Below are positions 1 to 64,000 of a stretch of 64,000 nt of DNA, piece after piece; position 1 is the stretch's first letter, and each line of letters starts with the position of its first letter. This DNA is from a bacterium (GTDB taxonomy: Bacteria > Electryoneota > RPQS01). Position numbers and translations under genes: made by a program. The stretch spans positions 634,219 to 698,218 of the forward strand of contig JAHDVH010000002.1 of assembly GCA_023382385.1 (NCBI GenBank), read 5' to 3'. The notes beneath the pieces are model-generated. The model was not told the DNA's origin. It did no database searches and was given only the letters and a program-made list of their open reading frames with translations.

Positions 1-1647
1 GACCAGCGTCGCAATCTCCCGACCCGTCACATCAAATAGCTTAAGCGTCACGTCGTTCGCATGCGTCAGCGTATAGTTCAGTCGAAACTCCGCATTTCCC
101 GGATTGGGAAACACTGAAAGCGTCGGCATATCCGGCAGCACCGGCCCGCCGTCCCGCGCCGGAGTTCCGGTTTCCCCTACGGCGATAATCTCAAGCAGTT
201 GTCCCGCGTCGTTCGTCACGCGCATCGGAACTTCAAACACTCCATCCTGTGATGGAATGAACATCACCGTGACCGTCATGGACTCGTTCGACTCCAGCAA
301 CACTTCAAACGGACAGCAGTCGTTGAAAAACGGCCCGCTCGTCGTCACGTCCGATACAAGCACGTGATCGTTGCCAAGATTACTTATTGTGAACTGTGCG
401 ACATCCGTTTGCCCGACTGCGGCGAATAAGCGCACGGTATCTTGGCTTGCCACCAGCACCACTCCCGATGTATCCGGAGCGAAGTAACGCGAGCGCCAGA
501 TGCCGCCGCGAAAGTCTGCAAAGTAACCCGCCGCGATGACGTTGATGTATGCGTTGCTCTCGCGCGCGACGCCGAGTTCGGTGATTTCCGCGTCAACACT
601 CAAATCCAGCTCCCACGTGTTGCCGCCGTCTATCGTGCGCCAGACTTGTCCAGTCGCATTCGCCGCGATGCCGCCCGCCACGAACCCCAGCGTGTCGTTC
701 ACCATCACCGCCGTGCGCAACGGAATGGACGTCGTCACGCGGCGCGCCGACCATGTCGCTCCGGAATCCGCACTCGCTCTCACCCAGCCCGCAGACGGAC
801 TTTCGCGACCGCCGCAAACCAAACCCACCGCGCCGCTCGGCGAAAAGCAGATATCCGCATCGCCCAAAACATCGGCCGAGGGCAGCTGCACCCAACTGAT
901 TCCATTATCTACGGAACGCCAGATATGCGAACCGACCGCGACGATCACATTTCCAATAGTTGCGGTTTCGCTGACCCATGTGCCGCTGAAGTGATAAGCG
1001 AGCGTATCCCAATTGCGGTTTACACCCATCGAATCATTCCGATAGATATCCGCGTCGAATCCCGCGAAGGCAACGGCTGTTTGTGAATCCGGCGCTGCGA
1101 TGCCGGTCAACCAGCGCCGCGCAAAAAGACTGGTGTCGGGATGCACGACGTGAATCGGCCCGAATCCGCGCAGCAGGCGCACCGCGCCGTCAAACGTTGT
1201 CGTGTTGAAAGCCGTGATATACAGCGTATCATAAATCGCTTCCGTTCGCAGCACGGGACGTGCAGTGATATCGGAGATGAATTTCGGAAAGCGAAAACCC
1301 GAGAAGGTGGGGGACTGGCCCGGAGGCGGTTGAGGATCGAGATTGGCCCACGTGCGTCCGCCATCATACGTGCCAAAAACGGTGTGCAGTGTGGCGACAA
1401 ACGCACGGCCTTCGTGTGTCGTCGCATAGCCCACAGGCACCGCGCCGAACGAATCGGGCATGAACTGCGCCACGTCGTAGAGCGTCTGCACATACACCCA
1501 CGGCTCATCAAGTGAGCGCGTATTCTCTTCCGGCACTCGAAACTCAGGCAAAACCGCCGGACGTTGCGGAATCAGACGATGCTGCGCGGCGGCCACTGCC
1601 GCGCACAGTAACACAATCCAGAGCACAAGTGTATTCCGCGTCCCCAT
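1..1647 (-). CDS. Secreted beta-propeller protein with type IX sorting domain (3' end cut by window edge)
   Basis: Starts at ATG 1647 and stays open for 549 codons to the window edge, so the C-terminus is missing. A hydrophobic signal segment (LVLWIVLLCAAVAAA) opens the protein. The body has repeated Asp-box/YCF48-like motifs (TYDGGRTWANL, SVDNGISWVQL, ADSGATWSA, TIDGGNTWEL) that predict a BNR-type beta-propeller. A choice-of-anchor/ASH-like beta domain follows (TISNLGNDHVLVSDV). The last visible residues (LSVFPNPGNAEFRLNY, LKLFDVTGREIATLV) are the start of a Por secretion C-terminal sorting domain, so export through a type IX system is inferred. The substrate is unknown. It follows the MauE-like gene by 10 nt on the same strand. 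Confidence 0.85.
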   Translation of the reverse strand, partial: MGTRNTLVLWIVLLCAAVAAAQHRLIPQRPAVLPEFRVPEENTRSLDEPWVYVQTLYDVAQFMPDSFGAVPVGYATTHEGRAFVATLHTVFGTYDGGRTWANLDPQPPPGQSPTFSGFRFPKFISDITARPVLRTEAIYDTLYITAFNTTTFDGAVRLLRGFGPIHVVHPDTSLFARRWLTGIAAPDSQTAVAFAGFDADIYRNDSMGVNRNWDTLAYHFSGTWVSETATIGNVIVAVGSHIWRSVDNGISWVQLPSADVLGDADICFSPSGAVGLVCGGRESPSAGWVRASADSGATWSARRVTTSIPLRTAVMVNDTLGFVAGGIAANATGQVWRTIDGGNTWELDLSVDAEITELGVARESNAYINVIAAGYFADFRGGIWRSRYFAPDTSGVVLVASQDTVRLFAAVGQTDVAQFTISNLGNDHVLVSDVTTSGPFFNDCCPFEVLLESNESMTVTVMFIPSQDGVFEVPMRVTNDAGQLLEIIAVGETGTPARDGGPVLPDMPTLSVFPNPGNAEFRLNYTLTHANDVTLKLFDVTGREIATLV

Positions 1648-1657
1648 GCGGTGACTC

Positions 1658-2137
1658 CTACAGCTTATACTTTGGTTTGGGCGGACACGCGCGCAAATAG
1701 ACAAACACTGCCGCAACCAAGAATCCGGTGTTCTCGAGAACTTTCTGCCAGCCGACCTTGCTCGCAAGTGCAGATGCCGTTGCTGATGCACCGAAACATC
1801 CGCAGTCTATATTGAAGCCGCGCAAAACGGCTTGCACTATCATTACGATAAAGATAACCAGCATCACGCTCAATAGCAGCGCCGCACCGCGCCGCAATCG
1901 GCTCATGAACAAACATATCGCGCACACCGCTTCCAGCGGCGGCATCAAAATCGCAGCCGCATACACATAATCCTGTCCGATGAGCGGCAGGCTGAAACGG
2001 TAGTTGGTAATCGCCTTCGCGAACGCTCCGGGGTCCAGCATTTTCGGCCAGGCGGCATACAAAAACACGCCGGCGAGCAGCAGCCGGAAGCCCCAATCCA
2101 AACCCGTCAGTATCTGATCTCGTAAGTTCCTGTGCAT
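1658..2137 (-). CDS. MauE/DoxX-family redox-associated membrane protein
   Basis: This 159-residue protein has four hydrophobic segments and a CGCFG motif near residues 112-116, the signature of the MauE branch of the DoxX-like superfamily. MauE-type proteins are thought to supply or relay thiol redox equivalents in the membrane. A rhodanese gene lies just upstream on the same strand, a pairing often seen in this group, which supports a sulfur/thiol redox role (inference). A strong promoter sits only 8 nt before the ATG at 2137, so the message may be leaderless. The gene has its own promoter because a terminator separates it from the rhodanese. Confidence 0.85.
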   Translation of the reverse strand: MHRNLRDQILTGLDWGFRLLLAGVFLYAAWPKMLDPGAFAKAITNYRFSLPLIGQDYVYAAAILMPPLEAVCAICLFMSRLRRGAALLLSVMLVIFIVMIVQAVLRGFNIDCGCFGASATASALASKVGWQKVLENTGFLVAAVFVYLRACPPKPKYKL

Positions 2138-2145
2138 AGCATTTT

Positions 2146-2174
2146 AGTATAGTAATACTCTGTCACAAAGTCAA
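2146..2174 (-). promoter_or_regulatory. Sigma-70-type promoter of the MauE-like gene, possibly leaderless
   Basis: On the minus strand TTGACT (2174-2169) and TATACT (2151-2146) are separated by exactly 17 nt. Only 8 nt separate the -10 box from the ATG at 2137, so the transcript would start at or within a couple of bases of the start codon. Confidence 0.75.
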
Positions 2175-2300
2175 GGCAAAGTCCCGATATTTTCAAGAAG
2201 TTACGTCAAAGATTTGAGACTTTTTTGTGTCCAATCCTCTCGGCTGGAATCATCTGCGGCTTGCGGCTTTTCTCTCCGCTTTTTTCGCCAGCCAAAGCCA

Positions 2301-2334
2301 AACGAAAACGGGCTCACCCCCGCCGGTAAGCCCG
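2301..2334 (-). terminator. Rho-independent terminator after the rhodanese gene
   Basis: On the minus strand a 10-bp stem (CGGGCTTACC with GGTGAGCCCG, one G-T pair) with a 6-nt loop is followed by TTTTCGTTT. It ends the LOG-rhodanese operon. Confidence 0.75.
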
Positions 2335-2384
2335 CTTCATCTCCAATCTATTCCTGCGGCAAGTGCTGCACTTGGACCGCCCAA

Positions 2385-2918
2385 TCAGTTCTCGCCGGCT
2401 GTCTCAATGAGTTCTGTTTCGGCCGCCCATTCCGCCCAGCCCCCCGTGAACACGGCTAACCTGCCATAGCCATTTGCAAGCGCCCACTCCGACAAGTCGT
2501 GCGACAGATGGCAATCGCCTCCGTCACAGTAGATGACAATCAAATCTTCCTTCGGCAGTTCGAGAAACTTCTGTCCGTCCTGATCAAGGTGATCATACGA
2601 TACGTTAATCGCCCCGGGAATATGCCCCTCCGCATAGAGCTTGGCTTCCCGCGAATCCACAAAATGTATGTTGCTCTTCGTGCGCTTCATATACAGCACC
2701 ATCGCCGTCGCCAAATCCACTTCATACGGCTGGCTTGACGCCGCGAACAGGCTGTCAGGCTTGGCGGCTCCCTCCGCCGCGAACGACGGCGCAGGCTGCA
2801 GTTTGATCGGCTGCGGAAATCCCCACAGCGGTGTATCATTCTTGGTGACAACCCGCGTGCCCAATCCCAGTAGAATCGCTGCGATAACCAATGTCGTAAT
2901 CTGTTTCGCCAAACTCAT
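2385..2918 (-). CDS. Membrane-anchored rhodanese-like domain protein
   Basis: This 177-residue protein has an N-terminal membrane anchor (about residues 5-22) and a single rhodanese fold. HFVDSREAKLYAEGHIPGAINV is split here as HFVDSREAKLY and GHIPGAINV, the CH2A-type motif. The catalytic cysteine lies in the loop YCDGGDCHLS. It likely transfers sulfane sulfur or handles thiols outside the membrane (inference). Its ATG overlaps the stop of the upstream LOG gene (ATGA), so the two are translationally coupled. The MauE-like gene downstream is a plausible partner. The substrate is not known. Confidence 0.88.
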   Translation of the reverse strand: MSLAKQITTLVIAAILLGLGTRVVTKNDTPLWGFPQPIKLQPAPSFAAEGAAKPDSLFAASSQPYEVDLATAMVLYMKRTKSNIHFVDSREAKLYAEGHIPGAINVSYDHLDQDGQKFLELPKEDLIVIYCDGGDCHLSHDLSEWALANGYGRLAVFTGGWAEWAAETELIETAGEN

Positions 2919-3760
2919 GGTTCCTCTGTTGTTTCAACTCCGCGTGAGACGTCGATCTGTTCCGTCAGATAATTGAACGCTTCGTCCACGTCGTCGCAGA
3001 TCTTGAATAAACTCAAATCCTCCGCCGAAATCACACCCCAGCGGACCAACATGTCAAAATTCACAACGCTGTTCCAGAACTCGCTGCCGTACAGCAATAT
3101 CGGCAGCTTCCGTCTGATCTTCTGCGTCTGTACCAACGTCAAACACTCGAACAATTCGTCAAAAGTTCCAAATCCGCCTGGAAACGCCACCAACGCGCGA
3201 GCCAAATAGACGAACCAATACTTCCGCATAAAGAAGTAGTGGAATTCGAACGTGTAGGGCGGATCGAGATAGCGGTTGACTCCCTGCTCGTGCGGCAGAC
3301 TGATCGACAGTCCAAGTGTCTTGGCTCCGATCTTGTTCGCGCCGCGATTGGCCGCCTCCATCATTCCCGGACCTGCGCCGCTGCACACGACGTGTCGGTC
3401 GCGCGGATCCGGCATCTGCTGATAATGCGCCGCGACCTTCGCCGCCAGCTTTTCCGCTTCGTGATAATAGAATGACAGCCGGTGAAACGACTGCGCGCGC
3501 TGCTCCATGATCGCGGGTGTGATTCCCGGTTCATTTTCCCATTGAGCACGCAGCTCAACCAGCCGCTCTTTGTATTCTTCCTCCGGCACCGAGCGCGCTG
3601 ACCCGAAAAAAACAATCGTGCTCCGGATTTTCTGCAAGCGGAGCCGCGATTGCGGCTCCAGATATTCTCCTAAGATGCGGAGACTGCGCGCGTGCGCGCT
3701 GTGCAGAAAGCGGGGATTGTCATACGCCTTGGGATAGAACACCTTGTCGCTTTCAATCAA
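2915..3760 (-). CDS. LOG-family (TIGR00730-type) protein
   Basis: This 281-residue protein carries the LOG-family motif PGGFGTFDELFECLTLVQT and an upstream GPGMMEAANRGA segment. The family hydrolyses nucleotide 5'-monophosphates to free base and ribose 5-phosphate (phosphoribohydrolase); older annotations call it lysine decarboxylase. The length fits the long bacterial LOG subfamily with an N-terminal helical extension. The start is TTG at 3760, preceded by AAAGGA at a 9-nt spacing. It heads a two-gene operon with the rhodanese. Its physiological substrate here is unknown. Confidence 0.88.
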   Translation of the reverse strand: MIESDKVFYPKAYDNPRFLHSAHARSLRILGEYLEPQSRLRLQKIRSTIVFFGSARSVPEEEYKERLVELRAQWENEPGITPAIMEQRAQSFHRLSFYYHEAEKLAAKVAAHYQQMPDPRDRHVVCSGAGPGMMEAANRGANKIGAKTLGLSISLPHEQGVNRYLDPPYTFEFHYFFMRKYWFVYLARALVAFPGGFGTFDELFECLTLVQTQKIRRKLPILLYGSEFWNSVVNFDMLVRWGVISAEDLSLFKICDDVDEAFNYLTEQIDVSRGVETTEEP

Positions 3761-4021
3761 GTCGCGAGGTCCTTTCTGAATCCGCTGGCAAACCTGCGGA
3801 TATTAACTCATACCTCATAATGGCGCGGATGGTTCCCCTCACTTCCGCCATCAATTCTGGCTAAGTATTTGTTTTTACGTTTCTTTATTAGGTTCGGGAA
3901 CATTGGCCGGAGGACAGAAGTTTAACATTTTGAACGGATGGGCAGATTTCTGTAACATATTCATTCTGCTGAACATCCGTCTTTCCCCTGATTCTTCAGC
4001 ACTTAGAAGACGAACTGTAGA

Positions 4022-4408
4022 TTACCCCTGGCTCGCCCTTGCAACCACCAACACGTGCCCATCGGGATCGCGGAAATAAGCCGCATCATCGCCCCAATTG
4101 CGAGCTTGCCACGACGAAAGTTCGGTGGCGCCCGCGCTGATTAATCTTGCGCATTGCGCAGCCGGATCATCACAATGAAAATACAGCTCAGCGCCGGAAA
4201 GCTCTCTCGCGCCGACGGCATTGGGAACTATTCCGGTATTCGCGCCGAAACTCTTGCGTTCATAGAGTCCGATCTTTCTGCCGTCAGGCATTTCGAATTC
4301 CGCATACACCGGCACATCCACCGTCTGCTTAAACTCGAACGCCGACCGATAGAAGTCTGCGGCGCGCTTCACCTCCGCCACCGCCAGGATAGTCAGAATC
4401 TGCTGCAT
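4022..4408 (-). CDS. VOC-family (glyoxalase/dioxygenase fold) protein
   Basis: This protein of about 128 residues has the paired beta-alpha-beta-beta-beta modules of the vicinal oxygen chelate superfamily (ILAVAEVKRAADFYRSAF at the N-terminus; YFRDPDGHVLVVA at the C-terminus). Such proteins are glyoxalases, dioxygenases or antibiotic-binding proteins; the function here cannot be named. I prefer ATG 4408, which starts directly at the fold. A GTG at 4441 would add 11 residues and overlap the upstream dehydrogenase gene by 22 nt. It probably shares the transcript with that gene. Confidence 0.8.
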   Translation of the reverse strand: MQQILTILAVAEVKRAADFYRSAFEFKQTVDVPVYAEFEMPDGRKIGLYERKSFGANTGIVPNAVGARELSGAELYFHCDDPAAQCARLISAGATELSSWQARNWGDDAAYFRDPDGHVLVVARASQG

Positions 4409-4419
4409 CTCGCCCGCTG

Positions 4420-5550
4420 CTAACTTTTCAGGTGAATCCACCGAAGCGCCAATTCGCTCTTCATCGTCTCAAAGTTCACCACAGTCTCCTGCGGATGCGC
4501 GCCCGCCGGAATCTGTCCGAGATAAATCGCGCGCGTAATCGCCGCCGACGGAAACGATGTCATCTGCCCCATCGCGGAAATTCCGTTCACGTCGTCGCGC
4601 AGCACGGTCAGTTCGAGCTTCTCTTCGCGTCCCCCATCACCCTTCGCCCAGACCCGCACCAGCACCATGTCCGGCACATTCTTCGGCAGCATCTCTTCCA
4701 ACACGTGCGTCAGCAGTTCGCGCGGTGACACGGACGTGCCGCCAAACAAAAAGGCGCGCTTCGACGTAATCCCGATCTCGCGCAAAAACTGTAAATAGTT
4801 CGCGTGCCCGGGAAAGCGAATCGTCTTGTAGTCGAGCCTCTGTACCTTGCCGAGCAGCGTGCGCGGCAGCGTGGATGTGCCGCCCGACGTGATAAACGCT
4901 TCGAGTTCGCCCACTCCGTCAAAATACAGTGTTTCGATTTCGTCGAGCGACGGCACCTTGACTTCCACTCCGTTGCGGATTTCGCGCGCGTCTTCCAGAT
5001 ACTCGTTGAGCAGCCCGTGAATCGAGAAAACCTGTGCATATTTTAATCTGCCGGTTGGGTCTTTGGGCAAACCGCCCACCCGTACGTGCACATCATCACA
5101 CTTTTCGAAGCGGTGCACAAGCTCCCACGCCAGAATGTTCGTCAGTCCGGGCGCCAGTCCGGTGTCGGGAATCAAACACACTCCCTTGGCCTTCGCTTCG
5201 GCGTCCTTCGACAAAATCTTGTCGGTGACTTCCGGATTGCCGCCGAGATCCACGAACGACACGCCGTTCTCAAGACACGCGCGGGCAATCTGCGGATTGA
5301 GAAAATACGGCACACACGACTGGCAGACCTTGATGCCTTTCAGTACCTTGTCCAGCGACTCGTCGCGCTGTACGTCAACGACGACGCCTTCGACGTGTTC
5401 GGAATTCAGCCACTGAATGGCCTCGTCCACTGCGCCGCGCGAGAGGTCTGCAAGTCTGACGCGGTATGGCCCTTCGGGGTGATGCACAAAAAAGTGCGCT
5501 GCGACGCGGCCCATCAGACCCGCGCCAAGAATCAGAATTTCAGGTTGCAT
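4420..5550 (-). CDS. Saccharopine dehydrogenase-like NAD(P)-dependent oxidoreductase
   Basis: This 376-residue protein begins with a Rossmann nucleotide-binding motif (EILILGAGLMGRVAAHF). It has the saccharopine dehydrogenase/Lys9-like layout, including FVDLGGNPEV and DTGLAPGLTNILA. Homologues act on amino-acid substrates such as saccharopine, lysine or carboxyspermidine; the exact substrate is not readable. Length and architecture look complete. It is transcribed ahead of the VOC protein. A YciI-like gene ends 32 nt upstream of its ATG. Confidence 0.85.
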   Translation of the reverse strand: MQPEILILGAGLMGRVAAHFFVHHPEGPYRVRLADLSRGAVDEAIQWLNSEHVEGVVVDVQRDESLDKVLKGIKVCQSCVPYFLNPQIARACLENGVSFVDLGGNPEVTDKILSKDAEAKAKGVCLIPDTGLAPGLTNILAWELVHRFEKCDDVHVRVGGLPKDPTGRLKYAQVFSIHGLLNEYLEDAREIRNGVEVKVPSLDEIETLYFDGVGELEAFITSGGTSTLPRTLLGKVQRLDYKTIRFPGHANYLQFLREIGITSKRAFLFGGTSVSPRELLTHVLEEMLPKNVPDMVLVRVWAKGDGGREEKLELTVLRDDVNGISAMGQMTSFPSAAITRAIYLGQIPAGAHPQETVVNFETMKSELALRWIHLKS

Positions 5551-5582
5551 GGAGTTCTATCGTTCCACTCAAAGCGGAACGT

Positions 5583-6068
5583 TTAAGCTGGTTCAAGCTC
5601 GTGTTCGGAGCGCGGCAACGGCTGTTTCAACAGCGAGCCGTCCGTGTCAACCAGCACATTGAGACGGAAAGTTAAAAGATCTTTCTTTATCGGTGGATAT
5701 TCGCGCGCGATGCGCTCTGCGTCCAGCAGTGTCTTGACTTTGAGCAGCCACATGCCGCCGACCGACGAAAGGTAGCGGCCGCAGGCAAGCAGGTTGCCGT
5801 GATTTCTCAAGGTCTCAAGATAGGCCGCGATGTCGCGGCGCTGCGCATTCATGATGCGCTTGGAGGTTCCGGGTCGTCCTGCGAAATGTACCTGAACAAT
5901 GTAGCCGTCCGGTACTTCCGGCATCATGTGGCGTTGCGGGCGTCGCGGGCGCGAGCCGCGTCCTTGTCTTACAAAACTCATAGCCTTGTTACATCTGTCA
6001 GTTAGGTGAAATGGTTGCCACTCATCATCTGCTCCCCAGAGAATTTGCTGAACCTGCATTTCTGTCAC
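5583..6068 (-). CDS. YciI-like dimeric alpha-beta barrel protein
   Basis: The part after about residue 50 resembles YCII-related domains (YIVQVHFAGRPG, LETLRNHGNLLACGRYL, GMWLLKVKTLLDAERI). Members form dimeric ferredoxin-like barrels and most are uncharacterised. The start is uncertain. The longest frame begins with GTG 6068 with no clear ribosome site. ATG 5981 would give 132 residues and ATG 5927 or 5924 would start almost at the domain. The first 29 residues do not look conserved to me. It is the first gene of the likely three-gene run down to the VOC protein. Confidence 0.65.
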   Translation of the reverse strand: MTEMQVQQILWGADDEWQPFHLTDRCNKAMSFVRQGRGSRPRRPQRHMMPEVPDGYIVQVHFAGRPGTSKRIMNAQRRDIAAYLETLRNHGNLLACGRYLSSVGGMWLLKVKTLLDAERIAREYPPIKKDLLTFRLNVLVDTDGSLLKQPLPRSEHELEPA

Positions 6069-6140
6069 GCGTGGCCCGTGAGGGTTCGGCGTAACACTTC
6101 CCCTAAACCTGTCGCCGCGGGTCTCCCGCCCGCAGCCGCT

Positions 6141-6653
6141 CTATCTCAAGATTGTCGCAAGTTCCGTGTGTCGCACGTGTCCCGGAAAATCATGCTCGTC
6201 TACGTGTGACAAAAACTCCTCGACATCCTGCTCGCTCACAGATTCGGCGACTTTGCCGATCTTCTCCAAATAATACCCGCCCCACGAATTCTGCATCATC
6301 TGCATCGCGGCTTCGTCCGGAAATCCCGTCATCTTCAAATGCAAAACGGTCTTTCCCTGCTGTGGTTCAAGTGTGAACTCCTGCCGCACAAGATAGCTGC
6401 CCTCTTCAGGCTCTTCGGGATTCACGGGAACCGCCACCAGCGCGGCCAGTCGTTCGCACACGTCATAGAGCAGAATCTCCGCTTCGAACAATGTGCCCTC
6501 TTCGTTGCGTGCGCGCAGCTTCCCGCCGACCCGCCCGTCATTCTGCCCCCAGCGGTTACCGTCCCACTTCGTCGTATACTTCGGATCCGTCAGCGCCAGC
6601 CATACTTTTTCCACCGACGCCGGTGCCGCATAGTTTAATGTGAATGTGTGCAT
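6141..6653 (-). CDS. SRPBCC-family (AHSA1/START-like) protein
   Basis: This 170-residue protein opens with the SRPBCC pattern FTLNYAAPASVEKVWLALTDP, followed by KWDGNRWGQNDGRVGG and a long C-terminal helix (MMQNSWGGYYLEKIGKVAESV). The fold is a hydrophobic ligand-binding cup found in AHSA1 and polyketide cyclase-like proteins. No ligand can be inferred. It stands alone on the minus strand. Two other SRPBCC genes lie at 41.3 and 42.4 kb but are more like each other than like this one. Confidence 0.8.
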   Translation of the reverse strand: MHTFTLNYAAPASVEKVWLALTDPKYTTKWDGNRWGQNDGRVGGKLRARNEEGTLFEAEILLYDVCERLAALVAVPVNPEEPEEGSYLVRQEFTLEPQQGKTVLHLKMTGFPDEAAMQMMQNSWGGYYLEKIGKVAESVSEQDVEEFLSHVDEHDFPGHVRHTELATILR

Positions 6654-6731
6654 AAGTGAGAATACTCTACTCCTTGCCTCGATTGTTCCAAGGAGGATTG
6701 GATTTCGAAATTAACGATTGCTCTAAACCTA

Positions 6732-7109
6732 TTATCTCGCAAGTAATTCCCGACCCAGCTTCAGAAACGCCTCAGCTCTGACTATTTGTTGTTCCGATGC
6801 CTCGTGGGTGTCCTGAAAAACATTGTCATAGTCCGAGCTGTTTCGACGGTCAAAGGCTGTTGTTATGAACCTGTGGTAGTCTTTATCAACTTGTCCGGTC
6901 TTCACCCAGTTATCGTGAAAGGCAGAAATCAGAGCTGAATGGCTCTTGTATCGCTTCTCAAATTCGGACATGAGTGCACATACTACGTAAAACATCACAT
7001 AGTACGATCTTGAGTTGGCATCGTTGCATAGACCATCCTTAAGGAGAAGTCGCGCGCCACGCAATGCATCGTCCGCTTTCGCAAGCCACCTCCTCTGCTC
7101 GTCGGTCAA
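6732..7109 (-). CDS. HEPN-domain (UPF0332-type) toxin-like protein of an MNT-HEPN pair
   Basis: This 125-residue all-helical protein fits UPF0332/HEPN: RSYYVMFYVVCALMSEF near residues 34-50, then DRRNSSDYDNVF near 87-98. The canonical RX4-6H nuclease motif is not evident: an Arg (88/89) is followed by SDY with Tyr94 and no His. In HepT-MntA systems the HEPN protein is an RNase silenced by AMPylation of a tyrosine in this region. The TTG start at 7109 overlaps the MNT stop codon (TTGA), so the two are translationally coupled. The DNA is visibly more AT-rich than gyrB beside it. Whether it is toxic is untested. Confidence 0.82.
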   Translation of the reverse strand: MTDEQRRWLAKADDALRGARLLLKDGLCNDANSRSYYVMFYVVCALMSEFEKRYKSHSALISAFHDNWVKTGQVDKDYHRFITTAFDRRNSSDYDNVFQDTHEASEQQIVRAEAFLKLGRELLAR

Positions 7110-7426
7110 ACTCTGACCCCCTCGTTTGCGGCGTTCCGATAAATCCTGCGGTTTCTCGCTTCAAAATCTCGCCGCGACACCACTACGGTTGAAATCAACG
7201 CTCCCAATTCCCCTGACAACTCCGCTGTGATATAACTGATGCGCTCAAGCTCGTCCGAGTGCTGAACCTCCCCTTCCAGCACCACCAGCACATCTACATC
7301 GGAATCCTCCGTCGCATCACCGCGAGCTTGTGAGCCGAACAGAATCAATTGCGACAGCCGTTCTCCGTAGAGTTCCGTCAGCCTCAGCTTCAACTCGGCA
7401 AGAATGGGTCTTAAGGCTTCGTTCAT
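7106..7426 (-). CDS. MNT-domain nucleotidyltransferase, antitoxin-like partner of HEPN
   Basis: This 106-residue minimal nucleotidyltransferase has the motif GSQARGDATEDSDVDVLVV (residues 31-49), with Asp43 and Asp45 as predicted metal ligands. In type VII toxin-antitoxin pairs MntA AMPylates the HEPN toxin and neutralises it. The ATG at 7426 comes only 3 nt after the gyrB stop, so transcription and perhaps translation depend on gyrB (inference). The HEPN gene overlaps its 3' end. A relic of a similar nucleotidyltransferase lies at 10609-10710. Confidence 0.87.
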   Translation of the reverse strand: MNEALRPILAELKLRLTELYGERLSQLILFGSQARGDATEDSDVDVLVVLEGEVQHSDELERISYITAELSGELGALISTVVVSRRDFEARNRRIYRNAANEGVRV

Positions 7427-7429
7427 TTC

Positions 7430-9397
<1,968 letters not shown>

Positions 9398-10612
9398 TTA
9401 CTCATCGTTCGCCGTATCGCCGGGTGAAGCTTCATCGGACTCGCCGAGGTTGCGGTTGTGACGTTGTTCATCACGCATTCTATCTAAGAACTGCCTCAGC
9501 GCTTGCATTGTCACCATGCTCGGGTCCCGTTCTACTTGCCGAAGAGCAGCGCGCACGGCTTCAATATCGGCGTTATGCGACTGGGTTTTAACGTATTCGA
9601 GAAACTTTATAATAGACTTATTGGCCAAAGTGGCTTTTTGTGCTTCTAAGATTGCGTGGTCTTGGCCCAATTGTGGAATTAACGCCCGCATTCTCTCTTC
9701 CCAATCTTTCATTTGCGCTCTTCGCTCGGTGACCTCTTGCCTGACTTCTCGCACTTCCCTTGTGGCCGCCTCAACAGACGATTCCTTGTCAGAAAGCGCT
9801 TCAATGTGCTTTGTCGCGAACTCTATGAATTGGTCGTTCTGATAAAACCATACTTGTTGACCTGTGGTCTCGGCAAACTCTTGAACGAGTTGTGGATGAG
9901 GTCCAACAATATTTTTGTCTATCTTCTGCCACCAATCATCCTTGTTTTCTTCTGTCACAAAAATTGTTGGTTTTTTGTCTGATTTTGCCTTGTCAATCAG
10001 TTGGAACCAAATAATAACATCTCCTGCCGCTCGCTCATTACCCTTCTTGGTATCTGTAACGCCTGGCCTAATCCCTTTTCCCAATCTTTCCATCGCTTCT
10101 TTTATCTTTTCTGCATGGGTTTTTTCATCGTAAGGGCTACCAACAGATTTCTCGAAGTATCGGTCTAGTTTTGTGCGAAGTTCGTCGTTGTTAAGGTCTT
10201 CAGGATGATTCGTTTTGGCGTCTACAATCTTTCTTCTCAGGTCATCGAGTGTCCTGGCAAAAGACGACTGAAGTTCGTCAGGGTTAAGCATCGAATGGCG
10301 CCTGCGCTTGTCTAACAGCTCCTTAAGACTATTGCCGAAATCGCCTAACTTTTGGTCTATCGCCTTGTAATGATCCAACTGTTCGACGATTGTCTTGATT
10401 CTATTCTTCTGGTACTCGAAAGCCGCTTGATGTGTGAGCCAGAGCTGAGCCTGCAATTTGTCCATTGCAGAGAAGAACAATTCTCGTGTCTCAGAAGTGT
10501 ATGCGTAGAATTGCAAAAGTGCATTGGCATCAAATGAAATAATTGCGTTTTTCCAAAGTTCTTCGAACTCTGCCTCGCTTGGCCTATAATAACCCCTGAA
10601 GAGGTTTTTCAA
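9398..10612 (-). CDS. PIN_8/DUF4935-like nuclease-domain protein with coiled-coil tail
   Basis: This 404-residue protein has an N-terminal PIN-like nuclease domain of the PIN_8 type. Predicted acidic residues are Asp28 (ISFDANALLQFY), Glu66 (HQAAFEYQKNR), Asp198 (ERAAGDVIIWF) and Asp225/226 (EENKDDWW). From about residue 275 a charged coiled coil follows (REVRQEVTERRAQMKDWEERM, quoted in part as REVRQEVTERR). Genes of this type recur in defence loci, so a phage-response RNase role is inferred. The TTG start at 10612 overlaps the stop of a relic nucleotidyltransferase reading frame (TTGA). The DNA is more AT-rich than gyrB next to it, a sign of transfer. Confidence 0.78.
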   Translation of the reverse strand: MKNLFRGYYRPSEAEFEELWKNAIISFDANALLQFYAYTSETRELFFSAMDKLQAQLWLTHQAAFEYQKNRIKTIVEQLDHYKAIDQKLGDFGNSLKELLDKRRRHSMLNPDELQSSFARTLDDLRRKIVDAKTNHPEDLNNDELRTKLDRYFEKSVGSPYDEKTHAEKIKEAMERLGKGIRPGVTDTKKGNERAAGDVIIWFQLIDKAKSDKKPTIFVTEENKDDWWQKIDKNIVGPHPQLVQEFAETTGQQVWFYQNDQFIEFATKHIEALSDKESSVEAATREVREVRQEVTERRAQMKDWEERMRALIPQLGQDHAILEAQKATLANKSIIKFLEYVKTQSHNADIEAVRAALRQVERDPSMVTMQALRQFLDRMRDEQRHNRNLGESDEASPGDTANDE

Positions 10613-10710
10613 TTATCTTCACTCCGTGTTGAGCGCACCTGCGAACCGAACAGCACAGGCTTCGCCAGTCGCTCGCCATAGTGAGCGGGCAGTGCGTTGC
10701 GTGGTTCGGT
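10609..10710 (-). pseudogene. Relic of an MNT-type nucleotidyltransferase
   Basis: In the minus-strand frame ending at TGA 10611-10609, about 30 codons read NALPAHYGERLAKPVLFGSQ followed by VRSTRSEDN. This matches the N-terminal part of the intact MNT protein at 7106-7426 (ELYGERLSQLILFGSQARGD). The catalytic SDxD is lost because the frame stops there, and no ATG start is evident before the gene on its other side. It is therefore a truncated leftover. The PIN-like gene starts inside its last codons. Confidence 0.65.
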
Positions 10711-10738
10711 GCAAATTACTTGGATGTTCTGAATCGCG

Positions 10739-11392
10739 TTACACCGCCACTCTTCTCTTGTCCAGCCATGCCGCGACTAAGCTGAAGACGACATACATCG
10801 CCAGGCCCGTGCCCGCCAGCGCCGTCGTGGTGGGCGGAGCTTCACCCGAAAAAGTCGTCATCGCGAAGGTGCCGAGCAAAAGCAGGCACAAGACAATCAT
10901 TCCCCATCTGCCGCGTTTCCCGTCGGGTTTTGTCGCGCGCAGGTAGACCCACAAACCGCCGAGCAACAGCGCGCCCTCCAATACAACTGTGGCGATCTTG
11001 CTGTTCCACAACCCAAGTCCCACCATCGGCGAATCGCCGAACGCCAGCGGCAGATCGGGCAGATGCACCGGCACATCCAGAAACCAATGCGAGAGCGCGA
11101 CCGCGCCGAGAATCAGCGCCGCACGCGCATTCCACACCATCCGCGCAACACCATACACCAGCACGCTCCACACAACCGCCATCAGCAGACTGTGTGAAAA
11201 CGGATAGGAAATGAAATTCAACGGACTCGCCGCCGTATATCCGGGACGAATCTCAACCTGTTCGAGGCCTGTCAGAATAAACAGCGTCCACAGAATATCA
11301 ATTATCTGTGTGGCGACGAACAGCCAGCCGAGCGAAATCTTCGGCTCAACTTTCTTCGCCGCCAGCGCGACGCCATAGTGCCCGATAAACAA
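10739..11392 (-). CDS. DUF457-like membrane protein (putative metal-dependent hydrolase)
   Basis: This 217-residue protein has about six hydrophobic segments. Conserved polar motifs sit at GHYGVALAAK (residues 4-13), YPFSHSLLM and SHWFLDVPVH, the His/Asp pattern of the DUF457/YdjM membrane-bound hydrolase group. The catalytic activity of that family is not well defined. The start is TTG 11392, chosen because GGGGAG lies 6 nt upstream. It appears to be a stand-alone gene; hairpin-rich sequence separates it from the next gene upstream. Confidence 0.75.
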   Translation of the reverse strand: MFIGHYGVALAAKKVEPKISLGWLFVATQIIDILWTLFILTGLEQVEIRPGYTAASPLNFISYPFSHSLLMAVVWSVLVYGVARMVWNARAALILGAVALSHWFLDVPVHLPDLPLAFGDSPMVGLGLWNSKIATVVLEGALLLGGLWVYLRATKPDGKRGRWGMIVLCLLLLGTFAMTTFSGEAPPTTTALAGTGLAMYVVFSLVAAWLDKRRVAV

Positions 11393-11420
11393 ATTCTACT
11401 CCCCTGAATAATTGCTCGCC

Positions 11421-11518
11421 GCGCGGGTGAAGCAGAGGGAATCGCTCCACCCGCGCAGCGAAAGTTCATCGCTCTCTCCATTGCGGGATTCTGCTTGTTC
11501 GCGCAGGCAAACCCGCAA
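11421..11518. repeat. Two hairpins in the intergenic spacer, probable terminator/repeat relics
   Basis: GCGCGGGTG (11421-11429) pairs perfectly with CACCCGCGC (11448-11456). TTGCGGG (11481-11487) pairs with CCCGCAA (11512-11518). Neither has a T-run, but they sit between two minus-strand genes and may end transcription of the upstream one. Confidence 0.5.
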
Positions 11519-11529
11519 GGCCGGCGTCC

Positions 11530-12654
11530 TTATGCTTCGACCAGAACGCCCTCGCGCGCGGCTTCCATGTGCTCAACTGTTTCGGCGGCCTGGAAATTGG
11601 CAAACGTCACAGGGAAGGCGTCAATCTCTTCAATCGTCTTTTTGCCGGCGAGACTTTGCAGAATCCGGTTCATGCCGAATCCGCAGCCCGCGTGCGGCAG
11701 CGCGTGGCTCGACACCTGCTCGATATACGGCGCGAAGTCCGCCAGCACCGAAGCTTCCACTTCGCCTTCGGTCACGTTCTTGCCGGCGCGCGCAAACCAC
11801 TCGAAGCGGCGCGACACCAGATGCTCGAACATGATGGAATTCGTCAGACGCTCCTTGAGCAAATCGAGCAGATGCAGACGTACTGCCGCGCCCACCGACT
11901 CGCCGCTGCCGGGCAGAATCAAATCTGCGCTGTCGATGCGGCCCTTGCCGTCGGGATACATGTTAAAGAACTTGATCACGCGCAACTCGCGACCTTCGAG
12001 TTCCGGATGCTCCCACATCGGGTCGGGGAACTTCGTCAGAAAGACCGGACCATACATCTCGGCGAGCTTCAGCTCCTGCCAATGCGTGAAGTCCATTCCC
12101 CACTCAATCGCTTCGCCGTCTTTCTTCAGCACGGCAATCGCTTCGTCGTAGGTTAGCTTCGCAAACGGCGTCGTCGCCCACTTGTGCAGCTTCTTCGCGT
12201 GCGCGTTGCTGATACCGAGTTCGTGCGCGTGCGCGCTGATGTTCGAGGCCAGCGCCTGCACGAATCCCTGAATCTCCTGCAGCAGTGCGCCGTAGAGTTC
12301 CGTCTGTTCGCCTGTGAATTCGATTTCATGCAGGCTGAACTCCATGCAGTGGCGGCCATCCGAGGGATTGTGCCGCTCGCCGCGAAAACTTCTGCCGACC
12401 GTAAATGTTTTGGGAAAGAGTCCGAGCGCACCTTCGAGGTGCAGCTGTCCGGTCTGTTTCAGAAAGACCGGCTGCGCGGCCCAATTCAAACTTGAATCGA
12501 GCGACGCTTCCATCAGAGAATCCACAAACTCGCAGGCTCCCGACGCGCGCACCATCGAAGGCACTTCGACATAGTGATAACCGCGCGCCCACCAATGACA
12601 AAAACTGGTTTGCGTGGAAAGGTGCCACAGCTTGACTTGCTGTTCGAGGGTCAT
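11530..12654 (-). CDS. AsnRS-derived class II synthetase core, asparagine synthetase A-like
   Basis: The protein has 374 residues from ATG 12654, chosen because AAGGAG lies 7 nt upstream; a longer reading with 31 extra residues lacks such a site. It is a class II aminoacyl-tRNA synthetase core of the Asp/Asn type. Motif 2 is FTVGRSFRGERHNPSDGRH, with HCMEFSLHEIEF after it, and motif 3 is GCGFGMNRILQSL. The OB-fold anticodon-binding domain expected in front of AsnRS is absent. Archaeal proteins with this layout are ammonia-dependent asparagine synthetases (AS-AR), so that role is more likely than tRNA charging. The substrate remains inferred. Confidence 0.82.
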   Translation of the reverse strand: MTLEQQVKLWHLSTQTSFCHWWARGYHYVEVPSMVRASGACEFVDSLMEASLDSSLNWAAQPVFLKQTGQLHLEGALGLFPKTFTVGRSFRGERHNPSDGRHCMEFSLHEIEFTGEQTELYGALLQEIQGFVQALASNISAHAHELGISNAHAKKLHKWATTPFAKLTYDEAIAVLKKDGEAIEWGMDFTHWQELKLAEMYGPVFLTKFPDPMWEHPELEGRELRVIKFFNMYPDGKGRIDSADLILPGSGESVGAAVRLHLLDLLKERLTNSIMFEHLVSRRFEWFARAGKNVTEGEVEASVLADFAPYIEQVSSHALPHAGCGFGMNRILQSLAGKKTIEEIDAFPVTFANFQAAETVEHMEAAREGVLVEA

Positions 12655-12821
12655 AATCATACTCCTTGTTTTGAAACCGTGAAATGTTTCGGTGCGGCTC
12701 TCTGTCCGCGCCATTCCGAATTGAAGCGGCGGCTCGCTGTCCGCCATTACTTACCGGTTCTTCCGGAGCAGGCCCTGCCTGCGTGTGTGTGTGTTGTTTT
12801 GTGGATGCTCCTGTTTTTCTT

Positions 12822-13046
12822 CTACGGTTGACTCATCATCGCTTTAAAGAACTGCCAATCGAGATAATTCTGATATGCCTTCTTTTCCCAATCATTCAGC
12901 AGCTCTGGATTGAAATCCTCGGATTCCGGAACCAGCATCGGACCCCACGGATCGGGAAACGGCACGTCATCTATTGGACTTTTTGCCTTTGTGGTTTTCG
13001 CTTTAGGCTTCAGCGCAGACTTCCTGTTCGCTGGAATCTTCTTCAT
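12822..13046 (-). CDS. Small hypothetical protein
   Basis: This 74-residue protein has a basic Lys/Ala/Pro N-terminus (MKKIPANRKSALKPKAKTTK), an acidic middle (DDVPFPDPWGP) and a C-terminal aromatic helix (WEKKAYQNYLDWQFFKAMM). ATG 13046 is preceded by AAGGAG at an 8-nt spacing, which supports real translation. I do not recognise the family. It lies between the asparagine synthetase-like gene and the divergent pseudopilin genes. Confidence 0.6.
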   Translation of the reverse strand: MKKIPANRKSALKPKAKTTKAKSPIDDVPFPDPWGPMLVPESEDFNPELLNDWEKKAYQNYLDWQFFKAMMSQP

Positions 13047-13278
13047 GACGCTTGCTCCTTGCATTATGGCTAATGACGAGCTGAACCACTTGATCATTTG
13101 CTCTAATCCGCCGGCTCAAATCCCCAAATCCGGTGGTGCAATTCCCGCTCGGTTCACCACACCTAAATCCGATAAATATACGAATTTTCAGCCTTTTATT
13201 ACAACTGCAAGGGTTGGGAATAAATATTGCGAATATACTTAGTAGGCTTGCGCGATTCGACATACGGAGGATAGGCTC

Positions 13279-13701
13279 ATGGCTCAGAACTTCAACCAAC
13301 TTACCACCACACGGACGGCCCAAATTTGGGTCGGCGCGCTCAGCGCAATCGTGTTTATCGTGTTGATTTCCGGTCACTTAATATCCTTGCGCGACCGCAC
13401 GTTGGTCGCTTCGGCCCTGCAGGATGCCAATCGATTCCGGCAGGCCCTGGCCTCCTTTGAAATAGACTACGGCCGCTTTCCCGCCGACAGCGTTGCCAAC
13501 CCCTTTCAGTTTGTCGGCGAACTGCGCGACCCCAATGGCAGACCGTATCTCAAGCTGCCGTCTGATACGGAATATATCAGCTTCAGCTATGTTCCCGCGC
13601 CGGATGGTGATGGCTATACCATCGTGATTCAGGCCCGCGACCGCAAAAATACACCGATCGTCGCCAATCCCGCAACGGTTTCTGCTCAGCCCGAGGGTTG
13701 A
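13279..13701 (+). CDS. Pseudopilin-like protein lacking a prepilin peptidase site
   Basis: This 140-residue protein has a single N-terminal membrane helix (QIWVGALSAIVFIVLISGHL). It is followed by a GspG-like region (ANRFRQALASFEIDYGRFPAD) that closely matches the next gene (HFRKALAVYEIDYGMFPDQ). The GFTLIE processing site expected before the helix is missing. It may therefore be a membrane-anchored paralogue, not a cleaved pseudopilin. CGGAGG lies 8 nt before the ATG. No secretion ATPase or peptidase gene is nearby. Confidence 0.78.
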   Translation: MAQNFNQLTTTRTAQIWVGALSAIVFIVLISGHLISLRDRTLVASALQDANRFRQALASFEIDYGRFPADSVANPFQFVGELRDPNGRPYLKLPSDTEYISFSYVPAPDGDGYTIVIQARDRKNTPIVANPATVSAQPEG

Positions 13702-13718
13702 GTTTCGCCAAGCCTGTG

Positions 13719-13788
13719 GCAACCTGTTTTCGCGCAGGTTGCAAATCGCCCTTGCACAACACCAAGACTCGTCCGGAGGGCGGGTCTT
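13719..13788 (+). terminator. Tandem hairpins between the two pseudopilin genes
   Basis: GCAACCTG (13719-13726) pairs perfectly with CAGGTTGC (13735-13742). AAGACTCG (13764-13771) pairs with CGGGTCTT (13781-13788, one G-T pair). They are weakly terminator-like because no long T-run follows; they may attenuate read-through to the second gene. Confidence 0.45.
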
Positions 13789-13878
13789 CTGCTCTTTGTA
13801 AATCAAATAAAAACAGTTTTCTTCCTGTGGCACTTTGGTTGCTTTTTCCGGAGCAGAACCTTGGGAAGGAGACCCCAT

Positions 13879-14280
13879 ATGCGGCACCAACGCGGATTCA
13901 CCTTGATTGAGTTGCTGGTCGTGATACTTGTGCTTGGCATTATCGCGGCAATCGCGATTCCCCGTTTTCTGGAAGCACGCGACCGTGCGAGCGTGACGGC
14001 GGCGGTCTCCGATGTGGACCACTTCCGCAAGGCACTCGCGGTCTACGAGATCGACTACGGCATGTTTCCGGATCAGAGTTTTGCCAACGTGTCGGCCATT
14101 GTCTCCGCCTTGGTTGACCCGGCGGGGAATGACTACATGATATTGCCGGACGGCCAGAATTTCACTTCTTTCAGCTATTCACCCATCAACAGCGGGGAGA
14201 GCTACGAAATACAAGTCGTTGCCACAGATCACCGCAATACGGCCGTAGTGGCCGATCCGAACGGCGCCGCCGTTCAGTAG
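13879..14280 (+). CDS. Type II secretion/type IV pilus pseudopilin (GspG-like)
   Basis: This 133-residue protein starts at ATG 13879 behind GGAAGGAG. It has a perfect class III signal, RHQRGFTLIELLVVILVLGI, with cleavage expected after Gly7 by a prepilin peptidase. The helix continues with IAAIAIPRFLEARDR and the globular part resembles GspG-type major pseudopilins. It would assemble into a periplasmic pseudopilus or pilus. The partner at 13279 is a paralogue without the cleavage site. Other secretion genes are not in this window. Confidence 0.88.
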   Translation: MRHQRGFTLIELLVVILVLGIIAAIAIPRFLEARDRASVTAAVSDVDHFRKALAVYEIDYGMFPDQSFANVSAIVSALVDPAGNDYMILPDGQNFTSFSYSPINSGESYEIQVVATDHRNTAVVADPNGAAVQ

Positions 14281-14331
14281 GTGCCCCCCCATAGCACCGT
14301 TTCGTGCGCTGCTGCGCACACACTCTTTTGC

Positions 14332-14362
14332 AAAGAGCGACTCGATTGAGTCGCTCTTTCAG
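14332..14362. terminator. Bidirectional terminator
   Basis: AAAGAGCGACTC (14332-14343) and GAGTCGCTCTTT (14348-14359) form a perfect 12-bp stem with loop GATT. It lies between the convergent pseudopilin (+) and small membrane-protein (-) genes. Confidence 0.85.
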
Positions 14363-14419
14363 TTCAGTCATCTATTGTGCCCACGGTGTTCCGCCTCCAT
14401 CCTGGAGGGGACGCGCACA

Positions 14420-14623
14420 TCAGGCCGGTGCCCAGCCACTCGTGGCCATCCACCAGACACCGACCGCGACCAGCCCGACCAACGCCAGATAATATACCCT
14501 GCGCAACACAACAAACTTGCTTGCGAATTCCGGCTGGGCGGCGCGTCGTTTTTCCTGACGCCACCACCAGAATTCGAGCAATGCCCACGCCGTGATTAGT
14601 GCGACCGTCACAACGGTTTTCAT
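14420..14623 (-). CDS. Small two-helix membrane protein
   Basis: This 67-residue protein has two hydrophobic helices (VVTVALITAWALLEFWWW near residues 4-21 and YYLALVGLVAVGVWWMA near 44-60) joined by a basic loop. I recognise no family. It lies 30 nt downstream of the secreted hypothetical gene on the same strand and probably shares its transcript. The ribosome site is weak (GCGGAAG next to the ATG), so confidence is moderate. Confidence 0.55.
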   Translation of the reverse strand: MKTVVTVALITAWALLEFWWWRQEKRRAAQPEFASKFVVLRRVYYLALVGLVAVGVWWMATSGWAPA

Positions 14624-14653
14624 ACTTCCGCTTTCTCGCTTCGCCGCATCCTG

Positions 14654-15112
14654 CTACGGCATCATTTCAACTGAGGTGCGCGCGAGCGACGGATTTTCCG
14701 CCCACGCCGTGACGACAGCTTTGCGCTTTTTGACGGCGACGCGGCGCTTCATGTCTTCCAGTTCTATATAGGACGTGTCGGCCCAGCAGACTTCGTGTTT
14801 CTTGTAGGCCTCGAGTTTCATGCACAGCTTGCCGACGGGGACGCGAGTGGAATCATCGCGTGAGGCGGTGGTCCAGGCTTTTCCGATAGACTTTTGATAG
14901 ATCCACGCGTATTTGGTTTCCACAACCACATGCAGCCACGGCAGCCCTGCTGTGGTGTCCCCCGACGACGCGCTGGCGGTTTTGATTTCTTCTTCGCGTT
15001 CTTCGCTTGCTCCCGCAGTCACCAGCGGCAGGTCATAGCGCGTGACTTCCGTCCGCGGCCAGAGCGAGGCGACGAGCATGAGTGTGACAACTGCGCCCAG
15101 AAACTTATTCAT
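14654..15112 (-). CDS. Secreted hypothetical protein
   Basis: The start ATG 15112 has GGGAG 6 nt upstream and gives 152 residues. It begins with a signal-like segment (NKFLGAVVTLMLVASLWP). The rest has an acidic linker (SEEREEEIKTASAS) and a domain with two cysteines (KLCMKLEAYKKHEVCWAD) that could form a disulfide outside the cytoplasm. No family is recognised. It follows the M48 protease gene by 35 nt on the same strand, suggesting an envelope-related transcript. Confidence 0.6.
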   Translation of the reverse strand: MNKFLGAVVTLMLVASLWPRTEVTRYDLPLVTAGASEEREEEIKTASASSGDTTAGLPWLHVVVETKYAWIYQKSIGKAWTTASRDDSTRVPVGKLCMKLEAYKKHEVCWADTSYIELEDMKRRVAVKKRKAVVTAWAENPSLARTSVEMMP

Positions 15113-15147
15113 CAACTTCTCCCGTTTTCGTTTCACTTATATTCATC

Positions 15148-15927
15148 CTATTTCCCTCTTCTTTCATACTCTTTGATGGCGTCGGGGAGCAATTCTTCGA
15201 GCTGTTTGATGCGCCGCTCATCGGTTGGATGAGTTGAGAGAAATGCCGGAACGCTTCCGCCCGGGTCTTTATATTCCTTGAAGCGCTTCCAGAAATTCAC
15301 CGCTTCGCGCGGGTCATATCCGGCGCGCGCCATATACATCAAGCCCATGCGGTCGGCCTCAAGCTCCTGCGAGCGCGAATGCGGCAGCGTGCGGCCCAGC
15401 GTGGTGCCCGCGCCGTAAGCCATGAGCGCAATCTGTCGCGTCTCTTCGGGCTTGTTCGACAACGCAATATCGAGCGCGACGCCGCCCAGCTGAATCAAGA
15501 GCTGTTCACTAACACGCTCTCCGCCGTGCCGAGCGGTGGCGTGCGCGACTTCGTGTCCCATCACCGCGGCCAAGCCGGCTTCGTTCTTGGTAATCGGCAG
15601 GATACCTGTGTAGATACCGATTTTTCCGCCGGGTAAACAGAAAGCGTTCGGCACCTCCGACTTGAAGCAGACATACTCCCACTGCGCGTTGGGCAATCTC
15701 ACAACGCCGGAAATCTTGCGTCCGACTTTTTCCACCAGCGCCTGCTGCGCGGAATCCGTCGTGCGCGGCGTGTTGGCTTTGATATCGTTGAAGGCTGTTA
15801 ATCCGAGCTGCGCCTCTTGAGACGAATTCAAGAGCATCAATCCCTTACGTCCCGTTTCGGGGTTGGTATAGCACGTGACGACCAACGCCAGTGCCAACAG
15901 TGCTCCTATCCATCCAAGCTTCTTCAT
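15148..15927 (-). CDS. M48-family zinc metalloprotease, periplasmic or lipoprotein type
   Basis: This 259-residue protein has an N-terminal hydrophobic segment ending in VVTC, possibly an atypical lipobox. The zinc motif is HEVAH (within AAVMGHEVAHATARHGGERV) and the third ligand glutamate is in SQELEADRMGLMYMARAGYD. The C-terminus has FLSTHPTDERRIKQL. This is the LoiP/YcaL/BepA branch of M48 peptidases that degrade or help fold outer-membrane proteins. It sits between the DUF721 gene and two small envelope-type genes. Confidence 0.9.
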   Translation of the reverse strand: MKKLGWIGALLALALVVTCYTNPETGRKGLMLLNSSQEAQLGLTAFNDIKANTPRTTDSAQQALVEKVGRKISGVVRLPNAQWEYVCFKSEVPNAFCLPGGKIGIYTGILPITKNEAGLAAVMGHEVAHATARHGGERVSEQLLIQLGGVALDIALSNKPEETRQIALMAYGAGTTLGRTLPHSRSQELEADRMGLMYMARAGYDPREAVNFWKRFKEYKDPGGSVPAFLSTHPTDERRIKQLEELLPDAIKEYERRGK

Positions 15928-15975
15928 GTTCTTCTCCCTTATGATTGTTCCGTCGTCGCGCGCCGGGGAATCACG

Positions 15976-16257
15976 CTAATTCAGAAATATCTCTTTTACC
16001 ACGCCCTTGCCGACCACTTGTTCGATCCGGCCAAGCAGTTCGGGTTTGGTGTGGTGCAGCGTCGCCCGCCAGACGTCGTGGTCGCAGAGCACCATCAGCC
16101 GCCCGCGCTCCAACCCCTGAACGTGCGCATATTTGGCAATCTGTTCGCCCACGATTTCCACCCAATGCTCTTCGATCTGCGCCAGGCGCAACCCTTTCTG
16201 ATACTTCTTGTCGCGCAGCAGGGAATCGAGAATCTTATTGATGGGGATGGTCTTCAT
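15976..16257 (-). CDS. DUF721 protein, DciA-like helicase-loading factor
   Basis: This 93-residue protein has the DUF721 signature (WVEIVGEQIAKYAHVQGLERGRLMVLCDHDVWRATLHH, seen as EIVGEQIAKYAHV and DVWRATLHHTKPELL). DciA proteins load the replicative helicase DnaB in bacteria without DnaC. Its position directly downstream of dnaN is the classic one, where recF would normally sit between them. The hydrophobic C-terminal part is short, as in compact members. It fits a replication operon dnaA-dnaN-dciA. Confidence 0.82.
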   Translation of the reverse strand: MKTIPINKILDSLLRDKKYQKGLRLAQIEEHWVEIVGEQIAKYAHVQGLERGRLMVLCDHDVWRATLHHTKPELLGRIEQVVGKGVVKEIFLN

Positions 16258-16385
16258 ATCTATAATTTACAACTTCCTGTTCCATTCTCAAGTGCTTTTT
16301 GACAGAAAAGCACAACCCCCGGCGCCGCACGCCGAGGGTTGCTAATAGCCCGCCAATGTTCTCGAACGAGTCTCTGCCGCGGCCT

Positions 16386-17501
16386 TCAGTTGAGCCGGAC
16401 CGGCATGATCAGCATCAGCAGGTCTTCATTTTCTTCCTGTTCAGTCGGCTTCACGATGCCCGCGGAGGTGGATGAGCCCAGCTCAAACCGCACGTCCGTC
16501 GTGTCTATTTGCCGCAGCATGTCCGAGACATAGTTTGCATTATATCCGACGTCCATCGGCTCGCCGGAGTATTCACAGGGCACGCTTTCGTAGCCTTCGT
16601 TGCCCTGCTCGATGTCTTCCACTTTGATTTGCATCTCCTGCTTTTCCAGATGCACACGAATCTGCCGCGAAATCTCGTTTGCGAAGACGTTTGCGCGGCG
16701 CACTGCGGATAACAGCGAGTCCAATCCCACCGTCAAAACATTCTTGTTTTCTGACGGAATCACCGCTTCATAGTTCGGATAGCGGCCTTCAATCAAGCGC
16801 GTAATCAACGTCGTGTTCCCTGCACGAAAGCCTAATTGTGAGCCTGCAAATCCGATTTCCACCTCGCCTTCCCCTTCGCTGATGCGCTGCACGGCCTGCA
16901 TCGCTTTGGCAGGCACGATAGCCGTTTGCGGATCCCCTTTGAACCCGTTAGACGGCGCGGTGATCTTCACCAAACGATGCCCATCTGTCGACACTAAGCG
17001 GAAATGCTGCTTGGAAAGTTCGAGGCAGACACCCGTCAACTGCGGACGCAATTCGTCGCGAGACACAGCAAACAACACCTTACCTATCATCCGGCGCAAT
17101 TTCTGGCGCGGCATCTTGAACACTTGTGTTTCCGAGAGTTGCGGCACTTGCGGATAGACGTCCACCGACTCGGCAGAGCATTGATACTTCTTGCCTTCCG
17201 TGTCGGTTATGGTAATGCGATGTTCCTTGCTCGCTTCAATCGTCACCGTCACATCAGGTAAGCTGCGCATGAGATCAAGGAATTTGCGCGACGGCAGTAA
17301 CGTGCGTCCGTCTTTCTGACCCTGCACTTCTATTTCAGTCTGCATCGTGACTTCGATGTCCGATCCCGTCAGCACGAGTCGATTACCCTTGAGTTCCGCA
17401 AGAAAATGCGACAACACCGGCATGGGGCTTTTTTGCGGAACGACCGTTGCGAGCGGGGCTAAGGCTTGTGCCAAGCTGCTTTGTGGAGCGGAAAATTTCA
17501 T
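16386..17501 (-). CDS. dnaN: DNA polymerase III beta subunit (sliding clamp)
   Basis: This 371-residue protein forms the ring that tethers polymerase III to DNA. Its three clamp domains are visible: N-terminal SSLAQALAPLATVVPQKSPMPVLSHFLAEL (as SSLAQALAPLATVV), middle RRMIGKVLFAVSRDELRPQL with GVCLELSKQHFRLVSTDGHRL (as LVSTDGHRL), and the C-terminal MLIMPVRLN that forms the partner-binding pocket. Length is typical. It follows dnaA by 242 nt of non-coding sequence. Confidence 0.97.
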   Translation of the reverse strand: MKFSAPQSSLAQALAPLATVVPQKSPMPVLSHFLAELKGNRLVLTGSDIEVTMQTEIEVQGQKDGRTLLPSRKFLDLMRSLPDVTVTIEASKEHRITITDTEGKKYQCSAESVDVYPQVPQLSETQVFKMPRQKLRRMIGKVLFAVSRDELRPQLTGVCLELSKQHFRLVSTDGHRLVKITAPSNGFKGDPQTAIVPAKAMQAVQRISEGEGEVEIGFAGSQLGFRAGNTTLITRLIEGRYPNYEAVIPSENKNVLTVGLDSLLSAVRRANVFANEISRQIRVHLEKQEMQIKVEDIEQGNEGYESVPCEYSGEPMDVGYNANYVSDMLRQIDTTDVRFELGSSTSAGIVKPTEQEENEDLLMLIMPVRLN

Positions 17502-17743
17502 GGAAGTATTCTGATCCGAGAGATGAGAGAGAGATTATAAAAGAATGGTTGTAGTAGTAGAGGGCGTGAATTCGTGGACAACTGCGCTTACTGCTTGGAT
17601 TCTCTGAACTCTGTCGTGCCGATAACCGAGTGCATGTCCGCCTTCACTTATCCCCTCTGTGTCCGTAGTCTCCGAAACTCTGTGCCGCTTTAAACGCTAT
17701 TCACTCCGTGAACGCACTTGCCCACAGGTTTGCGGACTGCTAT
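17502..17743. other. dnaA-dnaN intergenic region with weak DnaA-box-like sites
   Basis: No gene was seen in this 242-nt spacer. It contains TTGCCCACA and several TGTCCG/TTGTCCGCA-type motifs that differ from TTATCCACA at two positions, so they are at best low-affinity DnaA sites. It also carries the dnaN leader. Confidence 0.35.
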
Positions 17744-19180
17744 TCACATACTTGTCCGCACAATCGGTCCGAGCGAAAGTCTGCGTTCAAGATCGTTCAA
17801 AGCGGCAACCGTTTGCACATCTTCTGTCTTGCGCTGTTCGGCAATCGTATCGCGCGCATGAATGACAGTGGAATGATCGCGTCCGCCGAATAGTCCGCCG
17901 ATGGCCTTCAAAGAATGTTCCGTCAATTCCGTCATTAGATACATGGCAATCATCCGCGCGTAAGCAATTTCCTTCTTACGCGATTTGCCGCGCAGCGCAT
18001 CCTGACTGACTCGGAAATAATCGGCAACAGATTGTTGGATCAGCTCAACCGGTGGACGGCCCATGCGGCGACCGGTTTTTTCCTGAATCACGCGCTGCGC
18101 AAGTTCGAGTGTCGCAGGCACGCGGCCGAATTGACAATGCGCCACCAGAGCCGCGAACGCACCCTCCAACTCACGAACATTGCTGGTGATGTGAGTAGAC
18201 AACAGATCCGCCACAGCTAAAGGCAACGGGAAATTCTCGAACTTCGCGCGATCCTGTAGAATCGCCAGGCGCGTTTCATACGTCGGCGGGTTGACGTTCG
18301 TGACCAGCCCGGAATCAAAGCGCGAAATCAACCGTTCATCAAATCCCGCCAGTTCATGCACGGGACGATCCGACGTCATCACAATCCGCCTGCCGCTCTG
18401 ATGCAGCGCATTAAAGGCGTGGAAAAATTCAGTCTGCGTGCGCTCTTTCGTGGCGAAGAACTGAATGTCATCCACCAATAAGAGATCCACGTTGCGGTAT
18501 TTATCCGTGAAGTCCGAGCTTTGCTGCAGCCGCACAGATTGAATAAAATCCTGAGTGAAACGCTCGGAAGAGACATAACGAACGCGGATACCGTCATTGC
18601 GTCGCACTGACAATACGCGGTTGCCGATCGACTGCAGCAGATGAGTCTTGCCCAACCCAGTGCCGCCGTAGATCAACAGCGGATTCCAGAGAGTAGGTCT
18701 TGATAAATCAGAAATAGCAAGACAGGCCGCGCGCGCAAAACTGTTGCAATCGCCTTCCACAAAGTTCTCGAAGCGATAGCGGGGATTGAGATTGGCCTCT
18801 GCGGCGGCTTCGGCTACGCTGGCACTGCGGGAATGATGGCCATTGGCTTCCGCAACGGGAGCCTCTGGAGATGCGGGCGGCGTGAAGCGCAGATTGCGTT
18901 GACGCGGAATTTCACCCGAACCCTGCACGCGCACGCGCACGCGAATTGGTTCGCCGGTATTTTCCAGCGCAACAGCTTCCAAGCCCGGCACGAAGTGTTC
19001 TTCGACGAACTCACGATGAAACTTCGAAGGGGCTAACAATGTCAGCACGCGATCTTCGAGTTTCTCAGGCTTCAGCGTTTCGATCCACGAACTAAAGGTA
19101 GTTTCCGAAACGGACGGCGCGACCGCAGACACAATGGACGCCCAGAGTTCGATTGCTGCCGGAGAATCTACAGAGGCCAT
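17744..19180 (-). CDS. dnaA: Chromosomal replication initiator DnaA
   Basis: This 478-residue protein is the origin-binding AAA+ ATPase. Domain I is recognisable (ELWASIVSAVAPSVSETTF). An Ala/His-rich linker near residues 105-130 is domain II. Walker A is GGTGLGKTHLLQSIGN and Walker B is LLLVDDIQFFATKERT. The DNA-binding signature of domain IV is GGRDHSTVIHARDTI. It has no strong Shine-Dalgarno before ATG 19180. A near-consensus promoter lies about 100 nt upstream. Confidence 0.98.
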   Translation of the reverse strand: MASVDSPAAIELWASIVSAVAPSVSETTFSSWIETLKPEKLEDRVLTLLAPSKFHREFVEEHFVPGLEAVALENTGEPIRVRVRVQGSGEIPRQRNLRFTPPASPEAPVAEANGHHSRSASVAEAAAEANLNPRYRFENFVEGDCNSFARAACLAISDLSRPTLWNPLLIYGGTGLGKTHLLQSIGNRVLSVRRNDGIRVRYVSSERFTQDFIQSVRLQQSSDFTDKYRNVDLLLVDDIQFFATKERTQTEFFHAFNALHQSGRRIVMTSDRPVHELAGFDERLISRFDSGLVTNVNPPTYETRLAILQDRAKFENFPLPLAVADLLSTHITSNVRELEGAFAALVAHCQFGRVPATLELAQRVIQEKTGRRMGRPPVELIQQSVADYFRVSQDALRGKSRKKEIAYARMIAMYLMTELTEHSLKAIGGLFGGRDHSTVIHARDTIAEQRKTEDVQTVAALNDLERRLSLGPIVRTSM

Positions 19181-19750
19181 AGATACGTTACTTTATTCGG
19201 AGTTTCAGGAGAGAGTAGGATACGCAGAATCACGTCTTCGCCCCCGAAGACGACCGTTCAAACCGAGACGGGCTCATAATATAGCACATCCTCAAGGATT
19301 GTCAACGAGAATAACTTCTCTTTTAACTCATACTTACGAACGTTAGAGAGTTGTTAATACGTGCTCTGATGTGGAGAACTGGGGTCATTTCGAGAGGCAA
19401 GCGAGAATCCGAGGCGAGACTCGTCTTCAACTTGGCCCATCGGTCATAATTTCCCCGCAAATCAGTTCAAAGAAAACTGGCAAGATCTGCCCAGCCCGAC
19501 CGAACCACAGAATGAGCAGTCGACGTAGCCGCTTAACTCTTGTCGGACAACGCAGATTTCCAAACTCTCGCATTCGCGCCTCTTGGTATCTCCCGCACGA
19601 AAAGACCAAGCAAGCAAAAACAAACACTTGACTATTGGGGTTTCAGAAGAACCGATAAACAAGCGGTTGCCAAAATAACTCGATTTGCATATTTTTCAGG
19701 TTCGCCTGCAATGTTAAGAAAAGAATTGAAATAAAAGGGTAATTCGAACC
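19181..19750. other. Candidate replication origin (oriC) between dnaA and rpmH
   Basis: Gene polarity flips here: dnaA and the genes to its left run left, while rpmH and the genes to its right run right. Base composition flips too, with C over G on the plus strand to the left and G over C to the right. The 570-nt spacer has no supported gene. One good DnaA-box-like 9-mer is visible (TGTGGAGAA, 19370-19378, one mismatch), and an AT-rich stretch at 19660-19745 could be an unwinding element. The lack of a clear DnaA-box cluster keeps confidence moderate. Confidence 0.5.
19278..19305 (-). promoter_or_regulatory. dnaA promoter with internal palindrome
   Basis: On the minus strand the -35 box is TTGACA (19305-19300) and the -10 box TATATT (19283-19278), with a 16-nt spacer. 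The spacer contains the palindrome ATCCTTGAGGAT, placed where a repressor would block RNA polymerase. Confidence 0.75.
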
Positions 19751-19900
19751 ATGAAGAGAACTTACCAGCCATCGCGCCGCCGCCGCCGCAATCGCCACGG
19801 TTTTCGCGAGCGGATGGCCACCAAGAACGGACGCCGGGTGCTTGCCCGTCGTCGCGCTAAGGGCCGCAAGCGCTTGACGGTCTCGGATGAACGACACTAA
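19751..19900 (+). CDS. rpmH: 50S ribosomal protein L34
   Basis: The 49-residue protein is too short for a standard ORF cutoff. It starts at ATG 19751 and reads [20 protein letters not shown], then [20 protein letters not shown], the hallmark of L34. The tail [10 protein letters not shown] is typical in length. It is the first gene of the rpmH-rnpA-yidD-yidC block and diverges from dnaA. Its last 14 bases overlap the rnpA start. Confidence 0.96.
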
Positions 19901-20215
19901 GTTCCGCCCTTCCGAGCGCCTGTCGGGCCGTTCGGAGCTGGAACGGGTACGCAAATTGGGCCAGCGCCGGACACTCCCGGAGCTGGTTCTTTTTTTTTGC
20001 CCGGCCAGGCCGAGCGCAAGCTGGCCTGCTCCGCGCTGCGTAAGGTAGGCACGGCCGTCGTGCGCAACCGCCATCGGCGCAAACTCAAAGAATTCTATCG
20101 CTTAAACAAGCATCTTTGGCGCGAGGAAACGCACTTTTTCTGCCTGTTTCGAGCCGAAATCAGCGACTGGAAAGACTTTGAGCATCGGCTGGCTGAACGG
20201 CTGAAAACCCTTTGA
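19887..20215 (+). CDS. rnpA: Ribonuclease P protein component, frame interrupted at a T9 run
   Basis: The N-terminal half reads from ATG 19887 ([20 protein letters not shown], then [17 protein letters not shown]). The C-terminal half, in the -1 frame, contains the RNase P signature ([20 protein letters not shown]) and ends at 20215. The two join only if the ribosome or polymerase slips by -1 at nine T (19990-19998), or if the true sequence has ten T or seven T. Without a shift the frame stops at TAG about 50 nt later. The protein would be about 109 residues, normal for RnpA. It is essential in most bacteria, so a sequencing error or programmed slippage is more likely than loss. Confidence 0.85.
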
Positions 20216-20246
20216 GTTTCACGTTTCATAGTCCCATTTTTCTCCC

Positions 20247-20477
20247 TTGTCCTGGCTGGTTATCCAATTGATCCGCGCCTATCAGGCGACGCTCGGCCCG
20301 CATTTGGGCGGTCGTTGTCGGTTTCATCCTTCGTGCTCAGAATATGCCATTGAAGCATTTAAGAAAAAAGGATTTGTCGTTGGACTTACACTTTCTTTGC
20401 GACGCATTGTAAAATGCGGCCCCTGGCACCCGGGAGGCGTAGACCTTGTGCCAGAGTCAAAAAGAACAACAACCTAA
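20247..20477 (+). CDS. yidD: Membrane protein insertion efficiency factor YidD
   Basis: The 76-residue protein has the YidD signature: LIRAYQATLGPHLGGRCRF, then HPSCSEYAIEAFKKKG with its conserved cysteines, and RRIVKCGPWHPGGVD. YidD assists YidC in inserting proteins in the inner membrane. The start is TTG 20247, the only candidate between the rnpA stop and the conserved segment, and it has no good ribosome site. The order rnpA-yidD-yidC is the usual one. Confidence 0.92.
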   Translation: MSWLVIQLIRAYQATLGPHLGGRCRFHPSCSEYAIEAFKKKGFVVGLTLSLRRIVKCGPWHPGGVDLVPESKRTTT

Positions 20478-20489
20478 CCAAAGAATATC

Positions 20490-22253
20490 GTGTTTGATCG
20501 CAATACCCTCATCGCCCTGGTGCTGGTCGGCCTGATTCTGCTTGGCCTGCCATATTACTACAAGCTGATCGCCCCGCCCGCTCCGCCGACCCCGCCAGTT
20601 GAAACAGTTATCGAAACCGCCCCGACTGAAACGGCCAAGAAAGCGGCAGATGAAGCAGCGAAGCCGACTTCCGAAATCGTGGCCGCGGATAGCTCGGCGA
20701 TTCTGAATCCCGCGAGCTTCGATTCAACTCTTCTCAAGCCCTCGCGGCCCTACACGGCCACCGCCGTGGAAATCGAAACTCCGCTCTATAAGATGATGCT
20801 TGGCTCCGACGGTCGCGTCACTTCGTATGAATTGAGAGCGTACGAGATCAAGAACGGTCCGCAGGTGAATCTGCATCAGGCCGCCCAGAAACTGGATCCG
20901 GCGCTCGGCACGTGGGATTTGGATTTGGGTCCGCGCAACCTGACCACGCTGCACGATCTCTATTTTGAGGCAAGCCGTCCGCGCCTGTTTGTTCCTTCCG
21001 GACGCGATTCGCTCGAGTTGAATTACGAGTCTCCGGACGGCAAGCGGCTGACGCTGTTCTATATTGTGGATGCCGCGCAATACGGATTCACACTCAACAT
21101 CAAGGCTAATGGCTTCACGCAAACCGATACGCGCGAATACAGGTTGACGTGGCAGGGCGGCGTGCCTTCGACGGAACCGGATCCGCGTTCGGATGTTGAA
21201 TTCGGCGGCAGCTACGCACAGATCGGACAGGAACTGGAGGAGATCAAACTCGGCAACAATCCGAAGGTGGATTTCACTGCTACGGGCCGCACGTCGTTTG
21301 TCGCGACTCGATCAAAGTATTTTATCGCCGCGCTGATTCCTTCCGAAGCGGCGGCGGGCGCAGATCTGTCGGGCCGTTCGCGCGCGCCGGCCGACCCCAC
21401 CGTTCCACATCTATATGATGCGACGCTGCGACTGGCCTGGGAAGGTCCGGCGATCGAACAGCGCGTGCACGTCTACTGGGGACCGATCAAGAAAGAGAAT
21501 CTCGAAGTCTTTGAAGTCGGCCTCGAGAACACGATGAACTGGGGCTGGGCGATTGTCAAGCCGTTCTCGCTGGCCGTGTTGTGGCTGCTGCGCTTCTTCG
21601 GCAAGTTCATCGCGAATTATGGCATTGTCATTATTCTCTTCTCCATCATTGTCAAGGTGGTGCTCTGGCCGCTGACGCGCAAGTCGCAGGTGGCGATGAA
21701 GAAGATGGCGATGCTGAAGCCCGAGATTGAAGCGCTCAAAGAGAAGCACGCGAAGAATCCTCAGGCCGTCAACAAGGCGATGATGGAGCTGTACAAAGAG
21801 CGCGGCGTCAATCCAGCGGCGGGCTGCATTCCGCTGCTGATTCAGATGCCGATTCTCTACGGACTGTTCATCGTCTTCCGGTCGACGATAGAGTTTCGTC
21901 AGGCGCCGTTCTTCGGCTGGATCAGCGATTTGAGTCAACCCGATACGATCTTTCACCTCGGCTTTTCGATTCCGCTTTACGGTTCGGGTGTGGGCCTGCT
22001 GCCGATTGTGATGGGCGTGTCGCAGTATTTCATGTCGAAGGCCACGCTGACCGATCCGAATCAGAAGATGATGCTCTACATCATGCCGGTGATGATGCTC
22101 GTGCTCTTCAACAACTTCCCGAGCGGCCTGACGCTTTACTACACGCTGTTCAATCTGTGGGCGATTGTCGAGCAGAAGCTCATCAAGCTTCCCGATGCCG
22201 TCCCCGCCGCAGTGGTCGTTGAAGACAAGCCGAAGAGGAAGGGCAAGAATTAG
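20490..22253 (+). CDS. yidC: Membrane protein insertase YidC
   Basis: The 587-residue protein is of the Gram-negative type. TM1 is at residues 6-24 (LIALVLVGLILLGLPYYY), followed by a Pro/Thr/Glu linker and a large periplasmic beta domain to about residue 340. The conserved insertase core is from about 370 to 560 (MNWGWAIVKPFSLAVLWLL, PLTRKSQVAMKKMAMLKPEI, GCIPLLIQMPILYGLFIVF, MLVLFNNFPSGLTLYYTLFN as separate blocks). A basic tail (KPKRKGKN) can bind ribosomes. The start is GTG 20490. A jag/khpB gene does not follow. Confidence 0.96.
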   Translation: MFDRNTLIALVLVGLILLGLPYYYKLIAPPAPPTPPVETVIETAPTETAKKAADEAAKPTSEIVAADSSAILNPASFDSTLLKPSRPYTATAVEIETPLYKMMLGSDGRVTSYELRAYEIKNGPQVNLHQAAQKLDPALGTWDLDLGPRNLTTLHDLYFEASRPRLFVPSGRDSLELNYESPDGKRLTLFYIVDAAQYGFTLNIKANGFTQTDTREYRLTWQGGVPSTEPDPRSDVEFGGSYAQIGQELEEIKLGNNPKVDFTATGRTSFVATRSKYFIAALIPSEAAAGADLSGRSRAPADPTVPHLYDATLRLAWEGPAIEQRVHVYWGPIKKENLEVFEVGLENTMNWGWAIVKPFSLAVLWLLRFFGKFIANYGIVIILFSIIVKVVLWPLTRKSQVAMKKMAMLKPEIEALKEKHAKNPQAVNKAMMELYKERGVNPAAGCIPLLIQMPILYGLFIVFRSTIEFRQAPFFGWISDLSQPDTIFHLGFSIPLYGSGVGLLPIVMGVSQYFMSKATLTDPNQKMMLYIMPVMMLVLFNNFPSGLTLYYTLFNLWAIVEQKLIKLPDAVPAAVVVEDKPKRKGKN

Positions 22254-22279
22254 AAGCACCGCGCTTCGCAACAAAAAAG

Positions 22280-22304
22280 CGGCGCTCCCATAAGGAAAGC
22301 GCCG
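22280..22304. terminator. Hairpin after yidC
   Basis: CGGCGCT (22280-22286) pairs with AGCGCCG (22298-22304). A run of six A precedes it, so the T-run is on the minus strand; on the plus strand it is a plain hairpin closing the yidC transcript. Confidence 0.55.
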
Positions 22305-22627
22305 TCAAAGAAGTCGCCAGACATTGGTTTTGCCCTCCGGCCTGGCCATGTCCAAATTAATGGGGTAGCCTTAGTGCCTGGCGTTTCAACTATTACACGC
22401 GACGAATGTTAGAAAAGTTTCCGCAGAGAATTGCTTCTTGAATTGTGTTGAGGTTTCGCGCAGTTCGAGAGAAATTGTTGGAGCATCCGCAAGTCGTGGC
22501 GAACCGTTTTACGCATAGTAATCCTGAACCCGCCGCGGGCGAAAGACCAACCGAATACCATACGAAAAGATAACGCCGCTCGACTCAGACTATTTCAAAG
22601 AATAATACTGAAACACGACACCACCCC
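22305..22627. other. Gene-free spacer with a possible structured RNA
   Basis: No gene is supported between yidC and the next CDS. The segment 22315-22383 is closed by CGCCAG/CTGGCG and holds further short complementary runs (GGCCTGGCC), so it could fold as a small RNA or leader. The rest shows no recognisable riboswitch. Confidence 0.25.
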
Positions 22628-23794
22628 ATGACCACCGACGAGATCAAAAACGACACACCGGACGAAACACCGGAACCGAAACCCCTTGAAGATGCGGCTC
22701 CGGAACAGCCGGAAGCGGATGCTCCGGCAGAGGAAACCGTAGAGCTGACACCAGAACAGCCCGCCGCAGAACCTGCTTCCGCTGAGCAGCCCGCGCCGCC
22801 CGTCAAAGCGCTCGACGAAAAAGACGCGCAGGCCGCCGCCGCCAACCTTGCAACGCTCGACGCGGAGATTCGCGCCCTCGACAGTGGACACCTGCTCGAA
22901 GGCAAGCGCCAGTATAAAGAATTTTTCGAGCACGCCAAAGAGGTCGGCAATCTCTTCAGAACGCTGAAGCCGCTGCCGCACGAGGAACGCGAACGTCTGT
23001 GGATGGAATTCTCGACGCTCTGCGACGACGTGCGCGCGCAACAGAATATCGAACGCGAAGAGCTGAAACTCGCGTCGCTCGAACTGCGCGGCAAACTCGA
23101 AGCACGGCTGGTCGAGCTGCAGCAGGCGGGACCAAACGCGAAATACGCGGACGACTTTAATGCGCTGGCCGACAAGATGAAAGCCGTGCGCGAAGAGTTC
23201 ACCGGCACAAAGGAACAGCCGGCGCAGCTGACGCCGAAGGACCGCGAAGCGCTCTGGAAACTCTGGAAGAGCACCGACGACTCCATCTGGTCGCATCGCA
23301 AGGCGATCCGCGAGGAGAACTACGCCGACGGAAAAGAGCACATCGCGATCTGCACGCAGCTTGCGACAGAAGGCGATCCCTTCGATTGTCATAAGAAGAT
23401 CAAAGAGCTTCGTCCGTGGCAGCGCAATGCCGAGCTGTCGCGCGAACAGCGCAACGAAATTCGCAAAGCACTCGACGCGGCCTGGGATGCCGCCGCGGCG
23501 CGCATCGAGGCCAACCGCACTGAACGCAAACAGCAGTTTGAAAATTGGAAGGATCGCACCTCCGGTCTGTTGGAAGAGTGGGAGCAGAAACTTGAGAAGA
23601 TGCGCGACTTCCGCGTGCGGCTGGAAGAGCAGATTGCGCGCTTGAACGAGATGGAAACCAACGCGCGCACCGATGAGTTTGCCGATCAGGTCGCGGGCTG
23701 GCGCACTGAAAAGGAAGACAAGCTCGCCGACGTGGACAAGAGCATCGCCGCACTCGTTGAGAAGATAGACTCGGTCAAAAAAAGATTGAAGTAG
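22628..23794 (+). CDS. Acidic coiled-coil protein, DUF349-like
   Basis: This 388-residue protein has a disordered Glu/Pro/Ala-rich N-terminus to about residue 60, then long charged helices. A tryptophan-containing pattern ([20 protein letters not shown]) resembles DUF349 repeats, helical units found in bacterial proteins of unknown function. No membrane segment or signal is present. It is followed after 8 nt by the DUF262 gene, and that gene overlaps mnmE. The function is unknown and the DUF349 link is only by motif. Confidence 0.7.
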
Positions 23795-23802
23795 GGGAGA
23801 AA

Positions 23803-25596
23803 ATGGCACAGAAATACTCTGTCACCCAACAACCAATCGAAACATTGCTTTCGTGGGTAAAGTCCGGCGAGATAGCAATTCCCGAGATTCAAAGACCCTT
23901 TGTTTGGAATAAGACGAAAGTTCGCGACCTTTTGGATTCATTGCTCTGTGGCTTTCCTATAGGATACCTGATAGCGTGGCGCAACCCAACGGTTCGATTG
24001 AAAGACGGAAGTCAATCGGCAGGAAAGCGAATTCTGATTGACGGTCAACAGCGGGTAACCGCGCTGATGGCGTCGTTGCTTGGACGCCAAGTTGTTACCA
24101 GTGAGTACGAAACGGAACGCATTCAAATAGCATATCATCCAGTAACCCGCCGCTTTGAGGTGGCGAATTCGGCAATCAAGAAAGATAAGAGTTGGTTGCC
24201 GGACATCTCCGAACTTTTCGCGCAAGGCGCCGGTTTCTTCTCCTTGGTGCAAGATTACTGTGATAAAAACCCCGGGGTTTCGAAGGATGAAATATTTCAA
24301 AGCTTTGAAGCCCTAAAACAGATTACAAACAACACGGTAGGACTGATAGAACTGGAAGCAGATCTTGGAATTGAGACAGTAACAGAGATCTTTATACGAG
24401 TCAATTCTTCGGGGACAGAGCTGAGTCAAGCAGACTTCGCCATGTCCAAAATCGCATCGACAGAACAATATGATGGACACGTGCTTAGAAAGGCTATAGA
24501 CTACTTCTGCCACTTGGCGGTCGCCCCCGAGTTCTACGACACTATTTCTAATAAGGACAAGGAATTTTCTAGATCAGATTATTTTCAGAAAATGTCTTGG
24601 CTGAAGCAAGAGAACGACGACATATACGATCCGTCGTACACGGATATGTTGCGAGTCGCCTACACCTCAGAGTTTGGCAGGGGTCGGCTGGAGGATTTGG
24701 TCGCTCTTTTGTCGGGCCGTAATTTCGAGACGAAGCTCTACGAAGAGTCAGTAGCTGAAGAATCGTTCTCGCGCTTGAGAGCTGGGATTCTCAATTTCAT
24801 GAACGAGACGAATTTTAAGCGGTTTTCAATGATCATAAGGTCGGCTGGCTTTGTGGATTCGTCACAAATAGGGTCACAAAATGCGTTAAATGTTTCTTAT
24901 ATACTTTACTTGTTGCTTCGGAAGCGTAATGTGCCTGCGCCAGAAATCGAGTCATTCGTTCGCCAATGGTTTGTGATGTCAATGCTGACGCAAAGGTATT
25001 CGGGTTCACCGGAAAGCACAATAGATTTTGACGTAAGGCAGTTTGAGCAACAGGGATTTCACAAGTACATCGAGGGAGTTATGGCGGGAACCCTGTCGGA
25101 CTCATACTGGGCAATTCAACTACCGCAAGAGATGGCTACGTCATCGTCAACGTCACCATCCTTTCGCGTCTTTCGCGCCGCACAAATCAAATTCAATGAC
25201 AAGGGCTTCTTGTCAAGGGACATTTCGGTTCTTGACCTGATTCTTAATCGTGGTGATTATCACCACATTTTTCCAAAGAACTACTTGAAGAAGGATGGGC
25301 ACCCAAAGTCAGCCTACAACCAGATAGCGAATTATGCGGTAACCCAGAGCGAGATAAACATTGCGATTGGCGACGCGCCGCCCAATAAGTACTTCAAGGC
25401 TTTATTCGACTCGTGTGCCAACGGTAAGGCTGCATTTGGTGCAATTAACGACCTTGATGAACTACGGGAAAACCTATCAACCCACTGCGTTCCGGAAGAA
25501 ATCGTGGAAATGGATTCACTTCGTTATAGTGAATTCCTCGATTATCGGCGAGCTGCTATGGCAGAGAAGATGCGTCGGTACTTCCACAAACTGTGA
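23803..25596 (+). CDS. DUF262-HNH (GmrSD-like) protein, putative defence nuclease
   Basis: This 597-residue protein has an N-terminal DUF262 domain: [19 protein letters not shown] (residues 26-44), FPIGYLIAW, and the nucleotide-handling motif [10 protein letters not shown] (80-89). The C-terminus has an HNH-type motif, [12 protein letters not shown] (about 485-496), with [14 protein letters not shown] after it. The two are the halves of GmrSD-type type IV restriction enzymes that cut modified phage DNA; defence is therefore inferred. The DNA is clearly more AT-rich than its neighbours. GGGGAG precedes the ATG, and its stop overlaps the mnmE start (GTGA). Confidence 0.82.
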
Positions 25597-26978
25597 ATCC
25601 CGCAAACGACACGATCGCCGCGATTGCGACGCCGCCCGGCGTAGGCGGCATAGCCGTCATCCGGGTATCCGGCCCAAGAGCCTGGGAAGTTGCCCGAGCA
25701 GTGTCTTCCCCTCGCAAGCCGTTCGAAGCAGAACAGCGGGGCATTAATCCCACCGAAAACACTGTTCGACACACATACATAGTCAATAATAACAAAGAGC
25801 TGATTGACGAAGTGGTCATCAGCTTTTTTCGTGCCCCGCACTCTTATACGGGCGAAGATGTTGCCGAAATCTCCTGTCACGGCGGCAATATATCTTCTAA
25901 ACGCATATTAAAATTGATATTGTCGTTGCACGTGCGACTTGCGCGGCCGGGTGAATTCACCGAGCGAGCCTTTCTGAACGGCAAGCTCGATTTAGCCCAA
26001 GCAGAAGCAGTTGCCGGCTTGATCCACGCCAGAACCGAAGCATCTGCCCGCGCCGCAGTCAATCAATTGGCAGGAAAGCTCTCTGAAACAATTCGAGAAA
26101 TGCGCAGTAAAATACTGGATTTATTGGCATTGTTGGAGCTTGAGCTGGATTTTAGTGAAGAGGACGTGAGTTTTCAGTCTTGGGAGTCGCGCAAGAGAGA
26201 TTTGTTAGATTTGCAAGACAAAATAAAACATCTTACCTCCACATTTGCTCGTGGCCGCCTCGAACGCGAAGGTCTGCGCGTGGCAATTGTCGGTGCGCCG
26301 AATGCCGGAAAGTCCACCCTGCTCAACCGGATTGTCGGGGACGAGCGAGCGATAGTCTCGCCGCACCCGGGAACGACGCGTGATGTGGTCGAGGTTCACT
26401 TGGAGCTGGGCGGTCACGAGGTGATCTTTCAGGACACCGCCGGCCTCCGCGAGACCTCTCATGAGATAGAGGCCATCGGTATCGATCGCACGCGAAAAGC
26501 GCTGAGCCGTGCTGATATCATCCTACTTTTGGTGGATTCGGTGTCCGGCGCGCTGCCCGGAACTGAGATTTTATCAGAAATTTCTTCGAAAAATGCCCTC
26601 ATTGTCCTCAATAAATGCGATATTGTTGGAAGCGAATCATTCTCCCTGCCCGCCGCGTTATATAAGGAAGGAAGCAAGCACTTCCAAATTTCGGCATTAA
26701 ACGGTGATGGCGTGGAAGAGGTGCTTGCCGAACTGACCCGCCGCCTGACCGAAGAGTTCGAAACCGCAGGCGATCTGATCATCACGGAAGCCCGTCACCA
26801 CGACGCGTTGCGCAGGGCGCAAGACGCACTGAGCCGCGCGCGCGAGCTGATGCATGAGCCGACCTTGATGGCCAGCGACCTGCGTGACGCGGCCAACGCA
26901 CTTGGCGAAATCACCGGTGAAACCATCGGCGAAGAAGTGCTGGACAGAATTTTTTCGCAGTTTTGTATTGGAAAATAG
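25593..26978 (+). CDS. mnmE: tRNA uridine-5-carboxymethylaminomethyl modification GTPase MnmE
   Basis: The 461-residue protein has the N-terminal folate-binding domain ([20 protein letters not shown]), the helical domain, and an inserted GTPase domain. That domain has [17 protein letters not shown] in [11 protein letters not shown] and NKCD in [10 protein letters not shown]. The C-terminal catalytic cysteine motif is FCIGK. MnmE works with MnmG (at 37.5 kb) to modify U34 of tRNAs. GTG 25593 overlaps the stop of the DUF262 gene by 4 nt. The usual jag-mnmE neighbourhood is altered. Confidence 0.97.
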
Positions 26979-26991
26979 AAAAGAGGTAATC

Positions 26992-27567
26992 GTGGCTGTG
27001 CTCAGCAAGTCGGTATTGGAATCGGTCGTCAAGAATTACAAGGAGTCAAATCGTCCGCGCAATAAAGCAGAGTTCTCGTGGTATGCCGCGCAGCCTTCAC
27101 TCGAAGCCGCAGTGCGCGCCGCCGCGCTTGGAACATCTTCTGACGGTAAGCGCGGCCGGCAGGCAAGACGTGGAACGGATGAAGCGTTCAAGCTCGCCGA
27201 AGAGAAACTTGTGCTCTTGTTAGATGCGATGCAATCCGCCAAAACTTTTGACGCGCTCCTTGAATTTGTTGAGCGCGCCGTGCTCCCGATTCCCGGATTG
27301 AATGACGTGTATGCCTATGAAACCGCTATGCGTATCGGCGCGTATCTGAATATCTGGCCGAAGCACGTCTATCTCTACACCAGCACGCGCTCCGGCGCAA
27401 AACAGTTGGGCATCGTCAGCAAGAAGCGCCTGTTATTGTTTAACAGTTTGCCCGAAGCCTTTCAGGAACTTGAGCCTTACGAAGTAGAGGAAGCCTTAAG
27501 CAATCTGAAGAAATTGAACACCGAGCCCGCAGCTCCGGTGTCCTATTTCGGCAAAGGAATTGAGTAG
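26992..27567 (+). CDS. Conserved hypothetical protein
   Basis: The GTG start at 26992 has AAGAGG 5 nt upstream and gives 191 residues; an upstream ATG at 26884 would lie within mnmE. It is soluble and mostly helical, with an internal motif PIPGLNDVYAYETAMRIGAY followed by WPKHVYLYTSTRSGAKQLG. Similar motifs occur in unannotated bacterial proteins, but I can assign no function. It directly follows mnmE and precedes queF, so it may be co-transcribed with tRNA-modification genes. Confidence 0.7.
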   Translation: MAVLSKSVLESVVKNYKESNRPRNKAEFSWYAAQPSLEAAVRAAALGTSSDGKRGRQARRGTDEAFKLAEEKLVLLLDAMQSAKTFDALLEFVERAVLPIPGLNDVYAYETAMRIGAYLNIWPKHVYLYTSTRSGAKQLGIVSKKRLLLFNSLPEAFQELEPYEVEEALSNLKKLNTEPAAPVSYFGKGIE

Positions 27568-27591
27568 TTAGATTACCCACCCGCTTCAAGA

Positions 27592-27990
27592 GTGCCCACT
27601 ACAAAATCAGACACCAAATCTCTGAAGTCCCTCGGCCGCAGGGCAAAGGCTTCGCGCAGGCTCGAAGTGTTTCCCAATCATTCGCCGGGCGCACTCGAAG
27701 TCACGTTGCACTGCACCGAGTTCACCTGCCTCTGTCCGGTGACCGGTCAACCTGATTTCGCGCAGATTGAGATTGTCTACACGCCCGACAAGTTTGTGGT
27801 CGAGTCCAAATCGCTGAAACTTTATCTGGAGTCTTTCCGCGGCGTCGGAGTCTTTCACGAGCATCTTGCGGTGGATATCGGAAAGGATTTCATGAAGTTT
27901 GTCAAACCGCGCGAAGCGAGAGTCACCGTCCACTTCAACACGCGCGGCGGCATCGCGATCTCGGCGGCATATTCAGACAAGCAGAAATAG
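27592..27990 (+). CDS. queF: NADPH-dependent 7-cyano-7-deazaguanine reductase QueF
   Basis: The 132-residue protein is a short (type I) QueF of the tunnelling-fold superfamily, which reduces preQ0 to preQ1 in queuosine synthesis. The catalytic motif is EFTCLCPVTGQPDFAQIEI, with Cys in CPVTGQPD, and the NADPH/substrate motif is ESKSLKLYLESFR. GTG 27592 is the likely start. It lies in a run of plus-strand genes with mnmE, the other tRNA-modification gene in this stretch. Confidence 0.95.
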   Translation: MPTTKSDTKSLKSLGRRAKASRRLEVFPNHSPGALEVTLHCTEFTCLCPVTGQPDFAQIEIVYTPDKFVVESKSLKLYLESFRGVGVFHEHLAVDIGKDFMKFVKPREARVTVHFNTRGGIAISAAYSDKQK

Positions 27991-28008
27991 ACCGCCCCGT
28001 TTTCAATT

Positions 28009-28659
28009 TTGAGTTTTGATTTTCTGATCTTCGATTGTGACGGAGTGCTCGTGGACAGCGAGTGGTTGGTTGCGCGGATTGAAGTGGAGACGCGCGCCGA
28101 ATTCGGACAGCACATCTCCGTCGAAGAGTATATCCGCCGCTACGTCGGACTGTCGACGCGTTCGCCGGACTACTTGAAAAGTCTGGAGGGGTTGCCTCCA
28201 GACTTTCGTGATTTAATGAAGCTCCGCGTCGAGCGCGCCTTTAACGAAGAACTCGAAGCTGTCGCCGGAGTTGCCGAAGTGCTCGAAGCGTTGAAGTCGA
28301 GGCCGAAAGCGATTGCCTCAAGCAGCAGTCCGCACGAAATTGAAATGATGCTCTCGCACGTCGGCCTGCTTCATCACTTTAAGAACCGCATCTATTCCGT
28401 CTCGATGGTGGCGCGCCCCAAGCCAGCTCCCGACGTCTACCTGCATGCCGCCGAGCAGAATAATGTGCTGCCATCACAATGTCTCGTCATTGAAGACTCC
28501 GTGGTCGGTGCGACTGCCGCCCTGAGCGCCGGCATGACCGTTTGGGGCTTCACCGGCGGCCGTCACATCACCTCCGGTACAGAGGAGAAACTTCTCGACC
28601 TCGGAGTTCAGCGGGTGATCCGGCACATGCACGAGATTCCTGGACTTCTGGTGTCGTAA
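28009..28659 (+). CDS. HAD-superfamily phosphatase (beta-phosphoglucomutase-like)
   Basis: The 216-residue protein has the HAD motif I DFLIFDCDGVLVDSEW near the N-terminus, motif II ASSSSPHE, and motif III/IV KPAPDVYLHAA with VIEDSVVGATAAL. This is the subfamily of beta-phosphoglucomutases and sugar-phosphate phosphatases; the substrate is not readable. The start is TTG 28009, immediately before the core. It is followed by a terminator. Confidence 0.88.
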   Translation: MSFDFLIFDCDGVLVDSEWLVARIEVETRAEFGQHISVEEYIRRYVGLSTRSPDYLKSLEGLPPDFRDLMKLRVERAFNEELEAVAGVAEVLEALKSRPKAIASSSSPHEIEMMLSHVGLLHHFKNRIYSVSMVARPKPAPDVYLHAAEQNNVLPSQCLVIEDSVVGATAALSAGMTVWGFTGGRHITSGTEEKLLDLGVQRVIRHMHEIPGLLVS

Positions 28660-28718
28660 ACCCGACCGCCTCGCCCGAAAGAATCCTCAGATTCTCGCAC
28701 AGCTCGCCAATCAGACGG

Positions 28719-28741
28719 CCCCGAATTTCGGGTCTTTTTTT
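28719..28741 (+). terminator. Rho-independent terminator after the HAD gene
   Basis: The stem CCCGA (28720-28724) and TCGGG (28728-28732) with loop ATT is followed by TC and seven T (28735-28741). Confidence 0.7.
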
Positions 28742-28764
28742 GTTGCGCGACACACCACATAAAT

Positions 28765-28783
28765 AATTGTTATATATACAATT
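28765..28783. promoter_or_regulatory. AT-rich palindrome AATTGT-N7-ACAATT, possible operator
   Basis: AATTGTTATATATACAATT is a perfect inverted repeat. On the minus strand it overlaps a promoter-like TTGACA (28787-28782) with TATTTA 17 nt later, but no minus-strand gene lies downstream of it. It could be an operator or a promoter of a small RNA. Confidence 0.35.
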
Positions 28784-28933
28784 GTCAAACAAACGACAAA
28801 AAACCACAGTCGCCCCGCAACGGCCACAATCTTGCGCCCAGAACCTGACACAAATACTCGCATTATTCAGTCCAAAATTCGTATATTACTGGCTTGAATA
28901 AATTGGAGAAATCTAACCTCGACCGGAGGTCGC

Positions 28934-29419
28934 ATGGCTGAACTTGATCACTACAAATATCGCGGCGCGCGCGCCTGCGTGCTGATGCACGAGCAATTCA
29001 TGCAGGACTTTCTGGATATCTGGTGGGCCTCCAAATCCGCGGAAATCACCTTGCCGCAAACGACCGACACCGATTACCAAAGTCTTGATCATCTACTCAG
29101 TCACGTGCTGCGCTCCGCGCGCGGCTACATGACGTGGATGTGCGAGAAACTCAATCTGCCTGATCCGGGCATCGCGGAAGTTCCGTCCCTCGACGAGATC
29201 GAAGAACACTGCGACGAATATCTTGAGCACCTGCTTGAGAAATGGCGCGAACCCCTCGCGAACATTCCCGAAGATGCGTTCAGTGGCATGCACAAGTCCC
29301 GCTGGGGTCAGGATATGGCGATCGAGGGCATGCTCGAACATGCGGTGATGCATCCGCTGCGTCACTCTTTCCAACTTGAAGAAATCTTGTCAGAACAGGC
29401 TCCAGATTACTTGGAGTAA
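28934..29419 (+). CDS. DinB-like four-helix protein
   Basis: The 161-residue protein has DinB-like features: a first helix with ARACVLMHEQFMQDFLDIW, SLDHLLSHVLRSARGYMTWM in the middle, and a C-terminal metal-type motif HAVMHPLRHSFQLEEIL. DinB-family proteins bind metal and include thiol-dependent transferases. A TATATT box lies at 28882-28887. GACCGGAGG precedes the ATG. The next gene is a cytochrome c; the functional link is unknown. Confidence 0.75.
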   Translation: MAELDHYKYRGARACVLMHEQFMQDFLDIWWASKSAEITLPQTTDTDYQSLDHLLSHVLRSARGYMTWMCEKLNLPDPGIAEVPSLDEIEEHCDEYLEHLLEKWREPLANIPEDAFSGMHKSRWGQDMAIEGMLEHAVMHPLRHSFQLEEILSEQAPDYLE

Positions 29420-29459
29420 GAACATTAAGTTAAACAAACTTTTGCGGGAGAAATTAACG

Positions 29460-30383
29460 ATGAAGAAAGCATTGAAGTGGATCGGGATAATCGTCGGTGT
29501 ATTGGTCTTATTAATCGTTGCATTTGGCGGTTATACATTCATGAAGGCAAACAGCCTGCTGAGCAAAACGTATCCGGAGTTGTCCGGAAAGAACATCTAC
29601 GTTACAGATGACAGCGCTACGGTGGAACGCGGCCGCTACGTGGCGGAAACGTTTGCCGGATGCTCGGGCTGCCACGGCCGGAATCTTGGGGGGGAGTCGA
29701 TTGACGCAATGCCCTTCGCGGAAATGAACAATCCAAACATTACGTTCGGCAAGGGCGGCTTGCCGGCGGACTATTCGATTCAAGACCTCGACTTGAGCGT
29801 GCGGCACGGTGTCAAGCGCGACAAGACGGGGGCTATGCTGATGCCGTCTTTCCATTTGAATCGATTGGCGGATGAAGACCTCGCAGCGGTTTTCGCATTT
29901 TTGAAAACAACACGAAAGGTGGACAAAACCATTCCACCTTATAAACTGGGACCGGTTGGTAAGATTGCGCTTGCGACGGGCGGCATCGTGGTGCAGGCCG
30001 AAGTCGCGGATCACAAGTTCAAACCAACTCGACCGGAAATTGCTCCGACCGCAGAATACGGAAAATATGTCGCGGAAGTCGGATGCATGGGCTGTCACGG
30101 TCCGAACTACTCGGGCGGTCCCGTCTTTGAGGGCGACCCTTCGTGGCCGCCCGCGACGAATCTGACCAAGACCCTCAAGCAATACAATGCGGAGTCCTTC
30201 GCAACATTCATGCGCACGGGCAAACGGCATGACGGCACATTGATTGATACGCGGCCGATGCCCACCGATATCTATCGTGAATTGGCCGACGTCGAAATTA
30301 CTGCAATGTGGGCCTATTTCAGCGGACTCGCACCGCAGGACGATGCAAGCCTGCGCTGGCCCGACGTCTTTTCGGCCAACTAA
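29460..30383 (+). CDS. Membrane-anchored diheme cytochrome c (copy 1)
   Basis: The 307-residue protein starts at ATG 29460 behind GGGAG. One N-terminal membrane anchor (IGIIVGVLVLLIVAFGGYTF) is followed by two cytochrome c domains with heme motifs CSGCH (residues 68-72) and CMGCH near residue 215. Predicted axial methionines lie in MLMPSFHLNRLADEDLAAV (first) and RPMPTDIY (second). It likely carries electrons at the outer face of the membrane. The following gene is a tandem paralogue. Confidence 0.88.
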   Translation: MKKALKWIGIIVGVLVLLIVAFGGYTFMKANSLLSKTYPELSGKNIYVTDDSATVERGRYVAETFAGCSGCHGRNLGGESIDAMPFAEMNNPNITFGKGGLPADYSIQDLDLSVRHGVKRDKTGAMLMPSFHLNRLADEDLAAVFAFLKTTRKVDKTIPPYKLGPVGKIALATGGIVVQAEVADHKFKPTRPEIAPTAEYGKYVAEVGCMGCHGPNYSGGPVFEGDPSWPPATNLTKTLKQYNAESFATFMRTGKRHDGTLIDTRPMPTDIYRELADVEITAMWAYFSGLAPQDDASLRWPDVFSAN

Positions 30384-30484
30384 CCCGCGCACAAGTCTCA
30401 ATCTTTAGTTCTACGTCTGAACCAGGAACAAACAACTCGGAATAACCTCAACCCACAAAACACAACGTCTCGCAGGGGAGAAAC

Positions 30485-31411
30485 ATGAAGAACATTTTGA
30501 AGTGGATTGGCATCCTTGTCGGTGTCTTGATCCTGATCGCCGTGTCGTATGCCGGTTATATCTTCTGGAAGGCGGGCTCTATCTTGAGCCAAACCTATCC
30601 GGATGTAAAAGGCAAGAACATTTACGTTCCAAGTGACAGCGCAACCGTCGAACGCGGCCGCTATTTAGTCGCTTCGGTAGGAACGTGCGCGGGTTGCCAC
30701 ATGCCCGACCTGAGCGGACATGAAATGGACATGGGCCCCTTCGCCTTTTACAGCACGCCGAACATCACTTTCGGCAAGGGCGGACTGCCGGCGAATTATT
30801 CGATTCAAGACCTTGACCTGATTGTCCGTCACGGTATCAAGCGCGACAAGACCGGCGCACTGGTTATGCCAAGCTTCCACCTGAATCGCATTTCCGATGA
30901 AGACTTGGCCGCAATCTATGCATATCTGAAAGTCGCGCCGAAGGTGGATGTCGAACGTAAGCCATTCACGCTCGGACCGATTGGTAAGATGGTCTTGGTC
31001 AAAGGCGGCCTTGTGAACGAAGCGGCGGTCACCGATCACAACTTCAAGAGTCCCGTGCGCCCCGAAATTGCGCCAACCGCCGAGTATGGAAAATACCTTG
31101 CGGAGATTGCCTGCATGGGTTGCCACGCACCGAACTACAGCGGCGGCCCCGTATTCGAAGGCGACCCCAACTGGCCGCCTGCGGCAAATCTCACAAAACA
31201 TCTGAAACACTACACACACGAGTCGTTCGCGCACTTTCTCCAGACGGGAATTCGCCCGGACGGAACCTTGGTAGATACGCTGGCGATGCCGACCTACATT
31301 ACGAAACTCGCCGACAGCGTCGACGTTGCGGCGCTGTGGAACTATCTGAGCACGCTTTCGCCGAAGGAAGACGCGAGCGCAAACTGGTTCGACGTTCTCG
31401 CTAAACGCTAA
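30485..31411 (+). CDS. Membrane-anchored diheme cytochrome c (copy 2)
   Basis: The 308-residue protein is a close paralogue of the gene just upstream: same anchor (KWIGILVGVLILIAVSYAGY), same spacing and the shared blocks SATVERGRY and GGPVFEGDPNWPPAANLTK. Heme motifs are CAGCH (68-72) and CMGCH. GCAGGGGAG precedes the ATG. Differences such as FYSTPNITF and DVERKPFTLGPIG show that the copies have diverged, so they may use different partners. A strong hairpin ends the transcript. Confidence 0.88.
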   Translation: MKNILKWIGILVGVLILIAVSYAGYIFWKAGSILSQTYPDVKGKNIYVPSDSATVERGRYLVASVGTCAGCHMPDLSGHEMDMGPFAFYSTPNITFGKGGLPANYSIQDLDLIVRHGIKRDKTGALVMPSFHLNRISDEDLAAIYAYLKVAPKVDVERKPFTLGPIGKMVLVKGGLVNEAAVTDHNFKSPVRPEIAPTAEYGKYLAEIACMGCHAPNYSGGPVFEGDPNWPPAANLTKHLKHYTHESFAHFLQTGIRPDGTLVDTLAMPTYITKLADSVDVAALWNYLSTLSPKEDASANWFDVLAKR

Positions 31412-31423
31412 ACAACCGGATGG

Positions 31424-31447
31424 CGGGGGAACCGCACGGTTCCCCCG
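31424..31447 (+). terminator. Strong hairpin after the cytochrome pair
   Basis: CGGGGGAACC (31424-31433) and GGTTCCCCCG (31438-31447) form a perfect 10-bp stem with loop GCAC. No T-run follows, so termination may need Rho or be partial. Confidence 0.7.
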
Positions 31448-31464
31448 CGTTCGGCACTCCGATC

Positions 31465-31929
31465 ATGACAATTTCCGACTTCCAGCATCTGCTCCGCTAC
31501 AATCATTGGGCAAACAGCCAGATTCTCGAAGAGTTGATGACGCGCGGTCAACCGCCGAAACGCGCAGTGATATGGTTTGCGCATATTCTTGCCGCCGAGC
31601 ATCTCTGGCTCGACCGCATGACGGATGCTCCGCTCAATCACGTCGTTTGGCCGGATTGGGAGGTATATGAATGCGACGAGCACTTTCACGAGCTGGAAAA
31701 CCGTTGGCGCGAGTTTATTGAAAACTTGCGCGAAGCGGATCTGGATCGCGAAGTGAAATATGTCAACACACAGGGCGATGCATTCTCAAACACCGTGCGC
31801 GAGATATTAACGCATCTCGTTTTGCACGCGCCGCATCATCGCGGACAGATCAACGCCGAATTCCGCGCCGAAGGCTTCACCCCGCCGTGGGTGGATTACA
31901 TCCAGGCAGTTAGAACAAAACAGATCTGA
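31465..31929 (+). CDS. DinB-family metal-binding protein
   Basis: The protein has 154 residues from ATG 31465; the longer reading frame from 31420 crosses the terminator hairpin and is unlikely. It has a DinB four-helix bundle with three expected metal ligands: LRYNHWANSQIL, HILAAEHLWLDRM and VLHAPHHRGQINAEF. Members include mycothiol- or bacillithiol-dependent transferases. It is not closely similar to the DinB-like protein at 28934. The substrate is unknown. Confidence 0.85.
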   Translation: MTISDFQHLLRYNHWANSQILEELMTRGQPPKRAVIWFAHILAAEHLWLDRMTDAPLNHVVWPDWEVYECDEHFHELENRWREFIENLREADLDREVKYVNTQGDAFSNTVREILTHLVLHAPHHRGQINAEFRAEGFTPPWVDYIQAVRTKQI

Positions 31930-32008
31930 CCATCTGATTTCTCTCGCGTATCTGCAGCAAGAGTAGGCCGCGACTCCGACATTCGCAGTAGAATTCTATG
32001 TCCGTCTC

Positions 32009-32446
32009 TTGAACATCCGTCTCCTGAAAACTTCCGATAAGCCCTACTGGCTTCGCATGCGCTGCAAGCTCTGGCCCGACACAGCAGAGCAGGAGCATCA
32101 GCGGGAGATGCAAATCTTCAGCGCGCGGGCAAACTACCTCGTCTGGATTGCGGAGTCTGAGGAAGGTGATATTGCCGGATTTCTCGAAGCGCAAACGTGC
32201 AATCGCGCCGATGGCTGTTTGAGCGATTCTATCCTGTTTATAGAGGGTTGGTGGGTTGAGGAAAATTTCCGCCGACGCGGTGTCGGCCACGCCCTGATGC
32301 GCACCGCCGAAGCGTGGGCACGCGAACACGGCTGTCAGGAACTCGCCAGCGATACGTGGTTGGACAACGAAGAGTCCCACGCCGCGCACCTGTCCTTCGG
32401 TTTTGAAGAAGTGGACCGCAACATCACCTACAAGAAAACCTTGTAG
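32009..32446 (+). CDS. GNAT acetyltransferase, AAC(6')-like
   Basis: The 145-residue protein has the GNAT acetyl-CoA loop NFRRRGVGHALMRTAEAWAR and the flanking pattern of aminoglycoside 6'-N-acetyltransferases: MRCKLWPD, FIEGWWVEENFRRRGVG, LASDTWLDNEESHAAHLSFGFEE. The start is TTG 32009 because an upstream ATG runs into a stop in another frame. Family resemblance suggests aminoglycoside acetylation, but many environmental homologues have other substrates. It lies between a DinB gene and an oxidoreductase. Confidence 0.78.
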   Translation: MNIRLLKTSDKPYWLRMRCKLWPDTAEQEHQREMQIFSARANYLVWIAESEEGDIAGFLEAQTCNRADGCLSDSILFIEGWWVEENFRRRGVGHALMRTAEAWAREHGCQELASDTWLDNEESHAAHLSFGFEEVDRNITYKKTL

Positions 32447-32467
32447 CCGCTTCTTGGAGCACATGCG

Positions 32468-33445
32468 ATGAAGGCCATCACCTTCTACAACTACGGTTCG
32501 CCGGATGAATTGAAGTATGAAGATGTCCCGCAGCCGACACCAAAGGATGACGAAGTATTAGTTAAGATTCACGCATCCTCCGTGAACGCGGCGGATTGGC
32601 ACCTGCTGCGGGCGGATCCGTTTCCAGTGCGGTTCATGTTGGGGCTGACGAAGCCGAAAGCGAAGTTCCGGATTCTCGGCGGAGACATTGCGGGCACGGT
32701 CGAATCAGTCGGCCAAAATGTACGCGAGTTCAAAGCTGGCGACGCAGTCTTCGGCGACGTCTTCGATGACGGATTGGGCGGATTCTCAGAATACAAATGC
32801 GCACGCGAGAAATTTCTGGTTGCCAAGCCGCACAATTTGTCTTTCGAAGAAGCCGCTGCCGTGCCCCTCGCTGCTGTGACTGCGTACTACGGCTTGTGCG
32901 ACATCTGTAAGGTTCAGCCGGGACAGCAAGTGCTGATCAACGGCGCCGCCGGCGGAGTCGGAACCTATGCGGTGCAAGTCGCCAAAGCGCTTGGTGCCGA
33001 AATCACCGCCGTCTGCAGCGCGCGCAATCTTCAGCAGGCGCGCGAACTCGGAGCGGATCATGTGATAGACTATGCGCAGGAAAATTTCACGCAGGGCGAC
33101 AAGCGTTACGACGCGATCTTCTGTATCAACGGCTATTATCCGATCGGAGATTTCAAACGAGTGCTCGCGCCAAACGGTATCTATGCGATGGCTGGCGGCG
33201 GCAACAAATTGCTGTTGGAAGCGATGTTCCTCGCTCCGTTACATTCAATGTTCGGCAAAAAGAAGATGCAGTTGGTTGCGTCGAAACCTCACAAAGGCAG
33301 ACTCACGGCCGTCAAAGACCTCATCGAAGCAGGCAAGCTTCGTCCGGTGATTGAAAAGAGCTATCCATTGCGGGAAACCGCCGAAGCAATTCGCTACGTC
33401 GAAACCGGCCACGCTCGCGGCAAAGTCGTGATTCAGATAGCATAG
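32468..33445 (+). CDS. Zinc-independent alcohol dehydrogenase/quinone reductase (MDR family)
   Basis: The 325-residue protein is a medium-chain dehydrogenase/reductase: N-terminal GroES-like fold (EVLVKIHASSVNAADWHLL) and Rossmann motif GAAGGVGTYAVQVAKALGA. Zinc ligands typical of alcohol dehydrogenases are absent, so it resembles quinone oxidoreductases and enoyl reductases that use NADPH. GGAG lies 8 nt upstream of ATG. It is followed closely by cstA, but that pairing is probably not functional. Confidence 0.88.
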   Translation: MKAITFYNYGSPDELKYEDVPQPTPKDDEVLVKIHASSVNAADWHLLRADPFPVRFMLGLTKPKAKFRILGGDIAGTVESVGQNVREFKAGDAVFGDVFDDGLGGFSEYKCAREKFLVAKPHNLSFEEAAAVPLAAVTAYYGLCDICKVQPGQQVLINGAAGGVGTYAVQVAKALGAEITAVCSARNLQQARELGADHVIDYAQENFTQGDKRYDAIFCINGYYPIGDFKRVLAPNGIYAMAGGGNKLLLEAMFLAPLHSMFGKKKMQLVASKPHKGRLTAVKDLIEAGKLRPVIEKSYPLRETAEAIRYVETGHARGKVVIQIA

Positions 33446-33455
33446 CACATCCTCC

Positions 33456-35201
33456 ATGCTCCTCCTGATCATTCTAACCTCCGCGCTGATCCTCGTCGTG
33501 GCCTATAAGACCTACGGCAATCTGCTCGCACGGTTGCTCAGGTTGGACGGGAGCAGAAAAACGCCGGCGGTGGAATTCAACGACGGCGTGGACTACGATC
33601 CGATTGACTGGAAGTTCCTGATGAGTCAGCACTTTTCGGCCATCGCCGCGGCCGGACCGATTGTCGGACCCATCATCGCGGGCATGATGTTCGGCTGGCT
33701 GCCGACCTTATTGTGGATTCTGCTCGGCGCGATCTTCATCGGCGGCATTCACGACTTCGGGTCGCTCGTCGCCTCGATTCGCCACAAAGCCCGCTCGATT
33801 GCTGAAGTCGTGCGCGAACACATGACGCGCCGCAGCTACGTGCTCTTCCTTGCTTTCGTCTGGATCGCGCTGATCTATATAATAGTCGCGTTCACCGACA
33901 TTGTGGCGGGCAGCTTCGTCGGAACGATTACTCTCGAAAACGGCCAACGCGTCAGCGGCTCGGGCATCGCCACCTCGTCCCTGCTCTATCTCGCGCTGCC
34001 GATTGTCATGGCCTTCGTGCTCAGGATGACCAAGCTCTCGTTGCTCACAACCACGTTGATCTTCCTCCCGCTGGTCGGAGCGGCCATCTGGTTCGGCCAA
34101 TATCTTCCGCTGGATATTGCGAGCTGGTTTGGAGTCAGCGACCTCGCCGCGCAGAAAATCTGGGTCGTCGCTCTCCTTATATATTGTTTCATTGCAGCGG
34201 TCGCTCCGATGTGGATTCTGCTGCAGCCGCGCGGACACTTGGGCGGATTCTTTCTGTTCGCCGCGCTCTTGGCCGGAGCTTTCGGCGTTCTCTTCAGCGG
34301 CAGCGACGTTCAGTATCCCGCGTTCATCGCCTGGAATGTTCCCTCTGGTGCGGGCACGGCCTCGCTCTTTCCCATTCTCTTCATCACCGTCGCCTGCGGC
34401 GCGTGCAGCGGATTTCATTCGATTATCGCCAGCGGCACCAGTTCAAAACAGCTGAAGAACGAACTCGACGCGAAGAAAGTCGGCTACGGTTCGATGCTGC
34501 TCGAAGCGATGGTCGCGGTGGTCTCGCTCGCCTGCGTGATGATTCTTTCGAAGGAGGCGATTTCCGGTCTCGGCGGCAAACCGAACTTCATCTACGCGCT
34601 CGGACTTGGCCGCTTCATGGAAGTCCTCGGAATTCCCGCAAGCTTCGGAGTGCTGTTCGGCTTGATGGCTTTTACGACGTTTGTCTATGACACGCTCGAC
34701 GTCTGCACGCGTCTGGGCCGTTACATCCTGCAGGAGCTGCTCGGCTGGCAGGGCGCGCTCGGACGATATGTTGCGACAGCGATCACCGCGTTTGTGCCGT
34801 TCTTCTTCGTCATGCAGACGGTGACGGACAGAAGCGGCAATGTGATTCCGAGTTGGCGCGTCTTCTGGCCTTTGTTTGGTGCGAGCAATCAACTGCTCGC
34901 GGCAATCGGTCTGCTCGGCTTGACCGTCTGGCTCCATCGCACCTATCGTGCGCGTTGGGTCTGGCCCGTCGTCGGCCTCCCCACTTTGGTGATGTATCTG
35001 ATGAGCGGCTGGGCTTTGCTGCAATATGTAAACAGTGGTTTTATTACGCCGACCGGCTTCACGCTGCCGGATAACTTCGTGCCGTGGGTTGCGCTCGTGT
35101 TAATCGTGCTCGCAGTGTTGTTATTATGGGAAGCAATTAAGATCTTTACAAAACCCGATGACACGGTAGGAGCACTGCACGTTCCGCAAACAACAGCATG
35201 A
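33456..35201 (+). CDS. cstA: Carbon starvation CstA-family transporter
   Basis: The 581-residue polytopic membrane protein has about 16 hydrophobic segments. The CstA signature is near the N-terminus (FLMSQHFSAIAAAGPIVGPI) and GGIHDFGSLVASIRHK follows. CstA proteins import peptides or pyruvate. The middle has CGACSGFHSIIASGTSSKQL, a conserved transport motif. Its stop overlaps the DUF4396 start (ATGA), showing tight coupling. Confidence 0.93.
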   Translation: MLLLIILTSALILVVAYKTYGNLLARLLRLDGSRKTPAVEFNDGVDYDPIDWKFLMSQHFSAIAAAGPIVGPIIAGMMFGWLPTLLWILLGAIFIGGIHDFGSLVASIRHKARSIAEVVREHMTRRSYVLFLAFVWIALIYIIVAFTDIVAGSFVGTITLENGQRVSGSGIATSSLLYLALPIVMAFVLRMTKLSLLTTTLIFLPLVGAAIWFGQYLPLDIASWFGVSDLAAQKIWVVALLIYCFIAAVAPMWILLQPRGHLGGFFLFAALLAGAFGVLFSGSDVQYPAFIAWNVPSGAGTASLFPILFITVACGACSGFHSIIASGTSSKQLKNELDAKKVGYGSMLLEAMVAVVSLACVMILSKEAISGLGGKPNFIYALGLGRFMEVLGIPASFGVLFGLMAFTTFVYDTLDVCTRLGRYILQELLGWQGALGRYVATAITAFVPFFFVMQTVTDRSGNVIPSWRVFWPLFGASNQLLAAIGLLGLTVWLHRTYRARWVWPVVGLPTLVMYLMSGWALLQYVNSGFITPTGFTLPDNFVPWVALVLIVLAVLLLWEAIKIFTKPDDTVGALHVPQTTA

Positions 35202-35692
35202 GGCATCCGAAAGTGAACCACGTACATCATCACTCCCACGAGCACGCGCCAACACACACCGCACCGAAGACCGAATCCGTTTGGCCATTCGCCATTAGCG
35301 CGACGTGGCATTGTCTGCTCGGCTGTGGCATCGGTGAAATCACCGGCATGATCATCGCCACCGCCTTACACTGGGAGCCGGTGCCGTCGATCATTCTCGC
35401 GGTCATCATGGGAATCATCGGCGGCTTCGCCTTGGGTATTGTGCCGTGGTTGAAACATGGCTATAGTTTTGCCGCCGCCGCTAAGAAAGTCCTGGTGATT
35501 GAAGGCCTGAGCATTCTCGTTATGGAGACGGCGCAGGTCTTGACGGAAATCTACACTCCGGGCGTCATGGAAGCGCATCTCACCGATGGCATCTTCTGGC
35601 TCGGAATGCTGCTTGCGCTCGCCGCCGGATTCATCGCCGCGCTGCCCGTCAATTATATGTTCGCCAAGCGCGGGATTCGTCACGCACATTAA
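35198..35692 (+). CDS. DUF4396 membrane protein with His-rich N-terminus
   Basis: The 164-residue protein begins with a histidine-rich segment (HPKVNHVHHHSHEHAPTH) likely to bind metal. The membrane core fits DUF4396 (TWHCLLGCGIGEITGMIIA, GFALGIVPWLKHGYSFAAA, LPVNYMFAKRG). The role of the family is unknown. Overlap with cstA (ATGA) places them in one transcript. Confidence 0.82.
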   Translation: MRHPKVNHVHHHSHEHAPTHTAPKTESVWPFAISATWHCLLGCGIGEITGMIIATALHWEPVPSIILAVIMGIIGGFALGIVPWLKHGYSFAAAAKKVLVIEGLSILVMETAQVLTEIYTPGVMEAHLTDGIFWLGMLLALAAGFIAALPVNYMFAKRGIRHAH

Positions 35693-35702
35693 CGACTCGC
35701 AA

Positions 35703-35718
35703 TGTTTCACGTGGAGCA
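35703..35718. promoter_or_regulatory. parS-like site 1 (imperfect)
   Basis: TGTTTCACGTGGAGCA differs from TGTTTCACGTGAAACA at two positions, and from the natural variant TGTTTCACGTGGAACA at one. It lies in the spacer after DUF4396. Confidence 0.65.
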
Positions 35719-35767
35719 ATTTCCGCGCGAAGCAGAGTCGTTCGCGTACACAAATACCAATTGCGTC

Positions 35768-35793
35768 GTCATCCTGAACGAAGTGAAGGATCC
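35768..35793. repeat. Dispersed repeat, copy A (GTCATCCTGAACG...GTGAAGGATC family)
   Basis: GTCATCCTGAACG is followed by AAGTGAAGGATCC. The same unit occurs at 36302-36327 and 36388-36413, and a degenerate reversed copy lies at 62436-62468. It is a short intergenic repeat. Confidence 0.7.
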
Positions 35794-35842
35794 CTCCGGT
35801 GAGCGTCAAGACAAACCGAGCATTTAGAGTCTCTTAAAACCT

Positions 35843-36217
35843 ATGAGCATCCATCAGGACATCCTTGATTACTACGTTGAACGTCTCGCGTTGCTCGGCA
35901 AGGTGAGTGTTAAGAAGATGTTCGGTGGCGCGGGCTTCTATTTGAACGGACGCGTCTTTGCGATCACCGACGGCGATACCGTCTACTTGAAAAGCGATGA
36001 AGAGAACCGCGCACGCTTCGAATCGCGCAGGATGAAACAATTCGTTCCGTTCGAAGACAAGCCCGAGCAGAAGATGAATTACTACTCATTGTCTTCTGAG
36101 GATTTGGAAGACGACGATGCGCTTCGTGAGTTAGGCAGACTCGCCATCGAAGCAGCGGCTCGCGCCGCGCACAAAAAGCAACCTGCCAAAACAAAGCGAG
36201 TGAAATCAAAACCGTAG
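35843..36217 (+). CDS. TfoX N-terminal domain protein
   Basis: The 124-residue protein matches the TfoX/Sxy N-terminal domain (VSVKKMFGGAGFYLNGRVFA and YLKSDEENRARF). The C-terminus is a basic Ala/Lys tail. TfoX domains regulate competence in Gammaproteobacteria, but stand-alone versions of this size are common and uncharacterised. It starts at ATG 35843 with no strong ribosome site. Confidence 0.85.
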   Translation: MSIHQDILDYYVERLALLGKVSVKKMFGGAGFYLNGRVFAITDGDTVYLKSDEENRARFESRRMKQFVPFEDKPEQKMNYYSLSSEDLEDDDALRELGRLAIEAAARAAHKKQPAKTKRVKSKP

Positions 36218-36301
36218 GGGCGCGGCATACGCTCCGCCCGCAAAATCCCTGAGCCAGCACAGCACGCTCTGCGGCACGAGAACACAATCGCCTGTCGTGT
36301 C

Positions 36302-36327
36302 GTCATCCTGAACGCAGTAAAGGATCT
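36302..36327. repeat. Dispersed repeat, copy B
   Basis: GTCATCCTGAACGCAGTAA is followed by AGGATCT, the same family as copy A with one extra substitution. Confidence 0.7.
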
Positions 36328-36387
36328 CGCTGCATCGTGACAACCCGCAGCGACTGTCAGTTCGAGTCCACGAATTCCAGGCCTGTC

Positions 36388-36413
36388 GTCATCCTGAACG
36401 CGGTGAAGGATCT
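36388..36413. repeat. Dispersed repeat, copy C
   Basis: GTCATCCTGAACGCGGTGAA is followed by GGATCT, 60 nt after the end of copy B in the same orientation. Confidence 0.7.
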
Positions 36414-36444
36414 CTTTCTATGACACGCAGCTGAGCGATTTTAT

Positions 36445-37167
36445 CTACCTGAAAGGAGACAACGTTGTGATGTCAACCCTTCCCTGATCGCCGTATGCAA
36501 TCAATTTGCCGGGCTCGGCGCCTTCAAAGTCGACGGTGAAGTTCAGCCGCTCTTTCCCTGACGACGGATTCTGTATAAAGGCATCGAAGTTGTCGAAAGT
36601 ACCTTTCGTACTCTGCCAAACCGCACGCACTCCGCCGATACTATCCAGCCCAATCAAAACGAGCTTGAAACTCTTGGCATTGGCTATCATGGAGTTGTAC
36701 TTCTCTTTATCCAGCGAGATCCAGTAGAAGTTTTTTCCGGAGCAAGGATTCGCAGCATGAATCCAGACGATATCGCCGTCGCGTACAAAATAGGCGATAC
36801 CGCCGAGCCACCGCAGTGACCACCCCTCAGCGAAAAACTGCGATAGGTGAGTTTCTATGAGCTGCGACTTGAGGTTCTTCCCAATCTTGGTGCTTCCGGT
36901 GCCCTGACGCGCTTCTCCCATCACGTGCCGTATTGCTGACGGAGATGGGTCTCTGTTCAGACTAATCCGAGGCTCTTGAGCCGTTTGTGCCTTTCCTGCG
37001 GGGCGAGTTCGGTCAACTGCACCAGAAGACGGGGAATAGCCTAAAGACTCGCTGCCTGCAATTTCCTGTAGTATTTTGCGGATCATCGCCCCCGGCGTAA
37101 GCCCAGTCAACTTCGAGGCAACCAGCAGCAGAACATAGGAATCATCATCTAACTCTAGTGTTTTCAA
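36445..37167 (-). CDS. Unknown protein with SeqA-N-like ribbon-helix N-terminus
   Basis: This 240-residue protein is on the minus strand inside a plus-strand region. I place the start at TTG 37167 because GAGGAG lies 7 nt upstream; a TTG 15 nt earlier would itself overlap that site. The first 35 residues (MKTLELDDDSYVLLLVASKL, then LTPGAMIRKILQEIAG) resemble the N-terminal oligomerisation domain of SeqA. The middle is a flexible Ser/Pro/Arg linker. The C-terminal half (FAEGWSLRWLGGIAYFVRDG; YWISLDKEKYNSMIANA) is unrecognised. A DNA-binding or restriction-like role is possible but unproven. The DNA is more AT-rich than its neighbours. Confidence 0.65.
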   Translation of the reverse strand: MKTLELDDDSYVLLLVASKLTGLTPGAMIRKILQEIAGSESLGYSPSSGAVDRTRPAGKAQTAQEPRISLNRDPSPSAIRHVMGEARQGTGSTKIGKNLKSQLIETHLSQFFAEGWSLRWLGGIAYFVRDGDIVWIHAANPCSGKNFYWISLDKEKYNSMIANAKSFKLVLIGLDSIGGVRAVWQSTKGTFDNFDAFIQNPSSGKERLNFTVDFEGAEPGKLIAYGDQGRVDITTLSPFR

Positions 37168-37541
37168 TTCGAATCTCCTCAAGATGTTAGCTGTTTCTAT
37201 TAACCAAACCTAACGCAGATAATTTACTACGATTTTCTGTGAAACACAAACTACGACAGTTAGCATTCATATATGTCCAAAGATAGATTTATTAGAATTT
37301 TACGCAAACAGAGTTCTGTGTCAGAAGTTTATTCCTGTAGTTTCTGAGGTTCATGCCTCTCGGTACTTGACTTTTACTACAAAGCTCATTCGGGTCGTTC
37401 TTCTGCTGGAGAATGCCCCCACCAGTCATCAACGCACCCTCTGTGCTCGATTTAGCAAGAAACAAGAGCAACTTAAGACTCTGCTCATAAGTTCACAAAC
37501 AGAGCATAAACAACTCATTGTGCTCGACTTAGCAAGGAAGA
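37168..37541. other. AT-rich spacer before mnmG with a near-perfect 21-bp direct repeat
   Basis: No gene is seen in this 374-nt stretch apart from a 25-codon reading frame at about 37413. The segment TGTGCTCGA(T/C)TTAGCAAG(A/G)AA occurs at 37442-37462 and 37519-37539. The second copy supplies the mnmG ribosome site (AAGGAAG). Confidence 0.55.
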
Positions 37542-39413
37542 ATGCCCATTTCACATATATATGATGTCGTCGTGATCGGCGGCGGACACGCGGGAATCGA
37601 AGCCGCACTGGCAACCGCGCGCATGGGCTTTCGCACCTGTCTGGTCACGCAGAATCTTCAGACTATCGGCCAAATGTCCTGCAATCCGGCCATCGGCGGG
37701 CTTGCTAAAGGCCAATTAGTCAAGGAGATAGACGCACTCGGCGGCGAAATGGGCAGGCTGGCAGATTTGGCTACCGTGCAGTTCCGCATGCTGAACCGCT
37801 CCAAAGGCCCAGCCGTCTGGTCACCGCGCGCCCAGTGCGATCGCGGTCTGTATGCTCGTGAAGCACGCAAGACTTTGGAGGGCCAGCGGAATCTTGATCT
37901 CAAACAGAATACAATCATAGATTTCGAGACAGCCGGAGGTCGGCTGACGGCCTGTATCGCACAGAGCGGCCAGCGCATAGAGTGCCGTGCCGCCGTGCTT
38001 TGCGCCGGAACATTCCTGAACGGCCTGTTGCACATGGGCGATTGGCAGCTCCCGGGCGGCAGAATCGGTGAGGCTCCCGCCTTGGTCCTTACCGAAATGC
38101 TTATGAAACATGGGTTTGAAGTCGGTCGTTTGAAAACTGGCACTCCACCGCGCCTTGACGGTCGTACTATTGATTACACCCGTTGCGAGTATCAGCCCGG
38201 CGATGGCCGCATTGTTCCATTCTCGGTGCGTTCTGGAAAGTCCGTCACCGACCAACTCGCGTGCCATCTAACCTACACAAATACAAAGACTCACGAAATT
38301 CTGCGCAACGGGCTGCACAAGTCCCCGCTGTTTGCTGGCCGGATTCAGGGGCGCGGTCCGCGCTATTGCCCGTCTATTGAAGACAAGATCGTCCGCTTCG
38401 CCGATAAGGACAGGCATCAGATTTTCCTTGAACCTGAAGGCTGGGACACGTTTGAAGTCTACATGAACGGCTTCAGCTCAAGCCTTCCAGAAGAGATTCA
38501 ATTTGAAGCACTTAGAACTGTTCCCGGGCTTGAACAGACCGAAATGATGCGTCCGGGTTATGCCGTTGAGTACGACTTCTTCCCTGCTCATCAGCTTCAT
38601 TACTCTTTGGAAACCAAGGTGATAGACGGCCTGTTCTTCGCTGGGCAGATCAACGGCACCACCGGCTACGAGGAGGCAGCCGCGCAGGGCTTGATTGCCG
38701 GAATAAACGCTGGTCAGAAACTGAACGGCGGACAGTCTCTGACGCTGGGAAGAGATCAAGCCTATATCGGCGTGCTGATTGACGACCTCATCACGAAAAC
38801 GCCCGACGAACCCTATCGGATGTTCACTTCCCGCGCCGAGCACCGTCTGATTCTGCGTCAGGACAATGCAGACCTGCGTTTAACAGATATTGGCCGCAAA
38901 CTTGGATTGGTATCGGATCGGCAATACGATTGCTATTTAGAAAAGAAACAAAAGCTTACTGAGCTGACCGCCCTCCTGCACGAAACCCGTCTCGAAGAGC
39001 TGGCTGATTCCGGCTTGCTCTCCGATCCGAAACTGAAAGGCAGCCGCTTCGCAGCCATCTTGAAGCGTCCTGAAGCGGAACTCGGTTCACTACTTAGGGA
39101 TAGTTCACAGCTTGCCGGAAAGGTTGCGGATGATCTCGACGAAGACCTGATTGCGGCTGTTGAAATGGATGTAAAATATGAAGGTTACATCCAGCGCGAG
39201 CGCTTCCGGGCGGAGCAGGTGCGGCACTGGGAAGAGGTGCGGCTCCCTGAGAATATGGACCTTTGGGCGGTGCACTCGATGTCTCACGAGGCCCGCGAGA
39301 AGATCAAGCACTTCAAACCCAAGACCTTGGGCCAAGCCGGGCGGATTTCCGGTGTGCGCCCTTCAGACACTTCGGCACTGCTGATCCACCTCAAGAGAAC
39401 GGGCCACTTGTAA
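37542..39413 (+). CDS. mnmG: tRNA uridine-5-carboxymethylaminomethyl modification enzyme MnmG
   Basis: The 623-residue protein is the FAD-dependent partner of MnmE. It begins with a dinucleotide-binding motif (YDVVVIGGGHAGIEAALA), then QMSCNPAIGGLAKGQLVKEI and GTFLNGLLHMGDWQLPGGR. The middle has LKTGTPPRLDGRTID and GTTGYEEAAAQGLIAGINA. The C-terminal DLWAVHSMSHEAREKIKHF with RISGVRPSDTSALL is the tRNA/MnmE-binding region. Length is typical. AGGA lies 3 nt upstream of ATG. Confidence 0.97.
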   Translation: MPISHIYDVVVIGGGHAGIEAALATARMGFRTCLVTQNLQTIGQMSCNPAIGGLAKGQLVKEIDALGGEMGRLADLATVQFRMLNRSKGPAVWSPRAQCDRGLYAREARKTLEGQRNLDLKQNTIIDFETAGGRLTACIAQSGQRIECRAAVLCAGTFLNGLLHMGDWQLPGGRIGEAPALVLTEMLMKHGFEVGRLKTGTPPRLDGRTIDYTRCEYQPGDGRIVPFSVRSGKSVTDQLACHLTYTNTKTHEILRNGLHKSPLFAGRIQGRGPRYCPSIEDKIVRFADKDRHQIFLEPEGWDTFEVYMNGFSSSLPEEIQFEALRTVPGLEQTEMMRPGYAVEYDFFPAHQLHYSLETKVIDGLFFAGQINGTTGYEEAAAQGLIAGINAGQKLNGGQSLTLGRDQAYIGVLIDDLITKTPDEPYRMFTSRAEHRLILRQDNADLRLTDIGRKLGLVSDRQYDCYLEKKQKLTELTALLHETRLEELADSGLLSDPKLKGSRFAAILKRPEAELGSLLRDSSQLAGKVADDLDEDLIAAVEMDVKYEGYIQRERFRAEQVRHWEEVRLPENMDLWAVHSMSHEAREKIKHFKPKTLGQAGRISGVRPSDTSALLIHLKRTGHL

Positions 39414-39428
39414 GCTCTTGTTTTGGAG

Positions 39429-39444
39429 TGTTTCACGTGAAACA
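39429..39444. promoter_or_regulatory. parS site 2 (perfect)
   Basis: TGTTTCACGTGAAACA is a perfect 16-bp palindrome identical to the canonical ParB binding site. It lies 15 nt after the mnmG stop codon. Confidence 0.93.
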
Positions 39445-39550
39445 TCCACATTCTCTGGTGGATAACTTTGTGAAAATGCTCAGGATAGAGTCCATCTTTG
39501 CCAGATAAATCTTATAATATCAAAGGTCAGCATTTCAGGAATCTGCTGGA

Positions 39551-39595
39551 CAGCGACCGCCGGTTTTGTGAACAAACTGTGAATGGCGGTTTTAT
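39551..39595 (+). promoter_or_regulatory. Structured leader just before rsmG, possible attenuator
   Basis: ACCGCC (39556-39561) can pair with GGCGGT (39585-39590), enclosing TTTGT/ACAAA, and TTTT follows. It ends directly at the rsmG GTG start, so it could act as an attenuator or sequester the start. The stems are short. Confidence 0.3.
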
Positions 39596-40162
39596 GTGAA
39601 CCCCGATCAGCTACTGCATCTCGAGCACTACCTCACCCGCGTGGCCGAAGCAGGCATCCTGCTGGTTTCTCAGGCCGATCGGTCGCGACTGCGGGAACGA
39701 CACTTAGCTCCGTCTTTGGCGGGGCTTGAGCTGCTCCCGGCTACCGGCAGGGTTTTGGACATTGGCAGCGGCGGAGGGTTTCCGGCCATTCCGTTGGCTA
39801 TTCTAACTCCTCACTTAACATGGACTTTGGTCGAGTCGAATCAGCGGAAAGCCGCATTTCTGACTCGTGTTTCACGTGAAACAGAGCTCACACAACGGCT
39901 TACGGTGGTTTGTCAACGTGTGGAGAAACTTATCCACTCTGAAGTTGGAAGATTCGACTGCATCACAGCCCGCGCCGTGACTGAGCTGCCCCAGTTGGTT
40001 AAATGGTGTCGGCCTTTGCTGGCGCCGGAGGGCGAGCTGCTGTTCTGGAAAGGTCGGGAATGGCGGCACGAAGCCTGGCCGGAAGAACTTGGGCTTAAAT
40101 TACTCTCTGAACTCAACTTAGCCGACGGCGGCCGACTCATAAAGCTGATGATCGACAAGTGA
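39596..40162 (+). CDS. rsmG: 16S rRNA (guanine-527-N7)-methyltransferase RsmG
   Basis: The 188-residue protein has the AdoMet-binding motif GRVLDIGSGGGFPAIPLAI and the RsmG pattern TLVESNQRKAAFLTRVSRET (the parS sequence encodes part of VSRET), then FDCITARAVTELPQLVKW. It methylates G527 of 16S rRNA. The start is GTG 39596. It overlaps murQ by 4 nt (GTGA). In many bacteria parAB follow rsmG, but here they do not. Confidence 0.95.
   Translation: MNPDQLLHLEHYLTRVAEAGILLVSQADRSRLRERHLAPSLAGLELLPATGRVLDIGSGGGFPAIPLAILTPHLTWTLVESNQRKAAFLTRVSRETELTQRLTVVCQRVEKLIHSEVGRFDCITARAVTELPQLVKWCRPLLAPEGELLFWKGREWRHEAWPEELGLKLLSELNLADGGRLIKLMIDK
39868..39883. promoter_or_regulatory. parS site 3 (perfect, inside rsmG)
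   Basis: TGTTTCACGTGAAACA occurs inside rsmG, where it encodes the conserved VSRET residues. The dual role (coding and ParB binding) is known in other bacteria. Confidence 0.93.
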
Positions 40163-41100
40163 AAGAAGACGTTTTCAAGGAACTCGCCGGATTGACGACG
40201 GAAGCGCGGAATCCGGACACGATGACTCTCGACTCGATGACGACGCGCGAGATTCTCGAAGCAATGAACCGCGAAGATCGGAAAGTGCCCGAGGTGCTGG
40301 CCTCGGCGCTGCCGCTGATCGAGCAGGTGGTCGATCGGGTGGTGCAGGCCTTTCAGAAAGGCGGCCGCCTCATCTATATAGGTGCCGGAACTTCTGGACG
40401 ATTAGGGGTGCTGGATGCGGCGGAGTGTCCGCCGACTTTCGGAACGGATCCCTGGCAGGTGCAGGGGTTTATTGCCGGAGGGCCGGACGCGCTGGTGCGG
40501 GCTGTGGAAGGGGCGGAAGATAACCCCGACGGCGTGCTACACGACTTTGAGATGTGTTGTATAAATGAGGAGGACGTGGTGGTGGGTATCACGGCTTCCC
40601 GCCGAACTCCTTATGTTTTAGGAGGTTTACGTCACGCGAAAGCGCACGGCTGTTTTACGGCACTGCTCATTTGCAATAGCTGGAACGAAGAGACCCCCCC
40701 TAACCCCCCCGTGAACGGAGGGGGACCGGCGGACATCATTATTGAATTGCCGGTCGGGCCGGAAGTGTTGACGGGCTCGACACGACTGAAGGCGGGGACG
40801 GCAACGAAGCTCGCGCTGAACATGATCACGACAGCGTCATGGGTGCGGATGGGGAAGTGCTACGAAAATCTGATGGTGGATTTGCGGATGGGGAGCCAGA
40901 AGCTGCAGGCTCGCGCGCGGCGGATCATGATGGAGATCACCGGCTGCGATTACGAATGGGCCGACGAGCTCTTGCGCTCGGCGGGCGGCGAGCTGAAGAC
41001 CGCGCTGATGATGCACTTTCGCGGCGTGACCTCGGAACATGCGCGCGAGTGGCTCGAGGAGCATGGGGGGAAGGTGGGGAAAATGGAAGGTACGAAATAG
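40159..41100 (+). CDS. murQ: N-acetylmuramic acid 6-phosphate etherase
   Basis: The 313-residue protein cleaves the lactyl ether of MurNAc-6-phosphate during cell-wall recycling. It has the SIS-domain motifs GRLIYIGAGTSGRLGVLDAA and ECPPTFGTDPWQVQGFIAGG (split between two blocks) and VLTGSTRLKAGTATKLALNM. A stretch of about 12 residues (ETPPNPPVNGGG) near residue 180 is encoded by a palindromic C-run/G-run repeat and looks inserted. GTG 40159 overlaps the rsmG stop. No murP or other recycling gene lies nearby. Confidence 0.93.
   Translation: MKEDVFKELAGLTTEARNPDTMTLDSMTTREILEAMNREDRKVPEVLASALPLIEQVVDRVVQAFQKGGRLIYIGAGTSGRLGVLDAAECPPTFGTDPWQVQGFIAGGPDALVRAVEGAEDNPDGVLHDFEMCCINEEDVVVGITASRRTPYVLGGLRHAKAHGCFTALLICNSWNEETPPNPPVNGGGPADIIIELPVGPEVLTGSTRLKAGTATKLALNMITTASWVRMGKCYENLMVDLRMGSQKLQARARRIMMEITGCDYEWADELLRSAGGELKTALMMHFRGVTSEHAREWLEEHGGKVGKMEGTK
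40694..40725. repeat. Palindromic C-run/G-run repeat inside murQ
   Basis: Seven C, TAA, seven C, GTGAACGGA and five G form a hairpin. It is in frame and adds the sequence PPNPPVNGGG to MurQ. Confidence 0.6.
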
Positions 41101-41267
41101 AAAATCGGAAAAGCAGAGAAGGAATACCGCGTCGGCAACGGAGTTTTGTTTTGACTGGAAAGCATGCGATTGAAAAGCGTTTTCAAGCGGAGATAAAGTT
41201 AAACGACACAGAGTGCTTGCACAAACAGAAGGCAAGCGAAAGATAAGAATACAAAGATATCATACGC

Positions 41268-41287
41268 GGACACAGCGAGCTGTGTCC
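41268..41287. repeat. Intergenic hairpin repeat before the SRPBCC gene
   Basis: GGACACAG (41268-41275) and CTGTGTCC (41280-41287) form a perfect 8-bp stem. It looks like a short dispersed palindrome and not a terminator, since no T-run follows. Confidence 0.5.
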
Positions 41288-41308
41288 CAACAGAGCATCA
41301 CACACATC

Positions 41309-41785
41309 ATGCCACACAACCTAAAACTCCCTGTATCGAAGTCGAAGCTTGGCTATACGACTTCGCACGTGATCAAGCAGCCGCTCAAGAAAGTCTGGGA
41401 AGCGGTGACCGAAGGACAACATGTCAAGAAATATTTCTGCGATAAGCAGATCGGCGAATGGGGTCCCGACCTCGCGCCGGTGCGCTGGTGGTGGAAAGAA
41501 TACGGCGACGAAACGATGGATATGTATCCGATCGAATATAAGAAGTATGAGAAAATCGTATTTGTCGGGCCGGCGATGGGGCCGAAGTATATGACGACGA
41601 TGACATTTGAATTCATCAAGAAGGGTCCGCGCGAAACCATCTTCCGCGTCCACGACTACGGCTACAAGCAGAAAGACCTGAAGGTCGCGTTCATGATGTG
41701 CGAAGGCTGGACGGAATTTCACACCTACCTGAAGGCCTATCTGAAATTCAACGTGGACACGATGCGCGAGAAGAAACACAGATAA
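41309..41785 (+). CDS. SRPBCC-family protein
   Basis: The 158-residue protein starts at ATG 41309 (MPHNLKLPVSKSKLGYTTSH). It has the SRPBCC pattern HVIKQPLKKVWEAVTEGQHV and a C-terminal helix (WTEFHTYLKAYLKFNVD). A longer reading frame begins at 41213 but spans a hairpin repeat. It is paralogous to the protein at 42428 (shared APLKKVWEA/QPLKKVWEA, EGWTEF/QGWTEF). The ligand is unknown. Confidence 0.82.
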   Translation: MPHNLKLPVSKSKLGYTTSHVIKQPLKKVWEAVTEGQHVKKYFCDKQIGEWGPDLAPVRWWWKEYGDETMDMYPIEYKKYEKIVFVGPAMGPKYMTTMTFEFIKKGPRETIFRVHDYGYKQKDLKVAFMMCEGWTEFHTYLKAYLKFNVDTMREKKHR

Positions 41786-41873
41786 CAAAGCGGATAAGAA
41801 GACCGAGCAGAGAGCGAACGCATCGGTTTGCTATATCCAATATTGACTTTTCAATTCTGAGAGAGGATTAAAC

Positions 41874-42398
41874 ATGATCCCGATTCCGGAAAATGCGGCG
41901 CACTGGCACATTGTCTTAGTGCACATGCCGATGATATTTTTCAAGGTGAGCGCAATCGTCATGGTGCTGGCGACGCTGTGGAAGGACGGACGTTGGCAGC
42001 GGGTCGCCTTAGGATTTCTGATTGCGGCGGTGCTGCTCACGGGCGCGGCGTTTCAAAGCGGCGAGTCGGCGGAAGATATTGTTGAGCAAACGATACCCGA
42101 TGCCGAGCCGCATATTCATCCGCACGAGGAAATTGCGGAAACGGCGCGGAATATTATCATCCCGTTTGGTATTCTAATGCTGATTCTCCTGTGGTTCACA
42201 CGGAAGCACACGCTGTTGCCGGTGTGGGCCTCGTGGGGTTCGGTGGTAGTGATGACAGGAATCATTATATTATTGTTGAATGTCGCCTCGGCGGGCGGGA
42301 AGATCAATCATCCCGAAGTGCGCGGAGGAGCGGCCATTCAGATGCAGTATGATGATGATGACAGTGGCAGGGGTCGCGGCCGCTCGTCGGACGACTGA
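41874..42398 (+). CDS. DUF2231-like membrane protein
   Basis: The 174-residue protein has about four hydrophobic segments and HWHIVLVHMPMIFFKVSAI near the N-terminus, resembling the DUF2231 pattern (HxxxVHxP). A loop has HIHPHEE and the end has GGKINHPEVRGG followed by an acidic, Arg/Gly tail. The histidines hint at heme or metal binding (inference). It sits between two paralogous SRPBCC genes. AGAGAGGA precedes ATG at a short distance. Confidence 0.7.
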   Translation: MIPIPENAAHWHIVLVHMPMIFFKVSAIVMVLATLWKDGRWQRVALGFLIAAVLLTGAAFQSGESAEDIVEQTIPDAEPHIHPHEEIAETARNIIIPFGILMLILLWFTRKHTLLPVWASWGSVVVMTGIIILLLNVASAGGKINHPEVRGGAAIQMQYDDDDSGRGRGRSSDD

Positions 42399-42427
42399 CA
42401 AACAGAGTAATAACAGGGAGTAGGGTC

Positions 42428-42892
42428 ATGGCGAAGCAGAAGGCGCCGGATTTCACGTTGGCGCGCGGGAAGATCGGGTTTACGGTGTCGCATGGGATGC
42501 GCGCTCCGCTGAAGAAGGTGTGGGAGGCGGCGACGCAGGCGAAACATCTGGAGAAGTTTTTCGTACACAAGGTACGCGGGGACTTCAACGAGAAGTTTGA
42601 GCCGGTGTTTTGGACGTGGCCGAGTCACGGCGAGTTTCCGCTTTATCCGGTGGCCTACGCACCCGGGAAGTATTTGGAGTTTCACTGGCAGCTCTACGGC
42701 TCGAAGAATAAATTTTCGCATGTGCGGTTTGAGTTTGTGGAGAAGAAGGGTGTTGTGACGGTGACGATCAGCGAGTCGGGTTGGACGCAGAGCGGATTGG
42801 CGCGCGCGTTCGACAACTGTCAGGGGTGGACGGAGTTTCTGCTGGGCTTGCAGGCTTATGTGATGTGGAAGAAAGACTTGCGGACACGCTGA
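42428..42892 (+). CDS. SRPBCC-family protein (paralogue)
   Basis: The 154-residue protein has the pattern GFTVSHGMRAPLKKVWEAAT and ends in CQGWTEFLLGLQAYVMWKK, matching the protein at 41309 along its length. The two form a pair around the DUF2231-like gene. GGGAG lies upstream of the ATG. Function unknown. Confidence 0.82.
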   Translation: MAKQKAPDFTLARGKIGFTVSHGMRAPLKKVWEAATQAKHLEKFFVHKVRGDFNEKFEPVFWTWPSHGEFPLYPVAYAPGKYLEFHWQLYGSKNKFSHVRFEFVEKKGVVTVTISESGWTQSGLARAFDNCQGWTEFLLGLQAYVMWKKDLRTR

Positions 42893-42907
42893 GCGGGAAT
42901 CGAGACG

Positions 42908-43582
42908 ATGGCGGAATTGATTGGAGAGATACTTGATTACGAAACGATAGCGGCGTTGGAAGAAGACGGAGCGTTTGACTTGCCGATGGAAGACAGGTTG
43001 TTTGTGGTAGACCTGGGGAATGTGCTCTTACAGCTTGATTTTGAGCGGTTTGTCGCGCGTGCGGCGGAACGCGGCACACGGTCGCGCGAGGAGATTCGCG
43101 AGCGCTACATTCGCGGAGAGAGCAAGGCGAACTTCGAACGGGGGCAACGCACGTCGGAAGCATTCATTGAAGAGCTGCGCGAGTATTTGGGTTGGCCGAA
43201 ACTTGCGGCGAACTATGAGCGGCTGCGGGAAATCTGGTGCGACATCTTCGATGAGTTTCCCGGAGCACAAGAAGGGCTGGAGCAGCTCAAACGATTGGGT
43301 CCGGTTTGGGTGCTGTCGGATACAGATCCGCTGCATATTCAATGGGTGTCACGTTATTATTCGTGGGCACTCGAAGTGGATCAGGTGCTGACGTCGTACG
43401 AGCGCGGCAAGTTGAAACGCGACGCAGGCTCTTTTGAAAGTCTTGTAAGACTTTCGGAGTTGAAGCCGAAACAGATCACGTTTATAGACGATCTTCCTGA
43501 CAATGTGGAGGCCGCGCGGCGCGCGGGGCTGTCGGCGATACTGTTTACGACATGGGAAAATGTGTGGCTGGAGTTGGAGTAG
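42908..43582 (+). CDS. HAD-superfamily hydrolase (YihX-like)
   Basis: The 224-residue protein has the HAD motif I LFVVDLGNVLLQLDFERFV (DLGNV as in YihX-type phosphatases) and the late motif ITFIDDLPDNVEAARRAGL. The cap is helical. Homologues are sugar-phosphate phosphatases, but the substrate is not readable. The first 25 residues are an extension not typical of the core. Confidence 0.85.
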   Translation: MAELIGEILDYETIAALEEDGAFDLPMEDRLFVVDLGNVLLQLDFERFVARAAERGTRSREEIRERYIRGESKANFERGQRTSEAFIEELREYLGWPKLAANYERLREIWCDIFDEFPGAQEGLEQLKRLGPVWVLSDTDPLHIQWVSRYYSWALEVDQVLTSYERGKLKRDAGSFESLVRLSELKPKQITFIDDLPDNVEAARRAGLSAILFTTWENVWLELE

Positions 43583-43596
43583 CGGTCGACCCACAG

Positions 43597-43648
43597 GGTT
43601 GTCCACGATAACTTGAGCAATGTGGATATACGTTGTGGATTTGTGGAG
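43597..43648. other. Cluster of DnaA-box-like 9-mers
   Basis: Compared with TTATCCACA or its complement TGTGGATAA: TGTGGATAT (43619-43627) and TGTGGAGAA (43640-43648) have one mismatch. TTGTCCACG (43597-43605) and TGTGGATTT (43632-43640) have two. All four lie in one 180-nt gene-free spacer. Confidence 0.4.
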
Positions 43649-43762
43649 AAGTGTCAAATCGGCAAAAACGATTGAAGCGGGAGCCTTTGCGAGCGAATTT
43701 GGATTCATCAGAGATAGAACTGCAGGAATTTTGAGCAGAGAGCAGAGAAAAGGAGACCCATC

Positions 43763-44251
43763 ATGAAACTGAAGCAAATTGCGCTGTTGATAAGCTGTGT
43801 GTGGTTGTGGACAACCGCCGTTCAAGCTCAACAGATTTCGTATACGGGATTGAGCGGAGATTTAGCAAAGATCACTGTCAACGAGATCGGCGATAGTGTG
43901 GGACTTGAGAAGGAAATGCGGGCGGCCTTCGACAGTCTTGCGGGCAAGGCAGGGATAATGATAGATTTGCGCCGCATGGAAACGGAGCAGAAAGCCTACA
44001 ATCAGGGGTTGGCCGCCGCGATTGCGAAAGCCTACGAGGGTTACGGCAAGCCGATGGTTGTGTTGATCGCGGTTCGTCTGCGTTGGGAAACAGACCTCGG
44101 AGTATGGATGAAGGATAAGGAGTGGGTGCGCTTCGAGTCGTCGAACGATCATGAAAAGGCGGAGTCGAAGCTTAAGATACTTGTCGGTCGGCACATGAAA
44201 GAGGGACAGGAACGGATGGACTGGCTGATGCAGCAGGAGAAGAAGCGATGA
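43763..44251 (+). CDS. Secreted hypothetical protein
   Basis: The 162-residue protein has a clear signal peptide (QIALLISCVWLWTTAVQAQQ) and AAAGGAG before ATG 43763. The mature part is helix-rich with GIMIDLRRMETEQKAYNQG and GKPMVVLIAVRLRWETDLG, ending in a basic tail. I recognise no family. It overlaps the DUF2179 gene by 4 nt (ATGA), so the two are coupled. Confidence 0.75.
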   Translation: MKLKQIALLISCVWLWTTAVQAQQISYTGLSGDLAKITVNEIGDSVGLEKEMRAAFDSLAGKAGIMIDLRRMETEQKAYNQGLAAAIAKAYEGYGKPMVVLIAVRLRWETDLGVWMKDKEWVRFESSNDHEKAESKLKILVGRHMKEGQERMDWLMQQEKKR

Positions 44252-44886
44252 ACTTTTTCACGGACCTGATTGATTGGATCACGCGAGTGGGCGCGGGTCA
44301 GGTCTGGGTTCTTGCGCTGGGAATTTTTCTTGCTCGTATCGCGGACCAGAGCTTCGGGACGCTGCGCACCATTTCGATTTTTCGCGGCTTCAAGGTGCTG
44401 GCGGCGCTGTTCGGATTTGTCGAGGTTTTGATTTGGATCAACGTGGTCGCGCAGGTGATTCGCAATTTGGACGAGTGGTATCTCGGAGTTGTGTATGCGG
44501 CGGGATTCGCGGCGGGAAGTTATGTCGGGATGTGGATCGAGTCGCGGCTGGCGATAGGTCATCAGGTGGTGCGCGTGATTTCGCGGAGAGAAAGCAATCT
44601 TGCCGACAAACTTTGGGAGAAGAATTACGCGGTCGTCGAACTTGCGGGCACGACGAAGGCGGGTGAAATGGACGTGCTGTTTGTCGCGGAGAAGCGGCGC
44701 AACGTGCCGAGATTATTGCGGATGATTCATGACATAGATAAGCAGGCGTTCTTCACGGTGGAAGATGTGAAGCAGGTGGGGCTGACGCAGCGCGACCCGA
44801 GCGTCGTGTGGGGCGAGAAGGTCATCGAAGACGTGAGCAGCTGGGTGCGGAGTCCGATCAAACGGAACAAGAAGGACAAGCGTTAG
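44248..44886 (+). CDS. DUF2179/DUF5698 (UPF0316-type) membrane protein
   Basis: The 212-residue protein has three N-terminal membrane segments with the conserved ARIADQSFGTLRTISIFRGF and GFAAGSYVGMWIESRLAIGH. The C-terminal soluble DUF2179 domain follows (EMDVLFVAEKRRNVPRLLRM, AFFTVEDVK). The family is uncharacterised. It is translationally coupled to the secreted hypothetical gene upstream. Confidence 0.88.
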   Translation: MNFFTDLIDWITRVGAGQVWVLALGIFLARIADQSFGTLRTISIFRGFKVLAALFGFVEVLIWINVVAQVIRNLDEWYLGVVYAAGFAAGSYVGMWIESRLAIGHQVVRVISRRESNLADKLWEKNYAVVELAGTTKAGEMDVLFVAEKRRNVPRLLRMIHDIDKQAFFTVEDVKQVGLTQRDPSVVWGEKVIEDVSSWVRSPIKRNKKDKR

Positions 44887-44923
44887 GGCGATTCCGCGTC
44901 GGCATGCTACCCTGCGACTTCTG

Positions 44924-45331
44924 ATGCTGCATCACGTAGAGATAAACGTCTCAAATCTGGCCAGATCGCGTGCGTTCTGGCAATGGCTACTCTGCGAGGA
45001 ATTGGGCTACGAAGTCTATCAGGAGTGGCCCCGGGGTGTGAGCTTCCGGCAGGGGCAGACGTATCTCGTGTTTGTGCAAACAGAAGAAAAACATTTAGAT
45101 AAGACATATCATCGGTGCCGGACGGGGCTGAATCACATGGCCTTTCACGGCCGCTCAAAATCACATATTGATGACCTGTCCGCCAAGCTTCAGGCGCGCG
45201 GCATCATTATATTATATACGGACAGACACCCCCACGCCGGCGGCCCGGACAGCTATGCCGTGTTTTTCGAGGACCCGGACCGGATCAAGGTGGAGGTGGT
45301 AGCGAGGAATGTAGACGCTGCAGATGGATAA
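44924..45331 (+). CDS. VOC-family (glyoxalase) protein
   Basis: The 135-residue protein has a vicinal oxygen chelate fold: MLHHVEINVSNLARSRAFWQ at the start, GLNHMAFHGRSKSHIDDL in the middle and YAVFFEDPDRIKVEVVA at the end. The metal ligands H3/H4 and Glu near the C-terminus suggest a functional site. It overlaps mfd by 8 nt. The substrate is not known. Confidence 0.85.
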   Translation: MLHHVEINVSNLARSRAFWQWLLCEELGYEVYQEWPRGVSFRQGQTYLVFVQTEEKHLDKTYHRCRTGLNHMAFHGRSKSHIDDLSAKLQARGIIILYTDRHPHAGGPDSYAVFFEDPDRIKVEVVARNVDAADG

Positions 45332-48300
45332 GCTTAAGCAACGGATTTTTTCATACTCGGGATTTGCAGAGACGTTAGCCGCGCTGGAGGAAGCGCGGTC
45401 GGGCGTGTTGGTGAAAAATGTGCCGGGCGCGCTGCCGGTGCTGATGGCAAGCTACTTATTTGAGAAATCGAAGCGGCCGCTGTTGCTGGTCGCGGAAACG
45501 CTCGAAGATGCGGAAGAGTTCGCGGACGACTTGACGATTCTGCTCGGTGAAAATGTCACAAGTCTGTTTCCGGGTCTGCCGGACTATCACCGCGAGCTGA
45601 ATCCGATAGAATTATCCGAACGCGCGGAAGTGATGATGACGCTGTCGCGCGCGAAGCAGCCGCTGGTGGTTGCGCCGGCCTCGGCGTTGCTCGATCCGCT
45701 GCCCGATTTGCAGGACGTGTCGCGCAACACGTATACGCTGTCGAAGGGCGAAGTGCTGCCGCGCGAGTCACTGATTCAATTCCTGCACGAGTCGGGTTAC
45801 TCGCGCGAAGTGATGGTGGAAGGAGTCGGGCAATACGCGGTGCGCGGCGCGGTGCTCGACATCTATCCGTATGGCGGATCAACGGCGGTGCGCGTCGAGT
45901 ATTTCGGCGACGACATTGACGATCTACGCAGCTTCGATCCGCAGACGCAGCGCTCGACGGGAAGATTGAACGACGTGACGGTGATGGCGGCGGAAACTCC
46001 GGGCGTCGGGAACAGTCACCTGCTGCAATATCTTCCTGAGAACACGATCATCGTGTGGAGCGAGGGGCGTCCCGCCTACTTTGCGGTGAAGGAACGCTAC
46101 GCGGAGCGCACGGCACGACCGGGATTGCGGTTGCGCGACTTGCGCTCTTCCGCGACGAGCGACGAGGACGACGACGAAGATCGCCTGAGTGCCGAGCTGC
46201 ACGACATCGTTTACGAGGAAGACGAAGAGATTCCCGTTTCCATTCCGGAGCAGGTGCGCGCGCTGCGCGAGCCGGGGAAGTGGATGGAGCCGGAGTTGAT
46301 CTACAGCGCGTCGCAGAAACATGCGCAGGTCTTTCTGCACAGCGCGCCGCATCCGCCTTCCTACACACTGGACTTCAACGGTTCGCCGCAGGAACGTTTC
46401 GCGTCGAATCTGCCGCTGCTCGCCGATCGCGTCAAGGAATATCACGAGCGCGGATTGGAAACGCAGCTGCTGTGTGACAACCAGCTCGCGGCCGACCGCC
46501 TGGGTCAGGTGTTGATCGAGCGCGGCGTTCCGGAGCACGCATTCAGCGCGCGCGAAGGCGGATTGCGTCACGGCTTCATGCTTGAAGCGGCACAGCTCGT
46601 GGTGCTGGTGGATCACGACATTTTCGGGCGCAAGCGTCGCAGACGGCAGTTCATGAAATTCAAGAACGCCGTTCCGCTGCACGACATAGACGCGCTGAAG
46701 ATCGGGGACTTCGTGGTGCACGTCGAGCACGGTATCGGGAGGTATTGCGGGCTGACGAAGATCGCGGTCGGCGGAGTGCAGCGCGAAGTATTGCAGATCG
46801 AATATCGCGACGGCATCAAGCTCTTTGTCAAACTTGAGAATCTTGCGCAGGTTCAGAAATATTCCGCGAAGGAAGGTTTTCAGCCTCCGCTGTCGAAGAT
46901 CGGCGGCAAAGAGTGGCGCGAGATCAAGCGCAAGACGAAAGAATCGCTGGTTTCAATCGCGGAGGATCTCATCAAGCTTTACGCGAAACGGCGCGCGGAG
47001 CGGGGGATCATGTTTTCGAGCGACACGCCGTGGCAGCGCGAGATGGAAGCGAGTTTTCCGTATGAGGATACGCCGGATCAGTTGATGGCAAGTGAAGCGG
47101 TGAAGCGCGATATGGAGAGTCCGACGCCGATGGACAGACTGGTATGCGGCGACGTGGGCTACGGAAAGACTGAAGTTGCAATGCGCGCAGCGTTCAAGGC
47201 GGTGACGGACGGCAAGCAGGTTGCGGTGCTCGTGCCGACAACGATTCTCGCGCAGCAGCACTACAGAGTGTTCCGCGAGCGTTTCAAGAACTGGCCGGTG
47301 GACGTGCGCGTGATTTCGCGCTTTCAATCCACACGTGAACAGAAGGAAACGATCAAGAAACTTGCGGCGGGCGAGACGGACGTCATCATCGGCACGCACC
47401 GGCTGCTTTCGAAGGACGTACAGTTCGATGATCTCGGATTGCTGATTATCGACGAGGAGCATCGTTTCGGCGTCGTGCAGAAGGAAAAGATCCGCTCGAT
47501 GCGGTCGAATGTTGACGTGCTGGCGATGAGCGCGACGCCGATCCCGCGCACGCTGCACATGGCGTTGATGGGCGCGCGCGATCTATCACAAATCACGACA
47601 CCGCCGCCGGGCCGTCAGCCGATCGAAACCGACGTCGTGCCGTTTTCCGAGAAGGTGATCAAGGAAGCGATTCACCACGAATTGACGCGCGGCGGTCAGG
47701 TTTTCTTCGTGCACAACCGCATTCAGAGCATCTCGCAGGTATCGGAGATGATTCACCGGTTGCTGCCGAGCGTGCGAATCGGTGTCGCGCACGGGCAGAT
47801 GAACGAGCACGAACTCGAGCAAGTGATGTTCGATTTTTCGGAAGGCAACCTGGACATTCTTGTTTCCACGCTGATCATCGAGTCCGGGCTGGACATGCCG
47901 AACGTGAACACGATGATCATCAACCGCGCGGACAGACTTGGCGTGGCGCAGCTGCATCAATTGCGGGGGAGAATCGGGAGAAGCTCGCGCAAGGCGTATG
48001 CGTATCTGGTGGTTCCGCCGCACTTCGAAATGTCGCGCATCGCGCGCGAGAGGTTGTCCGCACTGACGAATTTCTCTTCACTCGGCGCGGGGTTTCAGGT
48101 TGCGATGCGGGATCTCGAAATTCGCGGGGCGGGGAATTTGTTGGGACGCGAGCAGTCGGGGTATATCAACTCCATCGGCTTTGAGATGTATCAACAGTTG
48201 ATCGAGGAAGCGATCCGCGAAGTGCAGATCGAGGAGAGTTCTGCGCCGCTCGAAGAGAAGCGTGACGTGAAACTGAAGATCGACACGGACGCGTTCCTTC

Positions 48301-48725
48301 CGGAGAGCTATCTGCCGGAAGGCGGATTGCGGTTGAACATCTATCGCGAGCTTGCACGGGCGAAGGAGTTTGCGAAGGTGGACGACATGGCGCGCGAAGT
48401 GGAGGATCGCTTTGGCAAGCTGCCGGAGGCCGCGCGGAATTTGTTTGATATGGTGCGCGTTCGCATTCTTGCCGAGAAGGCGGGAGTGGACGAAGTCAGT
48501 TTGTATGCGCAGCAGCTGGAGCTTGTGTTTGCGGCGGATCGCGCGGGGCGCGACAAGATGCTGACGCTGGTTTCGCGGAGCGAGGGATTTCCGATCGAGT
48601 TTGACGCGACGCGTGGAGTGACCGTGAAATTATCGATGAAGAGTATGGCGACGTGGGAAGAGCGGCTGACTTATGCGGAAGAGTATCTTGCCGCAGTGGC
48701 TGGCGAAGAGTTAATGACCGCATAA
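45324..48725 (+). CDS. mfd: Transcription-repair coupling factor Mfd
   Basis: The 1133-residue protein displaces stalled RNA polymerase and recruits UvrA. The UvrB-like N-terminal module is present (DDLTILLGENVTSLFPGLPD), then the polymerase-binding RID domain near residue 455-510 (IGDFVVHVEHGIGRYCGLTK). The helicase motifs are GDVGYGKTEVAMRAAFKAV (near 608), LLIIDEEHRFGVVQKEK (near 708), SATPIPRTLHMALMG and QLRGRIGRSSRKAYAYL. The C-terminal TRCF domain is complete. It starts inside the VOC gene and heads the chaperone operon. Confidence 0.97.
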   Translation: MDKLKQRIFSYSGFAETLAALEEARSGVLVKNVPGALPVLMASYLFEKSKRPLLLVAETLEDAEEFADDLTILLGENVTSLFPGLPDYHRELNPIELSERAEVMMTLSRAKQPLVVAPASALLDPLPDLQDVSRNTYTLSKGEVLPRESLIQFLHESGYSREVMVEGVGQYAVRGAVLDIYPYGGSTAVRVEYFGDDIDDLRSFDPQTQRSTGRLNDVTVMAAETPGVGNSHLLQYLPENTIIVWSEGRPAYFAVKERYAERTARPGLRLRDLRSSATSDEDDDEDRLSAELHDIVYEEDEEIPVSIPEQVRALREPGKWMEPELIYSASQKHAQVFLHSAPHPPSYTLDFNGSPQERFASNLPLLADRVKEYHERGLETQLLCDNQLAADRLGQVLIERGVPEHAFSAREGGLRHGFMLEAAQLVVLVDHDIFGRKRRRRQFMKFKNAVPLHDIDALKIGDFVVHVEHGIGRYCGLTKIAVGGVQREVLQIEYRDGIKLFVKLENLAQVQKYSAKEGFQPPLSKIGGKEWREIKRKTKESLVSIAEDLIKLYAKRRAERGIMFSSDTPWQREMEASFPYEDTPDQLMASEAVKRDMESPTPMDRLVCGDVGYGKTEVAMRAAFKAVTDGKQVAVLVPTTILAQQHYRVFRERFKNWPVDVRVISRFQSTREQKETIKKLAAGETDVIIGTHRLLSKDVQFDDLGLLIIDEEHRFGVVQKEKIRSMRSNVDVLAMSATPIPRTLHMALMGARDLSQITTPPPGRQPIETDVVPFSEKVIKEAIHHELTRGGQVFFVHNRIQSISQVSEMIHRLLPSVRIGVAHGQMNEHELEQVMFDFSEGNLDILVSTLIIESGLDMPNVNTMIINRADRLGVAQLHQLRGRIGRSSRKAYAYLVVPPHFEMSRIARERLSALTNFSSLGAGFQVAMRDLEIRGAGNLLGREQSGYINSIGFEMYQQLIEEAIREVQIEESSAPLEEKRDVKLKIDTDAFLPESYLPEGGLRLNIYRELARAKEFAKVDDMAREVEDRFGKLPEAARNLFDMVRVRILAEKAGVDEVSLYAQQLELVFAADRAGRDKMLTLVSRSEGFPIEFDATRGVTVKLSMKSMATWEERLTYAEEYLAAVAGEELMTA

Positions 48726-48742
48726 TGCCGGAGGGACTTGTT

Positions 48743-50590
48743 GTGCTACAACGCGGAATATGGTTGCTATTATTGATGCCATTATCGGCGATTGCGATGG
48801 TGCAGGAGACGGGAACGCTGACGGGATTTCTGATGGGATCTTGCTCGACGTGCGCGTACGACAACTGGCAGTCGCACGTGTCGGAGAAGATCGCGCGGCC
48901 CGGGTATAACGATTACGGACCGGATCATCTCGATCCGCAAACGAACGGATTCGGCGGCTTTCAGTATATTCGCACGGGTGCCGCAGGCGACTCGACGCTG
49001 GCCCGTTGGCGTGCAGTGTTTCAACACTCGCTTGCGGGCAATTGGGCGATCGTGGATTCGTTGCTGCAGCGGCAGGATTCTCTGTGGAACTATGAGTTGG
49101 TGGAATTTTTCGATTCGGACAGTCTACGTGACTATTATATTATTCGCGAGCGACTCGACTCTTCATTTGTGGACCTGAACGGGGACACGCTTCCTGAAAA
49201 CGATGTGATTGGTGGGTTTCGGACGGGCTGGGGCGTGTTTGTGTTCAACCCTGAGCCGCGACATCCGACGGCGGTGCTGCAGATGCCGCATCCGGAGGAT
49301 GATTTCATGTCGATACCTGTGGGGATTCAGTTATATCAACAGGCGGAACTTGGGATTCTGATGATCGCGGGCGCGGGCCGCGAAGTGATGTGGGATACGA
49401 CGAGGACGACTTATAACAACGCGTTGTCCTATTCGGATCCGTCGCGCAACGGGCGGCATCCGTTTGCAGAGTTATCGAGAGTGGTGACGGACGCGTGGAA
49501 CGCTCCGCCGGTGAATCCTCTGGTGATTATTCAATTACATTCCTACGATCATGCGACGCACCTTCCGCTACCGGACGTGCAGGTGAGCGCATATCACGAC
49601 GACTCGCGGCCCAATCCTCCGCTGCGCGATCTTGCCTATCATCGCGACTTGATTCACGCGCTGCCGTTGTATCCGATGACGGGAGCGGACGGCGACTCGA
49701 CGCTGCTTGCGCTCATCGATGCCTACATCGGTTTGTACAGCAATCCGGAGTATTCGTATTACGGAGTGGATACAACGATACTGATACGTTCGATCAATGA
49801 TTTGTTGGGCGCACCGGACAACGTGCAGGCGGTGTATTGTCATATCGGGCAGGATGTCACGCGGCACACGGAGAATTTTCTGCATATCGAGCTTGACGAA
49901 TATCCGGACGCGCTGTGGCTTCCGCCGGACTGGGTGCGTTGGCTGCCGGGCACGCCGCCATCGGACTGGAGCACGTTTGTGCACGGGTTGGAGTATTATC
50001 AGCCGTTTGTCAAGGCGATCGATTCCGCGCTGACGTGGCACGCGATCCCGGATACGCTCGCGCCGGAGTATTGCGAAGTGACGGATGTTTACTCATACGG
50101 CGACGGCAGGGTGCGCGTCTACTGGAGTCCTCCGGCGCTGGATACGCACTTTGACACGTATCAGGTATTTTTCGACACGAATACTGTCACGCTCGCATCT
50201 CCGAATCGCACGCGCGCCAATCAGGGGTTTTCGTCGCTCGGTGATATGTTCACGTCGTCGGTAACACTTGGGAGTTTTGCGGCGCCGGTCTGGCGATACC
50301 AATTCGCGATCCGCGCGATTGACGTGCTCGGGCAGGCGTCGGCGCTGTCGCCCGCGATGGGGATAACGGACGGCGCGCTGACGGATGTCTGCATCGTAGC
50401 TGACGGCGATTCGCTCCGGTTATTCTGGACGGGCATTCCCATTGATTCACTCTACGAAATTCACGAGCACCTTCAGGAGAACGTGGACTATTTTCTGATC
50501 GGCACAACAGCAGACACGACGTTTTCGTTTCGACCGATCGGATTCGACGGATTGGTGTATCGTTACATGGTCAAGAGGATCGTGCGGTAA
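48743..50590 (+). CDS. Large secreted hypothetical protein
   Basis: The 615-residue protein starts at GTG 48743, chosen because GGAGGG lies 7 nt upstream and it begins directly with a signal peptide (LQRGIWLLLLMPLSAIAM). An ATG at 48725 would add six residues. The central part has VIIQLHSYDHATHLPLPD and QAVYCHIGQDVTRHTENFLH, histidine-rich segments, and a beta-rich C-terminal part that looks like a fibronectin type III module (SYGDGRVRVYWSPPALDTHF). I recognise no enzyme family. No type IX sorting domain is present. Confidence 0.7.
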   Translation: MLQRGIWLLLLMPLSAIAMVQETGTLTGFLMGSCSTCAYDNWQSHVSEKIARPGYNDYGPDHLDPQTNGFGGFQYIRTGAAGDSTLARWRAVFQHSLAGNWAIVDSLLQRQDSLWNYELVEFFDSDSLRDYYIIRERLDSSFVDLNGDTLPENDVIGGFRTGWGVFVFNPEPRHPTAVLQMPHPEDDFMSIPVGIQLYQQAELGILMIAGAGREVMWDTTRTTYNNALSYSDPSRNGRHPFAELSRVVTDAWNAPPVNPLVIIQLHSYDHATHLPLPDVQVSAYHDDSRPNPPLRDLAYHRDLIHALPLYPMTGADGDSTLLALIDAYIGLYSNPEYSYYGVDTTILIRSINDLLGAPDNVQAVYCHIGQDVTRHTENFLHIELDEYPDALWLPPDWVRWLPGTPPSDWSTFVHGLEYYQPFVKAIDSALTWHAIPDTLAPEYCEVTDVYSYGDGRVRVYWSPPALDTHFDTYQVFFDTNTVTLASPNRTRANQGFSSLGDMFTSSVTLGSFAAPVWRYQFAIRAIDVLGQASALSPAMGITDGALTDVCIVADGDSLRLFWTGIPIDSLYEIHEHLQENVDYFLIGTTADTTFSFRPIGFDGLVYRYMVKRIVR

Positions 50591-50606
50591 GGTTGAGGAG
50601 GAGAAC

Positions 50607-51818
50607 ATGAGCAAGCAGTGGCAGAAGCGCGTGGAGCGATTCAAGCAGATTCGCAGCGGCGGCAACGATCTATTTCCTGAAGCAGTTAAGAGTCCGGCGA
50701 CACTGCCGCTTCCGGAAAAGCGACCCATGTCGAAGCGGTTCAGCTTAAAGAAGCTGATAAAACGCTTGCCCCGCGAAGGAGATATGTTTCCGCAGTCAAT
50801 TCAGAAGAAAGAACTGCTGGATGCGGTGGATCGTGTGTTGCTTCGTCAAAAAGGCTGGATCACTCGCTTAGAGTATTTGCGAGAATGTGCGCACGAGATC
50901 GGAGCCCATTATCCGGACATTGCGGCGATGATACTGGAGCGTGCGGGCTATTCTATTTGGCGCCTGCCGCTAAGAAACGCCACAAGAATCTGGCAGCGCA
51001 ACTACACAGACGCCGCAGAATATTGGCAGAAAGCAGGAAACCCTGAGGAGCGGGAGGATACGCTGCTGCGCGCGACGGTATTGACACTGAAAGAGAATCG
51101 CGAACAAGCCTCATGGGGGAAACGGAGTGCAACTAAGCTCGGTCCACTGTGGTTTCTTGCGAAGACGTACTACGACGAAGAGAATTTGGAGAAGGAATAC
51201 GGCGTGCTATCGCGCATAGTCGATATTTGTCTCGAATATGAGGATTATGTAGAGGCAGCAGGAGCGCTCGCGAGTCTCGCGTCTTGGCACTTTAGAAAAG
51301 GCAATTGGAATAAGGCGTACAAGACTGGCAACCAAGTTGTGGATATCTACGAGCAGGCAAGTGATAAGTCATTGCTCGATCCCATGTATGAGGCCGACGC
51401 TAACTTCCTGATGGCATTGAGCATTCTGTACGACGACACCAGTTGCTGCGTTCACGGCTTTTACGTGGCCATTGATCACTTGAAACGCGCGCAGGAGATT
51501 AAGCAGAACTCTGGCGACTATGAAGATCATGAGATGGATGATATACATAGATATCTTGCGATTGCGTGGGGGATGATGTCAGAAGTTCTGCTGACGCTGT
51601 ACTACAAGTATGGAAGCGGGTTTGATCTCAAGGAGGCAAAAACCGCAGCGCTGAGTTGCCTGAAAAATCTGGAAGCAATGCAAGAAATGCTGGTTTCATC
51701 CTTTGGCAGAATATACGCGATGCTCAGCACGATTTATACGTTGCTGGGAGAGCTCGAGCGAGCCGAGGATTATCGGAACAAAGCCATGACGCTGGGATAT
51801 GATTTGTCGGAAGAGTAG
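50607..51818 (+). CDS. Helical repeat (TPR-like) protein
   Basis: The 403-residue protein lacks a signal peptide and is mostly helical. Repeated 34-residue-like units are suggested by NYTDAAEYWQKAGNPEERED, YEDYVEAAGALASLASWHFR and LSTIYTLLGELERAEDYRNK. Basic N-terminus. AGGAGGAG precedes the ATG. No function can be assigned; the DNA is more AT-rich than mfd. Confidence 0.6.
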   Translation: MSKQWQKRVERFKQIRSGGNDLFPEAVKSPATLPLPEKRPMSKRFSLKKLIKRLPREGDMFPQSIQKKELLDAVDRVLLRQKGWITRLEYLRECAHEIGAHYPDIAAMILERAGYSIWRLPLRNATRIWQRNYTDAAEYWQKAGNPEEREDTLLRATVLTLKENREQASWGKRSATKLGPLWFLAKTYYDEENLEKEYGVLSRIVDICLEYEDYVEAAGALASLASWHFRKGNWNKAYKTGNQVVDIYEQASDKSLLDPMYEADANFLMALSILYDDTSCCVHGFYVAIDHLKRAQEIKQNSGDYEDHEMDDIHRYLAIAWGMMSEVLLTLYYKYGSGFDLKEAKTAALSCLKNLEAMQEMLVSSFGRIYAMLSTIYTLLGELERAEDYRNKAMTLGYDLSEE

Positions 51819-51830
51819 CAAACCACGCAC

Positions 51831-52271
51831 ATGGACATCTTAACCGCCGCCACCCCCGAGCAACTGCGCCGCGTTTTTCCGGTGATGCGCGAGCTGCGGC
51901 CGCACCTGAGCGAGGAGAACTTTGTCGAACAGGTTCAGCGTCAGGCACAGGCTCACGGCTACATCCTTATATATGTGGAGGACGCGCAGGGGGAGCCGTG
52001 CGCGGCGGCGGGGTACCGTCCGACGGAGATGTTACATTGGGGAAAAGTTTTGTATATTGACGATTTGGTGACCGCCGAGCAAGCGCGTGAGCGCGGCGCG
52101 GCTGGCCATTTGTTCAATTATATTGTCGAGCTTGCCCGCACGCAAAACTGCGACGCAGTTCATCTGGACAGCGGCACACACTCGGGGCGCTGGGCTGCAC
52201 ACCGCTTTTACCACAAACGCGGCATGAGCATCACCAGCTATCACTTCGTACTGAATCTTAAAACAAAATAG
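51831..52271 (+). CDS. GNAT-family acetyltransferase
   Basis: The 146-residue protein has a GNAT fold: LYIDDLVTAEQARERGAAGH (beta4 and acetyl-CoA loop), VELARTQNCDAVHLDSGTHS and AHRFYHKRGM. It is unlike the AAC(6')-like gene at 32009. The substrate is not known. It lies 12 nt after the TPR-like gene and 17 nt before the PpiC gene, so it is inside the same operon. Confidence 0.85.
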   Translation: MDILTAATPEQLRRVFPVMRELRPHLSEENFVEQVQRQAQAHGYILIYVEDAQGEPCAAAGYRPTEMLHWGKVLYIDDLVTAEQARERGAAGHLFNYIVELARTQNCDAVHLDSGTHSGRWAAHRFYHKRGMSITSYHFVLNLKTK

Positions 52272-52288
52272 ACCGACAAGGAGCAACC

Positions 52289-54028
52289 GTGCAACGATTG
52301 ATGACCGCACTAAGTTTGCTGGCCATACTGTTGGCAGCGGGCTGCGGTTCCAAAGAGCCTTACGTCGCAAAAGTGGGCAACTCGATTATCAGCGAGGACA
52401 GCTACCGCAAAGCGATGACCACACAGTTCCGCAGCGACGAGAACATTCAGCAGCGCACGCTGGATGAACGCAAGAAAGTCGCACGCGACATGGCACTGGA
52501 GGAGGCGAAGTATCTCGAAGGACTCGCGCGGAAATACGATCAGAACACCGAGATCGCGCAGAACGTTGAGAACACGGCGCGCCGCAAGGCGCTGGATCTG
52601 CTCTATCAGGAGAAAGTCATTAACGAGGTGATCAGCGAGGCATCGCTGCGGGAGTATTACAACAACTCCGCGAAGGAAGTGAGCGCGCGTCACATTCTGG
52701 TGAAGAAATCGGCGGCGGACACGAGCGAGGCAGATCGACAGCGGTTGAAGGGCCGGATAGATTCCATTAAGACGGCGATCAACGGCGGCCTCAGTTTCAA
52801 AGAAGCCGCTGCGCTGTTAAGCGAAGATGCGACGACCGCGCGCGACTCCGGAGATCTTGGCTGGTTTCCGTGGGGCAGGATGGTGGACGAATTCCAGAAG
52901 GCGGCATGGGCCGCGAAGCCGAACGAATTGGCTGGTCCGGTGGAGTCACCGTTCGGCTGGCATTTGATTTGGGTGGACTCGACTCGCGAAGTGCAGGGAC
53001 GTCCGCCGTTTGAGAAGATGAAGGACGATCTGATGCTGCGCATGCGCGAAGCAGAAGGACAAAAGCTAAGCGATCGCGCGCGCGACTATGTGAACAAGCT
53101 GCACGACGAATACAAGCTCGTGATAGACGAATCGACGACCAAGGACTTTGTGACCAAGCTGCAGGATCCGCAGATGAGTCTGAACAAGGAACTCGGGCCG
53201 ATGTTCACGCAGGAGGAAAAGGATCGCGTCGCGGCGACGCACAAGCTCGGCAAGGTGACAGTCAACGACATGATTGAGAAGGTTGGCGGGAATGCCTATC
53301 GGGTGGACTGGAAGAATCCGCAGTCGGTCAAAGATCTCATCCACGCGATAGTGGAGCCGGCATTCCTTGAAGACGTGGCGGAGAAGGAAGGCTTTACGAA
53401 GCGCGCGAAGAACGATCCTGACGTGAAGGCACAGCAGCGGTCGGCAATCATCCGGCTGGTGGACAAGGTTGAGATCGCGGACAAACTCGATCAGAGCGAG
53501 GACGCGGATCGCGCCTATTACGAGCGCAACTTACAGGATTTCGTGCAGCCGGAGACGCGCACGATACGGGAAATCTTCATCAAGGAAGACAGCACAAAAG
53601 CGGCACGCGTGCTCGCGCGCGCCAAGCAGGGCGAAGATTTTCAGAAGCTCGCCTGGCAATTCAACGAGAAGGAATCCACGAAGCGCGACAGTGGCCGCAT
53701 CGGACCATTTGAAGAGAAGCGGTTCGGGTTGATCGGCAGCGCGGCATTCAGACTTTCGAAACCGGGCGAGATATCAGACCTCGTGAAAATCGGCAAGAAT
53801 TTCTCGATCGTGCAGTTAATAGATGTGTTTCCGTCGCGCACGAAGACGTGGGAGGAAGCGAAATCTGACGCCCGCCGTGAAAACCGCGTCGCACGGACCA
53901 AAACATTGACGGAAGAGCTTGAAAAGATGCTGCTGGCACGTTACCCGATAACTGTGGACGAGGAGAAACTCGCCGCAATGTGGCCGCTGCCTGCGGAACG
54001 AAAGGAGCGCGCAGCGCGTGATCAATAG
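52289..54028 (+). CDS. PpiC-type peptidyl-prolyl isomerase lipoprotein
   Basis: The 579-residue protein has a lipobox (SLLAILLAAGC, Cys19). The parvulin domain is recognised by VSARHILVKKSAADTSEADR and SGDLGWFPWGRMVDEFQKA, with a second, poorer copy near the C-terminus (TRTIREIFIKEDSTKAARVL). Periplasmic PPIases of the SurA/PpiD group help outer-membrane proteins fold. GTG 52289 has AAGGAG at 5 nt. It overlaps the next gene by 11 nt. Confidence 0.88.
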   Translation: MQRLMTALSLLAILLAAGCGSKEPYVAKVGNSIISEDSYRKAMTTQFRSDENIQQRTLDERKKVARDMALEEAKYLEGLARKYDQNTEIAQNVENTARRKALDLLYQEKVINEVISEASLREYYNNSAKEVSARHILVKKSAADTSEADRQRLKGRIDSIKTAINGGLSFKEAAALLSEDATTARDSGDLGWFPWGRMVDEFQKAAWAAKPNELAGPVESPFGWHLIWVDSTREVQGRPPFEKMKDDLMLRMREAEGQKLSDRARDYVNKLHDEYKLVIDESTTKDFVTKLQDPQMSLNKELGPMFTQEEKDRVAATHKLGKVTVNDMIEKVGGNAYRVDWKNPQSVKDLIHAIVEPAFLEDVAEKEGFTKRAKNDPDVKAQQRSAIIRLVDKVEIADKLDQSEDADRAYYERNLQDFVQPETRTIREIFIKEDSTKAARVLARAKQGEDFQKLAWQFNEKESTKRDSGRIGPFEEKRFGLIGSAAFRLSKPGEISDLVKIGKNFSIVQLIDVFPSRTKTWEEAKSDARRENRVARTKTLTEELEKMLLARYPITVDEEKLAAMWPLPAERKERAARDQ

Positions 54029-54809
54029 GGTTCTGCTGATGGCGGCATTCGTGCTGCTATCAGTCGGCTGCACGCCGTCGGAGCAGAGCGATGTGATAGC
54101 GGAAGTAGGCAGCCGCAGATTAACTCGCGCGGAGTTTGAGTTCTGGGCGGAGAAGCCTTACGAGAAGGCGAGCGAAGCGGAGCGCATCGCAGTGGTTTCC
54201 GAGTGGGTGGATTTGTCGATGTTGGAGCAAGCGGCGGAAGCCGCAGGATTACTTGACGATCCCGTTGTACAGCAGAGGTCGCGCAAGATGCTGGCGAATT
54301 ACTATCGGGCGACGCTGTTGGCACGCGAGCCGCAGCCTGAAATAAATGATTCGCTGATTACGGCTTACTATAAAGAGCACGAGGGCGAATTCAAGCGCCC
54401 AAGCGACAGCTATTTGATTGAAGGATTCTGGTGTGAATCAGAGGATTCGCTCAAGGTCTTTCGCCGCGCGTTGGAGAAGGCGGACACGTCGCAATTGCGT
54501 TCGGGGTTTGTCATCTGGGAAGGGAAATGGCTGGCGGAGACGTCGGAGCTTGAAGACAATCTGCTCGCGGCCTTGCGCTGGCTGCCGCCGGGCAGCCTGA
54601 CTCCGGTGCTGCCGATGGGCGACGGCTACCGACTCGTGCGGCTTCACGAAGTATATCCGAAAGGCACGCAACTCAGTCTCGACGCCGTCCGTCTGGAGAT
54701 TCGGGAACAGTTGCTGGTGGAGCAGAGTCAAAGAAGACAGGAGCGCTGGCTGACCGAATTGCGCAGCCGCTATCAGCCGCGCCTCGCGAAAGTAACCCAA
54801 TCACAATGA
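54018..54809 (+). CDS. SurA-N-like lipoprotein without a PPIase domain
   Basis: The 263-residue protein has a lipobox (AAFVLLSVGC) and a SurA/PpiC N-terminal chaperone-like helical region (VSEWVDLSMLEQAAEAAGLL, VVQQRSRKMLANYYRATLLA). The parvulin core is degenerate or missing. It may be a chaperone module that works with the PPIase proteins on each side. The start is GTG 54018. It overlaps the SurA-like gene by 4 nt. Confidence 0.78.
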   Translation: MINRVLLMAAFVLLSVGCTPSEQSDVIAEVGSRRLTRAEFEFWAEKPYEKASEAERIAVVSEWVDLSMLEQAAEAAGLLDDPVVQQRSRKMLANYYRATLLAREPQPEINDSLITAYYKEHEGEFKRPSDSYLIEGFWCESEDSLKVFRRALEKADTSQLRSGFVIWEGKWLAETSELEDNLLAALRWLPPGSLTPVLPMGDGYRLVRLHEVYPKGTQLSLDAVRLEIREQLLVEQSQRRQERWLTELRSRYQPRLAKVTQSQ

Positions 54810-56074
54810 TTCGATTTGTTTTAGCTATTCTGCTTGCCGTCTCGCTGGTCTCGCGCGCCGAAGAGGTGATAGACCGCATTCTTGCCGTTGTGGACAACGA
54901 GATAATTCTCGAGTCCGAGGTGTTGCAGTATCTTCAATACTCACTTGGCGCATCAGGGAAGCTTGAGAGTCTGTCCGAAGCTCAAATGGATTCACTGGGC
55001 AAACTCGTGCTCGAAGACTTGATCGCGCAGAAGCTGTTGTTAACGCGTGCGCGAGCCGATTCGGTCACGGTGTCGCAAAAAGAGGTGGATCGCGAGTTAG
55101 ACATTCGCATGAGCAATTTGATTGATCAGGTGGGCGGACAGGAAAAGCTCGAATCGTATTACGGTATGCCGCTGCCGAAGATCAAGCGGCAGTTCCGCTC
55201 ACTCGTCGAAGAGACGCTGTTAATCGAGCGCATCCGGCGTCAGCGGTTGTCGAATATTCGCGTGACGCGCAGCGAAGTGCTGGCGTTTTGGGACTCAGTC
55301 AAGGATTCGATTCCTCCGTTGCGTGATGCGATACGGCTTTCGCACATTTTGTTGCAGGACCGCGTCTCGCAGTCTTCGATTGACGCCACAATTGCGCGCG
55401 CGGATTCCGCACGGCAGGAAATCGTCTCCGGCAGGATGACGTTTGAAGAGTTCGCATCGCGCTACTCGGAGGATCCCGGCACGGCGGCACGCGGCGGCAA
55501 ACTCGGGACGACACACCGCGGCGACCTTGTGCCGGAATATGAAGCGGTCGCTTATGCGCTGGAGCCCGGCGAGATCAGCGAGCCGGTGGTAACTCAGTTC
55601 GGCGTGCATCTGATACGGTTGAACGAGCGCACAGGCGAGAAGATCAACACGGATCACATACTTTTCAAAGTGGTACCTGCGGCAGCGGATCAGCAGCAGA
55701 CGATGGCGGACGGCAAAGCATTGACAGAGCGGTTGCGCGGGGGGGCGGATTTTGTGGAGCTTGCGCTGAATTTGTCCGCCGACACGAAGACGGCGGCGAA
55801 CGGCGGGGATCTCGGATGGTTCAGTCCGGCCGAATTGCCCGACGAATTCCGCAAGCCGCTCGAAGGAAAGCTGAAAGGCGAAGTCACGGAACCGTTCCGC
55901 ACGGATTTCGGAGTGCACGTGCTGAAAGTGACGGATCGTGTGTACTCACGCAAGATATCGCTCGAGGAGGACTACAATCGTATCGAGCAGCTTGCGCTGG
56001 CCAGAAAGCAGGAAGAAGAATTCAGGAAGTGGATAGAGAAGATTGCCGCGGAGACTTACGTTCAGCGCAAGTAA
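54806..56074 (+). CDS. SurA-like periplasmic chaperone/PPIase
   Basis: The 422-residue protein has a signal peptide (FVLAILLAVSLVSRAEE) and the SurA N-terminal pattern IDRILAVVDNEIILESEVLQ. Two parvulin domains follow: RLSHILLQDRVSQSSID with SRYSEDPGTAARGGKLG, and NTDHILFKVVPAAADQQQTM with GGDLGWFSPAELPDEF. SurA escorts outer-membrane barrel proteins. It ends the three-gene chaperone run after mfd and is followed by a strong terminator. Confidence 0.92.
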   Translation: MIRFVLAILLAVSLVSRAEEVIDRILAVVDNEIILESEVLQYLQYSLGASGKLESLSEAQMDSLGKLVLEDLIAQKLLLTRARADSVTVSQKEVDRELDIRMSNLIDQVGGQEKLESYYGMPLPKIKRQFRSLVEETLLIERIRRQRLSNIRVTRSEVLAFWDSVKDSIPPLRDAIRLSHILLQDRVSQSSIDATIARADSARQEIVSGRMTFEEFASRYSEDPGTAARGGKLGTTHRGDLVPEYEAVAYALEPGEISEPVVTQFGVHLIRLNERTGEKINTDHILFKVVPAAADQQQTMADGKALTERLRGGADFVELALNLSADTKTAANGGDLGWFSPAELPDEFRKPLEGKLKGEVTEPFRTDFGVHVLKVTDRVYSRKISLEEDYNRIEQLALARKQEEEFRKWIEKIAAETYVQRK

Positions 56075-56096
56075 CGGCAGAAGCGACCGACAATTC

Positions 56097-56122
56097 AAAG
56101 CCCCTCATCGGAGGGGCTTTTT
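56097..56122. terminator. Terminator after the SurA-like gene
   Basis: AAAGCCCCTC (56097-56106) and GAGGGGCTTT (56111-56120) form a perfect 10-bp stem with loop ATCG, and the T-run extends to 56122. It also serves the convergent DUF190 gene. Confidence 0.88.
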
Positions 56123-56147
56123 CGTAATCAAGGAGAACGAAACAGCT

Positions 56148-56507
56148 TCAGGATTTCTTGTCGCTCTTGCGATATTGAATAACATGCGCCTTTTCTTCCG
56201 TCACGAGTGCACCGCACTGCGCGGATTCAATGAGTTCGCCAACGCGCTTGACGAAGGCATCAACTTTTTCGACGGAGTCGACAAATTCAATCACGATGGG
56301 CATATCCTCGGAAAGCCGGAGAATTTTTGCCGTGTGGATATACAGGCTGTTAGCACCGAAGCCCGCAATGCCTCGCAGGACGGTTCCGCCGGCCATACCT
56401 TCATTGCGCGCTGCCTTCAGGATGGCTTCATAGAGCGGCAGATTTCCAAGCTTGTCCGTCTCGCCGATGAAGATGCGCAGGAGTTTGCCTTCGCCTTCCA
56501 GCACCAT
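56148..56507 (-). CDS. DUF190 protein, usual partner of CrcB
   Basis: The 119-residue protein has the DUF190 features LLRIFIGETDKLGNLPLYEA and GMAGGTVLRGIAGFG, with VEFVDSVEKVDAFV-like C-terminal strands (FVDSVEKVDAFVKRVGELI). It is a PII-like or regulatory domain that often pairs with CrcB. It follows crcB by 9 nt on the same strand, so it is in the same operon. Fluoride export support is inferred from that pairing. Confidence 0.88.
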   Translation of the reverse strand: MVLEGEGKLLRIFIGETDKLGNLPLYEAILKAARNEGMAGGTVLRGIAGFGANSLYIHTAKILRLSEDMPIVIEFVDSVEKVDAFVKRVGELIESAQCGALVTEEKAHVIQYRKSDKKS

Positions 56508-56516
56508 AATGTCACC

Positions 56517-56900
56517 TCAGGAATTAGAAAGAAACTGTCCGAACTCAAGGCCGAGCCACGCGCCGACCAAACACAAGAGGGTGGTTAAGATCACGTTTGA
56601 CGCGGCGTAAAGATATTGTGCGTCGCGCAGCAGGGCGATGGTTTCATAACTGAACGTCGAATAGGTGGTGAATCCGCCGAGAATTCCGATGCAGAGAAAT
56701 ACGCGCAGGGTAGGGTCGGCGACGAACCTGCTGGCCAGCAGTTCCATCACAAGGCCGAGCAGAAACGAGCCGAGCAGATTGACCGTCAAGGTGCCGATGG
56801 GGAATCCCGTCGGAATCAGACGATACATCAGACCGGTGAGCCAGTATCGCGCGCTTGCTCCGATTCCACCACCGATGAACGTCAGCAGGAGAGTTTTCAT
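56517..56900 (-). CDS. crcB: Fluoride ion channel CrcB/Fluc
   Basis: The 127-residue protein has four hydrophobic segments and the Fluc signature GTLTVNLLGSFLLGLVMELL and GGFTTYSTFSYETIALL (pore Asn and Phe residues). It exports fluoride as a dual-topology dimer. It heads the crcB-DUF190 operon on the minus strand. A sigma-70-type promoter is visible about 95 nt upstream. I found no fluoride riboswitch in that leader. Confidence 0.94.
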   Translation of the reverse strand: MKTLLLTFIGGGIGASARYWLTGLMYRLIPTGFPIGTLTVNLLGSFLLGLVMELLASRFVADPTLRVFLCIGILGGFTTYSTFSYETIALLRDAQYLYAASNVILTTLLCLVGAWLGLEFGQFLSNS

Positions 56901-56992
56901 GCGGGAATGATTGGATTGAATTCAGCTTGGCGGGCGGCGGCGGAACATAAACGCGCGGAGCAGTCCGAGTGCGAAGCCCATACGAACTACAG

Positions 56993-57021
56993 AAAATAGC
57001 AGGATTCGTCCGGCTTGTCAA
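56993..57021 (-). promoter_or_regulatory. Promoter of crcB-DUF190
   Basis: On the minus strand TTGACA (57021-57016) and TATTTT (56998-56993) are separated by exactly 17 nt. The leader is about 85 nt long. Confidence 0.8.
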
Positions 57022-57069
57022 GGACTCCGGAGGAAGAAAGTGATTTATTCATCCGCAGACTGAACGGAC

Positions 57070-57534
57070 CTACGTGGTCAAGTCGTGCGCGGGAATCGTG
57101 AGCACGGCACACGGCGAGCGCCGCACGACGGCTTCAGCGACAGAACCGAAGAAGAATCTGCGCAATCCGGTACGTCCGTGTGTTGCGATGACAATCAAAT
57201 CGCTTTTCAGCTCCTCGGCCATGACAATGATCTCGTGCGCGGGATCACCCATTTCAAGATGCTGCGATACGTTCACGCCCGGCTTGATGTTTGCAGTAAT
57301 GATTTCGTTCAGGAAGTTTTGATAGCTCGTCAAGAGTTCAGTTTCATACTTCTTGACGTCGAAGGCGACGGTGCCGGAGCCGGGGGGCAGTTCGACAAGC
57401 GGAACGGGCGGCACGACATGCAGCACATGCAGTTCGGCTTCATAGCGTCGCGCGAGTTCTTCGGCGGCGACCAAGGCCCGCGTGGATGGCTCTGAGAAGT
57501 CAACCGGGCAGAGGATTTTTCGGAAGGGAAGCAT
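57070..57534 (-). CDS. Universal stress protein (UspA family)
   Basis: The 154-residue protein starts with KILCPVDFSEPSTRALVAAE and ends with the ATP-binding signature ATHGRTGLRRFFFGSVAEAV followed by SPCAVLTI. It is a single-domain UspA protein, likely an ATP-binding stress responder. AGGAGG lies 6 nt before ATG. Its transcript is separate from crcB by orientation and promoter. Confidence 0.92.
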   Translation of the reverse strand: MLPFRKILCPVDFSEPSTRALVAAEELARRYEAELHVLHVVPPVPLVELPPGSGTVAFDVKKYETELLTSYQNFLNEIITANIKPGVNVSQHLEMGDPAHEIIVMAEELKSDLIVIATHGRTGLRRFFFGSVAEAVVRRSPCAVLTIPAHDLTT

Positions 57535-57591
57535 GACGACCCTCCTGTTGGATGCGTTGAAAAGAATCGGCTAAAATCGTATACTATGGGA

Positions 57592-57610
57592 GGAGAATAT
57601 TCAATTCTCC
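57592..57610. promoter_or_regulatory. Palindrome in the usp/CoA-transferase divergent spacer
   Basis: GGAGAAT (57592-57598) and ATTCTCC (57604-57610) are a perfect inverted repeat around ATTCA. It lies 58 nt upstream of the usp start and could be an operator for either gene. Confidence 0.4.
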
Positions 57611-57709
57611 CCTCTATTTACATTCATCAAAACAGATTAAGTTCCCATAAATGTAATTTGACTGAAACGGTCAGGTTCGGGGAATCGAGGAAGGTTAGCG
57701 TTAGTAGAA

Positions 57710-59020
57710 ATGTCAAGCCATATAATTGAGCGGACACCGGCACCTCAGGAGCTATTGGATGAAGCAATTGACGCGCTTCGTTGTGTGTCGTCGGGTCAAC
57801 GGGTGTTTGTGGGTTCGGGATTGGCTGTCCCGCAGTTGTTAGTGGACGCGCTCGCGATGCGGGCGAACGAGCTGGAAGGTGTGGAAGTCACACATTTAAT
57901 GACATTTGGGCCGGCACCTTATGCCGAACCCGGGATGGAGAAAAGTTTTAGGACGAATGCTTTGTTTACGGGGGCGAATGTTCGGCCGGCGGTGAATGCG
58001 GGCAGGGCAGACTATACACCGATATTCTTATCCGAAATTCCGGCCTTGATCCGCAGCGGTGCATTCAACGTGGATACTTGCCTGGTTCAGGTGACGCCTC
58101 CCGACCATCACGGCTACTGCAGTTTGGGAATTGACTGCGCGTGCACACTTGAAGCAGCGCGTCACGCCAAGAATGTGATTGCGCTCGTGAATGCCGAGAT
58201 GCCGCGCGTGTATGGCGAGAACTTTTTACACAAGTCGGTGTTTCGGGCGATGGTGCAATACGATCATGAATTGCCGGAGCTGCCGCGCAAGACTCCGTCG
58301 GCACAGGAGAAGTTGATCGGATTATTCTGCGCGGAACTGGTTCCGCACGGCGCGTGTCTGCAGTTGGGAATCGGCGCGATACCGGACGCGGTGCTGGCAA
58401 GTTTGCACAACAAACGCGACTTGGGAATGCACACGGAGATGTTTTCGGACGGCGCGGTCGAGCTTGTGAATGCGGGTGTGATCACGTGTCGCGCGAAGAA
58501 TCTGCATAAGGACAAGATGATCGCGAGCTTCGTGCTCGGATCAAAACTGCTCTATGATTTTGTGAAGAGCAATCCATTGGTGGAGTTTCGTCCGGTGGAT
58601 CACACGAACGATCCATTTGTGATTGCGCGCAACGACAAGATGATTTCGATCAACAGCGCGCTGCAGGTGGACTTGACCGGTCAAGTGTGCGCGGATTCGA
58701 TCGGGCATTCGATCTTTTCGGGATTCGGCGGACAGGTGGACTTCGTGCGCGGGGCATCGCGCTCGAACGGCGGGAAACCGATTATTGCGCTTGAGTCCAC
58801 AGCCAAGGGCGGCACCGTGTCGCGCATCACACCGACGCTGTCGCCCGGAGCGGGCGTGGTGACGTCGCGCGCGGACGTGCACTATGTCGCGACGGAATAC
58901 GGCGTGGCCTATCTGCACGGGAAGACGATACGTGAGCGGGCGCTGGCATTGATCCGCATCGCGCATCCGCAGTTCCGCGACGAGTTGAAGTATGCGGCAC
59001 AGCAGCGACAGTTGATTTAG
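57710..59020 (+). CDS. Acetyl-CoA hydrolase/4-hydroxybutyrate CoA-transferase family
   Basis: The 436-residue protein has the Cat1/4-hydroxybutyrate CoA-transferase layout. Motifs include QVTPPDHHGYCSLGIDC, QLGIGAIPDAVLASL and HTEMFSDGAVELV, whose Glu is the predicted catalytic residue that forms the CoA-ester. GGQVDFVRGASRSNGGKPII and EYGVAYLHGKTIRERALALI follow. It exchanges CoA between acids, probably acetate or butyrate derivatives. It stands alone behind a divergent promoter region. Confidence 0.92.
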   Translation: MSSHIIERTPAPQELLDEAIDALRCVSSGQRVFVGSGLAVPQLLVDALAMRANELEGVEVTHLMTFGPAPYAEPGMEKSFRTNALFTGANVRPAVNAGRADYTPIFLSEIPALIRSGAFNVDTCLVQVTPPDHHGYCSLGIDCACTLEAARHAKNVIALVNAEMPRVYGENFLHKSVFRAMVQYDHELPELPRKTPSAQEKLIGLFCAELVPHGACLQLGIGAIPDAVLASLHNKRDLGMHTEMFSDGAVELVNAGVITCRAKNLHKDKMIASFVLGSKLLYDFVKSNPLVEFRPVDHTNDPFVIARNDKMISINSALQVDLTGQVCADSIGHSIFSGFGGQVDFVRGASRSNGGKPIIALESTAKGGTVSRITPTLSPGAGVVTSRADVHYVATEYGVAYLHGKTIRERALALIRIAHPQFRDELKYAAQQRQLI

Positions 59021-59047
59021 AGAACTTGTTTACTCCGTCGCTTATGG

Positions 59048-59082
59048 AAGCGGGCCGGAAATTCCGGCCCGCTTTGCTTTTT
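59048..59082. terminator. Bidirectional terminator
   Basis: AAGCGGGCCGG (59048-59058) pairs with CCGGCCCGCTT (59064-59074), an 11-bp perfect stem with loop AAATT, followed by TGCTTTTT. It serves the convergent CoA-transferase and FG-GAP genes. Confidence 0.9.
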
Positions 59083-59100
59083 GGAAAAGAGGCCAAGCGG

Positions 59101-60861
59101 CTATTTGACGAGCACGAGTTTGCTGCTGGAAGTGAACGAAGGTGAAGTCACGCGCAGGAAATAGACACCGGTGCTTGCGCTCGCCGCGTTCCATTGCAGA
59201 GTGTGCGAACCGGCGGAGAATCTGGAGCGCGCGAGCGTGTTGACAAGGCGACCCTGCACGTCGAAGAGCTGCGCGGTTACCTCCGAGCTTTCCGGAACGT
59301 TCAAGCGGATGTTTGCGAGCGCATTAAACGGATTTGGAAAGATTGAAACGGAGAAGTCCTGCGGCACGGGTGCAGAGGGCGAAACGGAAATGGCTTCTTC
59401 GACTCCAACGCCGCGGCGCACGACGAGTTTGTGCTGCACATTGGCGGGAATCACGCCGGACAAGCCTTCATAGATTTCCGGCAGCATGACGTCACCGTTG
59501 GCGAAGAAGAGCCGGAGGTCGTAGGACGCGTTGCCGTTTAGAGTGAAGTAGTGATCCAATCCGTCGCGGCGTGCACCACCGTAATTGGATTCGGCGGCGG
59601 CGACAAGCGTCTCGGTGCCATGTTCGTAGACTTCGACGCGGGTCATCCAGCAGTCGCGTTCACCATCCGGGCCGACGACGCTGACAAGCAGTCTATCCTG
59701 TGAGCCGACATTGTTGCGGTAGAGCCGCGAGGGTTCGCCGTACATTCTCAGGAAGAGGTCGAGGTCGCCGTCCTGATCGTAGTCGTAGAAGTGCGGCTTG
59801 GTGTCCGCGTAAAAGTCGAGATTGAGCTCGGGTGCGATGTCGGTGAAGTAGATATTCAATCCGACGATGCTGTCGCAGCGGAAGAACTGATTGGGTTTTG
59901 CTCCCCACCATCCGCCGTCGGGCTGTCCGGCATAGATGTCGAGGTCGCCATCCATGTCGAAATCGGCAACGGCATAGTTTGCGGCGTAGGCATGCACGTC
60001 AAAGACGACGCCGGTGCCGTGCACGGTCATCTCGGTGAACGTGAGATTGCCGTTGTTATGCCAGATGGTGTGTTTCTGATTTCCGCCGGTGAGCAGGTCG
60101 AGATATTTGTCGTTATCAAAATCCGCCCACAGACAGCCGCCGCGACCCATCGCCTGACTGAGACCGGAGGAAAGCGTTCGATCTTCAAATTCTCCGGCGA
60201 AGTTGACGAAGAAGTAGTCCGTGCCATCGGTGCGGGTCATGAACAGGTCCACGTCGCCGTCGAGATCCACGTCCGATTCACAGAAGCGATGGAAACTTGA
60301 GATCGGCGGCAATCCGGTTTGTGCGGTGATGTCGGCGAACAACGAGTGTCCTGTGTTGCGATAGACTTTCCATCCGGCACTGCCGTAGCCAAGAATGATA
60401 TCCATCCAGCCGTCGTGGTCGAGATCGGCGCAAGCTATGTCGCGATTGCCGGTACTGGACGAGAGTCCCCACTGCTGAGCGCGGTCGACAAGGAATCCGT
60501 CCTCGTTGATCATCAGCGCGACGCGATAGTGGTAACAGCCGATTAGCAGATCCATGTCGCCGTCATGATCGAAATCCATCGGGATGACTTTATATCCGTC
60601 TGTTGAACCGTCGGGCAGACCGATGGGCAGTTCGACGTAAACGCCGTTTTGAAACTCGAAGTAGTGTCCGGCGCCGTTGTAGCGACTGGTGAAGAGAATG
60701 TCGTTGCGGGAGTCGCTGTTGAAGTCGAGTGCGAAGACGTCGCCCCAGGGTGAGGAGACATCAATGCCGAGATCAGGTGCGACGTTGGTGAAGGGCTGTG
60801 CAGGAGAGCCGGTGGTCAGAGCGAGACAGAGCAGCGCGGAAGCAAAACCGAGGCGGCACAT
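59101..60861 (-). CDS. FG-GAP/VCBS-repeat secreted protein with type IX sorting domain
   Basis: The 586-residue protein has a signal peptide (FASALLCLALTTGSPAQ) and at least seven FG-GAP repeats with DxDxDG-type calcium sites (LDFNSDSRNDILF, MDFDHDGDMDLLI, ADLDHDGWMDIIL, DVDLDGDVDLFM, ADFDNDKYLDLL, ADFDMDGDLDIYA, YDYDQDGDLDLFL). It ends with the sorting domain SIFPNPFNALANIRL, QLFDVQGRLVNTL and STGVYFLRV. It is therefore predicted to be a cell-surface or released beta-propeller. AAAGGAG lies 6 nt before ATG. Its partner is unknown. Confidence 0.93.
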   Translation of the reverse strand: MCRLGFASALLCLALTTGSPAQPFTNVAPDLGIDVSSPWGDVFALDFNSDSRNDILFTSRYNGAGHYFEFQNGVYVELPIGLPDGSTDGYKVIPMDFDHDGDMDLLIGCYHYRVALMINEDGFLVDRAQQWGLSSSTGNRDIACADLDHDGWMDIILGYGSAGWKVYRNTGHSLFADITAQTGLPPISSFHRFCESDVDLDGDVDLFMTRTDGTDYFFVNFAGEFEDRTLSSGLSQAMGRGGCLWADFDNDKYLDLLTGGNQKHTIWHNNGNLTFTEMTVHGTGVVFDVHAYAANYAVADFDMDGDLDIYAGQPDGGWWGAKPNQFFRCDSIVGLNIYFTDIAPELNLDFYADTKPHFYDYDQDGDLDLFLRMYGEPSRLYRNNVGSQDRLLVSVVGPDGERDCWMTRVEVYEHGTETLVAAAESNYGGARRDGLDHYFTLNGNASYDLRLFFANGDVMLPEIYEGLSGVIPANVQHKLVVRRGVGVEEAISVSPSAPVPQDFSVSIFPNPFNALANIRLNVPESSEVTAQLFDVQGRLVNTLARSRFSAGSHTLQWNAASASTGVYFLRVTSPSFTSSSKLVLVK

Positions 60862-61024
60862 GGGGTGCTCCTTTCGGGACTTGCGGGACGGAAACCACCA
60901 ATAACGTAATCATCAAGGTAGGTGCGCAGGTCTGGATCCACAAGCGGCGGGGAGAACAAAATCAGATTTGAGTGACGAGGGCACAAAGTACGCTCAACCA
61001 CTTGCAAAGAAAGAACTTCGCTTG

Positions 61025-61054
61025 TTGCGTATGTGACCATGGATTTGCTATATT
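61025..61054 (+). promoter_or_regulatory. Promoter-like element before the four-helix membrane protein
   Basis: TTGCGT (61025-61030) and TATATT (61049-61054) are separated by 18 nt. The gene starts 50 nt further on. Confidence 0.45.
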
Positions 61055-61103
61055 ACATGATTCTATCTTGGGGGAGTCTGCCTTCCGGCGCGAACGCGAA
61101 CAA

Positions 61104-61481
61104 ATGCGTAAGAGCATATATATTATATTGTTGCTGATTCACATCGGGCTGGGGGTGTGGGCGGCGATGGGGCTTGCGGAATGGGTAGGATTGGCTGTGC
61201 CGTGGCCACGGGTGAGCAATCCGCTGTTTCCGCGGTGGCTGCTGTTGGTGCATTGGTTAGTCGTTGCGAGCGCGGCGGTGGTGTTTATCTGGGGATATGT
61301 GCGGAGATCGAACGGACTCTGGCGGGCGATGTTGTGGCCGTACGGGCTGATGGCCGGGGTGTGCGCGATCGAGACTTTTGGTTATCTGACGCACGGGGGG
61401 CGGTTCGGGGCGATAGCGGCGGAGTATCTGGCGTACGCGGGGATTGTGTGGTGGCTTAGGAAGCACCCAGCACGAGGCTAA
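61104..61481 (+). CDS. Four-helix membrane protein
   Basis: The protein has 125 residues from ATG 61104; the longer frame from 60972 covers a promoter-like region and is less likely. Hydrophobic segments: SIYIILLLIHIGLGVWAAM, WLLLVHWLVVASAAVVFIWG, MLWPYGLMAGVCAIETFGYL and IAAEYLAYAGIVWWL. I recognise no family. It stands alone; downstream is AT-rich, gene-free sequence. Confidence 0.7.
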   Translation: MRKSIYIILLLIHIGLGVWAAMGLAEWVGLAVPWPRVSNPLFPRWLLLVHWLVVASAAVVFIWGYVRRSNGLWRAMLWPYGLMAGVCAIETFGYLTHGGRFGAIAAEYLAYAGIVWWLRKHPARG

Positions 61482-61697
61482 TATACAACAGAATTTACGC
61501 AAAGTCAAGAGATTTTTGCAAAAAGATAGATTTTATATAACCATTTGTTCAAGTTCTGGTTACAGTGTTTTGGCATTGGAGTTAGGAAGAGCTGGAGAGG
61601 CGAGGAGGCAAGAATAAGGTGCGCCCCTCGGCAACCAACTATAAATTCCAAGAGTTTAAGAGTGGATGTGGGGAACGGAGATCAGCGAGATTAGACA

Positions 61698-62402
61698 TTG
61701 AAAATAAAGACTTTGTATAGCAACTTGCAGCGCAGAGCGGCGAGGGCGGTGATGTGCGCGCTGTTTTTGGGTGCGGCGAGTGCCTCGTTGGGTGCGGATT
61801 TGGGTCTGAAAGTGGGCCTGATGAAGTATAACGGAGGGGGCGACTGGTACTCCGGCGGGCGAGCATTGGCCAACCTTTTGCGATACGCGGAGGCCACGAC
61901 GGGAACCGATTTCGACCCCGAACCCAAGGCGGTCGCTCCGAGTTCTCTGGAACTGTTCAGCTATCCGATCACTTTCATTAATGGACACGGCAATGTGTCG
62001 TTTTCGGAGAATGAAGTGAACAACCTGCGCGCCTATTTCAATGCGGGCGGCTTTCTGTTTGCCAACGACGACTACGGGATGGATGCGAGCTTCCGTCGCG
62101 AAATGAAGAAAGTGCTGCCCGACGCGGAGTGGTACGAGCTGCCGTTCAAACATCCTATTTATTCCGCGATTCATCGCTTTCCCAACGGACTGCCGAAAAT
62201 TCACGAGCACGACAAAGCGCCGGCGCAGGGATACGGACTGTTCGTGAACGGCGTGATGGTGTGCTTCTACAACTATCAAAGCGATTTGTGCGACGGCTGG
62301 GAAGCCGAAGAGATTCACAACGATCCGCCGGAAAAGCGCAAGGCGGCACTGGAGATGGGAACGAACGTGCTGGTGTATGCGCTGACGCGCGGAGTTGAAT
62401 AG
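61698..62402 (+). CDS. DUF4159 secreted protein
   Basis: The 234-residue protein has a signal-type N-terminus (ARAVMCALFLGAASASLGAD). The DUF4159 features are YNGGGDWYSGGRALANLLRY and PITFINGHGNVSFSENEVNN with GGFLFANDDYGMDASFRREM. The fold is flavodoxin/GATase-like, as in periplasmic DUF4159 domains; the catalytic site is not evident. TTG 61698 is the likely start. It precedes a zinc-ribbon gene but the spacing of 140 nt and a repeat relic suggest separate transcripts. Confidence 0.82.
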   Translation: MKIKTLYSNLQRRAARAVMCALFLGAASASLGADLGLKVGLMKYNGGGDWYSGGRALANLLRYAEATTGTDFDPEPKAVAPSSLELFSYPITFINGHGNVSFSENEVNNLRAYFNAGGFLFANDDYGMDASFRREMKKVLPDAEWYELPFKHPIYSAIHRFPNGLPKIHEHDKAPAQGYGLFVNGVMVCFYNYQSDLCDGWEAEEIHNDPPEKRKAALEMGTNVLVYALTRGVE

Positions 62403-62435
62403 GCGGAGCGGCGTTGTGGTTTGCGCGTGGGGCGA

Positions 62436-62468
62436 GAGAATCCTTTGCGTAGATCTTTTCAGGATGAC
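62436..62468. repeat. Dispersed repeat, degenerate reversed copy
   Basis: The complement reads GTCATCCTGAA, a variable middle and AAAGGATTCTC. It is a diverged, reversed member of the family at 35768, 36302 and 36388. Confidence 0.45.
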
Positions 62469-62542
62469 GGCAAGAATCCGAATGGTTAGCACGAAAGAAT
62501 TGAAATAGCGAGACAAAACAACAAAGGTGAGACAGAGAAGAG

Positions 62543-62797
62543 ATGAATTGTCCGACTTGTAATGTGGCTCTGGTGATGTCAGAACGACAAGGGATCGAAA
62601 TCGACTATTGCCCGAAGTGCCGTGGAGTCTGGCTTGATCGCGGGGAACTGGACAAGATTATCGAGCGCGCGGCGGATGACCGCGACGATCGTCCAGCACA
62701 AGCTTCCCAGCAGCATCAGCCTCAGGTCGTCGTGCAGCAGCCGTATTATCAGAAACCGTACAAGCGCAAGAGTTTCCTTTCGGAGTTATTCGACTAA
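62543..62797 (+). CDS. zf-TFIIB-type zinc-ribbon protein
   Basis: The 84-residue protein has the TFIIB-like zinc-ribbon: MNCPTCNVALVMSERQGIEI with DYCPKCRGVWLDRGELDKII, four cysteines as two CPxC pairs. A Gln/Pro-rich linker and a basic tail (KPYKRKSFLSELFD) follow. Small proteins with this domain are common and uncharacterised. Its stop overlaps the DJ-1 gene's ATG by one base (TAATG), so they are coupled. Confidence 0.9.
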   Translation: MNCPTCNVALVMSERQGIEIDYCPKCRGVWLDRGELDKIIERAADDRDDRPAQASQQHQPQVVVQQPYYQKPYKRKSFLSELFD

Positions 62798-63468
62798 TGG
62801 ATACGCTGATTGCAATACTGATTGTGTTGACGAATACGGCACAGTTTGACTCGGCACATCCGACGGGTGTGTGGCTCGAGGAGTTCGCGGTGCCGCATCA
62901 GATATTCATGGAAGCGGGCGCGCGCGTGACGGTGGCGAGTCCCGCGGGCGGGGTGGTGCCGATCGATCCGCGCAGTCTGACCGACGAGAGTAAAGAGAAG
63001 TTCGCCAAAGAGATAGAATTGCTGCAGCACACACGCGCGCTGTCGGGAGTGGACCTGACGCCGTATGACGCGCTGTTCTTTCCGGGCGGTCACGGGACGA
63101 TGTTTGATTTGCCGGGGAATGCGCGGGTGCAGCGGGCGATTGTGGAAATGTATGAGCGCGGGGAAGTCGTAGCGGCGGTGTGTCACGGACCAGCGGCACT
63201 TGTGGACGTGAAACTTACCGACGGCAAACCGCTCGTAGAGGGTAAGACGCTGGCGGCTTTCACGGATAACGAAGAGAAGGCCGTGCAGTTGGATACGTTT
63301 ATGCCGTTCCTGCTGGAGAGCAAGTTGAAAGAACAGGGTGCGACGGTTGAGACTGCGGAGAATTTCCAGCCCAAAGTGGTGGTGGACGGCAAACTGATTA
63401 CGGGACAGAATCCGGCGTCGAGCGAAGGAGTGGCGAGAGCGGTGCTGGAGGCCGTGAAGGCAAAATAG
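62797..63468 (+). CDS. DJ-1/PfpI-family (HSP31-like) glutamine amidotransferase-fold protein
   Basis: The 223-residue protein has the DJ-1/PfpI core: YDALFFPGGHGTMFDLPGN, then the nucleophile elbow VVAAVCHGPAALVDV with Cys in AVCHG. WLEEFAVPHQIFMEAGARV near the N-terminus carries the conserved Glu. Family members are glyoxalase III, deglycases or chaperones; which applies is unclear. It is translationally coupled to the zinc-ribbon gene. Confidence 0.93.
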   Translation: MDTLIAILIVLTNTAQFDSAHPTGVWLEEFAVPHQIFMEAGARVTVASPAGGVVPIDPRSLTDESKEKFAKEIELLQHTRALSGVDLTPYDALFFPGGHGTMFDLPGNARVQRAIVEMYERGEVVAAVCHGPAALVDVKLTDGKPLVEGKTLAAFTDNEEKAVQLDTFMPFLLESKLKEQGATVETAENFQPKVVVDGKLITGQNPASSEGVARAVLEAVKAK

Positions 63469-63548
63469 AAAACAGCAAACTCAGAGTTCTGCTCTTTCTA
63501 TACTTGCTTCCAATTTTCCGTTTTGAAACGAAACTTGGAGATCGCTGA

Positions 63549-63893
63549 ATGTATCTCTATTTGGCAGCAGCGTTCTTGACGCTGGCGGCGGTGGTGGGAT
63601 TTAATCCCCTGTGGTCGCTGATCCGGCAGCTTCCCGCGAAGATGAGATTTGTCTGGATCCACGGCGGGTTGGCCGTTGCGGGAGTGATATTCTTTGTCAT
63701 TCACGCAACGAGTTCGCCGAATCCGACACCGTGGCTGGCGTTTTTGATCACGCTGATCACGGCGATGGGCGGGATAGGATTGTTTGCCTTGAGACGGATG
63801 AAGGCTCCGGTGCCGGCTGGAATCGCGTTGATTCATCCGCTGGCGGGAGCGGTTGCATTGGTATTGTTGTATCAGGCATTGTTTGCAAAGTAA
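63549..63893 (+). CDS. Four-helix membrane protein of unknown function
   Basis: The 114-residue protein is predicted to have four membrane helices: LAAAFLTLAAVVGFNPLW, FVWIHGGLAVAGVIFFVIHA, WLAFLITLITAMGGIGLF and IALIHPLAGAVALVLLYQAL. Two histidines lie in helices 2 and 4 (WIHGG, LIHPL) and could bind heme (inference). No family is recognised. Nothing further is supported between it and the window edge. Confidence 0.75.
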   Translation: MYLYLAAAFLTLAAVVGFNPLWSLIRQLPAKMRFVWIHGGLAVAGVIFFVIHATSSPNPTPWLAFLITLITAMGGIGLFALRRMKAPVPAGIALIHPLAGAVALVLLYQALFAK

Positions 63894-63941
63894 AGGACAC
63901 ACGCATTGAGTCTGCTTCGCGCACGCGCACCGCGCACACGC

Positions 63942-63992
63942 CGGCATGTACGACATGCCGTTGAACAACTTGCGGGCTGGTATTTTGCCCGC
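63942..63992. repeat. Two hairpins at the window edge
   Basis: CGGCATG (63942-63948) pairs with CATGCCG (63954-63960). GCGGGC (63972-63977) pairs with GCCCGC (63987-63992). No T-run follows. They resemble the intergenic palindromes seen elsewhere in the window. Confidence 0.5.
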
Positions 63993-64000
63993 GCGATTCT

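Follow-up and report, generated by a model that had tools for sequence, protein, structure and literature searches.

An orphan gene of the tfoX-mnmG gap in an Electryoneota genome: a probable RHH/SeqA_N-like head and a possible restriction-type fold

SeqA of E. coli is built of an N-terminal SeqA_N module (PF17206) and a C-terminal domain for hemimethylated GATC (PF03925), and SeqA_N-like heads are also found together with restriction-associated domains in Actinomycetota (Rhodococcus, Streptomyces, Micromonospora), in Chloroflexota and in one further genome. Eight SeqA_N-like proteins, a chosen part of those retrieved, were scanned: four carry RAMA (L048, L050, L051 and L059), two Mrr_N (L056 and L060) and one HARE-HTH (L043), and the eighth has no credible C-terminal match. 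Mrr is a restriction enzyme, and the Pfam descriptions of both RAMA and HARE-HTH name restriction enzymes. RAMA has been called a reader of modified bases (PMC12839542). No description of the pairing of a SeqA_N-like head with a restriction-associated domain was recognised in the literature search, and SeqA goes unmentioned in the available portions of PMC10853773 and PMC12839542. The other systems of reference are the PD-(D/E)XK nucleases, whose canonical site combines a helix-borne Glu with an Asp that opens the second strand and with a (D/E)xK motif, and among which the BisI-family domains Eco15I and NhoI cut methylated DNA using QxK motifs (PMC11347163).

The gene considered here lies in a window of 64,000 nucleotides (the whole stretch of DNA analysed) and occupies positions 36445-37167 of the minus strand; the first-pass annotation had placed it correctly on the opposite strand between the TfoX gene and mnmG. 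The frame comprises 241 codons including the stop and encodes 240 residues; it starts with TTG and not ATG, and the leading M given earlier was right, this alternative start being read as M. A GAGGAG stretch (37175-37180, minus strand), 7 nt upstream of the TTG, is the likely ribosome-binding site. The stop-to-stop frame covers 254 codons, against a maximum of 238 in the resampled tfoX-mnmG gap (Markov-1; 0 of 1000 resamplings reach 254). Its codon score, 0.088 bits/codon, is the best among its own six frames and comes close to the minimum for 25 other window genes (0.082-0.491), a range and training set that leave out the listed frame 22595-23809 (minus strand), itself scoring 0.218; so low a score would fit an incomer.

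None of the 38 other genomes of the phylum (39 with its own) contains a homologue at E<=0.01, and the 14 extra matches that appear at E<=1 in 13 of them (E 0.016-0.67, 10-16 bits) were taken as chance on their score. None was kept either from a sample of 386 genomes, in which two weak matches (E 0.002-0.005) were dropped as chance: the L027 match falls within a nitrilase/ATPase-like protein, and L028 has unrelated ORFs, prepilin-like and HEAT-repeat-like by reading. Plasmids and phages yielded no homologue by tblastn, residues 1-45 alone giving only matches at E of at least 2. The same was true of GTDB contigs (exact-peptide seeds; 84 stretches, none confirmed) and of IMG/VR viral contigs, both scans relying on peptide seeds, by which distant relatives would be missed; a search of the latter for homologues of L029, a protein described below, also found none. 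When GTDB contigs were scanned with SeqA_N-like proteins, 12 of 221 stretches were confirmed, one of them being L029 and none of the 12 being related to the orphan, and the sole product of the 329 genomes around G320 was a true SeqA (L052). Furthermore, none of the family libraries recognises the protein, and the PADLOC models return no family for it, whether whole or as its C-terminal domain. The ORF is a real, lineage-restricted accessory gene.

On its left, the gap containing the gene is bordered by a tfoX_N gene (35843-36217, plus strand; Pfam TfoX_N, 1.7e-24) and, on its right, by the upstream region (37431-37541, plus strand) of mnmG (37542-39413, plus strand; 91% identical to the copy in G001, a genome of the same genus), so named in the first-pass annotation. 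In four of ten mnmG loci of relatives (L017, L018, L021 and L024) the order is conserved and tfoX adjoins mnmG, and the remaining six have no tfoX match inside their 1.5 kb flank. A REP-like repeat 3' of tfoX, present here in two copies (36274-36329 and 36360-36415; together 36274-36415, plus strand), and the mnmG upstream region are common to the window, G001 and G006, with differing genes between them: G001 has a DUF3800 gene (PF12686, 9.6e-14) and the gap of G006 is without a comparable gene. Since the contents of the tfoX-mnmG gap (36218-37541) differ among relatives between common borders, it is a turnover slot, and the orphan looks like interchangeable cargo and not like an origin gene. 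The repeat occurs in ten copies in the genome (with up to 3 mismatches), three of them beside the slot, the third copy being located at 35740-35795. As for other gaps, that of G008 holds DinB-like and transposase-like ORFs (names by reading; weak Pfam matches) and that of G011 a nitroreductase-like ORF (likewise named by reading).

It had also been stated that the gene lies about 17 kb from the presumed origin and near parS sites, and a new origin-proximal factor had been proposed as a possibility. The positions are borne out: dnaA (17744-19180) and dnaN were confirmed by family scan where they had been estimated, dnaA about 17 kb from the orphan, and the parS consensus is matched perfectly at two sites within 3 kb of it (39429-39444 and 39868-39883) and with two mismatches at 35703-35718; at least three parS-like sites occurred in 0 of 100 shuffles. 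One of the two perfect matches sits inside rsmG. The proposal fares otherwise. Closeness to dnaA and to parS-like sites, as well as a pairwise Z of 8.8 between the N-terminus and a SeqA, would suit a SeqA-like or origin-specific replication factor, but this reading is highly improbable and was rejected on distribution and slot, the gene being missing from all 38 other phylum genomes searched and the slot being interchangeable. In addition, the SeqA C-terminal domain is absent, PF03925 giving no match in the C-terminal half (positive control: true SeqA at 4.8e-38), in agreement with the first-pass annotation, which had seen in that half something other than the GATC-binding domain. Neither does the orphan's own genome (98% complete) contain a match to the D12/Dam-type methylase PF02086, the only methylase family scanned, which is present in 4 of 14 control genomes, including E. 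coli. No methylase gene lies directly beside the orphan and, because of this and of the lack of any D12 methylase match in the genome, a classical restriction-modification pair is unlikely.

Residues 1-38 (37054-37167, minus strand) probably form an RHH/SeqA_N-like module. In the single-sequence AF2 model, two helices (8-21 and 25-38) follow a short N-terminal stretch, at low confidence (pLDDT 48-63 per ten-residue block). Among PDB entries searched with residues 1-45, SeqA-N (1xrx) comes first, aligned without gaps over 1-40 (E=0.34), and RelB next, matched over residues 4-44 (E 0.46 and 0.93). In pairwise comparisons, the N-terminus reaches a Z of 8.75 against SeqA (L041; 0 of 2000 shuffles), a best value of 9.7 against the Rhodococcus SeqA_N-like protein L050, 3.5-6.9 against six others and 0.3 against L043. 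The SeqA_N profile PF17206 has no match in residues 1-45 to E 10, in the whole protein to E 5 or in the scan of the own genome, the same tool finding true SeqA at 1.3e-20. A SeqA_N-like HMM of eight proteins, the orphan left out, gives it 4.4 bits and third place among 555 ORFs, the orphan and 1000 copies with shuffled N-terminus (best shuffled copy, 1.9 bits); two unrelated ORFs of the window score higher. A match to phrog_4113, of unknown function (E 0.0014, residues 5-35), was set aside. The SeqA-N likeness first noticed is upheld by the pairwise score and the two predicted helices, and the profile fails to support it; RHH/SeqA_N-like is the safe name because of this failure and of the about equal likeness to RelB. 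A fair statement is that the N-terminus is an RHH-type unit, SeqA_N- or RelB-like, a fold that is supported but not proven.

The same data bear on whether the protein could be an RHH transcription regulator or a RelB-like antitoxin, its C-terminus binding a partner or ligand. The match to RelB is almost as good as that to SeqA (E 0.46 vs 0.34), and the residue spacing also fits CopG-type RHH proteins. However, no toxin-like gene is found directly beside the orphan, RHH_1 is unmatched in its own genome at E<=0.001, and the strand residues which by our own reading point outward (T3, E5 and D7) include two acids, poor for ribbon contact with DNA, all of which leaves this alternative unlikely. A comparison set of RHH proteins was also sought among relatives, with none obtained from 13 genomes.

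The head is followed by a linker, residues 39-93 (36889-37053, minus strand), predicted to be mostly unstructured (pLDDT 23-29 per ten-residue block over residues 41-100). Another orphan protein of the phylum, from isolate MAG26 (L029, 1051-1602, minus strand; identical with L053), has 183 residues, with SeqA_N above the Pfam cut-off, then a linker and an unrecognised C-terminus lacking [DE]xK; over its first 50 residues it also matches NF047386 (SepA family; 5.2e-5), well short of the cut-off of that model. By eye, a 'YWxxL(D/E)K' stretch and a near-end 'DIT' are common to both C-termini. Shuffles gave Z values of 0.01 (local) and -0.8 (global), and L029 was dropped as a C-terminal relative.

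The C-terminal domain (residues 94-240; 36448-36888, minus strand) has no credible family match in the libraries, the best one, PF22424 (E 0.2), having been set aside, as was a match of the orphan to Avr3a (E 0.34-0.47). The single-sequence AF2 model of residues 93-240 has a mean pLDDT of 53.7 (51-76 per ten-residue block over model residues 11-90), and the full-length model one of 38.8. The order of elements in the former, a weak model, is helix, three strands, helix and two strands, as a PD-(D/E)XK core expects. With this model, 42 of the best 50 rows of a Foldseek search of the PDB belong to five enzyme families and include many near-identical chains: SPARDA (12), Holliday junction resolvase (14), HincII (13), R2 (2) and PvuII (1); the rest are splicing endonuclease (2), Wolbachia CinA/CinB (1) and five others (MepB, two HisR, 3fov and CntK). 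The best E value is 0.0021 and none reaches 0.001. By VIA-align, the best 50 rows, apart from 4lqe and 2qx2, consist of restriction enzymes or Holliday junction resolvases (48 rows), with a best Z of 6.0 for an Eco15I domain (119 aligned, rmsd 5.2) and for RecU (121 aligned, rmsd 4.2); none attains Z 8, below which a match may reflect merely a common arrangement, and absence of a family from this list does not rule it out. The listed rows are assigned to the PD-(D/E)XK fold on the strength of the enzyme names in their titles. The full-length model points likewise to this superfamily for residues 91-231 (Foldseek E no better than 0.0039, Z no higher than 5.5); the two models derive from one sequence and one network and are not independent. 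A BFVD fold search produced mixed weak matches. The models thus point mostly to the PD-(D/E)XK fold, in a manner that is consistent and not conclusive; like the N-terminal fold, it is supported but not proven. The low confidence of the models, the weak codon score of 0.088 and the lack of homologues would agree with fold hints that are noise, the orphan then being either an unrelated protein with a different function or a gene in decay. On the whole this is unlikely, as the 240-codon frame is intact with its ribosome-binding site and the fold lists agree on one superfamily in both models.

With respect to the active site, no [DE]xK occurs across all 240 residues, and [DENQ]xK is found only as N98-L-K and N163-A-K, neither of which lies on the strand expected to carry it. 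In the topology assigned by reading, E105 is located in a helix, and the other expected site positions correspond to G123, H137 and A139. Lacking any (D/E)xK, the protein gives no support to active cleavage; of the nuclease-type C-terminus suggested as possible in the first-pass annotation, the fold finds some support in the searches with both models, which mostly returned PD-(D/E)XK proteins, and the cleavage does not. D153-K-E155 is present in the orphan and leaves room for an unusual site, BamHI being an enzyme with an acid-x-acid arrangement. An active modification-dependent (type IV-like) nuclease without partner methylase, using for instance D132 and D153-x-E155 in a BamHI-like way, would accord with this stretch, with the restriction-like fold lists, which include the BisI-family Eco15I and NhoI, and with the lack of a methylase directly beside the gene. 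The absence of (D/E)xK, the misplaced N98-L-K and N163-A-K, and the occupation of the expected positions (by reading) by G123, H137 and A139 make it quite unlikely.

The reading preferred here, possible and held at somewhat less than even confidence, is that of an accessory, turned-over, dimerising DNA binder with a restriction fold, probably non-cleaving and defence-like, a function that we infer. Horizontal turnover would bring the gene into the slot as accessory cargo. The head (residues 1-38) would pair chains into a dimer or short oligomer, and about 55 flexible linker residues would give reach between it and the C-terminal domain; the latter, a restriction fold without the usual metal-binding residues, would most likely hold DNA with no cutting. 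Paired in this way, the protein would read or block DNA in a role of defence type, as SeqA_N-like modules precede restriction-associated domains elsewhere. The strength of these proposals falls from the head to the fold and from the fold to DNA binding, whereas the gene, its lack in the relatives searched, the slot and the missing (D/E)xK are direct observations. More speculatively, and with little likelihood, the orphan may be the first member seen of an undescribed family of paired DNA-modification readers or restriction proteins, joining a SeqA_N-like head to a restriction fold whose active site has been lost or has moved, and travelling as single-gene tfoX-mnmG cargo by parS.

The module seen in SeqA also heads restriction-associated domains in other phyla, which gives it the look of a pairing head of general use. 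Should the restriction fold be borne out, the orphan would add a catalytically silent example to that set and offer an uncomplicated system for learning how oligomerising DNA readers are built. There is also a warning in it, namely that a SeqA-like start and closeness to oriC do not amount to a replication regulator: the SeqA lead of the first-pass annotation was perceptive but reaches no further than a generic pairing module, and its origin-factor idea fails.

Compared with SeqA of E. coli, the orphan has a similar MKT(L/I)E(L/V)DD start, gapless over 40 residues, but no SeqA_N profile match, another type of C-terminal domain and no Dam-type methylase found in its genome. It resembles the RelB antitoxin (RHH) over residues 4-44 (E 0.46), although no partner toxin gene is seen and its C-terminal domain is much longer. 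With the PD-(D/E)XK nucleases (SPARDA effector, Hjc, PvuII, HincII and the BisI-family NhoI and Eco15I) it may have in common the helix-three strands-helix-strand core that is predicted for it, and it differs from them in its weak scores and in lacking the D...(D/E)xK motif. L029/L053 is alike in its SeqA_N-type head, linker and unrecognised C-terminus without [DE]xK. Finally, although its C-terminal module matches none of the RAMA, HARE-HTH or Mrr_N families, the orphan would share with the SeqA_N-like proteins that carry them a layout of small N-terminal module, linker and restriction-associated C-terminal module.
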